Origin: an uncultured Bacteroidales bacterium
GTDB taxonomy: Bacteria; Bacteroidota; Bacteroidia; Bacteroidales; UBA932
DNA: 64,000 nucleotides
NCBI GenBank assembly: GCA_949286415.1
Contig: CASEBV010000027.1
Coordinates: forward strand, 1 to 64,000
Reading direction: 5' to 3'
Shown: piece after piece, positions 1 through 64,000 of the stretch
Layout of the letters: every line of letters begins with the position of its first letter
Numbering within the stretch: the stretch's first letter is position 1
Made by a program: the position numbers and the translations under genes
The notes under the pieces: model-generated
The model's database searches: none
The model's input: only the letters and a program-made list of their open reading frames with translations
What the model was told of the DNA's origin: nothing

Positions 1-1
1 A

Positions 2-226
2 GATGCAACAAATAAAAATATAAGTTGGAAATCCGATAAGCCGGAAATCGCCTCGGTTAATGCCAATGGCAAGGTAACCGGTGTAGCAGAGGGCGAGGCC
101 ACCATCACCGTCACTACCGAGGACGGCAGAAGAAATGGTCCCCACTGCGGACCTATTTCACAACGGTCGTTTCTATGTTTCTGCTTCCACATTAACAGAA
201 ATCCTAATAAGACAACCACAGTTTGA
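2..226 (+). CDS. C-terminal end of a Big_2 (bacterial Ig-like) domain protein, partial
   Basis: The reading frame is open from the window edge and stops at TGA 224-226. The first ~38 residues fit a group 2 bacterial Ig-like domain: tryptophan of the first strand (ISWKSDKPEIASV), then NANGKVTGVAEGEATITVTT. Such domains are stalks or spacers of exported Bacteroidota surface proteins. The last ~35 residues (from GRRNGPHCGPIS on) are Cys/Arg/Asn-rich and do not look like the usual closing beta strand, so the 3' end may have been replaced or frameshifted. The N-terminal part lies outside the window, so the function of the whole protein is unknown. Confidence 0.7.
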   Translation, partial: DATNKNISWKSDKPEIASVNANGKVTGVAEGEATITVTTEDGRRNGPHCGPISQRSFLCFCFHINRNPNKTTTV

Positions 227-270
227 AAACCGGGGGAAACTCCTAACGAAGGAGGTTTTCCCCGGTTTTC
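225..270 (+). terminator. Intrinsic-terminator-like hairpin after the Big_2 gene
   Basis: Long inverted repeat: gaaaaccggggg-aaactcc pairs with ggaggttttccccggttttc around a short taacgaa loop. It begins at the stop codon of the preceding gene. The T-tract is weak, so this may be a processing stem rather than a strict Rho-independent terminator. Confidence 0.6.
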
Positions 271-332
271 ACTATTTTAAGTGCAATTTATTATAATTAG
301 GGTCAGTTGGTTATACAAAGAGCAACACAAAA

Positions 333-590
333 TTAATTGATCCTCGGGGAACTCCGGTTCCCCTTTTTCTTTTTTATGTGTTGCGTTGCTCTATGACCCT
401 TTAGCAGATAGCCGATATCTGGACTTTCTCCGTTAAGGATTTCATTCATTGTAGCCTTGAGGATGACATTGTCGATTTCTCCCCCCCCTGAAAAGTCGAA
501 ATTTTCAGCAAGTGTACCGGCATCAGAATCGTTGAGAGAAGGCATTTTGTCTTTCCATATAAGCTTCTGGACCTCTAAATACGGTCTCAT
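333..590 (-). pseudogene. 3' fragment of an AAA+ ATPase gene
   Basis: This 85-residue frame begins at what would be the C-terminal lid of Bacteroidota AAA+ ATPases: IWKDKMPSLNDSDAGTLAENFDFSGGG, then EIDNVILKATMNEILNG, matching the usual LWK.K.P.L...DA..LAE.FDFSGG.IDNI pattern. Walker A, Walker B and the rest of the ATPase core are absent. The family usually has FSGG; here there is an extra Gly inside a run of eight C (481-488 on the plus strand). The tail (HIKKKKGNRSSPRIN) reads through a terminator hairpin and looks non-native. Its ATG overlaps the PIN gene stop (ATGA, 587-590), as if a deletion joined the two. Probably a relic; a short functional peptide cannot be excluded. Confidence 0.6.
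346..375 (+). terminator. Rho-independent terminator, plus strand
   Basis: GGGGAA-CTCCGG-TTCCCC forms a 6-bp stem (346-351 with 358-363), followed by TTTTTCTTTTTT at 364-375. The T-run is on the plus strand, so it ends plus-strand transcription. The minus-strand AAA fragment reads through the same bases, suggesting that the end of that frame is accidental. Confidence 0.6.
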
Positions 591-982
591 AATCTTTCGA
601 AAAACTGAGCTACAGTGATAATTTCAATCCCATCGTAATCTTTCAAGGAAAGCAGGTCATTGTCTCCACTGACAATGTATATACATCTGCCATCAACAGC
701 ACATGATATGAACTTATCATCCTCCGAATCCCTGCATATGCGAATGTCGGAAGATACTTTGATTACGGTAAGTTTTCCCACAATCTCCTGAAAGGGAATG
801 GACTTACTTAATTTGGGAAATTTATGCTGCAGTCTTGCAAGAATCTCTTCATATTCATCGACAATTTCTTTGCTGGCTATGGCAGAAACTTTTTCTTCCA
901 TAATAAGTTTCAGAAGGTCATATGGTTTTCCTCCGAAATAGACTGCAGAGGCAATCACATTGGTATCAACAACTATTCTCAT
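587..982 (-). CDS. PIN-domain ribonuclease toxin of a type II toxin-antitoxin pair
   Basis: A 131-residue single-domain protein of the COG1569-type PIN toxins. It starts MRIVVDTNV with the first metal-binding Asp (D6), has an acidic helix (VDEYEEIL, ~41-48), the CRDSEDDKFISCA block (~83-95) and VSGDNDLL (~104-111), which carry the remaining acidic residues of the active site. PIN toxins are Mg/Mn-dependent endoribonucleases that cut tRNA or mRNA when released from the antitoxin. Its ATG overlaps the antitoxin stop by four bases (979-982), the usual coupling of such pairs. The site looks intact. The target is not predictable from sequence. Confidence 0.9.
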   Translation of the reverse strand: MRIVVDTNVIASAVYFGGKPYDLLKLIMEEKVSAIASKEIVDEYEEILARLQHKFPKLSKSIPFQEIVGKLTVIKVSSDIRICRDSEDDKFISCAVDGRCIYIVSGDNDLLSLKDYDGIEIITVAQFFERL

Positions 983-1242
983 TTATTCTTCTCTGCTCTC
1001 ATTTCCTTGATTGTTTCGTTGATGTCCTCTTCAGTAAGACCTATTTTCTTTGCTGTTTCCTGAGCTTTTTCAATCAGAGAGTAGAATTCATCCAAAGAAG
1101 GTTCCTTTACCGGTTTTAGAAGAATGTTTTCATCATCTGAAATGACGAGGAACTGGGAGCCTTCGCCAAGATTCAGTTTTCTTCTTATGGAGACGGGCAG
1201 CACAATCTGACCTCTTGATGACATTGATGCTATTGTTGCCAT
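979..1242 (-). CDS. AbrB/MazE-family antitoxin
   Basis: An 87-residue protein. Residues ~1-47 form a SpoVT/AbrB swapped-hairpin DNA-binding domain (SMSSRGQIVLPVSIRRKLNL, then a Gly-rich turn and ILLKPV). The acidic/basic helical tail (~50-87; LDEFYSLIEKAQETAKKIG) is the likely toxin-wrapping part. It is first in the operon and translationally coupled to the PIN toxin. Three copies of ATTCTTAT lie just upstream, two of them flanking the predicted -7 box, as expected for autorepression. Confidence 0.88.
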   Translation of the reverse strand: MATIASMSSRGQIVLPVSIRRKLNLGEGSQFLVISDDENILLKPVKEPSLDEFYSLIEKAQETAKKIGLTEEDINETIKEMRAEKNK

Positions 1243-1243
1243 A

Positions 1244-1293
1244 ATTCTTATAAATTAGAAAAGTAAGTAATTCTTATTTGCGAATATAAGAAT
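1244..1293. promoter_or_regulatory. Candidate antitoxin operator: three ATTCTTAT motifs
   Basis: ATTCTTAT occurs at 1244-1251 and 1270-1277 and in inverted orientation at 1286-1293. The 1270/1286 pair forms an inverted repeat spaced by TTGCGAAT and overlaps the predicted -7 element. AbrB-type antitoxins commonly bind such sites in their own promoter; binding here is inference. Confidence 0.5.
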
Positions 1294-1311
1294 AAATGGA
1301 TTAAATACAAA
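1281..1311 (-). promoter_or_regulatory. Bacteroidota-type promoter of the toxin-antitoxin operon
   Basis: On the minus strand TTTG (1311-1308), 19 bases, then TATATTCG (1288-1281), close to the consensus TTTG-N19-TAnnTTTG. Predicted transcription start is about 1275, 30 bases before the antitoxin ATG. Confidence 0.6.
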
Positions 1312-1755
1312 ACTTCAATAAATTAGAACGATAATATAGTGCAATTAGATTCATTTATTTCGTATCTTTGAGGCTGTAAACAACGTTGTTCGAGGTGGGG
1401 AAGTGCAAAAAGTGGAATAGATAACTATCAGATGTGTGACGATGTCTATCAAATCCGGAAAGAGTTGAAAAATCTGTCTATCAATAGCAATAGATTTTTT
1501 CGCACCGATTTCTAGAAGAGTAATATATAATTCATTGATAGTTAATATGTTTTCATTTTCTTGAGTGGTAGCAACTCCGCAGCAGACAGGACCCGCAGAC
1601 GGCGCCATTGCCCGAAGGGCCTGCAATGCGTGACAATGACAGCGGCTCATGCCGGCAGACGGGATTTTCTCCTGCCCCGGCATGAGCCGCTGGCATTCTT
1701 TCATTTCCCGGCTTGCCGGAATTTTGTGAATAAGTCGCTTTTCGGAAATATTTAG
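1312..1755. other. Intergenic region with a long palindrome; no convincing gene
   Basis: It holds a TATCTTTG -7-like box (1363-1370), a 27-codon frame (1432-1515, starts MCDDVYQIRKELKNL) too short to assign, and the 1641-1691 palindrome. Frames on the opposite strand lack start signals and protein-like composition. The base composition changes sharply from AT-rich (before ~1560) to GC-rich around the palindrome. Confidence 0.5.
1641..1691. repeat. Long imperfect palindrome, REP-like
   Basis: AGCGGCTCATGCCGG (1641-1655) is perfectly complementary to 1677-1691. The stem can extend inward through cag/ctg with a two-base bulge and outward through aatgacag/ctggcatt with one mismatch. There is no T-tract, so it is unlikely to be a terminator. 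A smaller GCCC-GAA-GGGC stem lies just before it (~1611-1621). It resembles repetitive extragenic palindromes or a cruciform remnant. Confidence 0.6.
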
Positions 1756-1763
1756 TAATTTTG
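1756..1763 (+). promoter_or_regulatory. -7 element upstream of the GH13 gene
   Basis: TAATTTTG matches TAnnTTTG, about 50 bases before the chosen ATG. No TTTG is seen at the right spacing upstream. A run of eight G (1783-1790) lies in the predicted leader. Confidence 0.4.
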
Positions 1764-1815
1764 GCATTGAAAATGCAGATGAGGGGGGGGAGAGAAATTG
1801 AAACTGATTTCCGAG

Positions 1816-3696
1816 ATGGAGAAAATGATCATATACCAGCTGCTCCCGAGACTTTGGGGAGACAGACGGAGCGGACTGAGGATGAGGGGTTCGCTCGAGG
1901 ACAACGGCACAGGGAAATTTTCTGACATTGACAGCCCGACGCTTGAGTACATCAGGTGGCTGGGCTGTTCCCATGTATGGTTTACGGGTATCATAAGGCA
2001 TTCGACCAAGGCCGCTTCGCAAGGCTGCGTGCCCTCTCATCCCCAGTTCGTCAAGGGTGAGGCCGGTTCCCCGTATGCCATAGAGGACTACTACGACGTA
2101 AATCCATATCTTGCCGATGATTCGGACAGGAGGATGGAGGAATTCGAGGCTCTTGTAAAAAGGACTCATGATGCCGGACTGAAAGTCATCCTGGACTTCG
2201 TGCCCAACCATGTAGCCAGGGACTACGGGAAAGTGTCCAGGCAGTCAAGGTCCGCGGCGGACGAACCTGTTCTCGGGGAAAACGATGACAGGAGCGTCCA
2301 CTGGAGTCCTGACAATGACTTTTTCTATTATCCGGGCGAGACACTGAAGCTTCCGGACGCCGGGGAATTCAGCCTGGAGTGCCGGGCTCTGCTTGACATG
2401 GATTTTTCCCGTGAATACAGGATAGTGCCGCAATGGCTGGTTGAACAGGCGGGGAGAAAGGCTCGGGAGCTGGCCGGCCATGCATCAGGCACAGGTCCCG
2501 GCAACAGTCTTGCACAATATCGGGCATTCCTGCATCAGTACGGGGAACTCCTGCTCCCGTACAGGGAAACTCCGGCAAGAGCCACCGGGAACAATTGCTA
2601 CAGTGCATCTCCGGGCCAGAACGACTGGTATGAGACAATAAAAATCAATTATTGTGACTCCCATAGTCCGACTTGGGACAAGATGTTGTCTATCATCAGA
2701 TTCTGGGTTTCCAAAGGAGTGGACGGGTTCAGGTGCGACATGGTTGAGCTTGTTCCGTCAGAATTCTTCAGATGGATGATTGCCAAGGTGAAAGAGGAGT
2801 ATCCGGCAGTGACATTCATAGCGGAAGTCTACAAAAAGGATCTCTACAAGAAATATATAAGGGAAGTCGGGTTTGACTATCTCTACGACAAGTCAGGGCT
2901 GTACGATACCCTCAGGACCATTGTGGACAAGAATGTCAACGACAACGGGATGCCGGTGGAGCTGTGGCAGTCGGCACGAGGAATTACCCGCAACTGGCAG
3001 TTCCTCGGAGACATCCAGCCGTACATGCTCAATTTTCTGGAAAATCATGACGAACAGAGATTCGCTTCTGATTTCTTCGGAAAGGATGCTGCCAATTCAT
3101 TCGCGGCACTGTATGTCTCCCTTTATTTCAACAGAGCCCCTTTCATGCTGTATTTCGGACAGGAGGCAGGGGAGCGAGGAATGGAGGAGGAAGGCTTCAG
3201 CGGAAAGGACGGACGGACGAGTATCTTCGACTGGTGGACACCGGAGTCTGTCATGAACCTCAAAAAAATGATATCCTCGGGCAGATTCAGGGAATATGCA
3301 GATGATTCCGGGGCGGTAGCCGCAAACAGACAGCACCGGACAGATGTGTTCCTGCGCTACAGTAATGCCCTTCGCTTCGCCGCTGAAGACCCGGCAATAG
3401 TCTGCGGGACGACATACGACCTGTGCTACTGTAACTTCGCCTCCGAGGGCTTTGACAAAGACCGGCATTTCGTATGGCTGCGCGACCATGAGGACGAGAC
3501 CCTGCTGGTTGCTGTGAATTTTTCAGCCAGAGATGCAGACATGAATATCCGTATACCGGAACACGCCTTCGACTGGCTTGGAATGCCTGTCACCGACAGT
3601 CTGAATCCCGATATGACGCTAAAGGTGCATGTTCCGGCAATGGACGGAGTCATCATCAGGCTCTGTCCTGAAAATGAGCTGTATCCGGACAAATAG
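1816..3696 (+). CDS. GH13 (alpha-amylase family) glycoside hydrolase, cytosolic
   Basis: A 626-residue protein with an N-terminal (beta/alpha)8 barrel and a beta C-terminal domain (~540-626). GH13 signatures are in order: region I DFVPNH (~136), nucleophile Asp308 in GFRCDMVEL, acid/base Glu337 in FIAEVYK, and Asp412 in LENHDEQR. No signal peptide is present, so it probably works on imported or stored alpha-glucan in the cytoplasm; there is no susC/susD or other polysaccharide gene nearby. ATG 1816 is preferred over an in-frame TTG at 1798. Whether it is a hydrolase or a transglycosylase is undecided. Confidence 0.88.
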   Translation: MEKMIIYQLLPRLWGDRRSGLRMRGSLEDNGTGKFSDIDSPTLEYIRWLGCSHVWFTGIIRHSTKAASQGCVPSHPQFVKGEAGSPYAIEDYYDVNPYLADDSDRRMEEFEALVKRTHDAGLKVILDFVPNHVARDYGKVSRQSRSAADEPVLGENDDRSVHWSPDNDFFYYPGETLKLPDAGEFSLECRALLDMDFSREYRIVPQWLVEQAGRKARELAGHASGTGPGNSLAQYRAFLHQYGELLLPYRETPARATGNNCYSASPGQNDWYETIKINYCDSHSPTWDKMLSIIRFWVSKGVDGFRCDMVELVPSEFFRWMIAKVKEEYPAVTFIAEVYKKDLYKKYIREVGFDYLYDKSGLYDTLRTIVDKNVNDNGMPVELWQSARGITRNWQFLGDIQPYMLNFLENHDEQRFASDFFGKDAANSFAALYVSLYFNRAPFMLYFGQEAGERGMEEEGFSGKDGRTSIFDWWTPESVMNLKKMISSGRFREYADDSGAVAANRQHRTDVFLRYSNALRFAAEDPAIVCGTTYDLCYCNFASEGFDKDRHFVWLRDHEDETLLVAVNFSARDADMNIRIPEHAFDWLGMPVTDSLNPDMTLKVHVPAMDGVIIRLCPENELYPDK

Positions 3697-3720
3697 CCGT
3701 GTGCCGGACATCCGCAAGGA

Positions 3721-6700
3721 CTACAGACCTGCGACTGCCTTGTTGGATGATCTGTCTATGAATGCGGTGATTTCAGAAGGAGTCTCATAAACACTTACAA
3801 ATTGGCCCCCAGCCACACGCGGGAGAGCCTCAATTGCTTCTGCATCAATCGAACCGCTTCCCGTGACCGTATTGACGGCGAGATATCCGATTCCAAGTGA
3901 GGTTATATTCTGGAAGAAATGTGTTCCCTGACTTGGCTCAATCTGGTAGCCCGGTATGCCGCATTCTACGATGAGCTTCGCTTCCGAGATTTCCTCCCAG
4001 ATTACAGGCACTCCGAGCCACGGATCAGATGACCCCCATCGTCCCGGACCCACAAGCATATAGGACTTGCCGTCTTTCTTCATTGCCGCATTGAATCCCG
4101 CGATTTCAGCCTTCATGTCACGGGTTCTGGCACTGTCGAACTTGTCCGGACTTATGTACATTATATACCTCATTCCCGGGATATGGCCTGAGCCGAGAGC
4201 TCTGGAAGATGAAACAAGGACAGTTCCGAGCCCGGAAGCAACTTCATCGACATCGGTTTCCTTGTCATCAAAATATTCACTTACCGGTCTTATCTGCAAT
4301 AATTTCAGAACACAGGCGCTGCCTCCTGACTCCGGAATGACATCTGCGGCAAACTCCATCTCAACATCGCTCATAAGTTCATTCTTGCAGATTGCGAGCA
4401 GATCAGATATGACTTTGGCAAGAGGGAAGCGGCCGTATTTGAGTATAGAGTCAAAGGATATCACCCTCGGTCCCGGAACAGCCGCACCGGGAACCATCCT
4501 GTTGTCGGCGGCACTGAAAGTGGATGCCACGAGTTCCGGATAAGGATAGGACCTGAGGATTTCCGCGACAGGTTCATGGGCAAGATTGATTCCGTCGTTT
4601 CTTGAAATTTTGAACGCCCCGGGCCTCAGGTCAAGCGCATACATCATCTTCTGGGTATCACGCATGGCCAGTTTCGGGTCTGAAAGCTGAAGAATCTTTT
4701 TCGGATACTTCGGACTGAACCTGAGGGTACTGCCTCCGTCTACTACAGTCTTGCCGAGACCGAAGGCGAGATTCACAATCCCGTCCTCAGGCTTCTCGTT
4801 TCCTATCGGATAGAAATTCACAGATCTTGCAACCCCGGACAGCATCGGATAGTAGAGCCCGTTGTGTTCAGTCCCGCATATACTTTGTATGACTACGGCC
4901 ATCTTCTCTTCACTCAAGAGGTTGCCGGTCGTATGAATATATGTTCTGCTGCCGTTGAAGAATACTGAGGCATAGACGCTCTTGATGGCCTTGCCGAGCA
5001 TGCGCAGCATCTGGTCCATATTCTCCGTAAGGGGCACCATATATGTGGAATATACTCCTGCAAAAGGCTGATAGTTGCTGTCCTCAAGCTTGGAACTGGA
5101 TCTCACTGCAAGGGGACTCCTGACTGTAGAGACAAAAACCTTAAGCTCATCGACGAGCTGCTCCGGGAGGCGGGAGGCGACAAATTCCGAGAGTATTTCA
5201 TCATCCGAGATATCTGAATCAATCACGTATTGGAGTCCGTTTTCAAGGACAAACTGATCGAAATAGTCTGTGGCGATGACTATCGTCCTCGGTATGGAGA
5301 CTTTTATTCCGGGATATTTGTCTGTAAGGTGATACTTGAGAATCAGACTGTTGAGAAATCCGAGCCCTCTTGCCTTCCCGCCCAGAGAACCTTCCCCGAC
5401 TCTGGAGAACCAGATGTATTTCTCGTATGTGTCCTTGTCAAAATGCGCTATGACTCCTCTTCCCGTCAGCGCATGGTAGTCGTGGATTTCCTGAGTCACA
5501 TAAGCCCTGAGTTCCTCTGTGCTGGCAAAATGGCTGTCCTGGACCTTACGGAAGCGGTTCGCCAGTGTGAAGAGTCCTCTGGCAAAGAACCATTTCGACA
5601 ACATGTTCCTCGATGTGTTGTGAAGCAGCACTTCATCCGGAATCTCCTTGATGCAGTGCTCAAGATCCTTGAGATTGGAGGCCCTGCCGTATTCAACCCT
5701 GTTTTTGTCCCTGAATACAAAGTCCCCGAATGCAAACTCCTCTTTCATGTATTCGGAGAGCTGAAGCATGAGTGTCTTTGAATATTTCCTCAGGAAGCCG
5801 ACGCCAAGCTCATTGGCCACCTTCTCCATGCTTTCCTGGGATGACTGGAGCAGCACGGGCATGTAAGGGTCGTCTGCCTTGATCATTCTCACCAGATCCA
5901 CTCCGGCATCCGTCTTCTCAGTATCAGGAGGATCGTTCCGGTGAAGCACGAAGCCTACATCTGAAATCACACCGAGAATATTCCGCTTGTACTTCCGGTA
6001 GAGAGCATCGGCATCCTCATAATTTGTCGCGAGAAGAATCTTAGGACGGGACCGCTTGCGAGCCTTTTTCTGCTGGTCATTAAGAGTCTCCTTCAGAAAT
6101 TCCGCACTCTGCAGCAGCACCATCCGGTACAGTTCCGGAAGATAAGTCGAATAGTATCTTACCGAGTCTTCCACCAGCAGAATTGCCTGTACCCCGATTC
6201 CGAGTATGTCAACCTCTGCATTCTTCTGGTCTTCGAAAAGCTTGATTATAGCGACAATCAGGTCTGTGTTCCCGTGCCAGCTGAATATCATGTCAACGGA
6301 TGAGGTATCCTGGAAAGACAGCCGCCGGTATATCTCCTTTGAAAAATGCGTCAGCAGCACAAAAGGGACATCATGGCCAAGAGTCTTGAGATAATCTGCA
6401 AAAGCGAACACATCCTTGTCTCCGACATTGTACATGCAGATGACCATATCTATGCCCGGATCCCTGTCAATGATATTTCTGGCTTCAGATGCAGTTGTCG
6501 CCCATACGAACTGGGGCGGATTAGTCAGGTTGAGCTCGATGTATTCTCTGTATATCTGCACATCAATCTGTCCGTCTTCTTCAAGTATGAAGGCGTCATA
6601 ATGACTGCATATCATCAGTATTTTTCTGATTCTGAACTTAATCAGCGACTCATAGTCGGTATGTTCAAGTTCCTTGAGATTGACAGGTTCGACGGTGTTC

Positions 6701-6747
6701 ATTTCAATCGCATTATACTCTCTATACCGCCGTCCTTGAAGCATCAT
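3721..6747 (-). CDS. Receiver-domain / PEP-pyruvate-binding (PPDK_N) fusion protein
   Basis: A 1008-residue cytosolic protein. Residues ~40-170 form a degenerate response-regulator-like fold (phosphoacceptor position in IDMVICMYN is not Asp). Residues ~190-360 form a second receiver (ILLVEDS, then GVISDVGF with the acceptor Asp, and FLRKYSK with the conserved Lys). From ~450 it has the ATP-grasp nucleotide-binding domain of PEP synthase/PPDK (GSLGGKARGLGFL, SPLAVRSSSKLEDS, LLQIRPVS). The swivelling phosphohistidine domain and the PEP barrel of true PEP synthases are missing, so it is unlikely to make PEP. It could be a phosphotransfer or regulatory ATP-grasp enzyme. A promoter at 6791-6822 allows either M1 or M16 (6702) as start. 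Confidence 0.8.
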   Translation of the reverse strand: MMLQGRRYREYNAIEMNTVEPVNLKELEHTDYESLIKFRIRKILMICSHYDAFILEEDGQIDVQIYREYIELNLTNPPQFVWATTASEARNIIDRDPGIDMVICMYNVGDKDVFAFADYLKTLGHDVPFVLLTHFSKEIYRRLSFQDTSSVDMIFSWHGNTDLIVAIIKLFEDQKNAEVDILGIGVQAILLVEDSVRYYSTYLPELYRMVLLQSAEFLKETLNDQQKKARKRSRPKILLATNYEDADALYRKYKRNILGVISDVGFVLHRNDPPDTEKTDAGVDLVRMIKADDPYMPVLLQSSQESMEKVANELGVGFLRKYSKTLMLQLSEYMKEEFAFGDFVFRDKNRVEYGRASNLKDLEHCIKEIPDEVLLHNTSRNMLSKWFFARGLFTLANRFRKVQDSHFASTEELRAYVTQEIHDYHALTGRGVIAHFDKDTYEKYIWFSRVGEGSLGGKARGLGFLNSLILKYHLTDKYPGIKVSIPRTIVIATDYFDQFVLENGLQYVIDSDISDDEILSEFVASRLPEQLVDELKVFVSTVRSPLAVRSSSKLEDSNYQPFAGVYSTYMVPLTENMDQMLRMLGKAIKSVYASVFFNGSRTYIHTTGNLLSEEKMAVVIQSICGTEHNGLYYPMLSGVARSVNFYPIGNEKPEDGIVNLAFGLGKTVVDGGSTLRFSPKYPKKILQLSDPKLAMRDTQKMMYALDLRPGAFKISRNDGINLAHEPVAEILRSYPYPELVASTFSAADNRMVPGAAVPGPRVISFDSILKYGRFPLAKVISDLLAICKNELMSDVEMEFAADVIPESGGSACVLKLLQIRPVSEYFDDKETDVDEVASGLGTVLVSSSRALGSGHIPGMRYIMYISPDKFDSARTRDMKAEIAGFNAAMKKDGKSYMLVGPGRWGSSDPWLGVPVIWEEISEAKLIVECGIPGYQIEPSQGTHFFQNITSLGIGYLAVNTVTGSGSIDAEAIEALPRVAGGQFVSVYETPSEITAFIDRSSNKAVAGL

Positions 6748-6790
6748 GCATATGACACCAAGCAGACAACGGCATATAATATGAATTTTA

Positions 6791-6822
6791 CAAATTTAGC
6801 GGATATGGAATATTTTGTCAAT
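6791..6822 (-). promoter_or_regulatory. Promoter of the receiver/PEP-binding gene
   Basis: On the minus strand ATTG (6822-6819), 20 bases, TAAATTTG (6798-6791). Predicted start of transcription is ~6784, giving a leader of about 37 bases to the first ATG. Confidence 0.55.
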
Positions 6823-6898
6823 ACTTCAAAGGATAAACATTATGCAGGTCTGGCCGTCAGCGAAATTTTTTGTATCTATAGTCCAATACCCCGAGAGT

Positions 6899-6930
6899 GT
6901 TGCAAATGGCGTAAATTAATTCTATATTTG
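6899..6930 (+). promoter_or_regulatory. Candidate promoter of the LPP20/DUF4384/caspase operon
   Basis: GTTG (6899-6902), 20 bases, TATATTTG (6923-6930). This leaves a leader of roughly 260 bases before the ATG at 7201, long for this phylum. Confidence 0.45.
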
Positions 6931-7200
6931 CAAAGAATCGGCAACAGCCGGTTATAAATATTGGTAAAGTGTTACGCTTTATCCTTGAATAGGAATCTGG
7001 AAAATTTCGTTTTGACCAAGGAGAGCAGCACTCGTCACCTTGTTATGATATGATGCACAACATCATACTCTTACGGGTGTGGGGTATTGTTTATTTGGTC
7101 AAAGGTATTCCAGAACCTCTATTCAGATAAACGTAAAAGCTCCACACTTTTTTTGTGCATTTGTCTCATCGGGGCTTGGGGACAACAAAATTATTTCGCT
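6931..7200 (+). other. Long, potentially structured 5' leader
   Basis: No gene is seen here. TTTGACCAA (7011-7019) can pair with TTGGTCAAA (7095-7103), enclosing a second hairpin TATGATG-CACAA-CATCATA (7049-7067). In-frame upstream start codons (TTG 7087) would destroy the signal peptide, so this stretch is treated as untranslated. Confidence 0.35.
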
Positions 7201-7872
7201 ATGAAAAAATTAATTTTCATCACCTTGTCCATGTTTCTCATTTACCCTCCGGCGTATTCCCAGGATGTGGACCAAATCATGAAGGACAGAAAAGAAATTG
7301 CCAGAATGACAAAGTCTGAATTGGATGCCCGCGCCAGCAAATCAGCCAGAAAAGAAGCAAAGAAATACGAAAGGGATGGCTGGCAAGTTGCTCCGGGACA
7401 ATTGCCTCTCGAAAGACAACTTGACCGCACATACAGAATGCAATATGAATTAGATGATAACTTCCTGCCTAAATACATATTGAGCGAGGCAATGTCTATC
7501 GGGGAAACATACGATGCTGCTAAACTTCAGGCGATGGAACTTGCCAAACTGAATCTTGCAGGCCAGATGCAGAGTCAGATTGTCGCTTTGGTTGAAAATG
7601 AAGTCAGAAACAGTCAGTTGCCACAAGAAGACGCAGTTTCTGCGACTCAGACCATAATGGGCAGCAGAAACCAGATTGCACAGAGCATAGGACGCGTCAT
7701 CACTGTCGTCGAATGCTATAGAGTCAAGTCCGGCAAGAATAAGGAAGTTCGTGTTCAGATTGCATGCCCATCAGATATGGCCATGCAAAGTGCAAAGAGC
7801 GCCATAAGGGAAGAACTTCAGAGAGATGGAGAAAGGCTTTCTGAAAAACTCGATTCAATGCTTGGTCTGTAA
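7201..7872 (+). CDS. Exported LPP20-like protein, first gene of the caspase operon
   Basis: A 223-residue protein with a clear Sec signal peptide (MKKLIFITLSMFLIYPPAYS, cleavage before QDVD). The mature part starts with a charged helical stretch (~25-70), followed by a segment in which AMELAKLNLAGQMQSQIVALVENEV and TVVECYRVKSGKNKEVRVQIA fit the LPP20/FlgT-N-like fold of envelope proteins. ATG 7201 was chosen because it gives the signal peptide. The next gene starts 12 bases downstream and carries a related repeat-like N-terminus (DQAKATALERAKISILADAFG), suggesting the two act in one complex. Exact role unknown. Confidence 0.7.
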   Translation: MKKLIFITLSMFLIYPPAYSQDVDQIMKDRKEIARMTKSELDARASKSARKEAKKYERDGWQVAPGQLPLERQLDRTYRMQYELDDNFLPKYILSEAMSIGETYDAAKLQAMELAKLNLAGQMQSQIVALVENEVRNSQLPQEDAVSATQTIMGSRNQIAQSIGRVITVVECYRVKSGKNKEVRVQIACPSDMAMQSAKSAIREELQRDGERLSEKLDSMLGL

Positions 7873-7884
7873 GTCAATCTTGAG

Positions 7885-8766
7885 ATGAAAGCCTTTTTCC
7901 GAATAGCAGTCTGCATCTGTCTCCTTTTTACGGAAGATCTGGTCCATGCACAAAGAATAATACAGGTACATGGAGAATATACTTACATCGCACCCGGCAA
8001 TGAATCTCTGGATCAGGCGAAGGCAACTGCACTTGAAAGAGCCAAAATCAGCATACTTGCAGATGCTTTCGGCACAGTCATTGGTGCTACGTCCACAATT
8101 GCCGTTGCGGCAGAAAACGGAGTTTCAGATATCAGTCAATTTTCTCTTGGAGAAAGTTCCGTAAAAGGAGAATGGATAGAGACTATAGGAGAACCTGAAT
8201 ATCAGATACAGTATTCAGACATCGGGCTTGTCATAAAGGTGATTGTCAGAGGAAAAGCAAGACGGATTGAGTCCGCTGCGATAGACTTGAATGTCCGGAT
8301 TCTGCGCAATGGAACGGAAGACAGATACGAATCCTCGGATTTTAAAGACGGTGACGAACTGTATCTGTCTTTCCGTTCTCCTGTTTCAGGTTACCTATGC
8401 ATTTACCTCTTTGATGGCGCAGAAAATGTATGGTGCCTGCTTCCTTACAGGCAACAGGCCGGAGGAATTTTCAAAGTCAAGTCCGGGGAACGCTATGTCC
8501 TCTTCTGTTCAGATGAGACCATGGGACTGTCATCGTCTGACGAGGTGGATGAATATGTCATGACATGCTCCGGACAAAGAGAACTTAACAGAATCTATAC
8601 TATTTTCTCCCCAAATGAGTTTTACAAAGCCAACGACGAACATCTGGACGACTTGCTGCCGAGGAGTCTGAAATTTGAAGATTTCATGAAATGGCTTTCA
8701 TCCTGCAGGAGTCGGGACAGCAAGATGTGCGTCGTAACCAACGATATAACCATAAGCAAGAAATGA
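7885..8766 (+). CDS. Exported DUF4384-type protein
   Basis: A 293-residue protein with a signal peptide (MKAFFRIAVCICLLFTEDLVHA, cut before QRI). The N-terminal ~25-120 has an LPP20/FlgT-like segment. Residues ~130-260 carry the DUF4384 pattern of a beta-sandwich with YLSFRSPVSGYLCIYLFDGAENVWCLLP and FKVKSGERYVLF. In many bacteria DUF4384 is found fused to or next to caspase-like peptidase domains, and here a caspase protein is two genes on. Periplasmic or outer-membrane location expected. No catalytic residues recognised. Confidence 0.75.
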   Translation: MKAFFRIAVCICLLFTEDLVHAQRIIQVHGEYTYIAPGNESLDQAKATALERAKISILADAFGTVIGATSTIAVAAENGVSDISQFSLGESSVKGEWIETIGEPEYQIQYSDIGLVIKVIVRGKARRIESAAIDLNVRILRNGTEDRYESSDFKDGDELYLSFRSPVSGYLCIYLFDGAENVWCLLPYRQQAGGIFKVKSGERYVLFCSDETMGLSSSDEVDEYVMTCSGQRELNRIYTIFSPNEFYKANDEHLDDLLPRSLKFEDFMKWLSSCRSRDSKMCVVTNDITISKK

Positions 8767-8782
8767 TTTAATGAACTGCATC

Positions 8783-9535
8783 ATGAAAAAATTCTGCATT
8801 ATTTTATCAATGCTGCTTTTCAGCATTGCAATGTCTGCCCAAGAACCACAGGTGGTTATCCTCAATGACGGAACTGTCATCAAAGGCAATATAGAACAAC
8901 TGCCTGACGGAGGAGCAAGGGTCACGAATGAGTATGGAGACACTTTTGAATATACTTCTGAAGAAATCAGATATATTGGCAAGGAATTGAGCAGGCGGCG
9001 ACTGCAAAAACTGCAGGCAATATCATCTGATTCTCAAGCAAGTCAACCTGCAAAAAGACAATATTTTGATTCGATGAGAGGATACAGATTGTTTCTGGAG
9101 GGAGGAATTGGAATCGGGGGATATACGTCATATTCTTCATATACCACTTCATATGGCAATTCATATTCCAGTTATGATGAGTCATATTCCGTAGTATCTC
9201 CGTTGTTTACGGTTGATGTTATAAACGGATATAGTTTTTCACAATACATATATGTCGGAGGCGGTATTGGACTCAGCTATTCAACTTCATTGTATATTCC
9301 GATTTATGCCCACGCCCGTTCCGTATTTCTCAAGACAAGAGTCTCTCCTTTTGCATATCTCAGCATAGGAGGAGCTATTGATTGTCTGGATACGGCATAT
9401 TCGGGATTATATTTTGATACTGGAGTAGGAATCCTTATACGAAGCTCGAAAAAACACGAATATTGGATAAGTATCAGTGGTGGAACAGAATCCGATTGGG
9501 CCGGGACCCGCTTAAAATTCTCATATGCATTTTAA
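8783..9535 (+). CDS. Exported protein, probable outer-membrane beta-barrel, third gene of the caspase operon
   Basis: A 250-residue protein. ATG 8783 gives a clean signal peptide (MKKFCIILSMLLFSIAMSA-QEP); an in-frame ATG at 8771 would add four residues. Mature residues ~20-70 form a small beta domain (VVILNDGTVIKGNIEQL, TFEYTSEEIRYIGKE) typical of Bacteroidota envelope proteins. From ~95 on, Gly/Tyr/Ser-rich alternating strands ending in a terminal aromatic (FSYAF) suggest a small barrel. It lies 16 bases after the DUF4384 gene and 44 bases before the caspase gene. No named family was recognised. Confidence 0.65.
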   Translation: MKKFCIILSMLLFSIAMSAQEPQVVILNDGTVIKGNIEQLPDGGARVTNEYGDTFEYTSEEIRYIGKELSRRRLQKLQAISSDSQASQPAKRQYFDSMRGYRLFLEGGIGIGGYTSYSSYTTSYGNSYSSYDESYSVVSPLFTVDVINGYSFSQYIYVGGGIGLSYSTSLYIPIYAHARSVFLKTRVSPFAYLSIGGAIDCLDTAYSGLYFDTGVGILIRSSKKHEYWISISGGTESDWAGTRLKFSYAF

Positions 9536-9579
9536 TTTACATATTAATGAATTGCGATAGTAATCATTGAAATATAATT

Positions 9580-11481
9580 ATGAGAAAAGGTATCTTAACA
9601 TTTGCCTGCTGCATTATAGGTATATTTTGCTGTCAGGAAGAATCGCATACACAAGAGTATTTCCCTAAAAAAGATGAATCGGGGAAATATGGATACATGG
9701 CCGGCGACATCTGGATAATCAAGCCTCAATTTGAGCAGGCAGGAGCGTTTTCGGACGGTCTGGCCCCGGTCGTCATCAATGATAAATGTGGATATATCGG
9801 GAAAGACGGCACTCTGGTTATTCCGTATAGATTTGAGTCTGCAGGCATATTTAAGGACGGGTTGGCAGCTGTACAGCTTAACGGGAAATATGGATATATC
9901 GACAATACGGGGAAATCTGTAATCCCTTTCCGGTTTGAAAAAGCAGGGAATTTCAATAACGGTCTCGCACCTGTAAAGCTGAACAATAAATACGGATACA
10001 TAGACAGGTCGGGAAAATCAGTGATACCGTATAGATATGACAAGGCGGATCCATTTAACAATTACGGCGTGGCTACCGTAACTATGGACAATAAATATGG
10101 TTATATTGACAAGACGGGAAAATGGTATAACTCAACGGCAGAAATTTTCAGAAGTTTTTCCGGATATGCGAGACAATATGTCGAGTCCAAAGTAAATCAG
10201 TGGCAGAAAAAAGGAAAATATGAAAAGACTCTGCATTGGCAGCAGCGTGTGACGGAAGAGTCAAGACAGAAACTGATAGACTCTCTTGTCATAGATGCCA
10301 GGACAGAATACATTGCCATCCAGTCAAAAGGAATCAATCCGGAGCAAGTACTTGGTGACTATGATGCTGACGGAGAAATTTTCATGGTTCATGACTCAAA
10401 GTTCGGAACATTGCTCCTGCCTGTTCCTATTGATGAAGCGGAAGCCTTTGAAAAAAGTTTCGGGCAATGTATGAGGAATCCTGAATATTTCATTCAAGAT
10501 GACGGGCTTGCATTGGCTGCCGAGACCTGGACTACTCCTGACGGGAAGAAATACAGTTACAGCAATGACAGGTCATTGGAGTTTGCCATGGCTGACATAA
10601 AATACAATTTTGATCCTATCAAACTTGATTTTAATGACGATTCCGGCCCTGTGACAGGTTCACAGCAATTCAGCAGGAAAAGCATATCGATTGGAAAGTC
10701 TGATGTGGACATAAATATCCCTGAAAACAGAAAGAAAAATGACAAGACATTTGCCGTAATCATCGCAAATGAAAATTATCAGAGGGAATCTTCCGTAAAG
10801 TTTGCTCTGAATGACGGCAGTACATTTGCCGAATACTGCAACAAAGCGTTAGGAATCCCGAAAGAGAACATACACTTGATAAAAGATGCCACACTCAACA
10901 ATATTATAGCAGAGATAGATTGGGTGACTAAAGTTGCTGATGCATACAGCGGAGAAGCCGGCATCATATTTTATTATGCCGGACATGGCATTCCTGACGA
11001 AAAGACAGGAACGGCATATATTCTTCCTGTCGACGGGTATGGATCAAATACGGCTACGGGATACAGGCTGAGTTCTCTTTATGAACAATTGTCTTCAAGC
11101 AAAGCCGCAAGTTCAATAGTTTTCCTTGACGCCTGTTTCAGCGGAGTCCAGAGGACAGGGGACATTCTCGTGGCGGCAAGAGGTATCGCAATCAAGGCAA
11201 AAGACGAGAAGCCGACAGGAAATATGATAGTGTTTTCTGCCGCACAAGGAGACCAGACCGCATATTCTTATGACGAAAAAGGCCATGGAATGTTCACATA
11301 TTATATGCTTAAGAAACTCCAGGAGAGCGGAGGAGATGTAACATTAGGTGAACTTGCTGACTTCGTAACTGAAAATGTAAGCAAAAGATCTATCGTAGAG
11401 AATTCCAAGTCCCAGACCCCGAACATTTATCCGTCTCCTTCATTGTCAATGTCGTGGTCAGAAATGAAGCTGACCAAATGA
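9580..11481 (+). CDS. Exported WG-repeat / caspase-like (C14) peptidase
   Basis: A 633-residue protein. The N-terminal signal peptide region (MRKGILTFACCIIGIFCC) could be a Sec or lipoprotein signal. Residues ~33-180 contain five WG-type repeats (KYGYIDNTGKSVIPFRFEKAG and variants). A linker follows, and then a peptidase C14 domain (~385-625) with the catalytic His469 in YYAGHGI and Cys519 in LDACFSG, so the dyad is intact. WG repeats are beta-propeller-like binding modules. Such metacaspase/orthocaspase-type enzymes cut after Arg/Lys or Asp; specificity is not predictable here. It ends the four-gene cluster and probably acts outside the inner membrane, which is unusual for a caspase-fold protease. 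Confidence 0.85.
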   Translation: MRKGILTFACCIIGIFCCQEESHTQEYFPKKDESGKYGYMAGDIWIIKPQFEQAGAFSDGLAPVVINDKCGYIGKDGTLVIPYRFESAGIFKDGLAAVQLNGKYGYIDNTGKSVIPFRFEKAGNFNNGLAPVKLNNKYGYIDRSGKSVIPYRYDKADPFNNYGVATVTMDNKYGYIDKTGKWYNSTAEIFRSFSGYARQYVESKVNQWQKKGKYEKTLHWQQRVTEESRQKLIDSLVIDARTEYIAIQSKGINPEQVLGDYDADGEIFMVHDSKFGTLLLPVPIDEAEAFEKSFGQCMRNPEYFIQDDGLALAAETWTTPDGKKYSYSNDRSLEFAMADIKYNFDPIKLDFNDDSGPVTGSQQFSRKSISIGKSDVDINIPENRKKNDKTFAVIIANENYQRESSVKFALNDGSTFAEYCNKALGIPKENIHLIKDATLNNIIAEIDWVTKVADAYSGEAGIIFYYAGHGIPDEKTGTAYILPVDGYGSNTATGYRLSSLYEQLSSSKAASSIVFLDACFSGVQRTGDILVAARGIAIKAKDEKPTGNMIVFSAAQGDQTAYSYDEKGHGMFTYYMLKKLQESGGDVTLGELADFVTENVSKRSIVENSKSQTPNIYPSPSLSMSWSEMKLTK

Positions 11482-11501
11482 TGTAAGACAACAGGCAGGA
11501 C

Positions 11502-12260
11502 TTACAGGCATCTCCGGCGGAATTCCGCGACTGCGACGGCTGTGGCGACGGCGGCGTTCAGGGATTCCGAACCGGGGTCGTCTGCCGGGTACGGAGGGAT
11601 GTAGAGACGGTCGGAAACGAGTCCGGCGACCTGCGGGGAAATGCCCTCGGATTCGTTGCCGATGACTATTATCGAAGGGGCTGAGGTGCCGCAGTCCAGG
11701 TGCGTCGCATATATGTTGTTGCCGTCAAGGAAGGTACCGTATGCCTTGCCTCCGGCCTTGAGGGCGGCGGAGATGAGCATCGGAATGTCGGTGTAATGGA
11801 AATTCACCCTGAAAATCGCGCCCATGGTAGACTGTACGACTTTCGGATTGAATATGTCCACTGTGCCGCGGGAGGCGAAGACTCCGTCAAGGCCGAACCA
11901 GTCGGCGACACGGAGTATAGTGCCGAGATTTCCGGGGTCACGGATAGTGTCAAGGGCAAGGTAAAGGCCCCGTCCGGAGGCAAACGATGACGAGATCTGC
12001 TGCCGGGAGATGATATCCAGCCCCGACGGCTTTCTGACCGTGGCAAGGACGGGGGACGGGGAGGAGAGCTGCGATATACGGGACATGGCTTCGTCTCCGA
12101 TATCTTCTATTCTGTAGATTTTTTCTACAGCAAAAGGGGAGGAGACAGCCTCCGAGACCATCTTTTCCCCTTCTACGACAAACAATCCGTATTCGTCCCT
12201 GAACTTTTTGGCGGACAGGGAGCGGATTATCTTTATCTCATTGTTTGAAATGCCGCTCAT
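11502..12260 (-). CDS. TrmH/SpoU-family RNA 2'-O-methyltransferase
   Basis: A 252-residue protein with a SpoU substrate-binding domain (~5-75; FVVEGEKMVSEA) and a SPOUT methyltransferase domain (~95-250) showing the three motifs: LDTIRDPGNLGTILRVADW, IIVIGNESEGIS and IPPY...SLNAAVATAVAVAEF. It methylates a ribose in rRNA or tRNA with SAM, working as a knotted dimer. A second paralogue (RlmB) lies at 47.9 kb; this one resembles the generic RNA methyltransferases of Bacteroidota and its target base is unknown. Confidence 0.9.
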   Translation of the reverse strand: MSGISNNEIKIIRSLSAKKFRDEYGLFVVEGEKMVSEAVSSPFAVEKIYRIEDIGDEAMSRISQLSSPSPVLATVRKPSGLDIISRQQISSSFASGRGLYLALDTIRDPGNLGTILRVADWFGLDGVFASRGTVDIFNPKVVQSTMGAIFRVNFHYTDIPMLISAALKAGGKAYGTFLDGNNIYATHLDCGTSAPSIIVIGNESEGISPQVAGLVSDRLYIPPYPADDPGSESLNAAVATAVAVAEFRRRCL

Positions 12261-12303
12261 TGATTATTGTTTGAGATGCCTCACGGAAGAAAAGATGTTC
12301 GGG

Positions 12304-13698
12304 TCAGTATCCCAAAATCTTCAGCATTGACTTATATGTCTGCTCCTTGCTGAAAAGCTTGGTGGTATATTCTCCGTTCTCGTCCTTGTCTATGATGATA
12401 TGCTTCGGGGCAGGCTGAAGGCAATGCTGGATACCTCCGTAGCCTGAAATGGACTCCTGATATGCCCCAGTATGGAAGAAGCCTATATACAGGGGGTCTT
12501 CCCTGTCTTCTACAATGGGGAGGAAGATGGCGTTGGCATGGGCATCGGCATTGTAGTAGTCCTGGCTGTCGCAAGTCAGGCCGCCGAGGAAGACCCGCTG
12601 GTATTTTTCATTCCACTTGTTGATCGGGAGCAGGATGAAACGCTGCTTGATTCCCCATGTGTCGGGCAGTGTCGTCATGAAAGAATTGTCTATCATATAC
12701 CATCTTTCCCTGTCATTCTGCTGCTTCACATCGAGAATCTGAAAGATGGTTGCTCCGGATTCACCTACGGTAAAGCTTCCGAACTCGGTGAAGATATTCG
12801 GCTCCGCCACTCCGCGTGCATTGCACATGGTCTTGATCTGAAGAATGATTTCCTCAGCCATGTATTCATAGTCAAAGTCCATTGCCAGGGAATTCTTGAT
12901 AGGGAAACCTCCTCCGATGTTCAGCGAGTCCAGTTCCGGACATATTGACTTCAGGTCGCAGTATACTGTGACGCACTTTGCAAGCTCATTCCAGTAATAG
13001 GCTGTGTCCCTGATGCCGGTATTGATGAAGAAATGAAGCATCTTCAGGCGGAACTTGCTGTTCTTGCTGATGACATTCTCATAGAAAGGAAGGATGTCGC
13101 TGTAGCGTATTCCGAGTCTGGACGTATAGAAATCAAAGTTCGGCTCTTCTTCAGAAGCTATCCTCATGCCTATGTTTACAGGAACTTTGATCTGGTCATC
13201 AAGGTCCTGCAATTCGTGCATGTTGTCAAGTATAGGGATTATGTTGTGCCACCCCCCGTTGGCAAATGACGCAATATTTTCAATATAGGCCTGCTTCTTG
13301 AAGCCATTGCATATTATATAAAGATTCTTGTCTACAACGCCCTCCGCCTCAAGTGCTTCAATCAGATTGAGGTCAAATGCCGACGAGGTCTCTATGTGAA
13401 TGTCGTTCTTAAGAGCTTCACGCATCACAAATTCAAAATGGGAACTCTTGGTGCAATAGCAGTAATGGTATCTGCCGTTGTAGTCGGCCTTTGCCATAGC
13501 CACATTGAACATTCTCTTGGCTCTCTGAATCTGCGAGGAGATTTTGGGCAGATATGTGATTTTCAGGGGTGTCCCGTACTGGTTGATTATATCCATCATA
13601 TTGATGTCATGGAAATGGAGTTCCCCGTCATCAACCCTGAATTCATCCTGCGGAAACTCAAAGGTCTGCTCAATCAGATCAATGTACTTGTTCTTCAT
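12304..13698 (-). CDS. Fold-III PLP-dependent decarboxylase, probable arginine decarboxylase
   Basis: A 464-residue enzyme of the alanine-racemase fold. YCYCTKSSHF (~55-62) carries the Schiff-base Lys; HFFINTGIRD and SLNIGGGFPI (~255-270) carry phosphate-binding elements; GLTCDSQDYY has the essential Cys-Asp of decarboxylases. It matches the short (~460 residue) arginine decarboxylases annotated in Bacteroidota rather than the ~630-residue SpeA, and would make agmatine for polyamine synthesis. No other polyamine gene is nearby. ATG 13698 is preferred over 13707. A promoter is visible at 13772-13803. Confidence 0.8.
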   Translation of the reverse strand: MKNKYIDLIEQTFEFPQDEFRVDDGELHFHDINMMDIINQYGTPLKITYLPKISSQIQRAKRMFNVAMAKADYNGRYHYCYCTKSSHFEFVMREALKNDIHIETSSAFDLNLIEALEAEGVVDKNLYIICNGFKKQAYIENIASFANGGWHNIIPILDNMHELQDLDDQIKVPVNIGMRIASEEEPNFDFYTSRLGIRYSDILPFYENVISKNSKFRLKMLHFFINTGIRDTAYYWNELAKCVTVYCDLKSICPELDSLNIGGGFPIKNSLAMDFDYEYMAEEIILQIKTMCNARGVAEPNIFTEFGSFTVGESGATIFQILDVKQQNDRERWYMIDNSFMTTLPDTWGIKQRFILLPINKWNEKYQRVFLGGLTCDSQDYYNADAHANAIFLPIVEDREDPLYIGFFHTGAYQESISGYGGIQHCLQPAPKHIIIDKDENGEYTTKLFSKEQTYKSMLKILGY

Positions 13699-13771
13699 TT
13701 TGCACAATGTGATTTGGTTACATTATTATAAAATTGACTATCCGGCAAATGCGGATTGTATTTTTCCGGTG

Positions 13772-13803
13772 CAAATATATGACTTAAAAGATATATTGCT
13801 AAA
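13772..13803 (-). promoter_or_regulatory. Promoter of the arginine decarboxylase gene
   Basis: On the minus strand TTTA (13803-13800), 20 bases, TATATTTG (13779-13772). It is divergent from the promoter at 13819-13849, with only 15 bases between them. Confidence 0.55.
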
Positions 13804-13818
13804 TATTTCTGATAAAAT

Positions 13819-13849
13819 TTTGATATTCCTCCCCAATGGAATAAATTTG
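13819..13849 (+). promoter_or_regulatory. Consensus Bacteroidota promoter of the Omp85-family gene
   Basis: TTTG (13819-13822), exactly 19 bases, TAAATTTG (13842-13849). Transcription should begin near 13855, which rules out the in-frame ATG at 13851 and points to ATG 13866. Confidence 0.75.
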
Positions 13850-13865
13850 TATGATTTTGAATCGG

Positions 13866-16079
13866 ATGAGAAGATTCCTGGACACATTATACAGAATTGC
13901 AGGCTATGCCTCCGTATGCATGATTCTTTTCTCGTGCAGCACCACACGCGTGCTTAAGGACGGGGAGTACAGACTCCAGAAGAACAAAATCATCGTGACG
14001 AATGCGGACGAAAAGAAGTTCAACGCAAACGACATAGAACCATATATCAAGCAGGCGCCGAACTCATACTTCATATTCGGATGGAATCCTTTCCTGAACA
14101 TATACAACTGGTCCACAGGGAAAGGAAACGGATGGGACAGATTTGTCCAGAAAATAGGCGAACCCCCGGTTGTCTATGATGCCGATATGGTAGAGAGTTC
14201 TATATCCAACATCACCGACCATCTCACCTTCCTCGGATACTACGGTTCCGAGGTGAAGTCCAGCATCAAGGTAAAGAAGAAGCGGGTAAAAGTCACATAC
14301 AATGTAACTCTCGGGAAACAGTACCCCATAAAGGGAATTTCCTACAATGTGCCGGAGGGAGAACTTGCAGCCGACTTCTGGGCAGACACATCTTCATGCA
14401 CAGTCAGGGCAGGGGACTATCTCTCGGAATACAGTCTGGACAAAGAGACGGACAGAATCAGCGGATACTTCAGGAACAAGGGATTCTACGGCTTTACAAA
14501 GAACTACATATCTTATGTCGCCGACACGCTTGCGGCTCCGGATTCCGCATTCCTTGAAATGCACATAAGGGAATACACAAGGAACGAATCGGAACAGGAT
14601 GCCAGAGCATTCCGAAAATTCCGGTTAGGGGAAGTTACGATAACTTATCCGCTTGACATGAAAGTCCGGGAAAACGTGCTGAGGAACCTCAATACACTCA
14701 AGCCAGGCAACATCTACAGTGAAAGTGAAGTCAACAATACATATTCGAGGATATCATCCCTGAACATGTTCAGCAGCGTCAATGTGGAAATGACCCAGAA
14801 AGACACCAATGTCGTGGACTGCAACATCAACCTCACCAAGTCAAGGCTGCAGGGGTTCAAAGTTAATGCTGAGGTTTCCACCAACTCTTCGGGACTCTTC
14901 GGCGTATCCCCGCAGATTTCATATTTCCACAAAAACATTTTCCGGGGAGGAGAATGGCTCAATCTGAGCTTTATGGGGAATTTCCAGTTCCGCCCGAATG
15001 ATGACACGCGTTCAAATGAATTCGGTGTCTCCGCCGGCATCAGCTTTCCGAAATTCCTTTTCCTGCCATACAGGTATTTCAAAGGCGCCGTCCCGAGAAC
15101 TGACCTGAACATTTCTTACAATTATCAGAGCCGGCCTGAATACACGAGGAACATCATTTCGACATCTTTCGGATACACCGGAAGCATCGGTGAAAGACTC
15201 TTTTATCAGTTCTATCCGCTTCAGCTGAATATAGTGCGTCTGTTCAATCTCGACGAAACCTTCTATAACAGCCTCATACGGGACCCGTTCATGAGGAATT
15301 CATACCAGAACCACTTTGACCTCGGCTCCGGTCTCACCTTCCAGTATACCACGAACACGGATGTCAATCCCAAATCGACATATTTCTATTCCAGGCTCCA
15401 GCTTGACATCGCCGGCAATCTGCTGAGTGCATTCAAACCTCTGATGAAACACGATGCATCAGGAGCAGGAATGATATGGAATACTCCGTATTCACAATAT
15501 GTCAAGGCGGAAGTGACCCTCGGAAGGACATGGGTGTTCGGCCGCAATGACGGACAGGCCCTGGCCACGAGATTTCTCGCCGGGGCCGGCTATGCATACG
15601 GCAACTCTGACGCACTTCCATTTGAAAAACATTTCTACTCAGGAGGAGCGAACAGCCTCAGGGGCTGGCAGGCAAGGGCCGTGGGACCGGGGCTGTCCCC
15701 GATGGACACCACTTTCATCATACCAAACCAGACCGGCGACATGAAGCTTGAAGCCAATATCGAATACAGATTCAAGATGTTCTGGAAAATCGCCGGGGCC
15801 GTATTTGCTGACGCAGGAAATGTATGGACGCTGAGGGACAGCGGGACAACAGGCGATATGCCGATTTCAAAGTTCACATGGAAAAATTTCGGAGAAAGCA
15901 TCGCCATGAACTGGGGAGTGGGAGTCAGGCTTGATTTCAACTTCCTGCTGCTTCGCGTCGATATGGGCATGCGTCTCCATGATCCGGCCAGGGCAGACGG
16001 ACAAAGATGGCTCCGCCCTTCCCAATGGCTCCGGAGAGGCAACTATGCGATTCATTTCGGCGTCGGGTACCCGTTCTGA
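13866..16079 (+). CDS. BamA/TamA-family (Omp85) outer-membrane protein, lipoprotein-type N-terminus
   Basis: A 737-residue protein. The signal peptide ends in a lipobox-like ILFSC, giving mature CSTTRVLKDGEYRLQKN. POTRA-like repeats occupy ~30-330 (YPLDMKVRENVLRNLNTLKPGNIYSE is a clear POTRA start). The C-terminal half (~340-737) is a 16-strand-type Omp85 barrel with YSGGANSLRGWQARAVGPG, the conserved RGW/VRGF-like lid-lock motif, and a terminal GVGYPF ending in Phe. Bacteroidota carry several lipidated BamA/TamA paralogues; this one is not in a bam operon. It probably inserts or translocates outer-membrane cargo that is not yet known. Confidence 0.88.
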   Translation: MRRFLDTLYRIAGYASVCMILFSCSTTRVLKDGEYRLQKNKIIVTNADEKKFNANDIEPYIKQAPNSYFIFGWNPFLNIYNWSTGKGNGWDRFVQKIGEPPVVYDADMVESSISNITDHLTFLGYYGSEVKSSIKVKKKRVKVTYNVTLGKQYPIKGISYNVPEGELAADFWADTSSCTVRAGDYLSEYSLDKETDRISGYFRNKGFYGFTKNYISYVADTLAAPDSAFLEMHIREYTRNESEQDARAFRKFRLGEVTITYPLDMKVRENVLRNLNTLKPGNIYSESEVNNTYSRISSLNMFSSVNVEMTQKDTNVVDCNINLTKSRLQGFKVNAEVSTNSSGLFGVSPQISYFHKNIFRGGEWLNLSFMGNFQFRPNDDTRSNEFGVSAGISFPKFLFLPYRYFKGAVPRTDLNISYNYQSRPEYTRNIISTSFGYTGSIGERLFYQFYPLQLNIVRLFNLDETFYNSLIRDPFMRNSYQNHFDLGSGLTFQYTTNTDVNPKSTYFYSRLQLDIAGNLLSAFKPLMKHDASGAGMIWNTPYSQYVKAEVTLGRTWVFGRNDGQALATRFLAGAGYAYGNSDALPFEKHFYSGGANSLRGWQARAVGPGLSPMDTTFIIPNQTGDMKLEANIEYRFKMFWKIAGAVFADAGNVWTLRDSGTTGDMPISKFTWKNFGESIAMNWGVGVRLDFNFLLLRVDMGMRLHDPARADGQRWLRPSQWLRRGNYAIHFGVGYPF

Positions 16080-16099
16080 TTCAGTCCCTGAGGCTCATA

Positions 16100-17419
16100 C
16101 TATTTCTTGCCGCCGTAATACTTCGGCCACAGGGCTGCAAGTCTGGCCTCAAGGACAGATTCCTGCTTGTTGTCGGCAGGCTCATACAACTTCGTCCCCG
16201 CCAAATCATCAGGCATGAATTCCAGGTCAGCCCAATGCCCCGGGTAGTCATGCGCATATTTGTACCCGTCGCTGTATCCGAGTTCCTCCATGAGCTTCGT
16301 CGGGGCATTCCTCAGATATAGCGGAACGGGAGAAGTCTGCGTCTTTGACGCAAGTTCCATTGCTTTGCCTATAGCCATATAGGCAGAATTGCTCTTTGCT
16401 GAAGACGCAAGATATATTGTTGTCTCGGAAAGCGGGATTCTTGCCTCCGGCATACCTATGTTGTGTACTATCTGAAAACAGGAATTGGCCAGCAGAAGGG
16501 CGTTGGGGTTGGCCAGACCGATGTCTTCGGCAGCCAGGATGCACAACCGCCTGGCTATGAACAGCGGGTCTTCGCCTCCGACAAGCATTCTTCCGAGCCA
16601 GTATACGGCAGCATTCGGATCAGAGCCGCGGACACTTTTTATGAAAGCTGAAATTATGTCATAATGCATCTCGCCGCTTTTGTCGTAGACGGCCACATTG
16701 TTCTGGAGACAGGAAGTCACGGTCTCGTTGTCTATTATTTTCTGCCCTCCGCCCGGAATGGCACTGACACACATTTCAAGTATATTGAGCAATTTCCTTG
16801 CATCCCCTCCGGAATACCGGAACAGTGCTCCCGTCTCGGCTACCTTAATGTCCATGTCTTTCAGCAACACGTCTTCACGCAGGGTACGGTCAAGCAGTTC
16901 CTGCAGATCAGCCGGTTCAAGACTCTTGAGGACAAACACCTGGCATCTTGACAGCAGAGGAGTATTCACTTCAAAGGACGGATTCTCCGTTGTGGCGCCG
17001 ATGAGCACGACCGTCCCGTCTTCGACTGCTCCAAGAAGTGCGTCCTGCTGGGATTTGTTGAACCGGTGAATCTCATCTATGAACAGGACGGGTGCGGCAC
17101 CGGCAGAAAAGACCGATCCGCCCCGGGCCTTGTCTATTACCTCCCTGACTTCCTTGACACCTGCGCTCACTGCAGACAAGGTAAAGAATTCCCTGCCGAG
17201 ATTCTTCGCCATGATACGCGCAAGAGTGGTCTTCCCGACGCCGGGAGGTCCCCACAGGATGAATGAAGTGAGGTTTCCTGTTTCAATCATCTTCCTGAGC
17301 ACACCGCCGGGACCGACAAGATGTTTCTGGCCCACATAGCCGTCAAGAGTATGCGGCCGCATTCTTTCGGGAAGGGGAGGAAGCATTCTGCTCCTGCCGA
17401 TATTGTCATCAAAATTCAT
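16100..17419 (-). CDS. rarA: Replication-associated recombination protein A (RarA/MgsA) AAA+ ATPase
   Basis: A 439-residue protein. The clamp-loader-like AAA+ core has Walker A GPPGVGKTT (~57-65), Walker B VLFIDEIHRF (~108-117) and the sensor 1 GATTENPSF; the C-terminal tetramerisation domain (~260-430) has the typical RGSDPNAAVYWLGRMLVGGEDP and DDYPGHWADLEFMP-like block. It acts at stalled forks and single-stranded gaps. The length matches the family. It has its own consensus promoter at 17469-17499. Confidence 0.95.
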   Translation of the reverse strand: MNFDDNIGRSRMLPPLPERMRPHTLDGYVGQKHLVGPGGVLRKMIETGNLTSFILWGPPGVGKTTLARIMAKNLGREFFTLSAVSAGVKEVREVIDKARGGSVFSAGAAPVLFIDEIHRFNKSQQDALLGAVEDGTVVLIGATTENPSFEVNTPLLSRCQVFVLKSLEPADLQELLDRTLREDVLLKDMDIKVAETGALFRYSGGDARKLLNILEMCVSAIPGGGQKIIDNETVTSCLQNNVAVYDKSGEMHYDIISAFIKSVRGSDPNAAVYWLGRMLVGGEDPLFIARRLCILAAEDIGLANPNALLLANSCFQIVHNIGMPEARIPLSETTIYLASSAKSNSAYMAIGKAMELASKTQTSPVPLYLRNAPTKLMEELGYSDGYKYAHDYPGHWADLEFMPDDLAGTKLYEPADNKQESVLEARLAALWPKYYGGKK

Positions 17420-17468
17420 GATATGTCCTTTTTGCGTCAGTTGACAGTCTTTCTGCTGACCGAGAGCA

Positions 17469-17499
17469 CAAAAATACGAAAATAAATGCTGATAACAAA
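17469..17499 (-). promoter_or_regulatory. Consensus promoter of rarA
   Basis: On the minus strand TTTG (17499-17496), 19 bases, TATTTTTG (17476-17469). The predicted start is ~17462, about 43 bases before the ATG. Confidence 0.7.
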
Positions 17500-17614
17500 T
17501 ATGTTAATAGTAATAACATTTTTGTTATAATGAGAAAAAACTATATGAACATCGGGCGGTGATGAAGCAGGAAGCAATATTTTTACTAATTTCGCGAGCG
17601 GAAAAACCAATGAC

Positions 17615-19018
17615 ATGCAAAATAAGAAAACCAAAATAATATGCACCGTGTCGGACATCAGATGCGATGTCATGTTCATCCAGAAACTGTATGAAAGCGG
17701 CATGAATGTCGTCCGCATCAATTCTGCGCATGCATCTATAGAAGGCGCCCAGAAAATCGTGGACAATGTAAGGAAAGTATCTGACAAGATTGCCATAATG
17801 ATTGACACGAAGGGACCGGAAGTAAGGCTTACCCCGACAGAGCCCGCCGACGGATTTGAAGTCAGGACAGGCGACTGGATAGAAGTCCACAACGGCCCGG
17901 ACAAGACAGGCAACAGGCATGTCCTCTATACCACATACCAGGGCTTCGTGAATGATGTGCCGGTAGGCTCGCATATCCTTGTCGATGACGGCGCGATAGA
18001 CCTTTTCGTGACTGGAAAGGATGACGGCAAGCTGCTCTGCGAAGTACAGAATGAAGGAATAGTCAAAGGAAAGAAAAGCGTGAATGTCCCCGGTGTCCAT
18101 ATCTCACTGCCTGCCCTCAGCGACAAGGACAGGAGTTTTGTCAGATGGGCAATAGACGCGGACATTGACTTCATCGCGCATTCTTTTGTCCGCAGCAAGG
18201 ATGATCTGGCTGAAATCCAGGAGATTCTTGAGGAAAACAAAAGCCATATAAAGATTATCGCGAAAATCGAGAACCAGCAGGGTATAGACAATCTGTACGA
18301 CATTCTCTCATATTGTTATGGGGTAATGGTGGCAAGGGGAGACCTCGGTGTGGAAATTCCGGCAGAAAGGATACCTCTCATCCAGAAAGAAATGATTCAC
18401 ACCTGCCGTCTTCGCAAGAAACCGGTGATCATAGCGACGCAGATGCTTCACAGCATGATAGAGAATCCGCGCCCGACAAGAGCGGAAGTCACAGATGTGG
18501 CGAATGCCATTTTCCAGAGCACGGATGCCATAATGCTCAGCGGGGAAACCGCCAACGGGAAATATCCTGTTGAAGCAGTCCAGACAATGAACCGGATTGC
18601 CCTTGAGGCAGAGAAATCCAGTGACATATCGCTTGAACTGAACCTTGACAGGGCGCTCAAGCCTATAGCCGCAGTCCTGGCAAAGAATCTTGTGGAATCC
18701 ACCCAATATCTGCCTGTAAAGGCTCTCATATTCGATACATGGACGGGACGCACAGGCCGTTATCTGGCAGAATTCAGACCGAAGGTGCCTATATACGCCA
18801 TGTGCTACAACTCATATACAATGAGAGAACTGGCACTGACATACGACATCTATGCATATAAATTCGAAATACAGGGGAGCAAGGAAGATTTCGTGAAAAC
18901 ATCGATAGAGATGCTTCTGCAGGATGGGAAAATACGCAAGGGAGATCTTGTGGCATTCATAGGAGGAAGCTTCAAGGAAGAGCTCGGTGCAACTTACATG
19001 GAATTCAAATATGTCTGA
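17615..19018 (+). CDS. pyk: Pyruvate kinase
   Basis: A 467-residue enzyme that converts PEP + ADP to pyruvate + ATP. Visible signatures: TKIICTVSDIRC at the start, RINSAHAS (substrate Arg/Asn), DTKGPEVRL, the B domain (~70-170), the active-site MVARGDLGVEIP, and QMLHSMIENPRPTRAEVTDVANAI with the catalytic loop. The Lys preceding the active-site segment is in IIAKIENQQG. The C-terminal regulatory domain (~350-467) is present. The N-terminal CTVSDIRCDVMF is slightly unlike the usual TLGPAS. It is followed by a GNAT gene whose ATG lies within its last codons. Confidence 0.95.
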   Translation: MQNKKTKIICTVSDIRCDVMFIQKLYESGMNVVRINSAHASIEGAQKIVDNVRKVSDKIAIMIDTKGPEVRLTPTEPADGFEVRTGDWIEVHNGPDKTGNRHVLYTTYQGFVNDVPVGSHILVDDGAIDLFVTGKDDGKLLCEVQNEGIVKGKKSVNVPGVHISLPALSDKDRSFVRWAIDADIDFIAHSFVRSKDDLAEIQEILEENKSHIKIIAKIENQQGIDNLYDILSYCYGVMVARGDLGVEIPAERIPLIQKEMIHTCRLRKKPVIIATQMLHSMIENPRPTRAEVTDVANAIFQSTDAIMLSGETANGKYPVEAVQTMNRIALEAEKSSDISLELNLDRALKPIAAVLAKNLVESTQYLPVKALIFDTWTGRTGRYLAEFRPKVPIYAMCYNSYTMRELALTYDIYAYKFEIQGSKEDFVKTSIEMLLQDGKIRKGDLVAFIGGSFKEELGATYMEFKYV

Positions 19019-19601
19019 GAAAATTTCTGAAATTCAAGTCAGACCTGCCGAAAAGAATGATTCGGAGGCTGTGGCAAGGCTGCTGATGATGGCCTGGCCA
19101 ATGGATTCATTCCTTGAAATGAATCCGGGCATGACGGAAGATGATTTCGCTCTCATCATCAAAAGTTTTGTGGAGGCAGAAGACACTCTCTACAGCTACA
19201 GGAACACAATCGTGGCCGTCAGAGGGGAAGAGATCGCCGGAGCGATGAACGGCTACGACGGAGCACTGTATGAAATGTTGAAAAAGCCGGTGACCGATGA
19301 TTTCAGACGGAGATTTCCCGACTCCAGCTCCGGCTTCGGCCTTGTGAAAGAGACTCAGGCAGGGGAGTTCTATCTTGATTCAATCGGAGTCAATCCTGCC
19401 ATGCGGTCCATGGGCATAGGCTCCAGGCTGTTCTCCGCAATGCTTGAAAGGGCTGCTGGACTCGGGTTTACAAAAGCCGGACTGATTGTGGATGTAGACA
19501 AGCCGAAGGCGGAGGCTCTGTACCTCCGGCTCGGATTCAAGACTGTCGGCTACAGGGATTTCATGGGACATCCGATGAAGCACATGCAGATTGACTTATA
19601 G
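19011..19601 (+). CDS. GNAT-family N-acetyltransferase
   Basis: A 196-residue protein. Residues ~5-70 form the first GNAT strands (IQVRPAEKNDSEAVARLLMMAW); residues ~120-165 hold motif A, YLDSIGVNPAMRSMGIGSRLFSAMLERA, with the acetyl-CoA pyrophosphate loop; then VDVDKPKAEALYLRLGFKTVG. It transfers an acetyl group to an unknown amine. ATG 19011 overlaps the pyk stop by eight bases, so the two are translationally coupled, but no shared pathway is evident. Confidence 0.88.
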   Translation: MSEKISEIQVRPAEKNDSEAVARLLMMAWPMDSFLEMNPGMTEDDFALIIKSFVEAEDTLYSYRNTIVAVRGEEIAGAMNGYDGALYEMLKKPVTDDFRRRFPDSSSGFGLVKETQAGEFYLDSIGVNPAMRSMGIGSRLFSAMLERAAGLGFTKAGLIVDVDKPKAEALYLRLGFKTVGYRDFMGHPMKHMQIDL

Positions 19602-19610
19602 CTCCATGCA

Positions 19611-20150
19611 ATGAACAGACTATGCATTTCCGCATTTCTCTGCCTGCTGCTGACTGCGACAGGCATCACGGAAGTGCACGCACAGGACAAAGTAAAGGCA
19701 GCAGGGGCGGAATTTTCGCTGACAGGCATCGGAATAAATCTGCAGCTGAACGCAAAAGACAATTCTTTCCACAGCATTTCAGCGGAAATGGACATGGCCA
19801 AGGCCTTCATGGGCATGTCCCGCATGCCCGGAATCAGAGCCAGCTATGTGATTGACTTCGTGTTTTCGGCTGCCTCATATAATAATTTCGGAGTCAGATG
19901 GTTCGCCGGCCCAGGATTCACAGCAGGCTATGTCCAGGACATGGATGCCGATTTCGGGATAATGGCTGGAATATGCGGAAATGCCGGAGTGGAATTCACT
20001 TTCGCGGTGCCGGTCATCCTTTCGCTCAGCTTCTCTCCTGTACTTGCAGCGCACACAAGCGCGAAAGGCAGCAGCCTTGCGCTTGAAATCTACAGGTACG
20101 GTCTTCTGCAGACAATTTCACCCAGACTCGGAATAAAATATGACTTCTAA
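19611..20150 (+). CDS. Small exported protein, probable beta-barrel
   Basis: A 179-residue protein not recognised as a named family. It has a signal peptide (MNRLCISAFLCLLLTATGITEVHA, cut before QDK). The mature part is rich in alternating hydrophobic strands (GIGINLQLN, VIDFVFSAASY, FGVRWFAGPGFTAGY, ISPRLGIKYDF) and ends in Phe, typical of small outer-membrane barrels. It starts 9 bases after the GNAT gene, and its 3' end overlaps the next gene by 11 bases, so pyk-GNAT-this gene-20140 gene look like one transcription unit. Confidence 0.65.
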   Translation: MNRLCISAFLCLLLTATGITEVHAQDKVKAAGAEFSLTGIGINLQLNAKDNSFHSISAEMDMAKAFMGMSRMPGIRASYVIDFVFSAASYNNFGVRWFAGPGFTAGYVQDMDADFGIMAGICGNAGVEFTFAVPVILSLSFSPVLAAHTSAKGSSLALEIYRYGLLQTISPRLGIKYDF

Positions 20151-20790
20151 GAACCAAATAAACACATCCGTCGCTCTGGCCATATTCCTTCTTGCCTCGA
20201 TATGCAATGCGGCAGCACAGGATTCGGAATCCCGAAAAGATTTTCCGAGATTTACTTTCGGAATCGAAGGCAGCTGCATGGTGACTTTCGGAACATATTT
20301 CCACAATAATTTTATTGCCGACGACGGCTACAGAATAAATGTCCGTGAATTTGACACCGGCATTCTATGCAACGGGCAGTTGCTTGCCAATGCCGGATGC
20401 AATCTCAGCCGCAATCTGAATCTTTCTGTATATTTCGGAATCAGCGGCATACGCAAGCATGAGACCGCCTTGCCATTGACACTCAGACTTACGGCATTCT
20501 TCGGTAAAAATCCGCTTGAAGGAAGATGGTTCGCCTTTGCAGACGGCGGAGCCGCCGTCGGGACTGAAAGGCTTTCATTCTCACCCGTCGGCAAACTCGG
20601 CGCCGGCTACAGGATAAGCCTTACAAGAAGCACGAAACTGGATTTCCTTCTGTCATATCAGATAATATATGACCATCCTGCAATAAAGGAAAGCATCGAC
20701 GGAGTGACAACAGATGTCCCGCCGGAAAGAATCAGGAGGAACAATACGCTGATAAACGCCCTTACTTTCGGTATCGGGCTCAATTTCTGA
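20140..20790 (+). CDS. Small exported protein, probable beta-barrel
   Basis: A 216-residue protein of no recognised family. The signal peptide is INTSVALAIFLLASICNAAA with cleavage before QDSES. The mature part has amphipathic strands (GNLSVYFGISG-like, FADGGAAVGTERLSF, GAGYRISLTRSTKLDFLLSYQIIY) and a terminal FGIGLNF, matching the outer-membrane targeting pattern. It overlaps the preceding gene by 11 bases. The two proteins are similar in design but not obviously homologous; they may be partners. Confidence 0.65.
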   Translation: MTSKNQINTSVALAIFLLASICNAAAQDSESRKDFPRFTFGIEGSCMVTFGTYFHNNFIADDGYRINVREFDTGILCNGQLLANAGCNLSRNLNLSVYFGISGIRKHETALPLTLRLTAFFGKNPLEGRWFAFADGGAAVGTERLSFSPVGKLGAGYRISLTRSTKLDFLLSYQIIYDHPAIKESIDGVTTDVPPERIRRNNTLINALTFGIGLNF

Positions 20791-20849
20791 ATATATTTGA
20801 ATAAAAATATGTACATTTATCAATTGAATTAATTTTTCACCTGAAAGCC

Positions 20850-22049
20850 ATGAACAGAATCATTTCAGAACGAATAAGATATGTCGGAGTCAATGACCAC
20901 AGCAAAGTAATCTTCGAAGGTCTGTGGCCGCTTCCGTTCGGAGTTTCATACAATTCATATCTTGTCATTGACGACAAGACAGCCCTGATAGACACGGCGG
21001 AGGCTGATTTCCACAACGAGTATCTTTCAAATGTAAGGGAGCTGACAGGAGGGCGCCCCATTGACTATCTCATTGTCAACCACATGGAACCGGACCATTC
21101 CTCCCTAATGAAAGACATCAGGGAGGCATATCCGGACATTCAGATAGTGACGAATGCCAAGGCTGTCCCTATGATAAAGGGATACTACGGCATCACAGAC
21201 AACATTATCGTCATAAAAGAAGGTGACAGCCTGAGTCTCGGGCACACGACACTCACATTCCACATGGCTCCGATGGTACACTGGCCGGAGACAATGGTCA
21301 CATATCTTGCAGAAGAACAGACGCTGTTCTCCGGAGATGCATTCGGAACATTCGGAGCCGTCGAAGGGGAAATTGTCGACTCCGGAGCCAGTCTATGCGG
21401 ATGGCTCGGCAAGACAGAAAACTGTTTTGCCGGCTTCAGCGACGAAATGACAAGATACTATTCCAACATCGTCGGGAAATACGGACAGACGGTCCAGTCC
21501 GCACTGAAAAAACTCGCCGGTCTGGAAATCAAGAGAATATGCAGCACCCACGGCCCTGTATGGGAACAATATGTCCCTGAAGTCATCGGCAGATATGACA
21601 GTCTCAGCCGCTATGAGGCGGAAAAGGGAGTCTGCATCGCATATGCATCAATGTACGGAAATACGGAGAAAGCCGCGAAGGCTCTTGCGGCTGAACTTGC
21701 GAAGAGGGGAGTACGCCACACCCTGCATAACCTCGGGACGGAAAATGTCTCATATGCCTATCGTGATGTGTTCAAGTACGATACCGTTGCAATAGGGGCT
21801 CCGACATACAACAACGACATCTTTCCTCCTGCATACAATTTCATGTATGGAATAAGCGCCAGACTTGTCAAGAACAGGAAGTTCTTTGCATTCGGCTCTT
21901 ATACATGGGCCGGAGCAAGTGTCAGACTGCTGAACGAAATGGCGGTGAAACTCGGATTCGGGCTTGTTTCCGAGGGAATGTCCTTTGCACAGGGCTATTC
22001 TGCAGACAAATGCAGCATGGCATCTGTTGCTGAACTTATGATGAAATAA
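20850..22049 (+). CDS. Flavodiiron protein (A-type flavoprotein, FprA)
   Basis: A 399-residue protein. The metallo-beta-lactamase-like domain (~1-250) has the diiron ligands of NHMEPDHS (H-x-E-x-DH), MVHWPE, FSGDAFG and STHGPVW. The flavodoxin domain (~255-399) has the FMN loop YASMYGNTEKAA and GAPTYNNDIFPP. Such enzymes reduce O2 to water and/or NO to N2O in anaerobes, protecting strict anaerobes in the gut; there is no rubredoxin extension, so an external donor is needed. A TATATTTG box lies at 20792-20799, just after the preceding stop. Confidence 0.95.
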   Translation: MNRIISERIRYVGVNDHSKVIFEGLWPLPFGVSYNSYLVIDDKTALIDTAEADFHNEYLSNVRELTGGRPIDYLIVNHMEPDHSSLMKDIREAYPDIQIVTNAKAVPMIKGYYGITDNIIVIKEGDSLSLGHTTLTFHMAPMVHWPETMVTYLAEEQTLFSGDAFGTFGAVEGEIVDSGASLCGWLGKTENCFAGFSDEMTRYYSNIVGKYGQTVQSALKKLAGLEIKRICSTHGPVWEQYVPEVIGRYDSLSRYEAEKGVCIAYASMYGNTEKAAKALAAELAKRGVRHTLHNLGTENVSYAYRDVFKYDTVAIGAPTYNNDIFPPAYNFMYGISARLVKNRKFFAFGSYTWAGASVRLLNEMAVKLGFGLVSEGMSFAQGYSADKCSMASVAELMMK

Positions 22050-22076
22050 TTCTAAACTGCAGGCCGCCTTCTGGCA

Positions 22077-23513
22077 TCAGCGCCAGTCTCCATGAGTACG
22101 GTAACGGCTCACATTGAATGTCAGTCCGAAATTGACATTAAGATTCATGTTGTTATATGGAACACATAATCCGTTGAGCGCTTCTATCGGAGGCGTCACG
22201 TTCCAGAAGGCATAGTCTGTACCGACGAACAGGCCTATGCCCGGAAGGTCAAAGTTGATTATCGCACCCAAAGAAGAGCCGAAATTGGAGGCTCCGTAAC
22301 TTGCAGAAAGTCCGAACCATTTGGCAGGGGAGAGATTGAAGAAAAACCGGCCTTCATTTTTTGAAAAAGGACCGGCTATCCTGGACGAATACAGAAAGCC
22401 CACTGACATTTTCCTGTAGAACGGCATTTCATATTCTGCGCCGAGATTGACAGTACATGTCAGCATCTGATTATATCTTTTGCCGGAGGCGTCCCGGTTC
22501 ATCTTTATCATCCCGAGCAGATCGTCTCCCATGGCTTCAAACTGCTTGCCGATTGTGTTTTCGTCTCCTTCGTCAAAGGAAATGTTGTCAAATCCGGTAA
22601 ATTCCCAGCTGTTGCTTCCCGTGGTTGCCGATATCGCATTTGTTCCCCACGACATGAAACCGAGGTCAAGGACGGCTGCCGAGATGTTAAGCCCCTTGAG
22701 AATGCCGCCGAACCTGTATTCTGCTCCGAGATCAAGGGCAAGCCCCATGCCGATGCCGGATGTGATATTGTCAATGCTGAAATCACCGAATCCGATATTC
22801 CCGAAGTCAAGTTCGTCAGTCCCCTCGATGACAGGTATCTCCAGCATTGGTACAGAAGCCTTCAGCGAGCCCTCAGATGTTATGCTCCACTTGTCCTCAT
22901 TCATTGTTATGTTCATCTTGTCTATCCTGAGGTCGGCACTTGCCAGGCCTGCAAGCACCTTGAGCTTTGCTCCGATATTGAGATGTTCCGTTATCTGATG
23001 CGAATGTCCGAGGGCAAGTTCGACATAATTCATGGACTTCAGCCCCAGATTGCTTATGTCATATGAGGACTTGGCTCCGAGATTCTTCATGAAATCGAAG
23101 AGATCGCGCGGAAGATTGACAGATGTGCTTGAACGCAGATTGAGCTCCACTGTCGTAAACCCTTTCTTTCCCCAGGCACCTACCGTAAAAAGATTGGTAT
23201 TCAGATCCAGGGCTATGATATTGTTTTTGTTGAGTTTTCCAAGGAAATCCGATGCACTCACATCCGGATGCATGAATGTGGCAAGCTGTCCGTCAACAGG
23301 GTACAGGAATGTGCCGATTCCGAGCTTGCTCTGCGTGCCGATAGAAATATTGCCGACGGCAGGCAAAGCAAAATAGCTTCTGGTGGCGGCAAATGCCGGA
23401 TTGAGTCTGTGCCTGTACTTGTATCCGTCAAGAAAATATGCGGAATTGAAATTCTGGGCAACAGCAGGTATCGCAAGGACTGATATTGCAAGCGACAATA
23501 TTATTTTTCTCAT
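22077..23513 (-). CDS. DUF5723-family exported protein
   Basis: A 478-residue protein. The signal peptide is MRKIILSLAISVLAIPAVA with cleavage before QNFNSAY. The mature N-terminus (YFLDGYKYRHRLNPAFAATRSYFALP) is the signature of DUF5723 proteins, large outer-membrane barrels found across Bacteroidales. The rest is strand-rich, ending in MNLNVNFGLTFNVSRYRTHGDWR. It is the second gene of a two-gene unit, 17 bases after the lipoprotein gene. Function unknown; a partner role with the lipoprotein is inferred only from adjacency. Confidence 0.8.
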   Translation of the reverse strand: MRKIILSLAISVLAIPAVAQNFNSAYFLDGYKYRHRLNPAFAATRSYFALPAVGNISIGTQSKLGIGTFLYPVDGQLATFMHPDVSASDFLGKLNKNNIIALDLNTNLFTVGAWGKKGFTTVELNLRSSTSVNLPRDLFDFMKNLGAKSSYDISNLGLKSMNYVELALGHSHQITEHLNIGAKLKVLAGLASADLRIDKMNITMNEDKWSITSEGSLKASVPMLEIPVIEGTDELDFGNIGFGDFSIDNITSGIGMGLALDLGAEYRFGGILKGLNISAAVLDLGFMSWGTNAISATTGSNSWEFTGFDNISFDEGDENTIGKQFEAMGDDLLGMIKMNRDASGKRYNQMLTCTVNLGAEYEMPFYRKMSVGFLYSSRIAGPFSKNEGRFFFNLSPAKWFGLSASYGASNFGSSLGAIINFDLPGIGLFVGTDYAFWNVTPPIEALNGLCVPYNNMNLNVNFGLTFNVSRYRTHGDWR

Positions 23514-23530
23514 AAGATACTCTCTTTTAT

Positions 23531-25504
23531 TTATTGAATGACAAATTCAGCATTTCCGTCTATCAGGACCGACATGTCTGAAATCATAATGTACTGATTG
23601 GCATTGAGACATCTGCCTTCAAGCTCACCTTCAGGAACGGTGGCTCCGATATTGAGACGGAAACCGTCAAGGAGTTTCAGCGATTCCATGTCCGCAGAGC
23701 CAGAAATCACCAGAGTTGAAGATGATTCTTTGCCTATGTCTCCCGCATGAACAACGGCAGCGGCTCCGTCAGGCGTAAGGATATTGAAGTCCAGGCCGTC
23801 AGTGGCAGGAATTTCATTGCCGTCTGCATCAATAGGGGAGACAGAAACTGCAAGCTCCAGAGGGAGGGCATTCACAAGTGTCAGAGAGATTCGCACATTA
23901 CGGAAATTGACATTCATCTCCGGCTCTTCATCGGCATTGTCACCAAAAGTACCGCCGAGGCCGGTAATGTCAAAAGGATATGTGAACTGCAGGTCCCGTC
24001 CGAACGCCAGCGGCACATTGACCGAATAATCGACAGAAAAATCGTAGGATATGTCCCCGCCGTCAGCAGGATAAACCATTTCCCTGTAATCGCTGTCGGA
24101 GTATCCGCTCTCCTTGTTACCTTCATGAGGAACAGACACATTTATATCAGAAAACTCAATTGCATATGGAATCCGCCTGAGCAAGTCGTTGAAATTGCCT
24201 ATGACAATGTCAAGAGGCGGATTGGAGCCTTCCGGCAAGGAGGCTGATGAGAGGTCCGCACCTCTGACAGAAAGGAAGATGACGGTATTGCCAGGATTGA
24301 CGAGGATGGCATTCTCGGAATCTGCATCAGCACTGCCTATCTCCAAAGGTCTCTCCATTGTGTAATTGCCGTTCTCATCAAGACCGTTGACAGTGGCTGA
24401 AACAAGGGCAGGGAACGGGGAAGTATTGCTGACATCAAGCCTTATCACAGGATTATATATGTCAAGCACAATATCGTCCCCGGCAAGGAATTCCGGCAAT
24501 TCTCCGATTTCAACACGCTGGGGCTCAATGTCAAATTCAGGCTCAATCACAGCACTTGCTCCAAGCACATCGACATCAAGCACATTCATCGAAAGCTCGG
24601 CAACGGCCGCCTTTGGCATCTGGCCGAGAGTAGTCCCGAAATCAGATGCAGCTGCGTCATAGTACAGATCCCTGAGGGCAATAACTTGATTTATAATGAT
24701 TTTTGTATCGACAAGCCCTTGCTGTCCGTCAGTGTCTTCCTCAAGGGAGCGAACATCTATTGAATTGATATTCAATGAATAGACTATCGGATTGCCCGAG
24801 CGGACATACATGTCTTCCGTGAAATGGAGCTCATGTCCGTTCCTGACTTCAGCACCGGACTGACCGCCATCAAGCGTGACATTTACATATTCCGGAAAAT
24901 CAATTACAAAGCCTGCCTTGAAAGTAATTGCCCCTTCGTTTACGGCAAAAACCAGATTTGCAGGAGCATCCAGATTTATTACACCTATTGACTTCACAAT
25001 CCTGGCCATTTCGCTGACTTCTTCATCAACAGTTATGTCAACTGTTTTTTCTGTCTCCTGGAACGCCTTGACGTGAGTCAGCCTGAGGGAGGAAATGTCC
25101 ATATCGTCGGTAACTCCGTCGCCTGCCGCAGCCCGGAATTCATCATACAGATTGGCATTTATGTCAAATCCTCCGTCATGAACCAGTTCGTCACGGTCAA
25201 TTATTATACGGTCTATAAGTACATTTTCAAGAATGGGAGATTCGGCTTCGACATGAATGGAATAATCTCCGGTCTGCGGATCAGCCGTCACCACTGAACC
25301 TTCTTCGATTTCAAAGAAATCTCCGACTGCAATTTTGCCTGTGCTGCCGAGCGGAGCCCCGATCTCGGCATCAATTCCTATTGTCGTGTCAATCCCTTTG
25401 TTGAGATCATAATCTTCATTGACGCACGAACTGAAGACAAATGCTGACGATACAGCAACAAGTGCCGTAATGCAGTTCTTCGCCTGAAAGTTTCTCTGTT
25501 GCAT
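23531..25504 (-). CDS. Large exported lipoprotein, unknown function
   Basis: A 657-residue protein. From MQQRNFQAKN the signal ends in the lipobox FVFSSC, giving mature CVNEDYDLNKGIDTTIGID, a start often seen in Bacteroidota surface lipoproteins. An upstream in-frame ATG (25555) would precede the signal and is not used here. The mature chain is beta-rich, acidic and repetitive in style (several LRLTHVKAF- and FSDINVSVP-like strands), with no recognisable catalytic motif. It lies directly upstream of the DUF5723 barrel gene, suggesting a surface complex. Confidence 0.75.
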   Translation of the reverse strand: MQQRNFQAKNCITALVAVSSAFVFSSCVNEDYDLNKGIDTTIGIDAEIGAPLGSTGKIAVGDFFEIEEGSVVTADPQTGDYSIHVEAESPILENVLIDRIIIDRDELVHDGGFDINANLYDEFRAAAGDGVTDDMDISSLRLTHVKAFQETEKTVDITVDEEVSEMARIVKSIGVINLDAPANLVFAVNEGAITFKAGFVIDFPEYVNVTLDGGQSGAEVRNGHELHFTEDMYVRSGNPIVYSLNINSIDVRSLEEDTDGQQGLVDTKIIINQVIALRDLYYDAAASDFGTTLGQMPKAAVAELSMNVLDVDVLGASAVIEPEFDIEPQRVEIGELPEFLAGDDIVLDIYNPVIRLDVSNTSPFPALVSATVNGLDENGNYTMERPLEIGSADADSENAILVNPGNTVIFLSVRGADLSSASLPEGSNPPLDIVIGNFNDLLRRIPYAIEFSDINVSVPHEGNKESGYSDSDYREMVYPADGGDISYDFSVDYSVNVPLAFGRDLQFTYPFDITGLGGTFGDNADEEPEMNVNFRNVRISLTLVNALPLELAVSVSPIDADGNEIPATDGLDFNILTPDGAAAVVHAGDIGKESSSTLVISGSADMESLKLLDGFRLNIGATVPEGELEGRCLNANQYIMISDMSVLIDGNAEFVIQ

Positions 25505-25700
25505 AATAAATCCCTTATAACCAGATATCAGACAAAAGTAGAGATTATTTTTCAATTTGACAAAATGCGCATCCCGGACACCGGCTTGGCAGTATGACAG
25601 ATTTTGTCACACAATTTATATTATGTTAACTTGGATATGCTGGAGGAATCCCCTGCAGGCAGAGGCTGCCGTAAAAATTGATGAAGACACGAATTAAAAG

Positions 25701-25731
25701 TTTGTGAAGTCGGATTTATTGGATAAATTTG
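25701..25731 (+). promoter_or_regulatory. Consensus Bacteroidota promoter
   Basis: TTTG (25701-25704), 19 bases, TAAATTTG (25724-25731), upstream of the gene at 25745. The implied leader is only about ten bases. Confidence 0.7.
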
Positions 25732-25744
25732 CGCACCTGCAATT

Positions 25745-26155
25745 ATGATGAAGAAACTGAAAATAGTAAAACTGATTTTAGCTGCAGCCGCAGTCGCTGT
25801 CGCAGCCTTTCTTCATATAAAAACGGATTCTGAAACCCCGGAATCGGGGAAAAATTATCAGCAGGAAGAAATTCTTCAGAATGACAACTCCTCGGAGAGA
25901 TACATAGACTGGAACAGTCCGTCAATCAGTTCGGCAAGGACCGAGGTCTTCACGGACAGGAACCAGAACGGACCGTCAGCCGCACGAGGCCATAATTCGG
26001 CAAAGACACTTAACCGTGAGGCCGGAATGGCAAATGTCCCGTCCATGCTGTCTGCAATGTCACAGAAAGGATATTCGGGACAGATGGAATTGTTTCCGTC
26101 AGGAACAAACTCAATTGACCATCATCTGATAATGTTGCGTAAATTGCTTATTTAG
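25745..26155 (+). CDS. Small membrane-anchored or exported protein, unknown
   Basis: A 136-residue protein. An N-terminal hydrophobic helix (LKIVKLILAAAAVAVAAFLHI, ~4-25) is followed by a hydrophilic, Ser/Asn-rich, probably disordered stretch (~30-105) and a short conserved-looking end (NSIDHHLIMLRKLLI). No family is recognised. It has a consensus promoter of its own. ATG 25745 and 25748 are equally possible. Confidence 0.6.
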   Translation: MMKKLKIVKLILAAAAVAVAAFLHIKTDSETPESGKNYQQEEILQNDNSSERYIDWNSPSISSARTEVFTDRNQNGPSAARGHNSAKTLNREAGMANVPSMLSAMSQKGYSGQMELFPSGTNSIDHHLIMLRKLLI

Positions 26156-26256
26156 TGTCAAAAATACAATTCAAGGACATACATTTACACACGACACACA
26201 CAATTTTACACAACACACGACATTAATACCGGGAAAGGCCGGCATAAATAACAAAA

Positions 26257-26700
26257 ATGGAAAAAGAATTCAGCAGAGTCCACTCTGCCACTGACATAAT
26301 AATTTCACTCATACTTGTTGCAGGCGGGTGCTCTCTGCTTATCCCGAATACAACATCAATCAACGTACTCGGTTTCTTCATGATTATCACCGGGCTTGTG
26401 CTTGCTCTTGTGATGCGCACAGGCTACAAGGACAAAGAGACCGGAGAAAGATTCAGAAAAACGGAAAAATTTTTCCCTGCACACTGCAAGGATTCGATAT
26501 CAAAAGCCATAGTTTCCTCTCCGGACAAGATTGACTTGAGCGAAGAAAACAAAGGCAACGGACTGAGACTTGACACATTTTTCAACACCAAGACCGGTCA
26601 TGTGTTCTGCCGCCTGTATGAATATATCCCGTACAGATATCAGGCGTGCACAGAATTTATCACCCTTGACATAAAGCAGGCTGAAAAGCTTACAAAATAA
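26257..26700 (+). CDS. Two-helix membrane protein, unknown
   Basis: A 147-residue protein. Residues ~12-33 and ~37-52 form two transmembrane helices (ATDIIISLILVAGGCSLLI, VLGFFMIITGLVLALVM); the rest (~55-147) is a soluble basic domain ending in ITLDIKQAEKLTK. No family is recognised. It is preceded by an AC-rich 100-base gap and followed by a strong terminator. Confidence 0.6.
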   Translation: MEKEFSRVHSATDIIISLILVAGGCSLLIPNTTSINVLGFFMIITGLVLALVMRTGYKDKETGERFRKTEKFFPAHCKDSISKAIVSSPDKIDLSEENKGNGLRLDTFFNTKTGHVFCRLYEYIPYRYQACTEFITLDIKQAEKLTK

Positions 26701-26705
26701 CCCAT

Positions 26706-26734
26706 GGGGAGAAGGCGAATAGGCTCTTCTCCCC
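26706..26734 (+). terminator. Rho-independent-like terminator
   Basis: GGGGAGAAG (26706-26714) pairs with CTTCTCCCC (26726-26734) and is followed by tattgtattta. It separates the two-helix protein from the Na/Pi symporter. Confidence 0.65.
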
Positions 26735-26766
26735 TATTGTATTTATTGACAACTAATTACTGATTT

Positions 26767-28494
26767 ATGGTACTTCAGATTCTGACTCTGATCGGTGCTC
26801 TTGGAATGTTTCTCTACGGTATGAACACCATGAGTTCCGGCCTGCAGAAAGCGGCAGGCGAAAAATTGAGGAACTTCCTGGCTGCAATGACTTCAAACCC
26901 GGTCAAAGGAGTGCTTACAGGGCTCGGAATCACAGCCATAATCCAGTCTTCAAGCGCCACCACCGTCATGGTCGTGGGCTTTGTGAACGCAGGCCTTCTG
27001 ACACTGACCCAGGCCGTAGGCGTCATCATGGGAGCGAACATAGGCACCACTGTGACTGCCTGGCTCATTTCCCTCCTCGGATTCAAGATGGACATATCGG
27101 TATTGTCCATACCCCTGATGGCAGTCGGGTTCATCTGTTCCATGGCCAAGAAGAGCAGGACCAAGAACATCGGGGAATTCATCATCGGATTTGCCCTCCT
27201 GTTCCTCGGTCTTTCTTTCATGAAAGAGTCTGTGCCTGACCTTGAGACTCATCCTGAGGTGCTTTCGTTCATCTCGAGATGGACAGGCTTCGGGTTCGGG
27301 TCAGTGCTGATATTCCTTGCATTCGGCACTCTACTCACCCTTGTCCTGCAGTCTTCGAGCGCGACAGTCGCCCTCACCCTCATCATGCTGAACATGGGCT
27401 GGATTCCGTTTGAGATGGCAGCGGCTATGGTACTCGGCGAGAACATCGGCACAACCATCACGGCCAACATAGCGGCAGCAGTCGGAAATGCCCAGGCCAA
27501 GCGGGCTGCAATAGCCCATACGCTGTTCAATATCACCGGCGTAATCTGGGCTCTGGCTCTTTTCAAGCCGTTCCTTGCCTTCATCGGTAAAATCATCACG
27601 CTGCTGGGCTACCCTGATCCTACCACCACCTCATTCGTAGGAGAAATGGGCGGAGAACAGACAGAGGCATCCACGGCGGCACTCTATGGCATCTCCATGC
27701 TGCACACAATGTTCAACCTCATCAACACCTGCATCCTGATATGGTTCATTCCATGGATTGTCAAAGCTGTGATGTGGATCATAAAGAGCCCGGCAAAGCC
27801 GGAGGAAGAAAACTTCAAGCTCAAGTACATCAATGCAGGGCATCTTGCGACAGCCGAGATGGCCATTGAGCAGGCCATGAAGGAAATCGTGCATTTTGCA
27901 GAAATCTCCAGAAAAGGACTCGGATATGTAAAGCTCGCCATCAATGAGCAGGACCCTGACAAATTCGAGGAATACCGTCAGAAACTCGTCAAATATGAGG
28001 AAATTTCAGACAGAATTGAATATGAAATAGCCTCTTTCATGAATTCCCTGTCAAAGGAAGACATCAGCGGGGACTCAAAGGCACAGATCAGGTCCATGTA
28101 CAAGATAATCAGCGAACTTGAAAGCCTCGGGGATTCCGGAGAGGCAATCAGCCGCATCCTGTCCAGGAAAAACGCCCACGGCAAGGTATTCGACAAGGAG
28201 GAAATCCGCACCCTCACCCTCATGACCGACCGCGTCGACAAGGCCTATGAAGTGATGATAGCCAACCTCGGCACCGGATACGGCTCCCTCAAGGACATCT
28301 CCAACGCGTATGACGCCGAGCAGGACATCAACGAAATGAGAAACAATCTCCGCGAGGAGGAAATCGTCAACATCGAGCACGACGGCAAGAATTATCAGAC
28401 AAGCGTCTACTACATGGACATCCTGTCAGAGCTTGAGACAATGGGTGACTTCATGATAAATGTGTCACAGGCCCTCGTCAAGAACAAGGAATGA
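26767..28494 (+). CDS. Na+/phosphate cotransporter (NptA/PNaS family) with PhoU-like domain
   Basis: A 575-residue protein. Two inverted Na/Pi repeats have the signature QSSSAT at ~65 and ~199 (IIQSSSATTVMVVGF, VLQSSSATVALTLIM) and GANIGTT / GENIGTT loops; 8-9 membrane helices in ~1-340. The C-terminal cytosolic PhoU-like helical domain spans ~365-560. It imports phosphate with sodium, or may act in phosphate sensing. The next gene, rlmD, starts inside its stop (ATGA), so they are co-transcribed. Confidence 0.92.
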   Translation: MVLQILTLIGALGMFLYGMNTMSSGLQKAAGEKLRNFLAAMTSNPVKGVLTGLGITAIIQSSSATTVMVVGFVNAGLLTLTQAVGVIMGANIGTTVTAWLISLLGFKMDISVLSIPLMAVGFICSMAKKSRTKNIGEFIIGFALLFLGLSFMKESVPDLETHPEVLSFISRWTGFGFGSVLIFLAFGTLLTLVLQSSSATVALTLIMLNMGWIPFEMAAAMVLGENIGTTITANIAAAVGNAQAKRAAIAHTLFNITGVIWALALFKPFLAFIGKIITLLGYPDPTTTSFVGEMGGEQTEASTAALYGISMLHTMFNLINTCILIWFIPWIVKAVMWIIKSPAKPEEENFKLKYINAGHLATAEMAIEQAMKEIVHFAEISRKGLGYVKLAINEQDPDKFEEYRQKLVKYEEISDRIEYEIASFMNSLSKEDISGDSKAQIRSMYKIISELESLGDSGEAISRILSRKNAHGKVFDKEEIRTLTLMTDRVDKAYEVMIANLGTGYGSLKDISNAYDAEQDINEMRNNLREEEIVNIEHDGKNYQTSVYYMDILSELETMGDFMINVSQALVKNKE

Positions 28495-29903
28495 TCATGT
28501 CAAGGAAGAAAAAGGACATCATACTCGAGAATGTCAGGATAGAGGCCGTGGCTGCCGAAGGCAAGGCTCTTGCAAGAATTGACGGCACAGTGCTTTTTGT
28601 CCAGTTCGCCGTTCCCGGAGACATCGTGGATGTCAAAGTGACAAAAAAGAAAAAGAACTATATGGAGGGCTTCATCCTCCGCATGGTTAGTCCGTCTCCG
28701 GACAGGCTCGAGCCGTTCTGCAGCCATTTCGGCACATGCGGAGGCTGCAAATGGCAGCCTCTCCCCTACAGGATGCAGCTTGAGGCAAAGCAGCAGCAGG
28801 TCTATGACCAGCTGGTCCGCATAGGACATCTTGATATCCCTGAGATACAGCCGATAATTCCTTCAGACAAGACGACATATTACCGCAACAAGCTTGAATT
28901 TACTTTCTCCAGCAGAAGATGGATAGACTCTTCCGAAGACCCTGAGACGCTATCTCCGCAGGAAAGATGCGGACTCGGCTTCCATGTCGGCCGTTTTTTT
29001 GACAAAGTCCTTGACATAAGACAGTGCTTTCTCCAGAAAGACCCGTCCAACGACATAAGGCTCTTTATCAAGGAGTATGCCCTGGCACACGGGCTTGAAT
29101 TCTTTGACATCAGGGAACATCACGGCTTTCTGCGCAACATGTTCATCCGCACCACAGAAAAAGGTGAAGTGATGCTGACTGTCTGCTTCTATCACGAAGA
29201 TACGGATGCCAGAACCGCCCTGCTTGACGCTGTCGCGGAAAGATTCCCAGAAATAGTGTCATTATATTATGTCATAAACGGCAAGCCGAACGATTCGATT
29301 GCGGACCAGGAATGCATCCTCTACAAGGGACAGGAAGCCGTATATGAGGAAATGGAGGGACTCAGGTTCAAGATCGGCCCAAAGTCATTCTACCAGACCA
29401 ATGCCGGACAGGCATACAAGCTCTACTGCACCGCAAGGGAATTTGCGGGACTCAGCGGAAAAGAACTTGTCTATGACCTTTATACCGGCACAGGGACCAT
29501 TGCTCAGTTCGTCTCTGCGAAGGCATCCAAAGTGATAGGCATCGAATATGTCCCCGAAGCAATAGCCGATGCGAAAATCAACGCCGAAGCCAACGGCATC
29601 GGAAACTGCGATTTTTTTGCCGGGGACATGAAGGACATCCTCACTGAGGACTTTATCTCCGTCCACGGACGGCCCGATGTCATAATCCTTGACCCGCCGA
29701 GGGCAGGAATCCACCCTGATGTGGCTAAAGTGATTCTTGAGGCAGAACCCTCCAGAATAGTGTATGTCAGCTGCAATCCGGCATCGCAGGCAAGAGATCT
29801 GGCGATACTCTGCACCAAATACCGCATCACGGCGGTAAGACCAGTGGACATGTTCCCGCACACTCACCATGTGGAGAACGTAGTGGCACTGGAGCGTCTT
29901 TAA
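28491..29903 (+). CDS. rlmD: 23S rRNA (uracil-5-)-methyltransferase RlmD (RumA family)
   Basis: A 470-residue protein. An N-terminal TRAM domain (~5-65) is followed by a [4Fe-4S] cluster site (CSHFGTCGGCKW and a later Cys), an RNA-binding middle domain, and the SAM-binding YDLYTGTGTIAQF (~327). The active-site Cys is in YVSCNPASQARDL. RumA-type enzymes place m5U on 23S rRNA, but Bacteroidota copies may differ in site. The start ATG overlaps the previous stop; a second in-frame ATG (28497) is possible. Confidence 0.88.
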   Translation: MIMSRKKKDIILENVRIEAVAAEGKALARIDGTVLFVQFAVPGDIVDVKVTKKKKNYMEGFILRMVSPSPDRLEPFCSHFGTCGGCKWQPLPYRMQLEAKQQQVYDQLVRIGHLDIPEIQPIIPSDKTTYYRNKLEFTFSSRRWIDSSEDPETLSPQERCGLGFHVGRFFDKVLDIRQCFLQKDPSNDIRLFIKEYALAHGLEFFDIREHHGFLRNMFIRTTEKGEVMLTVCFYHEDTDARTALLDAVAERFPEIVSLYYVINGKPNDSIADQECILYKGQEAVYEEMEGLRFKIGPKSFYQTNAGQAYKLYCTAREFAGLSGKELVYDLYTGTGTIAQFVSAKASKVIGIEYVPEAIADAKINAEANGIGNCDFFAGDMKDILTEDFISVHGRPDVIILDPPRAGIHPDVAKVILEAEPSRIVYVSCNPASQARDLAILCTKYRITAVRPVDMFPHTHHVENVVALERL

Positions 29904-29922
29904 AAGTATTCACGTAAAATAT

Positions 29923-29968
29923 ATCACGGCCGATGGACAGGAACAAAAGTCCGTTGGCCGTGATTTTT
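29923..29968 (+). terminator. Rho-independent terminator after rlmD
   Basis: ATCACGGCC-GATGGAC pairs with GTCC-GTT-GGCCGTGAT (29923-29964), then TTTTT. A strong stem closes the Na/Pi-rlmD unit before the AT-rich strip. Confidence 0.8.
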
Positions 29969-30039
29969 ATCATAAAATGTAGCAGAAGGTATTCTGAAAA
30001 AGCCAATACTCCTTAGTGAAATCTAAATCAGCATAACGA

Positions 30040-30336
30040 TCAATCACATTTAACAAGAGTCCTGCCGCCAATCACTAAATATATCCGGCCATTTCGTTCA
30101 TACCATTTTCCTTTATTGATGCTTCCTGAAGAATCAGAAAAAGTAAATGTTCCGTCTTCTTTTTCTTCCAATATTGAAAAAGAACCGGCGCTATAATTGC
30201 CTATATACAAAAAAATATATGAGCTCGTAACTTCAACAAAAGAGCCGTCATCTGCGCAATATTTGCCCGTAGGTATAGCCCATAGAGAAAACACCATTCC
30301 GAACAATAGCACGACAATAAGAATTAGTTTCTTCAT
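30040..30336 (-). CDS. Very small exported protein, unknown
   Basis: 98 residues. The signal peptide MKKLILIVVLLFGMVFSLWA is cut before IPTGKY. The mature ~78 residues are short beta strands with a repeated design (GTFTFSDSSG, GRIYLVIGG) and two Cys (KYCADD and the penultimate VKCD), which could form a disulfide. It is the last of a row of small minus-strand genes in AT-rich DNA. No known family. Confidence 0.55.
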   Translation of the reverse strand: MKKLILIVVLLFGMVFSLWAIPTGKYCADDGSFVEVTSSYIFLYIGNYSAGSFSILEEKEDGTFTFSDSSGSINKGKWYERNGRIYLVIGGRTLVKCD

Positions 30337-30351
30337 AAATAATTGTAGTAA

Positions 30352-30672
30352 TTATAAATTAAAGAAATAAATACCATTGGCATAGTGACTATACCCGCTC
30401 CTTTTGTCGTTTTCATTATTGGCGTAAGGATTCGGATACACTCTATAAGTACCGCCGTCTATAGTTATCATATTTGTCTCATCATTATAACTTCCGGATT
30501 TACTGTGATTTGTCACATAACCCTTAATCATAACGACGCGAACAGTACGGACTGCAGCAGACCTGATTTCAGAATAAACATTTTCTGAAAAATTCATTGA
30601 AGATGATGCATATGGAAATGCAATCAGACAACAAGCGACTAATATTGCCGCTGAAATTAAATTGTTTTTCAT
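30352..30672 (-). CDS. Very small exported protein, unknown
   Basis: 106 residues. The signal peptide is LISAAILVACCLIAFPYASS. The mature part has VRTVRVVMIKGYVTNHS and NMITIDGGTYRVYPNPYANN, giving a Tyr/Asn-rich beta protein. 15 bases separate its stop from the next small gene. No family is recognised. Confidence 0.55.
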   Translation of the reverse strand: MKNNLISAAILVACCLIAFPYASSSMNFSENVYSEIRSAAVRTVRVVMIKGYVTNHSKSGSYNDETNMITIDGGTYRVYPNPYANNENDKRSGYSHYANGIYFFNL

Positions 30673-30690
30673 AATATTATTAGTGTTATA

Positions 30691-30984
30691 TTAAAGATTT
30701 TGGACTATATATCCACTGCCATTGCATTTTGAACAAGTAAGATATGTTTCAGAATATCCTTTATAATCACATCCCGAACACCCTTTCCCGGCGCATGCTG
30801 CATGTCTCTTTTTAATAGTAATATGGCCTTTCCCGTTACATCTCGGACATTTTTTCTTTAATTTCATTTGTTCTGATGGTATTGTCTGAGAATATTCCGG
30901 ATTCATATTGCCATGACAAATCAGAGTAGTATCAACGAATGTTGCAGCGAACATTACTGTCAACACGATAATTAATTTTCTCAT
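30691..30984 (-). CDS. Small exported protein with DnaJ-type CxxCxGxG zinc repeats
   Basis: 97 residues. A signal peptide (MRKLIIVLTVMFAATFVDT) is followed by a Cys-rich domain: KKCPRCNGKGHI (~44), CAGKGCSGCDYKGY (~64) and TCSKCNGSGYI (~83), the spacing of DnaJ/TSI-type zinc fingers. Such motifs normally work in the cytosol; here the protein seems exported. Role unknown; a redox or metal-binding envelope protein is possible. Confidence 0.65.
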   Translation of the reverse strand: MRKLIIVLTVMFAATFVDTTLICHGNMNPEYSQTIPSEQMKLKKKCPRCNGKGHITIKKRHAACAGKGCSGCDYKGYSETYLTCSKCNGSGYIVQNL

Positions 30985-31003
30985 TTACTGAATATTATTG
31001 TTA

Positions 31004-31186
31004 TCAATACTTATACTCATCTGGCGCAGTCTGATTCCATCCATATCTGAATCCTTCCTGAAAATCCGGGTCCATTGGATCACATGACATGAACATCGAT
31101 ACTGCTGTCAGCAGAGACAAAACAAGAAAGATCATTTTCCTGATACTTTTCTTTTTAGTTGTAGCAATAGTTGTTTCCATAAACAA
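31004..31186 (-). CDS. Very small lipoprotein
   Basis: 60 residues: a basic N-terminus, a hydrophobic helix MIFLVLSLLTAV and lipobox SMFMSC; mature CDPMDPDFQEGFRYGWNQ. The acidic residues after the Cys (DPMDPD) resemble export signals of surface lipoproteins. Start at 31186 or the in-frame ATG at 31180. Confidence 0.5.
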   Translation of the reverse strand: MFMETTIATTKKKSIRKMIFLVLSLLTAVSMFMSCDPMDPDFQEGFRYGWNQTAPDEYKY

Positions 31187-31201
31187 ACGCTTTAAATGAT
31201 T

Positions 31202-31666
31202 TTATTTTTTGTAATAAACCGTTCCTGCAATTGACAATGAACGCACAGTCTGACGATCAGGTCCATAAGTAAATGATCCCTTATATATTACTCTGCCATT
31301 ATCAATCAGGCGAATTTCATTGCCAATTACTGAATATTCACATGAAACTTCCAATCTGTCATAATAGTACATTTCGCATTTTCCGGAACTATACAGATAA
31401 ATTTCTCGGCCGTCTCTGCTTTTCAGTCTTTGATTATGCCTGAATACAACATCAGATTCTAATTGAAAATTCTCCAATCCTTCATTCTGTATCGGATTCA
31501 TGGCTACGGTTCCTGCATTTTCGGTATAGGTGAAATTATAATTGATGTATTCAAAAGATAATGAAATCATTTCTGATTCAGAATACACATGAGAATAATT
31601 CTCATTGGCATTGACATTGATGCAAAGAAATGGCATCAAAATTAAAAATAAAGCTAAAGTTTTCAT
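31202..31666 (-). CDS. Small exported protein, unknown
   Basis: 154 residues. The signal peptide MKTLALFLILMPFLCINVNA is cut before NENYS. The mature part is Tyr/Asn-rich and strand-forming; the end (RLIDNGRVIYKGSFTYG and the SIAGTVYYKK tail) has a lipocalin-like feel but no motif to support it. First clearly intact gene of the strip. Confidence 0.55.
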   Translation of the reverse strand: MKTLALFLILMPFLCINVNANENYSHVYSESEMISLSFEYINYNFTYTENAGTVAMNPIQNEGLENFQLESDVVFRHNQRLKSRDGREIYLYSSGKCEMYYYDRLEVSCEYSVIGNEIRLIDNGRVIYKGSFTYGPDRQTVRSLSIAGTVYYKK

Positions 31667-31915
31667 ATAAAAAATTTTTAATAGAGTTGAAAATAAAGTT
31701 TTTTAATATTAATACTGTGTTTGCAAACACAGGTAATGAGTAAATCAGGCAACCCGACTTGGCTTGGGACTCTGATATAGCCTCACCCAAATAAGTTCGG
31801 CCGCTTGAAGATTCCTGATAACCTTGGGCTGCGCCCGGAAGGCCACTGAACAATGCACTGCATGATGTGCAAAAGAATGCCGTAATAATTACAGCAATAG
31901 CTATAATTTTTTCAT
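31602..31915 (-). pseudogene. Lipoprotein gene broken by a one-base loss in an A run
   Basis: From ATG 31915 the frame reads M-K-K-L-stop because the A run (31907-31912) has six bases. With seven it would read MKKIIAIAVIITAFFCTSCS, a perfect lipoprotein signal with lipobox FFCTSC, continuing into an open frame (LFSGLPGAAQGYQESSSGRTYL). The open frame then runs past a palindrome and overlaps the start of the gene at 31666, so its original end was probably near 31740. Read as a decayed or slip-prone (phase-variable) gene, or an assembly error. Confidence 0.6.
31715..31732. repeat. Perfect 18-base palindrome
   Basis: CTGTGTTTGCAAACACAG is self-complementary with no loop. It lies between the broken lipoprotein and the 31666 start, about 50 bases upstream of that gene, so it may be an operator or a terminator stem without T-tract. 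Confidence 0.5.
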
Positions 31916-31934
31916 GTCATTAATAATTTAAAGG

Positions 31935-32228
31935 TTAATTAATAACACATCCAAACAGCATTGTCTGAAGAAAATGGGGGAAAATCACAGATCCGAATAC
32001 ATACAAAAAACGCAGGTTCTCCCATTTTTCTTTTAGCTTTGAGGTCCTGAGAAAACCCTGTAATAAAAGAAAGGAATAGAATACCTGCGTGTATAACAGG
32101 CATCCACTCGCAATGTTCTCTATTACATTTTGAAATTTCTCAGGTTCCAAAGCCAAGAACAATGCAGCAAATGCAACATTATTTATTTCAATAACAGAAG
32201 TAAAAAGAACTTCTGTAATTCGTTTCAA
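31935..32228 (-). CDS. Doubtful membrane protein frame
   Basis: 97 codons, hydrophobic (NVAFAALFLALEPEK, VFYSFLLLQGFLRT), but the only start is TTG at 32228, which overlaps a TAACTTTG -7 box, so it would not lie in that transcript. No family is recognised. It may be leader sequence or a decayed gene. It is listed because nothing else explains this stretch. Confidence 0.25.
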   Translation of the reverse strand: MKRITEVLFTSVIEINNVAFAALFLALEPEKFQNVIENIASGCLLYTQVFYSFLLLQGFLRTSKLKEKWENLRFLYVFGSVIFPHFLQTMLFGCVIN

Positions 32229-32255
32229 AGTTAGTAATTTTTAATTATACGCAAA
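32226..32255 (-). promoter_or_regulatory. Candidate promoter of the small-protein strip
   Basis: On the minus strand TTTG (32255-32252), 18 bases, TAACTTTG (32233-32226). Confidence 0.45.
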
Positions 32256-32348
32256 ATATTTTAGCTGATTTTGAACAACAAGCCAAGAGTACCCGTACAA
32301 TTTGGATGTATTTTTACGGACAGGCATTATTTCAGACGATATTTTTTA

Positions 32349-32356
32349 TAACTTTG
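32349..32356 (+). promoter_or_regulatory. -7 element of the hdr/cysteate-synthase operon
   Basis: TAACTTTG lies 29 bases before the hdrC ATG (32386), the right distance for a short leader. The -33 side is weak (AT-rich, no TTTG at spacing 19-21), hinting that an activator may be needed. Confidence 0.5.
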
Positions 32357-32385
32357 CAGAATTACGTGTACTACAAACAGCAAAA

Positions 32386-33090
32386 ATGGGTAAACTTTAC
32401 GATGAACTGGCCAAGGACTACAGAGTCAGGGAGGGACTCAAGACCTGCATCAACTGCGGTACCTGCACTGCCATCTGTCCTGCAGCCGAATTCTATAAAT
32501 ACGACCCCAGGAAGATTGTTGACATAGTTCAGAGCAAGGACGAGGCGGCAATCGAGAAACTGCTCAAGAGCGACGTGATCTGGTACTGCGGGGAATGCAT
32601 GTCCTGCGTGACGAGATGTCCGAGGAAAAATGCCCCGGGGCTTGTCATCATGGCCCTGCGCAATCTGTCCGCCAGGCTGGGTTACTTCGTATGCTCGGAA
32701 AAGGGGCGGCAGCTGTATCCTCTGACAAAAATTCTCACAGGCAACATACTCAACTACGGATATTGCGTCTATCCGGACACATTCAGATGGGAAGACCATG
32801 TGGAATCCGGACCAGTCATGAAATGGCATCTGGAACACAAGGAAGACACCTTTGCCAGGGTCGGCGCTAATTTCAAGGGAGACGGCCCGGGAATCCTGAG
32901 GAAAATCCCACAGGAATCACTTGACGAGCTGAAGAGCATCTTTGATGTCACGGGTGGCACTGAAAGAATCGAGGCGGTGAACAAATTTTCAGAGGAAAAG
33001 GCAGCCGAGATGGGAATGGACATGGATGAATATTTAGAAGAGACATTCACCCATATTTCCCCCGGACATCTTAACAGTGAAGAGGATTAG
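32386..33090 (+). CDS. HdrC-like dicluster ferredoxin subunit
   Basis: A 234-residue cytosolic protein. Two [4Fe-4S] sites: CINCGTCTAICP (~20-31) and CGECMSCVTRCP (~70-81), the arrangement of heterodisulfide reductase subunit C. A long C-terminal helical extension (~95-234) resembles HdrC1 of sulfur-oxidising sHdr complexes more than the short methanogen HdrC. ATG 32386 was chosen because it lies downstream of the -7 box; upstream in-frame starts do not. It begins a seven-gene unit and should pass electrons between HdrA and HdrB. Confidence 0.88.
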   Translation: MGKLYDELAKDYRVREGLKTCINCGTCTAICPAAEFYKYDPRKIVDIVQSKDEAAIEKLLKSDVIWYCGECMSCVTRCPRKNAPGLVIMALRNLSARLGYFVCSEKGRQLYPLTKILTGNILNYGYCVYPDTFRWEDHVESGPVMKWHLEHKEDTFARVGANFKGDGPGILRKIPQESLDELKSIFDVTGGTERIEAVNKFSEEKAAEMGMDMDEYLEETFTHISPGHLNSEED

Positions 33091-33113
33091 CCTCTGACAG
33101 AAAAGACAGAACC

Positions 33114-34184
33114 ATGATTTATCAAGGAAAACAGAAGATATGGGCGGATTATCAGAAAGAAATTCCGGATGACCGCTGGTATTATGTGAGGAGCTGCATC
33201 AGGCAGAACTTTTTCCCGGGAGCGGAAAAGATGTTCATGGAGATATGCCGCAATGTGCTCAAGAAGGACTTTTACGAAAGCGCAAGCCACACCACATGCG
33301 GAGGCATCGCCTATCACTGCGACACCATCCCGCAGGAGACGGTGATGACTATCGTGGCAAGGCAGTTTGCCCTTATGACGGAAGCCGGATATGAGAATTA
33401 TGTGGCTTCATGCATCACCTCTTTCGGCAACTACATCGAAATCCTCGAGACATGGAACGAGTTCCCGGAGCTCGAGGCAAAGATACGCGAGATGCTCTGG
33501 AAGGCATGCCGCAGGGAATTCAACAAGCCGAAATATGTGGCGCATGCAAGCGACCTCATATACAAATACAGGAATCTCATCGCGGAAAGGGCGAAATACC
33601 GCCTGATAAACAAGAATACCGGAGAGCCGCTCAAGGTGGTCGAGCACATCGGATGCCACTACTCCAAGATGTTCCCTTCCAAGGGCGTCGGAGGGGCCGA
33701 ATACCCTTATGTGCTCTGCGGAATGGTCGAGGCCTGGGGCGGCAATGTGATTGACTATCCCGAGAGACGCCATTGCTGCGGCTACGGCTTCAGGCAATAC
33801 CATATCAAGGCCAACAGAGGCTATTCAATCTCCAACACCCACAAGAAATTCGAGTCCATGGAGCCTTACCATCCGGACATGATCATCACCAACTGCCCGG
33901 GATGTCCGTACTTTATGGACAGATGGCAGTATGCAATCGCGGAGATGGAAGGCAAGACCTACGGGGAGAACGGGTACGGTATCCCCGTCTTCACATACGA
34001 GGAAGTCGCAGGTCTTGTGCTCGGATATGACCCGTGGGACCTCGGGCTGCAGCTGCATCAGGTCGCTGTCGAGCCACTTCTTGACAAGATAGGCATAGAA
34101 TATGACCCGAAAAGGAAATATGAGGGGCTGAACCACAAGGACCTGCTCAAACCGGAACTTCCGGGAGTGCTCAGATGCTGCTGA
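33114..34184 (+). CDS. HdrB-like CCG-domain subunit
   Basis: A 356-residue protein. The C-terminal CCG motif is complete: CHYSKMFP (~183), RRHCCGYG (~222) and ITNCPGCPYFMD (~260), the ligands of the non-cubane [4Fe-4S] site that cleaves disulfides. The N-terminal copy is altered: TTCGG in place of CCG and SCITSFG in place of CxxC, so it may bind no or a different cluster. It follows HdrC by 23 bases. In methanogens HdrB reduces CoM-S-S-CoB; neither cofactor is known in Bacteroidota, so a different thiol/disulfide substrate is implied. Confidence 0.85.
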   Translation: MIYQGKQKIWADYQKEIPDDRWYYVRSCIRQNFFPGAEKMFMEICRNVLKKDFYESASHTTCGGIAYHCDTIPQETVMTIVARQFALMTEAGYENYVASCITSFGNYIEILETWNEFPELEAKIREMLWKACRREFNKPKYVAHASDLIYKYRNLIAERAKYRLINKNTGEPLKVVEHIGCHYSKMFPSKGVGGAEYPYVLCGMVEAWGGNVIDYPERRHCCGYGFRQYHIKANRGYSISNTHKKFESMEPYHPDMIITNCPGCPYFMDRWQYAIAEMEGKTYGENGYGIPVFTYEEVAGLVLGYDPWDLGLQLHQVAVEPLLDKIGIEYDPKRKYEGLNHKDLLKPELPGVLRCC

Positions 34185-34253
34185 CACGGATTCCGTGCTG
34201 CCGGGCATCAAGCCGCTGTAAAATATTTTCAAAAACCGATGAAAGCCGTATAA

Positions 34254-35276
34254 ATGAAAGAGAACATCCTTATAATAGGCGGGGGCATCGCAGGACTTGA
34301 GGCTGCCGCACAACTCCTCAGACTGGGCTACAATCCTATAATTGTGGAAAAAGAAGACCATCTCGGCGGCCATGTGGCCGGATGGAACAGACTTTTTCCT
34401 GATATGAGCCCTGCAGAAGACCTTGTCGCAAGGCTCACCGAGGCAGCAGGAGAAGCCAACATTTTCCTCAATACCAGGATAGCCTTTGTCAACAAGCTGA
34501 AAGACAGCTATAACATAATGCTGACCAACGGCATCTCGGTCATCACCAGAATACTGCTCTTCGCCACCGGATTCTCGCTCTTCGATGCCTCCAAGAAAGA
34601 GGAATACGGATATGGCGTATATGACAAGGTCATGACCAACAGGGACCTTGAGAACTGGTTCAACACCGGGCAGGACGAAAGGATTCCGGAAGAAGGACCG
34701 AGGGCTATGGGCTTCGTGCACTGCGTGGGCTCAAGAGACGAAAAGGCAAAGAACCCGCAGTGTTCAAAAGTCTGCTGCATCACTGCCGTAAAACAGGCCA
34801 TTGAGATGAAGCAGAAATTCCCTGATGCAATGGTATACTGCTTCTACATGGATCTGAGGATGTTCGGAAAAAAATACGAGGATTTCTACATCAGCGCGCA
34901 GCGTGACTACGGAGTCCGCTTCATCAGAGGACGCGTGTCGGAAGTCAGCGAAAACATTGAGGGCAACCTCGTGGTCAAGGCAGAGGACACATTGTCCGGC
35001 AAGCCGATAAAAGTCACACTCGACCTGCTCGTGCTTATGTCCGGAATTGTATGCAACCAGGAGATATGCAAGTCGGCGGCCCAGCTTTCTCTTCCGATGG
35101 ACTCGGACGGCTTCCTCAAGAGCAGGGACAATGTCGCGGATATAATTGAGTCACCCAAGGAAGGAATCTTCTACGCCGGGGCCTGCACTGGACCGAAGAC
35201 AGTCCCGGAGACACTTGCCGAGGCCCGTTCGGCGGCTCTGGAGATACACAATTATATCATAAGCAGCAGGAAATGA
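34254..35276 (+). CDS. HdrA-like FAD/Fe-S subunit, short form
   Basis: A 340-residue protein. The FAD Rossmann motif is ILIIGGGIAGLEAA (~5-18). HdrA/QmoA signature Cys are in HCVGSRDEKAKNPQCSKVCC (~161-180), and the FAD-binding end is in EGIFYAGACTGPKTVPETLAEARSAA. There are no extra ferredoxin, MvhD or FdhB domains, unlike electron-bifurcating HdrA. The size and simple layout match sHdrA of sulfur oxidisers and QmoA. It overlaps the next gene by ATGA. Confidence 0.88.
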   Translation: MKENILIIGGGIAGLEAAAQLLRLGYNPIIVEKEDHLGGHVAGWNRLFPDMSPAEDLVARLTEAAGEANIFLNTRIAFVNKLKDSYNIMLTNGISVITRILLFATGFSLFDASKKEEYGYGVYDKVMTNRDLENWFNTGQDERIPEEGPRAMGFVHCVGSRDEKAKNPQCSKVCCITAVKQAIEMKQKFPDAMVYCFYMDLRMFGKKYEDFYISAQRDYGVRFIRGRVSEVSENIEGNLVVKAEDTLSGKPIKVTLDLLVLMSGIVCNQEICKSAAQLSLPMDSDGFLKSRDNVADIIESPKEGIFYAGACTGPKTVPETLAEARSAALEIHNYIISSRK

Positions 35277-35602
35277 TAGATTTCGGATTCAAAATATCGC
35301 CAAGTTCAGCCATCAATATGGACAATGCAGACCTCTCGCTCTATGAAAAAGTGAGGGAGATTGAGCCTGACATAAGCAAGTGCATTGCCTGCGGCTCATG
35401 CTCGGCAACATGCCCTGCAGGCAGATTCTCCGGAATGAGCGTCAGAAAATGCATTCTGGACCTGCAGCGGGGCAAGAAAAATGAAGTGAAGAAAATGCTT
35501 TCATGCTGCATGCTATGCGGGAAATGCACCATGGTATGCCCGAGAGGCATCAATACGAGGCATCTGATACTTTCCATCTGCAAACTGTACAAGGAGGACT
35601 GA
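35273..35602 (+). CDS. HdrC2-like small dicluster ferredoxin
   Basis: A 109-residue protein. Two [4Fe-4S] motifs: CIACGSCSATCPAGRF (~37-52) and CCMLCGKCTMVCPRG (~78-92), with the MSVRK segment typical of HdrC between them. It is coupled to hdrA by a four-base overlap, and its stop is 3 bases before the next gene. A second HdrC-like subunit in one operon is a feature of sHdr clusters. Confidence 0.88.
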   Translation: MIDFGFKISPSSAINMDNADLSLYEKVREIEPDISKCIACGSCSATCPAGRFSGMSVRKCILDLQRGKKNEVKKMLSCCMLCGKCTMVCPRGINTRHLILSICKLYKED

Positions 35603-35605
35603 CGC

Positions 35606-37408
35606 GTGGAAGAAAGATTTCTGACAGGATACAACGACTTTGTACTGCCGTTCATGATAGGAATGATTTTCATCCTGTCATACTGTCTGGTGGCCCTCGT
35701 ACGCATAATAATGCAGCTGCCGGGCAGCGACAGGAAGAAGTTCTTCATCTCCCTCGTCACCCCGAAGACGATGGCAAAGAACATACGGGACATATTCTGT
35801 GACTGCCTTTTCCATGTCAAGCTCTGGAAAAGGAACAAACTCCTGGGATACATGCATTCCAGCATAGCCTTCGGCTGGTTCATGCTGATTGTCGTGGGAC
35901 ACATTGAAGTACTGCTCTATACGCCGCACAGGGCCAAACTGTTCTATTTCCCGATTTTCTTCAGGTACTTTGTGGCGGAGACAGAGGAGACAATGCGCGG
36001 GGCATTCTTCTTTTTCCTTATGGACTTCTTCCTTCTCATGGTGCTCAGCGGCATCTTCCTGGCCATGTTCAAGAGAATCCAGTCGGGCATATTCGGAATG
36101 CGCAGGACCACGAACCCGAGCTTCCTTGACCTGATAGGACTGTATTCCCTCTGGGCAATATTCCCGCTGAGGCTTTTGGCAGAAGGGTTTACAGCAGACA
36201 TCAGCGGAGGCTCGTTCCTTACAAAGTCCCTGAACTATGTCCTGCACTCGTTCCTGAGCGACCATGCCAACATGCTGCCCGCCTGGTGGGCATATTCATG
36301 TGCCTTAGGAATATTCTTCATTGTACTTCCTTTCACAAGATACATGCACATCCCGGCAGAGATTCTGCTGATTCCGCTCAGGAACGCGGGCATAAAAATC
36401 AGAAATGCAAGAAAAGGCTTGGCGAAGGCTGAAGTGTATGCCTGTCCGAGCTGCGGCCTGTGCATTGACGCCTGTCCGATGGGCGTGATGAAGACCCACA
36501 TAAAGGACACAACGGTCTATCTCAACCGCCAGATACGCCGCAACAACGAAAGGAGGATAGAGGAAATCAGCGACAAATGCCTCCTCTGCGGCAAATGCAC
36601 GGCAATATGTCCGGTCGGAGTCGAGGGTGACAAGCTCAGGATAGCACAGCGGTCACTGCGCAAATACTCCATCAACCAGGATTATTCAGGCATAGACACG
36701 AAGCAGCTCCATCTCAAGGGAGAAAAGGTTCTGTACTTCGCCGGCTGCATGACGGCTCTTACTCCGGCAATCAGCAAGGCCATGGAGTCCCTGCTCCTCA
36801 AGACCGGAGTCAGCTACAGCTTTATGGACAGGGACGGAGGCATCTGCTGCGGCCGTCCGATGCTGATGGCAGGAAGGTTTGACCAGGCTCGCCAGCTGGT
36901 GGAAAAGAACACGGAAATCATCATGACCTCGGGTGCGGACACCCTGCTTCTCTCATGCCCTATATGCTATAAGATATTCAGGGAGAAATACCGGCTTGAA
37001 GGCATCAGGATAATTCATCACACCGAATATATCGCAGAACTCATCAGGGCCGGCAGGCTCAGTATGGACAAGGGACAGACAAAATATGTATTCCATGACC
37101 CATGCGAACTCGGCAGAGGATGCGGAGTCTATGAAGAGCCGCGTGAAGTATTGTCTTACGCCGGAGAACTTGTAGAGGCGACAAAGAACAGGAAAGAAAG
37201 CATATGCTGCGGAGGAAGCCTCGGCAGCCTTACCCTCGGCTTCGAGAAGAGAAAGGCTATGACGGAGAACGCCCTTGCCAACCTTACGGCAGCCTCGCCT
37301 GATGTCATCGCCACAGCCTGTCCTCTGTGCCGGAGCACATTTGTCAGATATGCCGACCGCCCGGTGGAGGACATAGCCGAAATAATTGACAGGAATTGTA
37401 TATCGTAA
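35606..37408 (+). CDS. Membrane-anchored HdrD/DsrMK-like fusion: heme-b-type membrane domain + ferredoxin + two CCG domains
   Basis: A 600-residue protein starting with GTG. Residues ~12-265 hold 5-6 membrane helices with several His (YMHSSIAFGWFMLIVVGHIE, LHSFLSDHANML, RYMHIPAE) suited to b-heme ligation, as in NarI/DsrM. Then come two [4Fe-4S] motifs (CPSCGLCIDACP ~285, CLLCGKCTAICP ~332) and two complete CCG motifs (YFAGC...GICCG...SCPIC, then HDPC...SICCGG...ACPLC). It thus combines DsrM/HdrE and DsrK/HdrD in one chain and would link menaquinol to thiol/disulfide chemistry. It replaces hdrB2 in the sHdr-like order. Confidence 0.88.
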   Translation: MEERFLTGYNDFVLPFMIGMIFILSYCLVALVRIIMQLPGSDRKKFFISLVTPKTMAKNIRDIFCDCLFHVKLWKRNKLLGYMHSSIAFGWFMLIVVGHIEVLLYTPHRAKLFYFPIFFRYFVAETEETMRGAFFFFLMDFFLLMVLSGIFLAMFKRIQSGIFGMRRTTNPSFLDLIGLYSLWAIFPLRLLAEGFTADISGGSFLTKSLNYVLHSFLSDHANMLPAWWAYSCALGIFFIVLPFTRYMHIPAEILLIPLRNAGIKIRNARKGLAKAEVYACPSCGLCIDACPMGVMKTHIKDTTVYLNRQIRRNNERRIEEISDKCLLCGKCTAICPVGVEGDKLRIAQRSLRKYSINQDYSGIDTKQLHLKGEKVLYFAGCMTALTPAISKAMESLLLKTGVSYSFMDRDGGICCGRPMLMAGRFDQARQLVEKNTEIIMTSGADTLLLSCPICYKIFREKYRLEGIRIIHHTEYIAELIRAGRLSMDKGQTKYVFHDPCELGRGCGVYEEPREVLSYAGELVEATKNRKESICCGGSLGSLTLGFEKRKAMTENALANLTAASPDVIATACPLCRSTFVRYADRPVEDIAEIIDRNCIS

Positions 37409-37425
37409 ACCAAAATATTTATACC

Positions 37426-38718
37426 ATGACATTCACACCTACCAAGTACAAACTTATGAACTGCGGGACAGGCAGGGTATTTGAGGACGAAGGTTGGACT
37501 CTCACCGACCCGCAGGGTGACGGTCCTGCTCTTGTGAGGGCTGTCTATGAGAAAAAAACATTCGAACTCAGGAAAGATCTTGACGGATTCTACAAATTCG
37601 CGGACTGGCTCCCTATACAAAGGACACTTCTCCACTCGCATGTGCCTGTAACATACAGAAGTACAGCCCTTGCCGGATATCTCGGACTTGAGAACCTCTA
37701 TATAACCTTCTCAGGCTATTTTCCGAAAATAGGGGCACAGATGGAGACATGTTCATTCAAGGAGACCGAAGCATATTCCGTCTGCGCAAGGCTGCCGGAA
37801 AAGCATGACAAAGTGCTTGTAGTGGCCTCTGCCGGCAATACGGCAAGGGCATTCGCAAAAGTATGTTCGGACAACAACATTCCGCTGCTCCTGTCCATTC
37901 CTCTTGACAACATCAGCGCCCTATGGTTCCATAAGCCGCTCAATGACTGCGTAAAAATCATCGCTGCCCCACAGGGAGGCGACTACTTTGACGCAATAAT
38001 GCTCGGAGACAAGGTCTGTGAGGCGGCCCCCGACAAATTCATGGCAGAAGGCGGAGCCAAGAACATAGCACGCCGTGACGGAATGGGAACAACATTGCTT
38101 TCAGCAGTCGAAGTGACCGGACGCATCCCTGATGCCTATTTTCAGGCAGTCGGAAGCGGCACAGGCTCCATCGCCGTCTGGGAAAATAACCTCAGGCTCA
38201 TAGAAGACGGGCGTTTCGGAAAGCACAGGATGAGACTTTATCCGTCGCAGAACTCTCCTTTCACGATAATGTATGATTCCTGGAAAGCACACTCCCGCAA
38301 GCTTGTTCCGCTCTCAGCCGACGAGGCGAGATCCCAGGCCGCAGAAATAAAGGCCAAGGTACTCTCCAACAGAAAGCCGCCGTATTCTCTTGCAGGAGGA
38401 CTGTTCGATGCAATGAACGATGCCGGAGGCGACATGTTCAAGGTCACCAACAATGAACTTGAGGTATGGAAAGAAAGGTTCCAGACTCTTGAAGGCATTG
38501 ACATCTATTCTGCGGCATCAGTGGCTGTGGCCAGTCTTGCCCAGGCCGTGGAATCAGGGGCTGTCGCCAAAGACGAACTCATCATGCTCAACATCACCGG
38601 AGGAGGCGAAGCCCTTACCAAGAAGCACCATGAGGTAGTCTATGCAAAGCCAGATCTGGTGATTGACACATTCCTGCCTGCCGGGGAAATTGCCGACATG
38701 GTCGAAAAACTCTTCTGA
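37426..38718 (+). CDS. Cysteate synthase-type PLP enzyme (threonine synthase fold)
   Basis: A 430-residue fold-II PLP enzyme. The Schiff-base Lys112 is in METCSFKETEA; phosphate loop GSGTG in YFQAVGSGTGSIAVWE; also VVASAGNTARAFAKVC, GGAKNIARRDGMGT and LNITGGGEALTKK. These segments match the cysteate synthase family (L-phosphoserine + sulfite to L-cysteate, first described in Methanosarcina CoM synthesis) better than true threonine synthase, and no thrA/thrB is nearby. In Bacteroidota cysteate feeds sulfonolipids. The start ATG 37426 is 17 bases after the Hdr fusion gene, well within the operon. Threonine synthase activity remains the main alternative. Confidence 0.78.
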   Translation: MTFTPTKYKLMNCGTGRVFEDEGWTLTDPQGDGPALVRAVYEKKTFELRKDLDGFYKFADWLPIQRTLLHSHVPVTYRSTALAGYLGLENLYITFSGYFPKIGAQMETCSFKETEAYSVCARLPEKHDKVLVVASAGNTARAFAKVCSDNNIPLLLSIPLDNISALWFHKPLNDCVKIIAAPQGGDYFDAIMLGDKVCEAAPDKFMAEGGAKNIARRDGMGTTLLSAVEVTGRIPDAYFQAVGSGTGSIAVWENNLRLIEDGRFGKHRMRLYPSQNSPFTIMYDSWKAHSRKLVPLSADEARSQAAEIKAKVLSNRKPPYSLAGGLFDAMNDAGGDMFKVTNNELEVWKERFQTLEGIDIYSAASVAVASLAQAVESGAVAKDELIMLNITGGGEALTKKHHEVVYAKPDLVIDTFLPAGEIADMVEKLF

Positions 38719-38725
38719 CACAGCC

Positions 38726-39661
38726 ATGACAAGATTTCCGTTGCAGGTGACAGTGACTCCTGAAGACACTGCCGCAGTAAGCCATTTTGAATCAAGTGCC
38801 AGAGAAGCCATTGAACACATTGCCACGACTCCTCTGGAACAGTTGCTGCCGGAACTTGCAGAAAGTGCCATACGCTTCGGCATCAAGGTCCTGATTGCAC
38901 TTCTCATATATTTCATCGGAGCATGGGTTATAAAGAAAATCCGCGGCGTGCTCCGCAGGATTTTCGAAAGGAGAAAGACAGAGAAGGCAATTGCCTCATT
39001 CGTCGAAAGCCTGACAAGCATATCGCTGACAATAATTCTCGTAATCATCACTGTCGGCACGCTTGGCGTCAATACCACCTCTCTGGCAGCCCTGCTCGCG
39101 GCAGGAGGTATGGCGATAGGCATGGCGCTGAGCGGCACAGTGCAGAATTTCGCCGGCGGCATCATGATTCTGGTGTTCAAGCCATTCAAGGCCGGAGACT
39201 TCATCGAGACCGAGAACGGCTATTCCGGTACAGTATCCGATGTAAACATATTCAGCACGAAACTCACTACCACCGACAACAAGATAATTGTCATCCCCAA
39301 CGGCACATTGTCCAACGGAACAATAAAGAATTATTCCCAGAATACGATGCGGCGCGTCGAATGGCTTGTCGGTGTTGAATACGGCACAGATTCGGGCAAG
39401 GTCAAGGCAGCATTGGGAGAGATAGTGTCGGCGGAGAAGAGAGTGCTCTATATAGCCTCAGGCGCCCCGGCCGACCCACTGATTGAGGTCAATGCGCTTC
39501 AGGACAGCGCTGTCCAATATGTTGTGCGCGTATGGGTGAAGTCAGAAGACTATTGGGATGTATTCTATTGTCTCAATGAGAAAATCTATACGGAACTGCC
39601 GCAGAAAGGAATAGGATTTCCGTTCCCGCAGATGGACGTGCATATCACACGCCAGGACTGA
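38726..39661 (+). CDS. MscS-type mechanosensitive channel
   Basis: A 311-residue protein. Three membrane helices: ~45-70, ~88-108 and the pore helix SLAALLAAGGMAIGMALSGTVQNFAGGIMI (~112-142) with the Ala/Gly knobs and grooves. The beta domain (FKPFKAGDFIE, VIPNGTLSNGTIKNYS) and the C-terminal cytosolic vestibule follow. It opens under membrane tension and passes small solutes. It starts 7 bases after the cysteate synthase stop, so it is probably cotranscribed; a role in releasing a small sulfonate is only a guess. ATG 38726 was chosen over in-frame codons inside the preceding gene. Confidence 0.9.
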   Translation: MTRFPLQVTVTPEDTAAVSHFESSAREAIEHIATTPLEQLLPELAESAIRFGIKVLIALLIYFIGAWVIKKIRGVLRRIFERRKTEKAIASFVESLTSISLTIILVIITVGTLGVNTTSLAALLAAGGMAIGMALSGTVQNFAGGIMILVFKPFKAGDFIETENGYSGTVSDVNIFSTKLTTTDNKIIVIPNGTLSNGTIKNYSQNTMRRVEWLVGVEYGTDSGKVKAALGEIVSAEKRVLYIASGAPADPLIEVNALQDSAVQYVVRVWVKSEDYWDVFYCLNEKIYTELPQKGIGFPFPQMDVHITRQD

Positions 39662-39680
39662 CAAGGGTACATATCATAAG

Positions 39681-39719
39681 AAAAGGGGCTGACATCATTA
39701 TTCTTGAGCAGCCCCTTTT
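39681..39719. terminator. Bidirectional terminator between mscS and the acyltransferase gene
   Basis: AAAAGGGGCTG (39681-39691) pairs with CAGCCCCTTTT (39709-39719), with a T-run on the right for the plus strand and an A-run on the left serving the minus strand. It closes the hdr operon. Confidence 0.85.
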
Positions 39720-39737
39720 TCTGTCTCACGGAGAGCT

Positions 39738-40913
39738 TCATTGCCTCCATCCGGGCAGTGTATTGTGCTCCCTGAGCATTTCTTTTGAAACAATAGGATT
39801 GGCGTAGATATTCAGGAAGATATCCCTCATCTCCTCGCGGCAGAAGTCCTTCTCTACAGTATCAAGCTGATGCTCCATGTAGTCAACGAATTTCTGGACA
39901 TCCTCATCGGAATATTGTTCGCTGTACTTGAATCCCTGATTGACGATGTCATAGGCAATATAGTTCGTCTTCCACAGTTTGTAGCCTTCAATAACACGGA
40001 TATCGACGGCATGGCGGATAAGCTCATAGCGGTCATTCTTGTCGCAGAGTGCGGCAACTGCGATTTCTTCCGGAGTCAGAGGCTTGCCTATGTTGAGATG
40101 GATATTGCCTTTCTGCTGCTTGATGCCGGTGAGTATGCTGTTAAGGTCCTCCATCGGTCCCTTGACATACTTCTGTCTGCGTGAAATATAAAGCTCCCTG
40201 GCCTTGAGGATGTCGCACGGCTCAATCTCGTATGAGATGCTCATCGGGATGATGTTCAGCTCCTCAAAATTCTTCCTGAAGTCGGAAGAACCGCTCATGT
40301 CAAGCATTTTAAGAAGGCCCTGCTCGGTCATGTCAAGACCGTCTTTCGTGCGGCCCTGCCTCTGGGCAAGCCAGATCGAGCTCTGCTGCTCGGTGATGTT
40401 TAGCCTGATATACTTCGAGAGAAGCTGAGAAGAAAGATACAGTTCCCTTGCGGAGATTCCCCTGACCACTTTTATCATCCTGTTGGAGCGGATGAGATAC
40501 TCAATGAATTTATTGGTTATCAGATTGTCCCCGACGGCAATCTCTGTCATAGGAATATCATTGCGGTAGAGGACGAGCTGGGTGATGGCCGGGTCAAGGA
40601 TTATGTCCCTGTGGTTGGAAAGCACAAGAAATTTCCCCTTGTCTTTCCTGATGTTGGCAATCCCGTCGTACGAAAAATTCCTTGCAGTATTCGCGAGCAC
40701 CCATTCGATGACACGGGACATGACCATTATCTGGAAATCATCGATGCTCCTGACGCTCTTGAGCAGATTACGAAGAAAATCAGGCGATTCTTCCGGAAAG
40801 AAATATTGCGAGACTTCCGTGACGACAGGGTTGTCCGCCACCTTGCCCAAGGCCTCGACAGCTTCTTCGTCAGTATAAGGGCTTATGCTTTCAAATTCAG
40901 ACAGATTAATCAT
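39738..40913 (-). CDS. PlsB/PlsC-family glycerolipid acyltransferase
   Basis: A 391-residue protein. The catalytic NHRDIILD (NHx4D type) is at ~100-107 in the segment LVLSNHRDI, with a second block RMIKVVRGI (~148) and WLAQRQGRTKDGLD (~182) holding the glycerol-phosphate-binding Arg/Gly, then IIPMSISYE. It transfers an acyl chain to a glycerophosphate or related acceptor at the inner membrane face; no strong membrane helix is visible. It is larger than PlsC (~240) and closer to PlsB-like proteins of Bacteroidota. It is convergent with the cysteate operon, so a link to lipid chemistry is only suggestive. Confidence 0.8.
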   Translation of the reverse strand: MINLSEFESISPYTDEEAVEALGKVADNPVVTEVSQYFFPEESPDFLRNLLKSVRSIDDFQIMVMSRVIEWVLANTARNFSYDGIANIRKDKGKFLVLSNHRDIILDPAITQLVLYRNDIPMTEIAVGDNLITNKFIEYLIRSNRMIKVVRGISARELYLSSQLLSKYIRLNITEQQSSIWLAQRQGRTKDGLDMTEQGLLKMLDMSGSSDFRKNFEELNIIPMSISYEIEPCDILKARELYISRRQKYVKGPMEDLNSILTGIKQQKGNIHLNIGKPLTPEEIAVAALCDKNDRYELIRHAVDIRVIEGYKLWKTNYIAYDIVNQGFKYSEQYSDEDVQKFVDYMEHQLDTVEKDFCREEMRDIFLNIYANPIVSKEMLREHNTLPGWRQ

Positions 40914-40992
40914 ACTCTATTCAAAAACTAAAAGATTTTTGTCTTCGATGATTACAAAATCATTACAAAGTTAACCAATTCAGCGGATATAA

Positions 40993-42204
40993 TCAAGCCC
41001 GGAAAAGCAGAGAACTGTCCCCGTAGCTCAGGAAACGGAAGCCGTGCGAAAGGGCATAATCATAGATTTGACGCCAGTTCCCGCCGACAAATGCCGACAC
41101 CAGAAGAAGCAGAGTGCTCTGCGGCTGATGAAAATTGGTCACCAGAATATCTGTGGCCCGGAAACGGAAGCCCGGCACAATAATGATTCTTGTGCCGATC
41201 CGCAAAGAATCCAGGGAATTTTGTTCAAGATATGAGATCAGGGCACTGAGGGATTCTTCAAAACTGTACTGAAATTCCCGGCTGTAAGGCATCCATTGGG
41301 GGATGTCAGACGGATGCCCCTGCTCAATGCACTGGACACCGGCATAATACAACGATTCCAAAGTGCGCACGGAAGTTGTACCGACGGCAATTACTTTGCG
41401 CCTGTTGTCCCTCAGCCTTCTCAATAAATCAATGCCGACGGCAAAAGGCTCCCTGTGCATCGTATGTCCGGAGATTCCTTCTGATTTGACCGGAAGAAAT
41501 GTTCCAGCCCCGACATGAAGGCAGACTTTTTCCATATCTATGCCTTTTGATTCAAGCGACTGCAGAACGCGCTCTGTGAAATGAAGACCGGCAGTAGGAG
41601 CGGCCACAGAACCTCTGTATCTGGCATAGAGTGTCTGATATCTCTCATTGTCAATGCCTTCGGACTCTCTGTTAAGATAGGGAGGAATCGGTATCGTGCC
41701 GCAGATTTCAAGGACACGTGAAAACGGCAGCCCGTTTTTCCAGGTGAACTCAATTACTGAAGTCTCCCCGTCACGCTCAACAAGCTCAGCTTCAAGGCCA
41801 AGGCTTGCAGCCTCATGCTTAGAATCGGTATTGCACAATATGAGTTTCCCTGATTTCCAGCGCTTGACATTCCCTACGATACATTTCCAGCGGCAGCATG
41901 CCGTCTCGGCGAAAATCTGGTTGTATTCAGCAGGGAATTTCGGCTCAAGGCAGAAAATCTCGATATGAGCCCCCGTAGGCTTCATGAAATGAAGGCGCGC
42001 AGGCACGACTTTCGTGTCGTTGAATACCATGATTGCATCGTCAGGAAGCATATCCGGTATCTCTCTGAACACATGTTCTGAAATATTTCCTCCTTTATAT
42101 ACAAGCAATTTCGATGAATCCCGTTCATCAAGCGGGTATTTCGCAATCCTTTCCTCGGGAAGGGAATAATCGAAGTCGCACATTTTAATGTCAATGTCTC
42201 TCAT
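40993..42204 (-). CDS. queA: S-adenosylmethionine:tRNA ribosyltransferase-isomerase QueA
   Basis: A 403-residue protein. It has the QueA signatures YSLPEERIAKYPLDERDSSKL, VFNDTKVVPARL, RYQTLYARYRGSVAAPTAGLHFT, HVGAGTFLPVKSE and TNFHQPQSTLLLLVSAF. It makes epoxyqueuosine in tRNA from preQ1 using the ribose of SAM. No other queuosine gene is nearby. It is divergent from the XRE regulator, with a long AT-rich gap between them. Confidence 0.95.
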   Translation of the reverse strand: MRDIDIKMCDFDYSLPEERIAKYPLDERDSSKLLVYKGGNISEHVFREIPDMLPDDAIMVFNDTKVVPARLHFMKPTGAHIEIFCLEPKFPAEYNQIFAETACCRWKCIVGNVKRWKSGKLILCNTDSKHEAASLGLEAELVERDGETSVIEFTWKNGLPFSRVLEICGTIPIPPYLNRESEGIDNERYQTLYARYRGSVAAPTAGLHFTERVLQSLESKGIDMEKVCLHVGAGTFLPVKSEGISGHTMHREPFAVGIDLLRRLRDNRRKVIAVGTTSVRTLESLYYAGVQCIEQGHPSDIPQWMPYSREFQYSFEESLSALISYLEQNSLDSLRIGTRIIIVPGFRFRATDILVTNFHQPQSTLLLLVSAFVGGNWRQIYDYALSHGFRFLSYGDSSLLFRA

Positions 42205-42237
42205 AAATCAAATATTTCACGCAATCACAACAGACGG

Positions 42238-42269
42238 CGAAATTACTGAATTGCGGCCAATATTTCAAT
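42238..42269 (-). promoter_or_regulatory. Candidate promoter of queA
   Basis: On the minus strand ATTG (42269-42266), 20 bases, TAATTTCG (42245-42238); one mismatch to TAnnTTTG. Confidence 0.4.
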
Positions 42270-42686
42270 ATGTGTATCATGACACCTGTTTCACCCTGCC
42301 TGAGATTATGTGGTTTTGTAAACAAATTAACAAATCTTAATTACAAAACTTTATAGACTTAATTTAACTTTGTAAACTTTATATTGAATCACGGTTGATT
42401 ATTCAAATTATGTAATCTATCTTATTTTGTAAAATAAGAATATCTTATAATGAACTATTCTTTTATTTTATATACTAAAAATCAGATATTTATATAATTC
42501 ATTTATAGTATAAGTTAATATAAATTATGTATATTTCGCAATATTGTCGTGGATTATGGCCGGATTTAGCCGTAATTACAAACATATTTAACATATAATC
42601 AGATATTTATCTATATTAATCTTAATTTATTCTTTAAGTAATTACAAGGTTAGTCACTCCCCTTTTACAAATGTTATTAACAAAAA
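42270..42686. other. AT-rich intergenic region, no gene
   Basis: About 400 bases of strongly AT-rich DNA. It contains CTTATTTT-GT-AAAATAAG (around 42420-42437, near-perfect palindrome), several TTTGTAAAC motifs (~42314, ~42370, ~42717) and a TAACTTTG box (~42364). There is no protein-like frame and no recognisable RNA gene. It may be a regulatory or curved DNA region. Confidence 0.45.
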
Positions 42687-42720
42687 TTTGCATTTATTAA
42701 CAAAATATTTACTACATTTG
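42687..42720 (+). promoter_or_regulatory. Promoter of the XRE regulator
   Basis: TTTG (42687-42690), 22 bases, TACATTTG (42713-42720). The direct repeat TTATTAACAAAA flanks it on the left (two copies within 42674-42706). Confidence 0.5.
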
Positions 42721-42728
42721 TAAACAAA

Positions 42729-42743
42729 ATGATTGACAATCAT
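42729..42743. promoter_or_regulatory. 15-base palindrome over the start codon of the XRE gene
   Basis: ATGATTG-A-CAATCAT: arms 42729-42735 and 42737-42743. It covers the predicted transcription start and ends in the ATG at 42742, a natural place for autorepression by the encoded HTH protein. Confidence 0.5.
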
Positions 42744-43263
42744 GAACGAGCGTTTACAACAATTTCTTGCAGCGGAGAACATCAATCAGGCCCAGTTTGC
42801 CGACAGCATCGGAGTCGCAAGAGCGAGTGTCTCGCATATACTCGCCGGCCGGAACAAGCCAGGATATGATTTTATCATGAATATGATGAAACGCTACCCC
42901 GAGCTGAATGTCGAATGGCTTCTTTCAGGCAAAGGAAAGATGTACAAGAATGTGCGGACATTGCCGGGAGGCCAGTCGATGATTCCCCCGCCGGCAGCTC
43001 AGGTAAATCTGTTCGATGAACTCCCGGACTTTTTTGAGCAGAAACAGACGGAACAGGACCCCGAGGAACAGAAACCGTTACTGCAGAAGCCGGATATACC
43101 TCTCCAGGAATCTTCTGTTCCTGTCAAGGAGCAGAACTCCCCTGCAAATACTGCAGCCACAGAAGGGAAAAATCATGGAATTTCTTCGGAACACCCTGTA
43201 AGACAACGTACTGCTGTAAAAATCGTGATTTTCTACGATGACAATACTTTTCAGGAATTCTGA
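42742..43263 (+). CDS. XRE-family HTH transcriptional regulator with long Pro/Gln-rich tail
   Basis: A 173-residue protein. N-terminal helix-turn-helix (~5-60): QAQFADSIGVARASVSHILAGRNKPGYDF, followed by YPELNVEWLLSGKGKMYK, the pattern of phage-CI/Bacteroidota XRE regulators. Residues ~75-160 are Pro/Glu/Gln-rich and disordered (EQKQTEQDPEEQKPLLQKP), and the last ten (VKIVIFYDDNTFQEF) form a short strand that could be an oligomerisation tag. Start ATG 42742 lies in a palindrome. Its targets are unknown. Confidence 0.85.
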   Translation: MNERLQQFLAAENINQAQFADSIGVARASVSHILAGRNKPGYDFIMNMMKRYPELNVEWLLSGKGKMYKNVRTLPGGQSMIPPPAAQVNLFDELPDFFEQKQTEQDPEEQKPLLQKPDIPLQESSVPVKEQNSPANTAATEGKNHGISSEHPVRQRTAVKIVIFYDDNTFQEF

Positions 43264-43315
43264 TGAACCGCATACAAAAACAACTTGAGAACATATAACA
43301 ACGAATTATATGATG

Positions 43316-43323
43316 TATATTTG
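43316..43323 (+). promoter_or_regulatory. -7 element upstream of pyrD
   Basis: TATATTTG, 42 bases before the pyrD ATG. No good -33 element. Confidence 0.4.
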
Positions 43324-43364
43324 CCGTTGACCGGACTCCTCCGGATTAAACCACGAAAACGGAT

Positions 43365-44399
43365 ATGTACAAATCGCTTATCAGACCTCTCCTTTTCAGC
43401 TTCAGCGCAGAGACAGCGCATAATCTGACATTTTCAATGCTTTCAGCAGTCAGGGCGATGCCATTTGCCAGAAACATTGTCAGGGCAATATTCCGCACGG
43501 ATGAATCGGGACTTGAGAAAACAGTCTTCGGACTCAGGTTCAGAAATCCTGTCGGACTTGCGGGCGGGCTGGACAAGAATGGAGAACACTACAATGAACT
43601 GTCCGACTTCGGATTCAGTTTCATTGAAATAGGATCACTGACTCCCGAGCCACAGGACGGCAACCCCAGACCGAGACTGTTCAGGGTAATTAAGGACAGG
43701 GCCATCATCAACAGGATGGGAATAAACAACAAGGGAGTAAAATATGCGGCAGCAAATCTGAAGAAACGCAAACCGGAGACCATAATAGCGGCAAACATTT
43801 CCAAGAATGCATCATGCAGCAACGAAAATGCAGCCGACGACTATCTGAAGGCATTCAAAGCAATGTATGAATGCGCAGACATGTTCGTTGTCAATGTTTC
43901 CTGCCCGAATGTCACAGGCCTTACTAACCTGCAGGATGTGTCTTTTCTTTCCGGCATAACAGACAGGCTGCTTGAAGAACGCAACGGCCGCAATATACGC
44001 AAGCCAATACTCATCAAGCTGTCACCGGACATCTCTTTCGGACAGGTCGACAGCATTCTTGAATATGCGATGGCGGCCGGAATTGACGGCGTTGTGGCCG
44101 GGAATACCACAAGAAGCCGTGAAGGTCTGACAATCAGCCCCGAAGAAATTGAAAAAATCGGCAACGGAGGCCTCTCCGGCGCCCCTTTATATCAGAAGAA
44201 TCTGGCTCTCGTAAAACATATAGCAGACAAAACAGACGGAAAGCTGCCGATAATCGGGGTCGGAGGCATAATGTCACCGGAACAGGCTGCGGAAGTACTT
44301 GCGGCCGGAGCCTCCCTCATTGAAATCTACAGCGGCTTCATATACGAAGGTCCGGGACTCGTAAAAAGAATCATCAGCCATCTCCACGGCATCAGATAA
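43365..44399 (+). CDS. pyrD: Quinone-dependent dihydroorotate dehydrogenase (class 2)
   Basis: A 344-residue FMN enzyme that oxidises dihydroorotate to orotate with menaquinone in pyrimidine synthesis. Signatures: an N-terminal membrane-associating helix pair (~1-40), NPVGLAGGLDKNGE, FIEIGSLTPEPQDGNPRPRLFR, NRMGINNKG, active-site Ser in VNVSCPNV, IKLSPD and GVGGI. Class 2 is shown by the N-terminal extension and the Ser. cinA starts one base after the stop. Confidence 0.95.
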   Translation: MYKSLIRPLLFSFSAETAHNLTFSMLSAVRAMPFARNIVRAIFRTDESGLEKTVFGLRFRNPVGLAGGLDKNGEHYNELSDFGFSFIEIGSLTPEPQDGNPRPRLFRVIKDRAIINRMGINNKGVKYAAANLKKRKPETIIAANISKNASCSNENAADDYLKAFKAMYECADMFVVNVSCPNVTGLTNLQDVSFLSGITDRLLEERNGRNIRKPILIKLSPDISFGQVDSILEYAMAAGIDGVVAGNTTRSREGLTISPEEIEKIGNGGLSGAPLYQKNLALVKHIADKTDGKLPIIGVGGIMSPEQAAEVLAAGASLIEIYSGFIYEGPGLVKRIISHLHGIR

Positions 44400-44400
44400 A

Positions 44401-45675
44401 ATGATACAGGCTTCAATATGCACTATAGGCGATGAAATCCTCATAGGACAGATTGTCGACACCAATTCATCGCATATTTCAAGGGCCCTCAATGACATGG
44501 GCATCAGAGTCACCAGAATGCTTTCCATAGGTGACGACAGGAACGGAATCATTGAAAATCTCAGGCGCGAACTTGCCATGAGTGACATAGTAATTGTCAC
44601 AGGCGGACTCGGCCCGACGAAAGACGACATCACCAAGGCCGCACTGGCAGAACTGTCCGGCAGCACTGCATATAAGGAAGATGCCGGGCAGTTGGAGATT
44701 ATCAGCAGAATACTCCGGGACAGAGGACTTGATATGCTTGACATAAACAGGCAGCAGGCCTCTGTGCCGGACAAATGCGAGGTTATCCCCAACAGACTGG
44801 GAACTGCGCCGGTCATGGTATTCCGCTTCGCCGAGGAGAAATTCGGACGCCGGTCCACCCTGTATTCGCTTCCCGGAGTCCCTTTTGAAGCGACCGGAGC
44901 CCTTAATGACATACTTGACGACATACGCAGCCATTATGTGACAGACAGAATCATTCACAGGACTGTCATGACATACGGCATCGCTGAATCTGCACTCGCA
45001 AAAAAACTTGCAGGCTGGGAGGAGTCTCTGCCTGCATCAATTCATCTTGCTTATCTTCCTGATCCACTCAAAGGGGTAAGGCTCAGGCTTTCACTATATG
45101 GCGTCACCAGTACAGATGACGGAAGCATGTTGGATGAACAGCTTGTCAGACTCCGGCAAATCCTCGGAGACTCGATATACTCCATGCAGGATGACACATT
45201 GCAGAATACAGTCGGCCGACTTCTTAAAAAAGCAGGCAAAACACTCAGTGCCGCGGAATCATGTACCGGAGGCATGATATCCAGCCTCATCACATCGGTG
45301 CCCGGGTCATCCGAATACTATCTGGGCTCTGTCACTTCATATGCCGTAAGCATCAAAGAAAATGTTCTCGGTGTAGAAGGCGATATCATCAGCAGAGCCG
45401 GAGTAGTCAGCAGTGAATGCGCGGCCGCAATGGCTGAAGGAGTCCGGCGACTGACAGGAAGCGACTACTCTGTGGCAACTACCGGACTTGCCGGCCCGGG
45501 AGGAGGCTCAGACAAAAATCCGGTCGGCCTTGTATGGATCGGGGTCAGCTCCCCGACCGGAACTGTGACATCGTCAAGGCTCTTCAAAAACGACAGAATC
45601 CGCAATATCGAACGATTTGCCGCGTCAGCTTTGGATTTTCTAAGGAAAAGGATAGAATCCGACCTAAATCACTGA
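44401..45675 (+). CDS. cinA: CinA-family protein (competence/damage-inducible; nicotinamide-nucleotide amidase domain)
   Basis: A 424-residue protein. N-terminal molybdopterin-binding-like domain (~1-170): CTIGDEILIGQIVDTNS, VIVTGGLGPTKDD, LPGVPFE. C-terminal PncC domain (~260-420): SAAESCTGGMISSLITSVPGSS, YAVSIKENVLGV, ATTGLAGPGGG. It repairs or salvages pyridine nucleotides (NMN deamidase) and may have ADP-ribose pyrophosphatase activity. It begins one base after the pyrD stop, indicating co-transcription. Confidence 0.95.
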   Translation: MIQASICTIGDEILIGQIVDTNSSHISRALNDMGIRVTRMLSIGDDRNGIIENLRRELAMSDIVIVTGGLGPTKDDITKAALAELSGSTAYKEDAGQLEIISRILRDRGLDMLDINRQQASVPDKCEVIPNRLGTAPVMVFRFAEEKFGRRSTLYSLPGVPFEATGALNDILDDIRSHYVTDRIIHRTVMTYGIAESALAKKLAGWEESLPASIHLAYLPDPLKGVRLRLSLYGVTSTDDGSMLDEQLVRLRQILGDSIYSMQDDTLQNTVGRLLKKAGKTLSAAESCTGGMISSLITSVPGSSEYYLGSVTSYAVSIKENVLGVEGDIISRAGVVSSECAAAMAEGVRRLTGSDYSVATTGLAGPGGGSDKNPVGLVWIGVSSPTGTVTSSRLFKNDRIRNIERFAASALDFLRKRIESDLNH

Positions 45676-45689
45676 TTCTGTATTTATTT

Positions 45690-45722
45690 AACAATTTTGT
45701 TTGTTAACAAAACAAAATTGTT
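45690..45722 (+). terminator. AT-rich inverted repeat after cinA
   Basis: AACAATTTTGTTTGTTAA is matched by TTAACAAAACAAAATTGTT (one-base bulge). It lies between convergent genes and is followed by tatattta; likely a transcription end or recombination hairpin. Confidence 0.5.
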
Positions 45723-45800
45723 ATATTTAATAATGTCAACAATAAGAAATAATAATTTAGCGCATAATTATTTGAAATTCAAATAATTGACATTAATTCA

Positions 45801-46910
45801 TCATAACTGAAAGAGAGACTGGTTACATCCGGCTTTTTTCTGGACATCGGACATGACCCTGAGGAAATTTTCACCGGCAACTTTTGCAATATCTGCATCA
45901 GAATACCCGCGTGTCCTCATCTCTTCGAACACATGTGGCATACATGAAATATCCTCCAGTCCGGCAGGTGTAACTTCAATCCCGTCAAAGTCAGAACCTA
46001 TTCCGACATGCTCGATTCCGGCTACGGAGACGGCATGGTCAATATGGTCGACTACCCTCTTGTACGAAGGTCGCGGCAAAGACATAAGTTCATCCTGTAT
46101 CTTGTACCAGGCAAGTCTTTTGCGCACATCTGAAGGATCCGCAATGAAATCTTTCTCTACTGCCTCGCCCCTTTCAGGAAGACCTGATGCTGACAGCAAT
46201 GCCGCAAAACCGTCATCAAGAAAGACAGGATAAAAATTAATCTGGACTACGCCACCACGGGCAGCCAAAGCCCGGAGCATCTCATCGGTCAGGTTTCTCG
46301 GATGGGAGGCAAGGGCCCGACAACATGAATGCGTCGCGACGACTGGCGCAGAAGAAGTCTCAATTATATCAAAGAAACTCTCATCTGATGCATGTGAGAC
46401 ATCTATCAGCATGCCAAGCCTGTTCATCTCTGCGACAATGTCCCTGCCGAAAGGGCTGAGGCCATGCCAGGTCTTTTCCTTTGATGCGCATGAATCACAT
46501 ATCTGATTGTCAGCAGAATGCACGAGAGTCATATATCTCACACCGAGACGCCAAAATTCCCTCAACATAGACAAGGAGCGGCCGACTGGTTCCCCGTTCT
46601 CCATGCCTATAAAAATTGAGAGAAGGCCATTTTTCTTGTTTTCAATGGCCTGGGCGGATGTCAGAGTCAGGGCAGCTTTGTCCGCATTTGCCTCAAGAGC
46701 GTCATTAAGACAGGCTAAAAGTCTGAGAGCATGGGCTGTGGCTTCCGGACCAGTCTTGGAGGAAGGAGTATATAGGGCAAAAAACGAAGCGTCCACTCCC
46801 CCTTTGCGCATCTTGGGGAAATCTACATGTCCCCTTTCATTGTCAATGCCGATGTCTCTCAGGCGGAGAATCTGCGAAGGTGTATCGCAGTGTGAATCCA
46901 GAACAAACAT
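45801..46910 (-). CDS. Peptidase M19 membrane dipeptidase family
   Basis: A 369-residue metalloenzyme. The first zinc ligands are in LDSHCDTPSQ (HxD, ~7-9); then Glu in FIGMENGEP, His in DVSHASDESF, VVATHSCCRALASHPRN and HVGIGSDFDGIEV. It cleaves dipeptides, including D-amino-acid-containing ones. No signal peptide, so it is cytosolic here and could help peptide or cell-wall-peptide turnover. It ends a minus-strand run that starts with the thioesterase; the gap from the GIN protein is 7 bases. Confidence 0.92.
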   Translation of the reverse strand: MFVLDSHCDTPSQILRLRDIGIDNERGHVDFPKMRKGGVDASFFALYTPSSKTGPEATAHALRLLACLNDALEANADKAALTLTSAQAIENKKNGLLSIFIGMENGEPVGRSLSMLREFWRLGVRYMTLVHSADNQICDSCASKEKTWHGLSPFGRDIVAEMNRLGMLIDVSHASDESFFDIIETSSAPVVATHSCCRALASHPRNLTDEMLRALAARGGVVQINFYPVFLDDGFAALLSASGLPERGEAVEKDFIADPSDVRKRLAWYKIQDELMSLPRPSYKRVVDHIDHAVSVAGIEHVGIGSDFDGIEVTPAGLEDISCMPHVFEEMRTRGYSDADIAKVAGENFLRVMSDVQKKAGCNQSLFQL

Positions 46911-46917
46911 AATCCTG

Positions 46918-47877
46918 TCATTTGTCTGCGTCTTCTTCCGCCTTTGTGACAGAAGAAGACAGTATCCTTACAATATCCACAGACGGAGTACCCCTGTAGA
47001 CGAGGTGGCTGCCGCCGATTATGTCGGCCTTGATGAGCTCGGAAGCGTTAACTCTGCAATGTGAAGCCATTGAAAGCGCGACAGATGTTTTTCTTGTGAT
47101 GAAATCAGCAGCATCTATCAGGCTCGTTCCTCTTCCTGTCACATAACACAATGCGGCAGACCCCTTCACGATAAAGTCGCCGGCTGACTCCGAGAAGAAA
47201 CTGCATTCGGAAAAATCGCCGGACACACTGACATACGAATTGCCGGCGGCCTCAAATGATGCTGTCCTGGATTCAGCGGAAATCTCCAGTACAGATGCAG
47301 CAGAAGACCTGACATAAAGTGAATCAGCCCTGACGGAAAGATTTGCCCTTGCATTTCTCGTTATATTCATTGAAAGGCTGCCGCAGTCCAGGGACAGACT
47401 GCTTATCATGGATGAGCCGTCCATGGACAGGGAAAGGCTGTCTGTAGAAAATACTTCAGAATTGTCCAGAACCACATTGTCATGCAGGACTACGGAAGAC
47501 AGTGAGCCCACATGAATTTCAGCCTTCAGGACAGGGACTACGGCATTGCGTCCTGAGAAAGACTTCTTCAGCTCAGGCGGGAAGGCCGCATCGTCAAGTT
47601 CCATATACAATGTACTGTCCTTCACATAGACATGCACATACTGGAATATTTCCTTGTCCGCGGACAATATTACCATGCAGTCATCCGAATTGACGAGTGT
47701 CAGATCGAAATTGTCGCAGGCCACAATTCTTCCGAAGCCGGAATATTGGTTCTCGATTGTAATCACATCCCTTTCGTCAATACTGCCGGCATCCTGCGCG
47801 GCAACAGGGAAATATCCGGCTGTCAACAGCAGCACGGAGACGACAAAAGCCGATTTAATTCTGTTATACATTTTCAT
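46918..47877 (-). CDS. Head-GIN-domain (DUF2807) exported protein
   Basis: A 319-residue protein. The signal peptide ends in YFPVAA before QDAG. The mature chain is a right-handed beta-helix-like array of short repeats with many Ser/Asp (SSMISSLSLDCGSLSMNI, NSYVSVSGDFSECSFFSE), typical of DUF2807 'putative auto-transporter adhesin, head GIN' proteins of Bacteroidota. Role unknown; possibly at the outer membrane. It begins 3 bases after rlmB. Confidence 0.82.
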   Translation of the reverse strand: MKMYNRIKSAFVVSVLLLTAGYFPVAAQDAGSIDERDVITIENQYSGFGRIVACDNFDLTLVNSDDCMVILSADKEIFQYVHVYVKDSTLYMELDDAAFPPELKKSFSGRNAVVPVLKAEIHVGSLSSVVLHDNVVLDNSEVFSTDSLSLSMDGSSMISSLSLDCGSLSMNITRNARANLSVRADSLYVRSSAASVLEISAESRTASFEAAGNSYVSVSGDFSECSFFSESAGDFIVKGSAALCYVTGRGTSLIDAADFITRKTSVALSMASHCRVNASELIKADIIGGSHLVYRGTPSVDIVRILSSSVTKAEEDADK

Positions 47878-47880
47878 TCA

Positions 47881-48630
47881 TTATTTGCCGCGTCTCTGGC
47901 GGACAGCTTCATAAATCATAACGGATGCAGCGGCGGAGACATTGAGGGAAGATATCTCTCCAGCCATCGGAATTGCAACTTTCTCATCGCACAGCTCCAG
48001 CATTGTCCGGGAAATACCCTTGCCCTCAGAACCGAGCACTATCGCCAGCGGACCTGTCATATCGGTATCATACAGGACATCATCTGCCTTTTCCGTGGCT
48101 CCCACGAGTCTAACCCCATTCTGCTTCAGGAAATAAGCCGCATAACGCAGATTCGGCACACGGCATACGTCAAGACGCATCAGGGCTCCGGCTGATGTTT
48201 TCACGGCATCAGCATTCAGGGCCGCACCCCCTTTGGCCGGAAGAATGATTCCGCAGCCTCCAGCACATTCCAAAGTTCTGGCGATGGCGCCCAGATTCCT
48301 GACATCGCTCACGCCGTCAAGGATAACAAATATCGGAGTTTCATGCAAGGCGAACGCATTGTCAGTCATCTGTTCAAGAGAGACGGTATCCATCGCCGCG
48401 ACAAATGCCGCCACTCCCTGGTGTGCCCCGCCTCTGGAAATCTTCGAAAGCTTTTCCGCAGGCACGAACTGCACCGGTATCTTTTTCTCTTTCAGCAATT
48501 CTGCCAGTTCCCTGTACTGGGGTCCCTCAAGTCCCTGTTTCAGAAGCACTTTGTCAATATTTTTGCCCGAGCGGACAGCCTCAAGCACCGGATGCATGCC
48601 ATAAAGACACAAACTCATATTTTCTTCCAT
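47881..48630 (-). CDS. rlmB: 23S rRNA 2'-O-methyltransferase RlmB
   Basis: A 249-residue SPOUT enzyme. N-terminal substrate-binding domain (~1-80; LYGMHPVLEAVRSGKNIDKVLLKQ); motif 1 LDGVSDVRNLGAIARTLECAGG, motif 2 IVLGSEGKGISRTMLELCD and motif 3 IPMAGEISSLNVSAAASVMIYEAVRQR. It probably forms Gm2251 in 23S rRNA. The ATG at 48630 is chosen as it starts at the family N-terminus; an in-frame ATG at 48666 would add 12 residues. Confidence 0.92.
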   Translation of the reverse strand: MEENMSLCLYGMHPVLEAVRSGKNIDKVLLKQGLEGPQYRELAELLKEKKIPVQFVPAEKLSKISRGGAHQGVAAFVAAMDTVSLEQMTDNAFALHETPIFVILDGVSDVRNLGAIARTLECAGGCGIILPAKGGAALNADAVKTSAGALMRLDVCRVPNLRYAAYFLKQNGVRLVGATEKADDVLYDTDMTGPLAIVLGSEGKGISRTMLELCDEKVAIPMAGEISSLNVSAAASVMIYEAVRQRRGK

Positions 48631-48681
48631 ATTTTCTATATTTTGCCGGGGTTGCCGGATTGTCATAGCTGAATTGCGGCC

Positions 48682-50622
48682 TTACTCGAATTTCTGAAGA
48701 GACTCACCTGCCATAATCCATTCCTCTGTCTTGGCATCCAGGTCCCTCTTGAGTTCAAGGTATTCCCTTGTCAGTTCCATAATGTCATCCTGAGGTCCGG
48801 GAGATGCCAGGACAGCCTCTATTTTCTTCATCCTGTCCTCAGTCTCCGCTATGGATTTCTCCAGAAATGTCACCCGGTTCCTGATGCGCCTCTCTTCCTT
48901 GGAGACAAACTTCCTGGACTGGTATTCCTGCTGGGATGCAGCTTTTTTCTCCACGACTTCAGCAGGCTTTGCTGCCGCCGGCTTGAAATGTCTCTCCAGT
49001 TCGTTGAGGTTCTCTATTTTGCTTTTCTCCAGGAATTCAGCCACTGTGCCGAGATGTTCCTTCACCTTTCCGTCACGGAACTCATACAACTTGTCCACAA
49101 GCCCATCCAGAAAATCCCTGTCATGCGAAACTATAATCAGCGTGCCGTCGTATGCCTTCAGAGCCTGTTTCAGAATATCCTTCGACCTGATGTCCATGTG
49201 GTTGGTCGGCTCGTCCAGCGCCAGCAGATTGTACGGCTTGAGCATCAGCTTCGCCATGGCAAGCCTCGCCCTCTCTCCTCCGCTGAGTACGGCAACTTTC
49301 TTGTCTATGTCCTCTCCCTTGAAAAGGAAGGCTGCAAGAATGTCCCTGAGCTTTGTCCTTATGTCCCCTACGGCTATTCTGTCAAGAGTACCGAAGACAG
49401 TGTCCTGCTTGTCAAGAATATCTTCCTGATTCTGGGCGTAATAGCCGACATTGACATTGAAGCCTGTCTTCGCCTCCCCTGACATGGGGTCCAGCTCGCC
49501 CATGATTACGCGCATGAGCGTGGTCTTCCCTTCTCCGTTTCGACCGACAAGGGCCACCTTCTCTCCCCGCCTCACTTCTATGTCCGCATGAGAGAACACC
49601 ACCTTGGTCCCGTATCCCACAGTAAGGTCAGTAGCCTTGAAGACTATATCCCCGGCCCTCGGTGCAGGCGGAAATTTTACCGTGAGCGCGGACTTGTCCT
49701 CGACATCCACCTCTATTCTTTCCAGCTTCTCAAGCTGCTTAATCCTTGACTGCACCTGGTTGGACTTCGTCGGCTTGTAGCGGAACCTCTCTATGAACTC
49801 CTCGCTCTTGGCTATCATCCGCTGCTGGTTCTCGTAGGCGGCCTGCTGCTGGGCTATCCGCTCCTTCCTCAGCTCCAGATATTTGCTGTACGGCACCTTA
49901 TAGTCATGAATGTGGCCGAGCATAATCTCCACGGTCCTGTTGGTGACATTGTCCAGGAATTTCCTGTCATGGGATATCAGCACAAGGGCGCCGCGGTAAT
50001 CCTTCAGATAGGATTCAAACCATTCTATGGACTCTATGTCAAGGTGGTTGGTCGGCTCGTCAAGCAGCAGCACATCAGGCTTCGACAACAATATCTTCGC
50101 GAGTTCGATGCGCATGTTCCATCCCTGGCTGAAGGTCTCCGTTGCACGGCCGAGTTCCTCATATTTGAAACCGAGGCCCATCAGCGTCTTTTCCGCCTGG
50201 ACCCGGGGTGACTCTTCCTGCCGGTAAGAAAGCCTGTCATTGATGTCATTCATCCGGACAATAAGGTCCTGATACTCCTCCGACTCATAGTCTTGCCTTG
50301 AAGAGAGTTCTGCGGTAAGCCTTTCAAGCTCCTTCTCCATCTCCAGCATGTCGGCAAAGGCCGTCATGGTCTCGTCTATGACACTCTTCCCCTTGTGATG
50401 CTCCATAATCTGCGGGAGATAGCCGATTTTCACGCCCGGAGGCACGGCCACCTTGCCTGCAGTAGGATGCTGCAGGCCGCAGATAATCTTCAGGATTGTG
50501 GACTTGCCGGCCCCATTCTTTCCGACAAGACCGATCTTGTCACTCTCGCTGATATGGAAATTGATGTCATTGAGGAGGACAAAACCGCCGTAGGCTACAG
50601 TCAGATTGTTGATTGATATCAT
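48682..50622 (-). CDS. ABC-F family ATPase
   Basis: A 646-residue protein with two nucleotide-binding domains and no membrane helices. NBD1: Walker A VGKNGAGKST, signature FSQGWNMRIELA, Walker B DVLLLDEPTNHLD. NBD2: VGRNGEGKTT, signature LSGGERARLAMA, LLALDEPTNHMD. The Arg/Lys-rich linker (~245-310) inserts toward the ribosome P site. A C-terminal coiled coil (~565-646) makes it Uup/YdiF-like. It acts as a translation factor or antibiotic-protection factor; no drug specificity is evident. The start overlaps the tatA stop by four bases. Confidence 0.92.
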   Translation of the reverse strand: MISINNLTVAYGGFVLLNDINFHISESDKIGLVGKNGAGKSTILKIICGLQHPTAGKVAVPPGVKIGYLPQIMEHHKGKSVIDETMTAFADMLEMEKELERLTAELSSRQDYESEEYQDLIVRMNDINDRLSYRQEESPRVQAEKTLMGLGFKYEELGRATETFSQGWNMRIELAKILLSKPDVLLLDEPTNHLDIESIEWFESYLKDYRGALVLISHDRKFLDNVTNRTVEIMLGHIHDYKVPYSKYLELRKERIAQQQAAYENQQRMIAKSEEFIERFRYKPTKSNQVQSRIKQLEKLERIEVDVEDKSALTVKFPPAPRAGDIVFKATDLTVGYGTKVVFSHADIEVRRGEKVALVGRNGEGKTTLMRVIMGELDPMSGEAKTGFNVNVGYYAQNQEDILDKQDTVFGTLDRIAVGDIRTKLRDILAAFLFKGEDIDKKVAVLSGGERARLAMAKLMLKPYNLLALDEPTNHMDIRSKDILKQALKAYDGTLIIVSHDRDFLDGLVDKLYEFRDGKVKEHLGTVAEFLEKSKIENLNELERHFKPAAAKPAEVVEKKAASQQEYQSRKFVSKEERRIRNRVTFLEKSIAETEDRMKKIEAVLASPGPQDDIMELTREYLELKRDLDAKTEEWIMAGESLQKFE

Positions 50623-50870
50623 TTCTCTCCGTCTTCTGCCTTATGTGCGTCCGTCTTTTCTGATCCGTCGGCAATTTTTCCGGATTTGTCATCCGAAGAC
50701 TTGATTTCATTCTCCATGTCATTCATTCCTTCCTTGAAGCTGCGCACGCCTTTGCCGAGACCGCGCATGAGTTCCGGTATCTTCCTTCCTCCGAAAAAAA
50801 GAAGAATGACGAGGGCAATTACGAGTATCTCTCCCCATCCAATTCCACCGAGGAACAGTGGCAATGTCAT
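50619..50870 (-). CDS. tatA: Twin-arginine translocase subunit TatA/TatE
   Basis: 83 residues: one membrane helix (GWGEILVIALVILLFFGG, ~9-26), the FGGRKIPELMRGLGKGVRSFKEG amphipathic helix of the family, and an acidic/Lys tail (~48-83). It oligomerises into the Tat pore. No tatC is in this window. ATG 50870 is used; an upstream in-frame ATG (50882) would add four residues. Confidence 0.9.
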   Translation of the reverse strand: MTLPLFLGGIGWGEILVIALVILLFFGGRKIPELMRGLGKGVRSFKEGMNDMENEIKSSDDKSGKIADGSEKTDAHKAEDGEK

Positions 50871-50939
50871 AATATCTGTCATAGGGTCACGATATTGATT
50901 TGTTTCACATATCCATAGGCCGTCTCCGGCAAATCATTT

Positions 50940-51353
50940 TCAGGCATCCCCCATTCTGGCCCTGATTGTCTCCGCGAGCTTTTCAGGACATCTGACAGGA
51001 TGCCTGGTCACTGAGTCTATGAAGCCCAGAACGACTTTCCCGACACACAGCAAATCATTGTGCTGATTATAGATTTCGGTGTCTATCTCAAGCTTTGCCA
51101 TAGGCACTTTGCTGACCATGGACACAATCCTGAGGGTGTCTCCCATCTTTGCGGGGAGCTTGTAATGGCATTCGACGGACACGACTGGGAGCATTACGCC
51201 TGCGGCCTCGATGGCCTCTATCGGCAGACCGGCTTTCTTCATCATGTCGGAACGCCCGCATTCAATATATCTTACATAATTGGAGTGATGGACGATGCCC
51301 ATCTGGTCAGTTTCGTAGTATCTGACATCGAGCTCCAGTTCGGAACGCATCAT
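50940..51353 (-). CDS. Hot-dog fold acyl-CoA thioesterase (YbgC/4HBT type)
   Basis: A 137-residue protein. The catalytic pattern YYETDQMGIVHHSNYVRYIE (Asp, His) is at ~12-31, typical of 4-hydroxybenzoyl-CoA thioesterase-like YbgC. It hydrolyses acyl-CoA or acyl-ACP thioesters; the natural substrate is unknown. It sits upstream of tatA in the same direction, with a 69-base gap; its leader contains the 105-base inverted-repeat element. Confidence 0.88.
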   Translation of the reverse strand: MMRSELELDVRYYETDQMGIVHHSNYVRYIECGRSDMMKKAGLPIEAIEAAGVMLPVVSVECHYKLPAKMGDTLRIVSMVSKVPMAKLEIDTEIYNQHNDLLCVGKVVLGFIDSVTRHPVRCPEKLAETIRARMGDA

Positions 51354-51375
51354 AAATTTATGTATTGTTTACTCC

Positions 51376-51480
51376 GTCAGGTCCTGGTAGGTTCTGACGG
51401 TAAATCCCTCCCGCGGAGCGGGCCCCTCCCGTTCACGAGGCCACGGGCGGCCACGCCGTCAGAACCTACCAGGACCTGAC
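51376..51480. repeat. 105-base element with perfect 25-base terminal inverted repeats (MITE-like)
   Basis: The 25 bases at 51376-51400 (from GTCAGGTCCTGG) are the exact reverse complement of 51456-51480 (ending CCAGGACCTGAC). The 55-base centre is GC-rich and can form its own stems (CCCGC-GGA-GCGGG; CCCGT...ACGGG). There is no open frame and no -7 box in either orientation. Clear target duplication is not seen. It could be a non-autonomous transposable element, a structured RNA leader of the thioesterase gene, or an invertible segment. Confidence 0.7.
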
Positions 51481-51541
51481 TCTAAATATTCATACAAGAC
51501 TCTATATTATCATACAAACATAATATCATATCTTCCAAGAT

Positions 51542-51702
51542 ATAATAGTCATCAAAGGTATCATTCTCATCAGATATAATAGCCATCAAAGGTATCATTT
51601 CTCATCAGACATAATAGCCATCAAAGGTATCATTCTCATCAGATATAATAGCCATCAAAGGTATCATTTCTCACCAGACATAATAGTCATCAAAGATATC
51701 TT
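51542..51702. repeat. Tandem array of 34/35-base units
   Basis: Four full units and a partial fifth. The unit is ATAATAGCCATCAAAGGTATC followed by ATTCTCATCAGA and T or C. Units alternate between 34 bases (51542-51575, 51611-51644) and 35 bases (51576-51610, 51645-51679; extra T in ATTTCTC), so the true period is 69. No spacers differ enough for CRISPR. It lies between valS and the thioesterase gene. Confidence 0.8.
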
Positions 51703-51775
51703 TCAATCCCGGATACAATAAATACAAATATAGTCATAGATGACTCTATATCATAATCTACAAGATATCGTCAAG

Positions 51776-54424
51776 TCAGGCCTTGAGGGAGGCGATGGCG
51801 GCTTTGAGGCTCTCTATCTTGGAGAGGGAATCGGATTCCTTCTTGCGCTCGTTGGCAACGACCTGCTCCGGGGCGCTGGAGACAAACCTTTCATTGGAGA
51901 GCTTCTTGCGGACCGAGGCGAGGAACTTTTCCTGATAGTCCAGGGCGGCTTCAAGCTTTGCAAGCTCTTCGGCTGTGTCCACAAGTCCTGTGAGAGGCAC
52001 GAACATCTCCACTGTCCTTACCATGAATGATACTCCTGCGGTTTCGGAGAAAGACGGCACTTTTTCCGCAGAGGAAATGTTGGCGAGCTTGGTCACTGCA
52101 GGAAGCACTTCCTGTGGGAAATCCCCCTTGAATTTCAGCTCCAGGGCTTCCTTCGGCGAAAGGCCCTTCTGCTGACGGATGCTTCTGACGGCAACGACAG
52201 CCTCGCAGGCCATCTCGAAGTCGGAGATGAATTTCCTGTCAGGCTCTCCGGCCACAGGCATCCTCTGGAGCATGATTGTCTCCCCGTCCTTGCGCGGAGC
52301 CATGTTCTGCCAGAGTTCCTCGGTGATGAAAGGCATGAAAGGATGGATCATCTTGAGCAGGGAGTCAAAGAAACCGACAGTCGCACCGTATGTCTCCTTG
52401 TCTATTCCTGCCCCGTATGCCGGCTTGGCAAGCTCCAGATACCACGCGCAGAAGTCATCCCAGAACAGTTTGTAGATGGACATCAGGGCGTCGGATATCC
52501 TGAACTTGGAGTAATGGTCCTCGACCTCGGCAAGTACTGCGTCAAGTTTGTTGCGGAACCACTTTACAGCTACCGCCGCTGCCTCCGGCTGTCTTGCACC
52601 TTCATCTACGGACCATCCGCGGACAAGCCTGTATGCATTCCATATCTTGTTGCAGAAATTCCTGCCCTGCTCCACCTGGGACTCGTCGAAGAGGATGTCG
52701 TTTCCGGCGGATGTGCAGAGCAGCATGCCCAGGCGGACTCCGTCGGCACCGTATTTGGCTATGAGTTCAAGAGGGTCAGGAGAATTTCCGAGAGTCTTGG
52801 ACATCTTGCGTCCCTGCTTGTCGCGCACGATTCCGGTGAGATAGACATTGCGGAACGGCACTTCGTGCATGAATTCGTTTCCTGCCATTATCATCCTTGC
52901 CACCCAGAAGAAGAGGATATCCGGTCCTGTCACAAGGTCGTTGGTCGGATAGTAGTATGCAAGATCCCTGTTCGGCTCTGCCTCAGGATGTCCGGCCTTG
53001 TGAGTATCAAAGACAGAAATCGGCCACAGCCATGAGGAGAACCATGTGTCGAGCACATCGTCGTCCTGCTTCAAATCCGCTGCCGTCACCTGGGGATTCA
53101 GCTTGCGCGCCTCCTCAAGCGCTTCTTGAGGTGATGGGGCGACAACATATTTTCCGTCAGGAAGATAATATGCAGGTATCCTCTGTCCCCACCAGAGCTG
53201 GCGGGAAATGCACCAGTCGCGCACATTCTCCATCCAGTGCCTGTAGGTATTCCTGTACTTGTCCGGAATCAGCTTCACCTTCCCGCTCTCGACAGACTCA
53301 AGTGCATCCTTTGCGAGTGCGTCCATCTTCAGGAACCACTGCATCGAAAGCCTCGGCTCGATGACGGCATTGGTCCTTTCCGAATATCCCACCGGAGAAG
53401 TGTAGTCCTCGACTTTCTCAAGGTTGCCTGCATCGGCAAGCATCTTCTCAATTTTCTTCCTCGCATCGAAACGGTCTTCCCCGACAAGTATCTGAGCCTT
53501 CTCATTGAGGCGGCCGTGGTCATCTATGATGTCCGTGACAGGAAGATTGTGGCGCAGGCCTATCTCATAGTCATTGACATCATGGGCAGGAGTCACCTTG
53601 AGACAGCCCGTACCGAAGCCCATCTCCACATAACTGTCTTCAATAATCGGGATTTCCTTATTTATCAGAGGGATAAGGACCTTCTTCCCCCTGAGCCAAT
53701 GGTATCTCTCGTCCTCGGGGTTGATGCAGACTGCGGCATCCGCCATGATTGTCTCCGGACGGGTTGTGGCAATTATTATGTATTTGTCCGTCGGCTTCCC
53801 GTTTCCGTCCGAAATGAAATACCTCAGGTGATAGAACTTGCTGACAGTTTCGCGGTGAATCACCTCCTCGTCACTGACAGCCGTATGGCCCACAGGGTCC
53901 CAGTTGACCATCCTTATGCCCCTGTAGATATATCCTTTCCGGTAAAAATACACGAAGGTATTGATCACAGCCTCGCTCAGCTCGGGGTCCATGGTAAATT
54001 TGGTGCGGTCCCAGTCGCATGAGGCGCCGAGCTTGCGCAACTGGTTGAGAATAATGCCCCCGTGCTTCTCCTTCCATTCCCAGGCGTATTTCAGGAACTC
54101 CTCCCTCGTAAGACTCTCCTTGTCTATGCCCTCGGCCTTGAGCTTCGCCACCACCTTGCTCTCGGTGGCAATCGAGGCATGGTCAGTCCCCGGCACCCAG
54201 CATGCATTCTTCCCGTCCATCCTGGCCTTGCGGACCAGAACATCGTTCAAAGTATTGTTGAGCACATGGCCCATGTGCAGGATTCCCGTCACATTAGGCG
54301 GAGGAATGACTATGGTATAAGGCTCTCTCCCGTCAGGTTCCGAATGAAAAAACTTGTTCTTAAGCCAATAGGCGTACCACTTGTCCTCCGTCTCGGCAGG
54401 ACTGTACTTAGCTGGAAGTTCCAT
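51776..54424 (-). CDS. valS: Valyl-tRNA synthetase
   Basis: An 882-residue class I synthetase. HIGH-type [12 protein letters not shown] (~40-51), editing domain (~170-350; [22 protein letters not shown]), KMSKS-type [11 protein letters not shown] (~530), anticodon-binding helical bundle and a C-terminal coiled coil (~815-882; [24 protein letters not shown]). It charges tRNA-Val. Length and motif order are normal. A TATATTTG -7 box lies at 54511-54518 on its strand. Confidence 0.97.
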
Positions 54425-54700
54425 AAACTCTCAATGTCAACATTTTGCCGGACGCTCCGGCTTCTCCATAAAATCAGTCTGATACGGCACCGTCATGGCG
54501 CAATATCGTGCAAATATACGGAAAATATAGACAACCTCGCCCTATCCGGAGGGGATTTTGCGGGATTTTACGGAGTATGTATTTTCGGCTGCGCTACATA
54601 ATTAATTACCGACGGCCGCGAAAAACCTGCAAAAACACGCCCGATAATCTATACACCTGCGGCCGGAGGAGAAAGAATTCAATGCAATATTTGCATAAAT
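54425..54700. other. Divergent intergenic region
   Basis: It holds the valS -7 box (TATATTTG, minus strand, 54518-54511), no protein-like frame and no recognised RNA. Two short GC-rich patches (ggccgcgaaaaacctgc; ctgcggccgg) around 54612-54668 could pair. Confidence 0.4.
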
Positions 54701-54733
54701 TTTGTAAACAAATATGTTTATTTTATATCTTTG
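54701..54733 (+). promoter_or_regulatory. Promoter of the HTH/AbiEii locus
   Basis: TTTG (54701-54704), 21 bases, TATCTTTG (54726-54733), immediately before the ATG at 54740; TTG 54731 lies in the -7 box and is not the start. Confidence 0.6.
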
Positions 54734-54739
54734 TGCATT

Positions 54740-55204
54740 ATGAACACAGAATTGACAAGTGCCTACAAGGGAATCCGTCCCGGAAAGATAATAGAATGGA
54801 ATCTGAAGAAGAATCACCTCAGCCAGAGAGAACTGGCTGAAAGGATAGGCGAGCATTACCAGACGCTTAATGCAGTCATCAAAGGCAGGAGGAGTCTTAC
54901 GGTAGAAACTTCGTTGAAACTGGATTCCTTCCTCGGTTTCGACGAGGGGTTTCTGTATATGCTTCAGGGGTACTATGAAGTAGAGCAGTACAAGAAGAAC
55001 AGGCTTTCATCCTTGATCACCGGGATTCCCAATATAAGACGGATACTGTTTTGGGACACGGATTTCGACAAAATTGACTGGGGGAAAAACAGGAATTTCG
55101 TCATTGCCAGGGTCATTGAGAGAGGCAACAGGGAAGAACAGGAGGAAATAGCCCGATTCTACGGAATCCGATTGTCCGATTTTAAAAAATTCAAGAAAGA
55201 ATAA
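54740..55204 (+). CDS. HigA-like HTH antitoxin with a C-terminal DUF6922-like domain
   Basis: A 154-residue protein. The N-terminal domain resembles plasmid-maintenance antidotes (RPGKIIEWNLKKNHLSQRELAERIGEHYQTLNAVIKGRRSLT, ~13-55). The C-terminal ~60 residues, RRILFWDTDFDKIDWGKNRNFVIARVIERGNREEQEEIARFYG, look like the small domain that often precedes AbiEii nucleotidyltransferase toxins in Bacteroidota. So it is probably the antitoxin/regulator of a toxin pair whose toxin gene follows. The toxin is truncated, so this may act alone. Confidence 0.75.
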   Translation: MNTELTSAYKGIRPGKIIEWNLKKNHLSQRELAERIGEHYQTLNAVIKGRRSLTVETSLKLDSFLGFDEGFLYMLQGYYEVEQYKKNRLSSLITGIPNIRRILFWDTDFDKIDWGKNRNFVIARVIERGNREEQEEIARFYGIRLSDFKKFKKE

Positions 55205-55222
55205 ATTCATAATCTAAATTTG

Positions 55223-55564
55223 ATGTACACGGACAAATTCATACGCGCAGCTGAAACCATTGATGGTATTCGCATGGCTTCGCTTGATGATATAGCAGCA
55301 ATGAAAATCAATGCAATATCTAGGGGAGGCAGGAAAAAGGATTTTTGGGATGTCCACAAACTGCTGGAGAGATACACTATCGGCGATATGCTGGAATTGC
55401 ATAAACTAAGACATCCGTGGGAACACGATGAAGGGCAAGTGCTCAAATCCCTTATAGACTTCAGCGAAGCCAACGAGATGGAAGCCCCCGTGTGCCTTGA
55501 AGGAAAGGATTGGGATGAAATCAAGCTTACCTTCATTGACCTTGTCCAAGATTACGACAACTGA
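55223..55564 (+). pseudogene. Truncated AbiEii/AbiGii-type nucleotidyltransferase toxin
   Basis: 113 residues matching only the C-terminal part of AbiEii-like toxins: IRMASLDDIAAMKINAISRGGRKKDFWDVHKLLERYTIGDML and SLIDFSEANEMEAPVCLEG. The N-terminal nucleotidyltransferase core with the GS...D.D motif is absent, so it should be inactive. It begins 18 bases after the regulator gene, where a full-length gene would start, indicating an internal deletion. Confidence 0.7.
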
Positions 55565-55712
55565 CATTTCACATCAGCAGCCGTATCCGTCCGGATTACA
55601 TTGCATCCGGAACTAGCAGAAGAACGATTACACCAATGTCTTCGTATCATGGTTTGTTCAGTCCCGTTAATGAAAATTGAACAAGTTAATTCTTTTTCTC
55701 TCGGCTTCTGCG

Positions 55713-55720
55713 TATATTTG
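55713..55720 (+). promoter_or_regulatory. -7 element upstream of the DUF3467 gene
   Basis: TATATTTG, 22 bases before ATG 55742. Upstream -33 is only T-rich. Confidence 0.45.
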
Positions 55721-55741
55721 CCGACAAATATCTATATTGAA

Positions 55742-56059
55742 ATGGAAAACGAAGAAAAGAAACTCAGCTTCGAGCTCAAGCAGGACATCGCGAAGGGCTC
55801 ATATTCCAACCTTGTGATAATCACCCACTCCCACAGCGAATTCATCCTTGATTTCGCGACCATGCTTCCGGGACTGCCCAAGCCTGAGGTCACCAACAGG
55901 ATAATCATGTCACCGGAACACGCCAAGAGGCTTCTGCTGGCTCTTCAGGACAACATCTCCAAATATGAGGCCCAGAACGGCCAGATCACTTTCGGAGAGC
56001 CCAAGGGAACTTTCCCTATGGGAGGATTCGGCAACATGGGCAACGGGGCAAAATCCTGA
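55742..56059 (+). CDS. DUF3467 family protein
   Basis: A 105-residue cytosolic protein. ITHSHSEFILDFATMLPGLPKPEVTNRIIMSPEHAKRLLLALQDNISKYE is the DUF3467 core; the tail (KGTFPMGGFGNMGNG) is Gly/Met-rich. The family is found in bacteria and archaea with no proven function. Upstream in-frame codons precede the -7 box and are not used. kdsC starts 3 bases after its stop. Confidence 0.85.
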   Translation: MENEEKKLSFELKQDIAKGSYSNLVIITHSHSEFILDFATMLPGLPKPEVTNRIIMSPEHAKRLLLALQDNISKYEAQNGQITFGEPKGTFPMGGFGNMGNGAKS

Positions 56060-56062
56060 TTC

Positions 56063-56593
56063 ATGGACAGGGAATCTCTTATGCGCATCAGGGCTTTTGC
56101 CTTCGATGTGGACGGAGTTATGACGGACGGGGGCATCCTTGCCGACCTGTCCGGCGAGCTCTACCGCACCTTTGATTCAAAGGACGGATTCGGGCTGAGA
56201 ATGGCCTCCATGCACAGCTATCACCTCGGAATCATCACCGGAGGCCGTTCCGAAAGCATCCGGCAGAGGTTCAGGACATGCGGCGTAAAGCCGGAGGATG
56301 TCTACCTCGGCTCAAGGGACAAGATGGAGGACTTCAATGATTTCTGCTCCAGACACAGGCTCGGTCCTGAGGAAGTGCTGTTCTGCGGCGACGACCTCCC
56401 TGACGCCCCGGTAATGATTGCATGCGGATGCGGGGCATGCCCGTCAGACGCAGTGCCTGAAGTCAAGGAGATAGCCGACTATATCTCCCCGTATCCGGGA
56501 GGGAAAGGATTTGTCCGCAATACCATAGAGATGGTCATGAAGATGCAGGGCAAATGGGACCTGGACGTGAGCCTGTACAAGAAAAAGTTCTGA
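56063..56593 (+). CDS. kdsC: 3-deoxy-D-manno-octulosonate 8-phosphate phosphatase (KdsC-like HAD phosphatase)
   Basis: A 176-residue HAD C0-type phosphatase. Motif I is AFDVDGVMTDG (Asp nucleophile and general acid), motif II is GIITGGRSE, then SRDKMEDF with the Lys and GDDLPDAPVM as motif IV. It removes phosphate from KDO-8-P in lipid A inner-core synthesis. It is followed 3 bases later by maf. Confidence 0.88.
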   Translation: MDRESLMRIRAFAFDVDGVMTDGGILADLSGELYRTFDSKDGFGLRMASMHSYHLGIITGGRSESIRQRFRTCGVKPEDVYLGSRDKMEDFNDFCSRHRLGPEEVLFCGDDLPDAPVMIACGCGACPSDAVPEVKEIADYISPYPGGKGFVRNTIEMVMKMQGKWDLDVSLYKKKF

Positions 56594-56596
56594 ATC

Positions 56597-57172
56597 ATGC
56601 AGAAGAAAAAAATAATTCTCGGAAGCGGGTCCCCCAGACGGAAAGAACTCCTCGGCGGCCTGGACATAAGCTTCGAGGTGGACACGAAAAATAATTTTGA
56701 AGAAAAATATGCTCCGGAGACTCCGCACAGGATGATTCCGGAACTCATGTCCGTCGGAAAGTCGCACGGTTTCCACCGCAGCCTCGCCCCTGACGAGATT
56801 CTGATTACCTCGGACACTATGGTCCTGTGCGGAGACAAAATTCTCGGCAAGCCGCACGGCGCTGAAGACGCTGCAAACATGCTCCGCCTGCTTTCCGGAC
56901 GGACTCATGAGGTAATTACCGCCGTCACACTCAGGGACAGCAGTAGCGAAGAGACATTCAGCGACACGGCAAAAGTCACCTTCAAGACATTGTCAGAGGA
57001 GGAAATCAACTATTACATAGAGAAATACAGGCCATTCGACAAAGCCGGGGCCTATGGTATACAGGAATGGATAGGATACATCGGCATCACCGGCATCGAA
57101 GGCTCATTCTATACGATAATGGGATTCCCTGTCTGCAGGGTGTATGAGGAACTGAAGAAGTTCGGGGCATAA
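56597..57172 (+). CDS. maf: Maf-family nucleotide pyrophosphatase
   Basis: A 191-residue protein. LGSGSPRRKELL (~8-19) is the Maf signature; SDTMVLCGDKILGKP (~75), LSGRTHEVITAVTL, and KAGAYGIQEWIGYIGITGIEGSFYTIMGFPV complete the active site. It hydrolyses dTTP/UTP-type or modified nucleotides. It is the last gene of the DUF3467-kdsC-maf unit. Confidence 0.92.
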   Translation: MQKKKIILGSGSPRRKELLGGLDISFEVDTKNNFEEKYAPETPHRMIPELMSVGKSHGFHRSLAPDEILITSDTMVLCGDKILGKPHGAEDAANMLRLLSGRTHEVITAVTLRDSSSEETFSDTAKVTFKTLSEEEINYYIEKYRPFDKAGAYGIQEWIGYIGITGIEGSFYTIMGFPVCRVYEELKKFGA

Positions 57173-57185
57173 AAAATCCGGGTAT

Positions 57186-57221
57186 AAAAAAAGAGGTTGC
57201 GCCACTCACGTGGGGCCCCTC
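57186..57221 (-). terminator. Terminator of tRNA-Cys (minus strand)
   Basis: Read on the minus strand, GAGGGGCCCCACGTGAGTGG...CCTC (57221-57193) forms a stem ending in TTTTTTT (57192-57186). It may also end maf transcription from the other side. Confidence 0.55.
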
Positions 57222-57270
57222 TACTAACCACATAATTAATAACACTAAAACTAATAACCAATAAGTTCGA

Positions 57271-57340
57271 GGTGCCAAGCAGAATCGAACTGCTGTGCAT
57301 GGTTTTGCAGACCATTGCCTAACCACTCGGCCATAGCACC
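57271..57340 (-). tRNA. tRNA-Cys (GCA)
   Basis: 70 bases on the minus strand, starting GGTGCTATGGCCGAGTGG and ending TTCGATTCTGCTTGGCACC. The acceptor stem pairs GGTGCTA with TGGCACC. The D loop has the GTGGTTAGGC part, the anticodon loop is CTGCAAA (anticodon GCA), and the T loop is TTCGATT. CCA is not encoded, as is common in Bacteroidota. Confidence 0.95.
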
Positions 57341-57357
57341 TTATTTCAAACGGACTG

Positions 57358-57388
57358 CAAAGATAGCAATTTTTTATTAAATTCCAAA
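57358..57388 (-). promoter_or_regulatory. Consensus promoter of tRNA-Cys
   Basis: On the minus strand TTTG (57388-57385), 19 bases, TATCTTTG (57365-57358); the tRNA begins 17 bases beyond the -7 box. Confidence 0.75.
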
Positions 57389-57503
57389 CAATCTCTGCCG
57401 TCAATTTAAAATGAATCAGAATTTCAAACAAACGTCGGCTCTGTCTTCATCCGTCATGCGGATTCCAAAGGCCGCGATTATTTATAGCAAATGCCGTGCC
57501 ATA

Positions 57504-58697
57504 CTATTCGACATAGAGAAGGAGCCCTTTCAGATACTCCCCTTCCGGATGGTAGATATTTACGGGATGGTCTCCGGGCTGGTTGAGCCGGTCAAGTATA
57601 CGGACACTTCTTCCTGTCTGGGCGGCAGCGGAAAAGACTGTCAGGGCGAATGTCTCCTTGTCAACAACCTGAGAACAGCTGTAGGTGAAGACAAGTCCGC
57701 CTGACGCTACCTTTGAAATTGCGGCGGCATTCAGTCTCTGATATGCCCTGAGGGCATTGTGCAGGGCACCGCGGTGCTTTGCGAATGCCGGCGGGTCCAC
57801 TATCATCATGTCATATTTTCCTTCAGGGACATTCTTGAGAAAATCAATGGCGTCACAGCAGAAACCTTCATGCTGTCCTGCCGAAAAACCGTTCAGGACG
57901 ATGTTCTTGTCCACGAGCTCCATTGCACGCCTGGAACTGTCCACGGAATCCACATGCGAAGCACCGCCGCAAAGTGCATATACGGAAAAGCCTCCGGTAT
58001 AGCAGAAAAGGTTCAGCACATTGCGGCCGGCTGCATATTTCTCAACGAGATGACGGTTCTCTCTCTGGTCAAGGAAGAACCCCGTCTTCTGGCCGTCAGT
58101 CCAGTTCACCAGGAACCTGTGCCCGTATTCAAGGACGGTCTGGCTGTCGTCGCTGAATCCTTCTTTCCGGTATGTGTATCCGTCCACAAGGTCGAGTCCG
58201 GCCTTGAACGGAGCCGTCCCGGAACTCTTGTCATAGACAGCCTTGAGTTCGTCTCCATAGACTTCTTTCAGGGCATCGGTTATCTGAAGACGGGAGCGGA
58301 ACATCCCGGCTGAATGGGCCTGCATGACACATACTCCGTCGTACCAGTCGATGATCAGCCCCGGAAGATTGTCCCCTTCACCATGCACAAGCCGGTAGCA
58401 TGTCGTCCGGCTTTGTCCGCTAAGGCCAAGTGCCTTTCTCTCTTCAAGGGCCCTTGAAAGCATTGTCTTCCAGAAATCCGGCTTCAGCACATCCGAGTCG
58501 AAACTCAGGACACGCACGGCTATTGAGCCTATCTGGTAATGGCCGCAGGCCAGGAATGTGCCGTCAGAGGCGTATACGCCCACGACATCCCCCTCCGCAG
58601 GGTTTCCAATTATCTGGGCTATCGCTCCTGAGAACACCCAGGGATGAAATCTCTTCAGGGACTCCTCCCTGCCTCTCTTCAATATGACTTTGTCCAT
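57504..58697 (-). CDS. RlmI-like rRNA large-subunit methyltransferase
   Basis: A 397-residue protein. N-terminal PUA domain (~1-75; ILKRGREESLKRFHPWVFSGAI); EEHD-like middle domain; Rossmann SAM motif VLNLFCYTGGFSVYALCGGA (~222); IVDPPAFAKHRG (motif IV); and FTYSCSQVV with the catalytic-type Cys. E. coli RlmI makes m5C1962 in 23S rRNA; the exact base here is inferred. It follows the exonuclease gene by 33 bases. Confidence 0.88.
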   Translation of the reverse strand: MDKVILKRGREESLKRFHPWVFSGAIAQIIGNPAEGDVVGVYASDGTFLACGHYQIGSIAVRVLSFDSDVLKPDFWKTMLSRALEERKALGLSGQSRTTCYRLVHGEGDNLPGLIIDWYDGVCVMQAHSAGMFRSRLQITDALKEVYGDELKAVYDKSSGTAPFKAGLDLVDGYTYRKEGFSDDSQTVLEYGHRFLVNWTDGQKTGFFLDQRENRHLVEKYAAGRNVLNLFCYTGGFSVYALCGGASHVDSVDSSRRAMELVDKNIVLNGFSAGQHEGFCCDAIDFLKNVPEGKYDMMIVDPPAFAKHRGALHNALRAYQRLNAAAISKVASGGLVFTYSCSQVVDKETFALTVFSAAAQTGRSVRILDRLNQPGDHPVNIYHPEGEYLKGLLLYVE

Positions 58698-58730
58698 ACC
58701 TTAATATAATAAAAGCGCCGGCGGGAAGAT

Positions 58731-59336
58731 TTATAAAGAGTCCGTCTGAGGAAGAGGCTCTGAATTCATGAGCCTCAGATACATCTCCCTGCACACCCAG
58801 GCATCTGTCGCGGCGTATTTCATCTGCGATTCCGAAAGAGTCTCGGCCTCCCAGTTGGAAAGCTGCTGGGCCTTGGATATCCTGAATCCCAGGATGATGG
58901 CTGTCATTTTCTTTACACTCCTGTCATGGATTCCATAGTCACCGACTATTTTCTGAAGATCCACGAATGCCCTCGGCGTAAACTCCTGATATTTCTGCAG
59001 TCCCCGGATATCATCTGTCACTGCCGCCCCGACCTTGATGACCCTGTTGCTGGCGAGCAGTGAAGACAATTTCTTCGGAAGCCCCATATGGTTGATTCTG
59101 AACAGGAAAGCATGCTCTTTGCCGGACAGCTGAAGCAGCCCCACTCCATATCTCGGCTGGGAAGCCGAAAAACAGGGACGCGTCTCCGTATCAAAGCCGA
59201 TGACCTTCTGGGACTTGAGATAAGACACGGCCTTGTTGAACTCAGACCCGACCGTATCAATCAGATGAATCCGTCCCGGAAAGCTCGCCTGCTCCAGACG
59301 CTCTATTTCTTCTGCTTCTATGCTGGCTATAAACAT
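58731..59336 (-). CDS. 3'-5' exonuclease (RNase D / DEDDy type)
   Basis: A 201-residue single-domain protein. Exo I VIGFDTETRPCF (~45), Exo II VGAAVTDDIRGLQKY (~102) and Exo III YAATDAWVCREMY (~173), the DEDDy residues. It lacks the HRDC domains of RNase D, so it is one of the small exonucleases of Bacteroidota, acting on tRNA ends or DNA. It follows glnN by 46 bases. Confidence 0.88.
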   Translation of the reverse strand: MFIASIEAEEIERLEQASFPGRIHLIDTVGSEFNKAVSYLKSQKVIGFDTETRPCFSASQPRYGVGLLQLSGKEHAFLFRINHMGLPKKLSSLLASNRVIKVGAAVTDDIRGLQKYQEFTPRAFVDLQKIVGDYGIHDRSVKKMTAIILGFRISKAQQLSNWEAETLSESQMKYAATDAWVCREMYLRLMNSEPLPQTDSL

Positions 59337-59382
59337 CTTTTTATATTATCTGGACTGCATTATTATCTGGACAGCGGTTCTC

Positions 59383-61557
<2,175 letters not shown>

Positions 61558-61588
61558 AAAATCAAGAATTAATTCTCAAGAACGCCCG

Positions 61589-61625
61589 CAAAGGTAGAAA
61601 AAAGGAAGAAAAAAGACTATATTTG
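61589..61625. promoter_or_regulatory. Divergent -7 elements between glnN and the aminotransferase
   Basis: TACCTTTG on the minus strand (61596-61589) for glnN and TATATTTG on the plus strand (61618-61625) for the aminotransferase, 21 bases apart. Neither has a TTTG at standard spacing, and the interval is A/G-rich, so one factor could control both. Confidence 0.45.
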
Positions 61626-61649
61626 CAGCCGATTTAATTGAACAAAAAT

Positions 61650-62852
61650 ATGGCAAAGATTTCCGCTAAGGCCCAGCAGATGCCGGCATCTGCCATCAGA
61701 AAACTCATACCGCTTGCTGACGCGGCCGTTGAGAAAGGTGTTAAAGTATACAGGCTCAACATGGGACAGCCGGACATAAAGTCCCCGTCATGTGCCCTTG
61801 ATGCAGTGAAAAACATAAATCTGAAGAATGTTTCCTATTCCAATTCTGCAGGCCTGATGGAGCTCCGGAAAGGGCTCGTGGAAAAATACTACCGCAGAAT
61901 CGGCATCAACATCGAGGTCCCGGAGCTCATTGTGACGGTCGCCGGCAGCGAGAGCGTCCTCCTTGCCCTTGAAATCACATGCAACGCCGGAGACGAAGTG
62001 CTTGTGCTTGAGCCGTTCTATACCAACTACAACACTTTCGCCTTCATGAATGAAATCACCCTGAAGGCCATTCCGACCGACATAAGCAAAGGTTTCCAGG
62101 TGCCCGACATTGAGGAATTCGAACAGGCCATCACGGACAAGACCAAGGCCATCCTGATATGCAACCCGGGCAACCCTACCGGAACCCTATATACCAAAGA
62201 GAGCATGCTCGCCCTCGGAGAAGTGGCCCGCAGGCATGACCTCTTCCTCATCTCCGATGAAGTGTACAGGGAATTCTGCTACACCGACGAGCCTCATTTC
62301 TCGGCCATGAACATCCCTGACCTTGACCAGAATGTCATTCTGGTTGATTCTGTGTCAAAGAGATACAATCTCTGCGGCGCGCGCGTCGGCTGCATCGTGT
62401 CCCACAACAGGGAAGTGATGGCCGCAGCCATGAAGTACGCCCAGGCCCGCCTCTGCCCTCCTGTACTCGGACAGATAGCCGCCATCGGCGCCCTCGACAC
62501 CCCTCAGGAATATTTCGACGCTGTCCGCGAAGAATACATAAGAAGAAGGAACTATATGATAGACACCCTGAACTCGATTCCGGGGGTATACACTCCCCTT
62601 CCTATGGGTGCCTTCTACACCGTGGCCAAGCTTCCGGTCGACGACACCGAGAAGTTCGCCCGCTGGATGCTCGAGGAATTCAGGTACGGGAACGCCACGA
62701 CCATGGTCACCCCGGCCGCGTCATTCTTCAAGACTCCGGGAATGGGCACCAACTATGCCCGTATAGCCTATGTGCTTGAAATCCCTGAAATGGAGAAAGC
62801 CCTCAAGTGCCTTGCTGAAGGACTGAAGCAGTATCCGGGAAGGACCGAATGA
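61650..62852 (+). CDS. Class I/II PLP-dependent aminotransferase (AspC-like)
   Basis: A 400-residue protein. YRLNMGQPDIKSP (~30), VTVAGSESVLLALEI, LICNPGNPTGTLYTKE, LISDEVYREF, and the PLP Lys in VDSVSKRYNLCGARVG (~240), with C-terminal TNYARIAYV carrying the substrate-binding Arg. It resembles aspartate/aromatic aminotransferases of fold I; the substrate is unproven. ATG 61650 is downstream of the -7 box; an in-frame TTG at 61638 is rejected. Divergent from glnN, it may serve amino-acid nitrogen exchange. Confidence 0.9.
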   Translation: MAKISAKAQQMPASAIRKLIPLADAAVEKGVKVYRLNMGQPDIKSPSCALDAVKNINLKNVSYSNSAGLMELRKGLVEKYYRRIGINIEVPELIVTVAGSESVLLALEITCNAGDEVLVLEPFYTNYNTFAFMNEITLKAIPTDISKGFQVPDIEEFEQAITDKTKAILICNPGNPTGTLYTKESMLALGEVARRHDLFLISDEVYREFCYTDEPHFSAMNIPDLDQNVILVDSVSKRYNLCGARVGCIVSHNREVMAAAMKYAQARLCPPVLGQIAAIGALDTPQEYFDAVREEYIRRRNYMIDTLNSIPGVYTPLPMGAFYTVAKLPVDDTEKFARWMLEEFRYGNATTMVTPAASFFKTPGMGTNYARIAYVLEIPEMEKALKCLAEGLKQYPGRTE

Positions 62853-62877
62853 CATCTTCGGGGGGGGCGAAATCTGA

Positions 62878-64000
62878 CTAATAATCAGAAATCTCCGTCA
62901 CTGCATCCCGGACTATGTCTTCCGGGATGTCGCCTTCATTCAGTGCAGTGCTGATGAACGAGTCATCCAGCCTGAAAGCAGAGACAAGAAAATCAACTGC
63001 GGCATTGAAATTCTCATAATATGAATCCATGTCTCCGGCATCACGGCTTCGCTGTGCATCTCGGCTGCGGACTATGGCCCAGAGGTACTGTACCTTGGCA
63101 GATTCCTCCGTCATTGTCAGAAGAGTCTGCTCGGCCATACGGTCAAATGCGGCCTTGTCCTGCGCAAGATACATCACGACTTTGTTTACCGGTGATGATG
63201 CTGACACTATTACGGAGATTTCATCGGAGAGATCCTTCATGGCCGGGGATGAAGACTTCATATAATAGCCACCGTGACAGAGAACGATGGCTCTCAAAAG
63301 CATGTTTTCCCCGGTATCCGGCAGTATGGGAAGAAGAGAGCACGCACTGTCGTAGTCATCCCCGGCAAGATAAGTCATTATCTGCAGGGCAACTGTCTGT
63401 TCAATATTGACGACTTCTTTTACCGAGCCGTCCGGCTTGTATACATAGTGATTGACCGGACATGCCCTGTCAATGAGAGGAGACAGAATTGTCGTATCGG
63501 CAATTCCCCTTTCCAGAGAGGCTGCGGCAAGATTGCCTGCGGCAAGCGGCCATGGCCGTCCGTTTATGGCGACGGACTCCCTGTATGCCCGCTGGTACAA
63601 ATCATACAGGCGGTCGGGGTCTTTCACCGCAGAAAACAGTTGCAGGTATTCGTCAAGCCCGTATTGAGGCTTGACAGCCGCGGTCTCGGACTCGTATTTC
63701 GCAAGGATTTCATCAGGAGAAAGTGCCCTGAGGCTTTCATACACATACTCGACAAGCACAGAATTTCTCTTGTCATACAGAGAATCTCTCCGTCCCACAT
63801 CCACTGTCTTGGTCTGGATGTATGTCCTGTTCCTGACATTTTGGGGAAGGATGGAATTTATCAGTTCCATGGCCGCTTCTATACGGTCGGACGAGAGTTT
63901 CCTGCCATCCGCGCCCGAGTCAGCAGGCCTATAGGCAGAAATTCTGATGCTTTTCAGCTGGAACGCACTGCGGCCAAGGATATTGGAAATGTCAGCCTTC
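62878..64000 (-). CDS. Partial exported/OmpA-like protein with helical-repeat C-terminus
   Basis: The frame is open to the right edge of the window, so the N-terminus is missing; in-frame ATG codons such as 63870 are internal. The visible N-part (LKSIRISAYRPADSGADGRK, LSSDRIEAAMELI) resembles the OmpA-like peptidoglycan-binding pattern (strand, then L..RA..V). The remaining ~280 residues are helical and repeat-like (EYLQLFSAVKDPDRLYDLYQRAYRESVAI). It may be an OmpA-related envelope protein. The stop faces the aminotransferase stop across 25 bases with eight G. Confidence 0.6.
   Translation of the reverse strand, partial: KADISNILGRSAFQLKSIRISAYRPADSGADGRKLSSDRIEAAMELINSILPQNVRNRTYIQTKTVDVGRRDSLYDKRNSVLVEYVYESLRALSPDEILAKYESETAAVKPQYGLDEYLQLFSAVKDPDRLYDLYQRAYRESVAINGRPWPLAAGNLAAASLERGIADTTILSPLIDRACPVNHYVYKPDGSVKEVVNIEQTVALQIMTYLAGDDYDSACSLLPILPDTGENMLLRAIVLCHGGYYMKSSSPAMKDLSDEISVIVSASSPVNKVVMYLAQDKAAFDRMAEQTLLTMTEESAKVQYLWAIVRSRDAQRSRDAGDMDSYYENFNAAVDFLVSAFRLDDSFISTALNEGDIPEDIVRDAVTEISDY

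Follow-up and report, generated by a model that had tools for sequence, protein, structure and literature searches.

A four-gene cluster with a caspase predicted to be exported

The window, that is, the whole stretch of 64,000 nucleotides that was analysed, derives from a Bacteroidales MAG for which a near-identical record exists (CALUPG010000003.1), and it contains four ORFs on one strand, here named genes A to D (Table 1), which the preliminary description had placed 12 to 44 bases apart. The ORFs and their gaps were confirmed, with 12 bases between A and B, 16 between B and C, and 44 between C and D; gene C has a second in-frame ATG upstream, at 8771, from which the B-C gap would be 4 bases. 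Given that the neighbouring genes on both sides (3721-6747 upstream and 11502-12260 downstream) are in the opposite orientation, the cluster looks like a self-contained unit. A search upstream of gene A for a bacteroidal promoter gave no strict match. The next closest gene A (81%) is that of Candidatus Cryptobacteroides faecigallinarum.

Table 1. Genes of the cluster and domains of gene D, with their positions in the window.
Feature	Position	Strand	Description
Gene A	7201-7872	+	223 aa; predicted exported, predicted Lpp20/Tip-alpha fold (SHS2 core); most specific marker of the operon
Gene B	7885-8766	+	293 aa; predicted exported; FlgP/FlgT-like SHS2 N-terminal part (model), Ig-like DUF4384 C-terminal part
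Gene C	8783-9535	+	250 aa; predicted exported; small beta module and probable outer-membrane beta-barrel; variable slot of the operon
Gene D	9580-11481	+	633 aa; predicted exported caspase (Peptidase_C14); WG repeats, linker, caspase domain
D, WG-repeat recognition module	9649-10132	+	about residues 24-184; replaced by LRR, Sel1 or TPR in relatives
D, linker domain	10135-10710	+	about residues 186-377
D, caspase domain	10714-11478	+	His469 at 10984-10986 (YYAGHG), Cys519 at 11134-11136 (LDACFSG)

The caspase domain of gene D matches PF00656 with an E of 1e-21 and 78.1 bits, against a curated cut-off of 21.4, and both residues of the catalytic dyad, His469 and Cys519, are present, as had been proposed from the sequence. 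The WG repeats match PF14903 in four stretches (E 6e-47). The linker domain is shared with the caspases of genomes G013 and G087, and family f4, the WD40 proteins of related operons, has a part that resembles it.

Export was scored by a crude rule-based signal-peptide predictor, and localisation as discussed here is predicted from signal peptides. The products of genes A, B and C were called exported by this rule; that of gene D was missed because of its Cys-rich h-region, and in its ortholog at locus L053 the signal peptide is clear at the corresponding position (MKNFISTIVLCFAGFCGCALDLSAQ before EYLPQ). The proposal that all four products carry export signals thus held clearly for A to C, and for D by way of its ortholog, its own signal being atypical. 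Signal peptides are moreover kept family-wide, with the rule passed by 86% of A, 83% of B and 77% of the caspases, and by 89% of a further family, f3, described below; the background was 32% for other ORFs and 0-0.4% for internal fragments of the same proteins.

Predicted folds of A and B, and the variable slot

The gene A family comprises 75 homologues with 12 invariant columns, and a minority of its proteins have a lipobox. The preliminary description had called gene A LPP20-like, but no Pfam family, LPP20 (PF02169) included, matches the window protein, and LPP20 is absent from the 25 families most matched by the 75 homologues. The likeness lies instead in the predicted fold: the model (pLDDT 82) gave top nine Foldseek matches that were all Helicobacter Lpp20 (5ok8), Tip-alpha or HP1454 (prob 0.89-1.00, most of them 0.99-1.00), with the weak E-values that apply to the fold matches in general (0.002-0.01), and VIA aligned it with Lpp20/Tip-alpha at Z 7.8 over 112 residues (r.m.s.d. 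4.2). FlgT is also in the VIA list (Z 4.4). The Lpp20/Tip-alpha entries stand well above the unrelated ones there, at absolute scores that are modest (Z <8). Gene A is therefore LPP20-like by predicted fold, not by sequence family.

The gene B model (pLDDT 90) has an SHS2-type unit made of a strand (25-36) and a helix (42-62), after which come a long hairpin (64-77/80-93), further strands and an Ig-like C-terminal domain. Its best Foldseek match was 9hmf_A, a 106-residue chain from the periplasmic scaffold of the Campylobacter flagellum (prob 1.00, E 0.002), which we take to be FlgP; the VIA matches covered the Ig-like part only and are uninformative for the N-terminal domain. In the SHS2 family, oligomerisation into rings, of which FlgP and FlgT are examples, correlates with a hairpin insert that separates the SHS2 helix from the second strand (PMC12222027). 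The predicted hairpin of gene B is an insert of just this kind, as in the ring-forming proteins, though the model is less confident here than anywhere else, with a modest block pLDDT of 64-73. At the sequence level, FlgT_N (PF16548) is matched by three of 11 wider gene B homologues (best E 1.3e-3), and by none listed among the 67 close homologues at E up to 0.1. The C-terminal match to DUF4384 (PF14326) lies just below the curated 27 bits in the single protein (E 1.1e-5, 25.9 bits) and over the cut-off by genome search (27.0 bits), and 60 of the 67 homologues match it at E up to 0.1 (best 6.6e-9). A PDB sequence search using the caspase domain and the gene B profile returned nothing useful.

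Gene C has no significant Pfam match. Its family has six members, with a conserved small beta module at about residues 24-70, in the N-terminal part, and a terminal Phe kept in five of the six. Given this C-terminal Phe, and given that Pfam OMP_b-brl proteins occupy the same slot at other loci, gene C is probably a small outer-membrane barrel. Barrels of its own type occur at L053, L058, L091 and L115, other OMP_b-brl families elsewhere, and across the operons the slot between B and the caspase holds barrels, lipoproteins or WD40 proteins, or is empty. We rejected gene C as an essential fourth component, since its family is found in few loci and other genes substitute for it.

Recurrence and linkage of the operon

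A profile of gene A, scanned against 85,000 species genomes, found 80 loci, nearly all in Bacteroidales or families within, and 78 of these were processed by open-frame calling and HMM labelling. B adjoins A in 70 of the 78 loci, and 60 operons include a caspase. Where at least 5 kb was available on each side of gene A, a caspase lay within 5 kb at 41 of 44 loci; the 72 caspases found up to 8 kb from gene A share its strand without exception, and 198 kb of flank beyond 8 kb contained no caspase. The usual order is A, B, zero to three genes, the caspase and, where present, f3, with a median A-B gap of 3 bases. Given the 41/44 linkage, the 72/72 agreement in strand, and B after A in 70/78 loci, the core of the operon is A, B and the exported caspase.

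The recurrence of homologous operons at about 60-70 loci shows that the cluster did not come together by chance, and a single-locus oddity is rejected. Of the two observations that would have refuted the preliminary description, neither was made: the families do not occur separately, and their signal peptides are conserved. What stood of that description is an exported multi-gene unit with an intact caspase, predicted to lie outside the inner membrane, beside DUF4384 and Lpp20/FlgT-like proteins; what did not is its fixed four-gene make-up, for the barrel and the WG repeats are replaceable. Among 120 related genomes, A was found in 13 and B in nine, with eight shared (p about 1e-8). Independently of gene A, 13 of 22 DUF4384 genes in relatives have a caspase within 4 kb, against 0.24 expected. 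In a phylum-wide sample of 395 genomes, A occurred in two and B in one (the window's own included), while 123 had caspases; judging from these searches, A and B are almost absent outside Bacteroidales, and this sample is uninformative given that near-confinement.

Gene A identity is 36-43% within the genus (G007, G032 and G068) versus 49-51% with other families (G092 and G096), and the lower within-genus values suggest transfer or old paralogy. Several gene A loci lack both B and the caspase, and more distant A genes are also without a caspase; A and B may accordingly have a caspase-independent role. Some of these caspase-free A genes, at loci of the set or in distant genomes, adjoin other LPP20/PEGA proteins.

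Exchangeable modules and inactive partners of the caspase

Among 64 family caspases the catalytic His is kept in 59 and the Cys in 60, and Asp517, located two positions ahead of that Cys, occurs in every one (64/64). An Asp at this position goes with Arg/Lys cleavage in the basic-specific ortho- and metacaspases; by analogy, gene D is predicted to cleave, probably, after Arg or Lys.

The N-terminal part of the caspases is far less constant. It consists of WG repeats in 17 of the 64, LRR_5 in 13, Sel1 in nine and TPR in at least seven, as assigned by HMM searches (typing by regular expression missed many members), and WG repeats were rejected as a defining feature of the family on these counts. 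The repeat type changes at least 12 times on the caspase-domain tree, which indicates repeated exchange of the recognition modules.

One or both catalytic residues are lost in five caspases that form a single clade adjoining the intact WG caspases. At L054, L064, L076 and L085 an inactive-looking caspase lies directly upstream of one without such losses (L054 being read by motif only). Inactive caspase variants are reported to be rare in Bacteroidetes, at 10 of 1078 (PMC6426788). The sequences suggest that a conserved inactive partner serves in regulation.

The f3 family is an exported transglutaminase-like family found in 35 of the 78 loci, with a Cys-Glu-Asp motif in 33 of its 35 members and a marginal match to Transglut_core (E 0.08). 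It was not found in the window's own genome in one uncontrolled search. Like the LapG/transglutaminase-like periplasmic cysteine peptidases, f3 is exported and has a Cys-His-Asp-like motif set; the marginal score and that search result set it apart from them here.

Relation to known systems

The pairing of Peptidase_C14 with DUF4384 is common to our operon and to the orthocaspases and metacaspases of cyanobacteria and the pseudo-orthocaspases (QC) of alphaproteobacteria (PMC7475262, PMC6426788). In those proteins, however, DUF4384 is fused to the caspase, as described for cyanobacterial orthocaspases (PMC7475262), and in the papers searched the partnership is known only as fusions, whereas here a distinct exported protein carries DUF4384, and its operon also encodes a protein with the predicted Lpp20 fold. 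In the predicted models, A shares its fold with Helicobacter Lpp20/Tip-alpha, and B shares the SHS2 domain and the hairpin insert with the ring-formers of the Campylobacter basal disk and the Vibrio H-ring (FlgP and FlgT; PMC12222027). Unlike those systems, no flagellar genes were seen in the operons, A stands outside the sequence family, B has DUF4384 as an additional domain, and a caspase is linked to both genes.

The EACC1-type and other caspase conflict systems (PMC8195603), the gasdermin-caspase systems and the type III CRISPR caspases likewise combine a caspase with variable partner or recognition modules. Their partners are of the STAND, TPR and EAD kinds and they are regarded as intracellular, whereas the window-type caspase is predicted to be exported; gene D scores 67.1 bits against the NCBIfam model of the EACC1-associated caspase (NF047832) and does not reach its cut-off of 140. 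In the literature that we searched, bacterial caspases are treated for the most part as proteins of the cytoplasm or the membrane with roles in cell death or defence; a table of prokaryotic caspases that may have a signal peptide has been published (PMC3501461). A literature search that covered few subscription journals found no published description of an A-B-caspase operon, and what it returned on envelope caspases in Bacteroides was mostly reviews of host caspases.

Proposed function and alternatives

We propose that the caspase of the cluster is scaffolded in the envelope and belongs to a family whose modules for recognition are exchangeable, and that the cluster represents one form of a Bacteroidales operon that is conserved but patchily distributed; we give this reading a probability of roughly 45%. 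B, perhaps together with A, would assemble on the periplasmic face of the outer membrane as an oligomeric ring or lattice, at which the caspase would be held or concentrated, partly via DUF4384. The WG, LRR, Sel1 or TPR front end would recognise a ligand or partner, which in the window genome might be, judging by position, the small barrel C, and clustering or ligand binding would then switch on cleavage, after Arg or Lys, of what is probably a protein of the envelope or the cell surface. In some lineages f3, as a second exported thiol peptidase, may act after the caspase. A bolder form, in which FlgP-type outer-membrane rings would recruit and activate caspases that sense envelope ligands through their exchangeable ends, tuned in some lineages by a dead caspase partner, so as to make an "apoptosome-like" extracytoplasmic device, we consider unlikely.

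Much of the same evidence can be read in other ways. The preliminary description had suggested an envelope-damage response, secreted-protein maturation or a suicide module, each of which stays conjectural. The protease might be constitutive and trim exported or outer-membrane proteins in a pathway of surface-protein maturation, with A and B as assembly factors and the barrel and lipoprotein genes as substrates. In 33 of 50 operons one or more genes stand between B and the caspase; they vary and are often exported (barrels, lipoproteins, WD40 proteins), as dedicated substrates would be. The presence of f3 as another thiol peptidase at 35 of the 78 loci would also suit such a pathway. However, the remaining 17 of the 50 operons have no gene in this slot, and the exchange of repeats and the maintenance of an inactive caspase clade look more like regulated sensing, so that we regard maturation as somewhat unlikely. 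A mainly structural role, in which A and B form a housekeeping ring or lattice of the envelope and the caspase serves as a quality-control or remodelling enzyme, would account for the A genes that have no caspase and lie near other LPP20/PEGA proteins, at some of the 78 loci as well as in more distant genomes. Yet the scarcity of the genes argues against housekeeping, and caspase linkage is near-universal at testable loci; we hold this role to be very improbable.

The caspase might, alternatively, detect phage adsorption or attack by a competitor, cut an envelope target and kill the cell. The operon is patchily distributed (13 of 120 relatives), its recognition repeats are exchangeable, active caspases are paired with pseudo-caspases, and the cluster has a G+C of 0.426 versus a mean of 0.482 for the window, among the lowest there (rank 8 of 120 segments), all of which favour a suicide module, as do the TIR-GTPase genes inside the L063 and L085 operons and the AbiGi genes inside those at L111 and L122. 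Against this, no more than a handful of the roughly 78 operons contain defence-type genes, PADLOC assigned one gene of the window cluster to a generic caspase model and recognised no multi-gene defence system there, no gasdermin-type effector is among the top family matches listed, and no toxin-like partner is conserved across the operons. A plasmid search for the operon gave no match and phages gave one unannotated 4-kb record, and we rejected carriage as plasmid or phage cargo. On balance we think suicide defence decidedly unlikely.

Should the envelope-scaffolded caspase be borne out, DUF4384 gains a role that can be tested, that of a domain which partners caspases. Gut commensals available in culture, namely Phocaeicola plebeius, Bacteroides mediterraneensis, Leyella stercorea and Odoribacter lunatus, also have the operon, and in them caspase signalling in the envelope of bacteria would become accessible to direct experiment.

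Paired caspases and defence-type genes

In the caspase-domain tree of the operon caspases, the WG-repeat caspases with altered catalytic residues formed a single clade, and in four loci such a protein is encoded immediately 5' of a caspase without these losses (in L054 by motif only). As judged from their sequences, these altered and intact neighbours constitute a putative conserved pseudo-caspase/caspase pair. Catalytically altered WG caspases were also listed for loci L070 and L126.

Defence-type genes lie inside a few operons (table). The TIR-domain GTPase is a cytoplasmic immunity-type protein, yet in L063 and L085 it is encoded within an operon of exported proteins.

Selected features of the window and of loci carrying related operons
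Feature	Location	Position or remark
Bacteroidal promoter pattern, example sites	window, 25533-25564; 32226-32255	
Caspase pairs	L064, L076, L085, L054	altered copy upstream
TIR-domain GTPase	L063:1507-2979	directly after B, at contig end
TIR-domain GTPase	L085:10205-11638	between B and caspase
AbiGi-like abortive-infection antitoxin	L111:13733-14440	directly 3' of caspase
AbiGi-like abortive-infection antitoxin	L122:13098-13805	directly 3' of caspase
Apparently interrupted B	L053:10689-11600	84-aa remnant, then gap, then C

The apparently broken B belongs to Candidatus Cryptobacteroides faecigallinarum, with the A, C and D reading frames open alongside it.

Promoter-pattern sites and possible regulatory neighbours

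The bacteroidal promoter pattern TTTG-N16-24-TANNTTTG occurs 10 times in the window vs 1.4 expected, and none of these sites lies directly upstream of gene A. In locus L132 (genome G466), a 324-aa A homologue is flanked downstream by a caspase and upstream by a protein whose N-terminal part is putatively zinc-finger anti-sigma-like, an arrangement that may reflect a regulatory link. A CHASE2 membrane sensor protein is encoded within the operon run of three loci (L094, L096 and L128), between the caspase and the exported transglutaminase-like family f3.

Related cassettes and source labels

Two records carry doubtful labels: the 4-kb unverified 'Bacteriophage sp.' record MT839828.1 (L139), which carries a gene for a homologue of A (36% over 147 aa) and is probably a bacterial fragment, and L090, where the operon and Bacteroidales-like genes stand in a record titled Staphylococcus sp. 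MAG, likely a mislabelling.

An alternative A cassette (L057, L077) lacks both B and the caspase; after A come seven conserved families and then f3. In genomes G013 (L033), G087 (L041) and G109 (L038), a caspase heads a parallel cassette whose next genes encode an LPP20-like lipoprotein of 190 aa and a DUF4384 protein; the cassette's logic is that of the A/B/caspase operon, with a different A-type protein.
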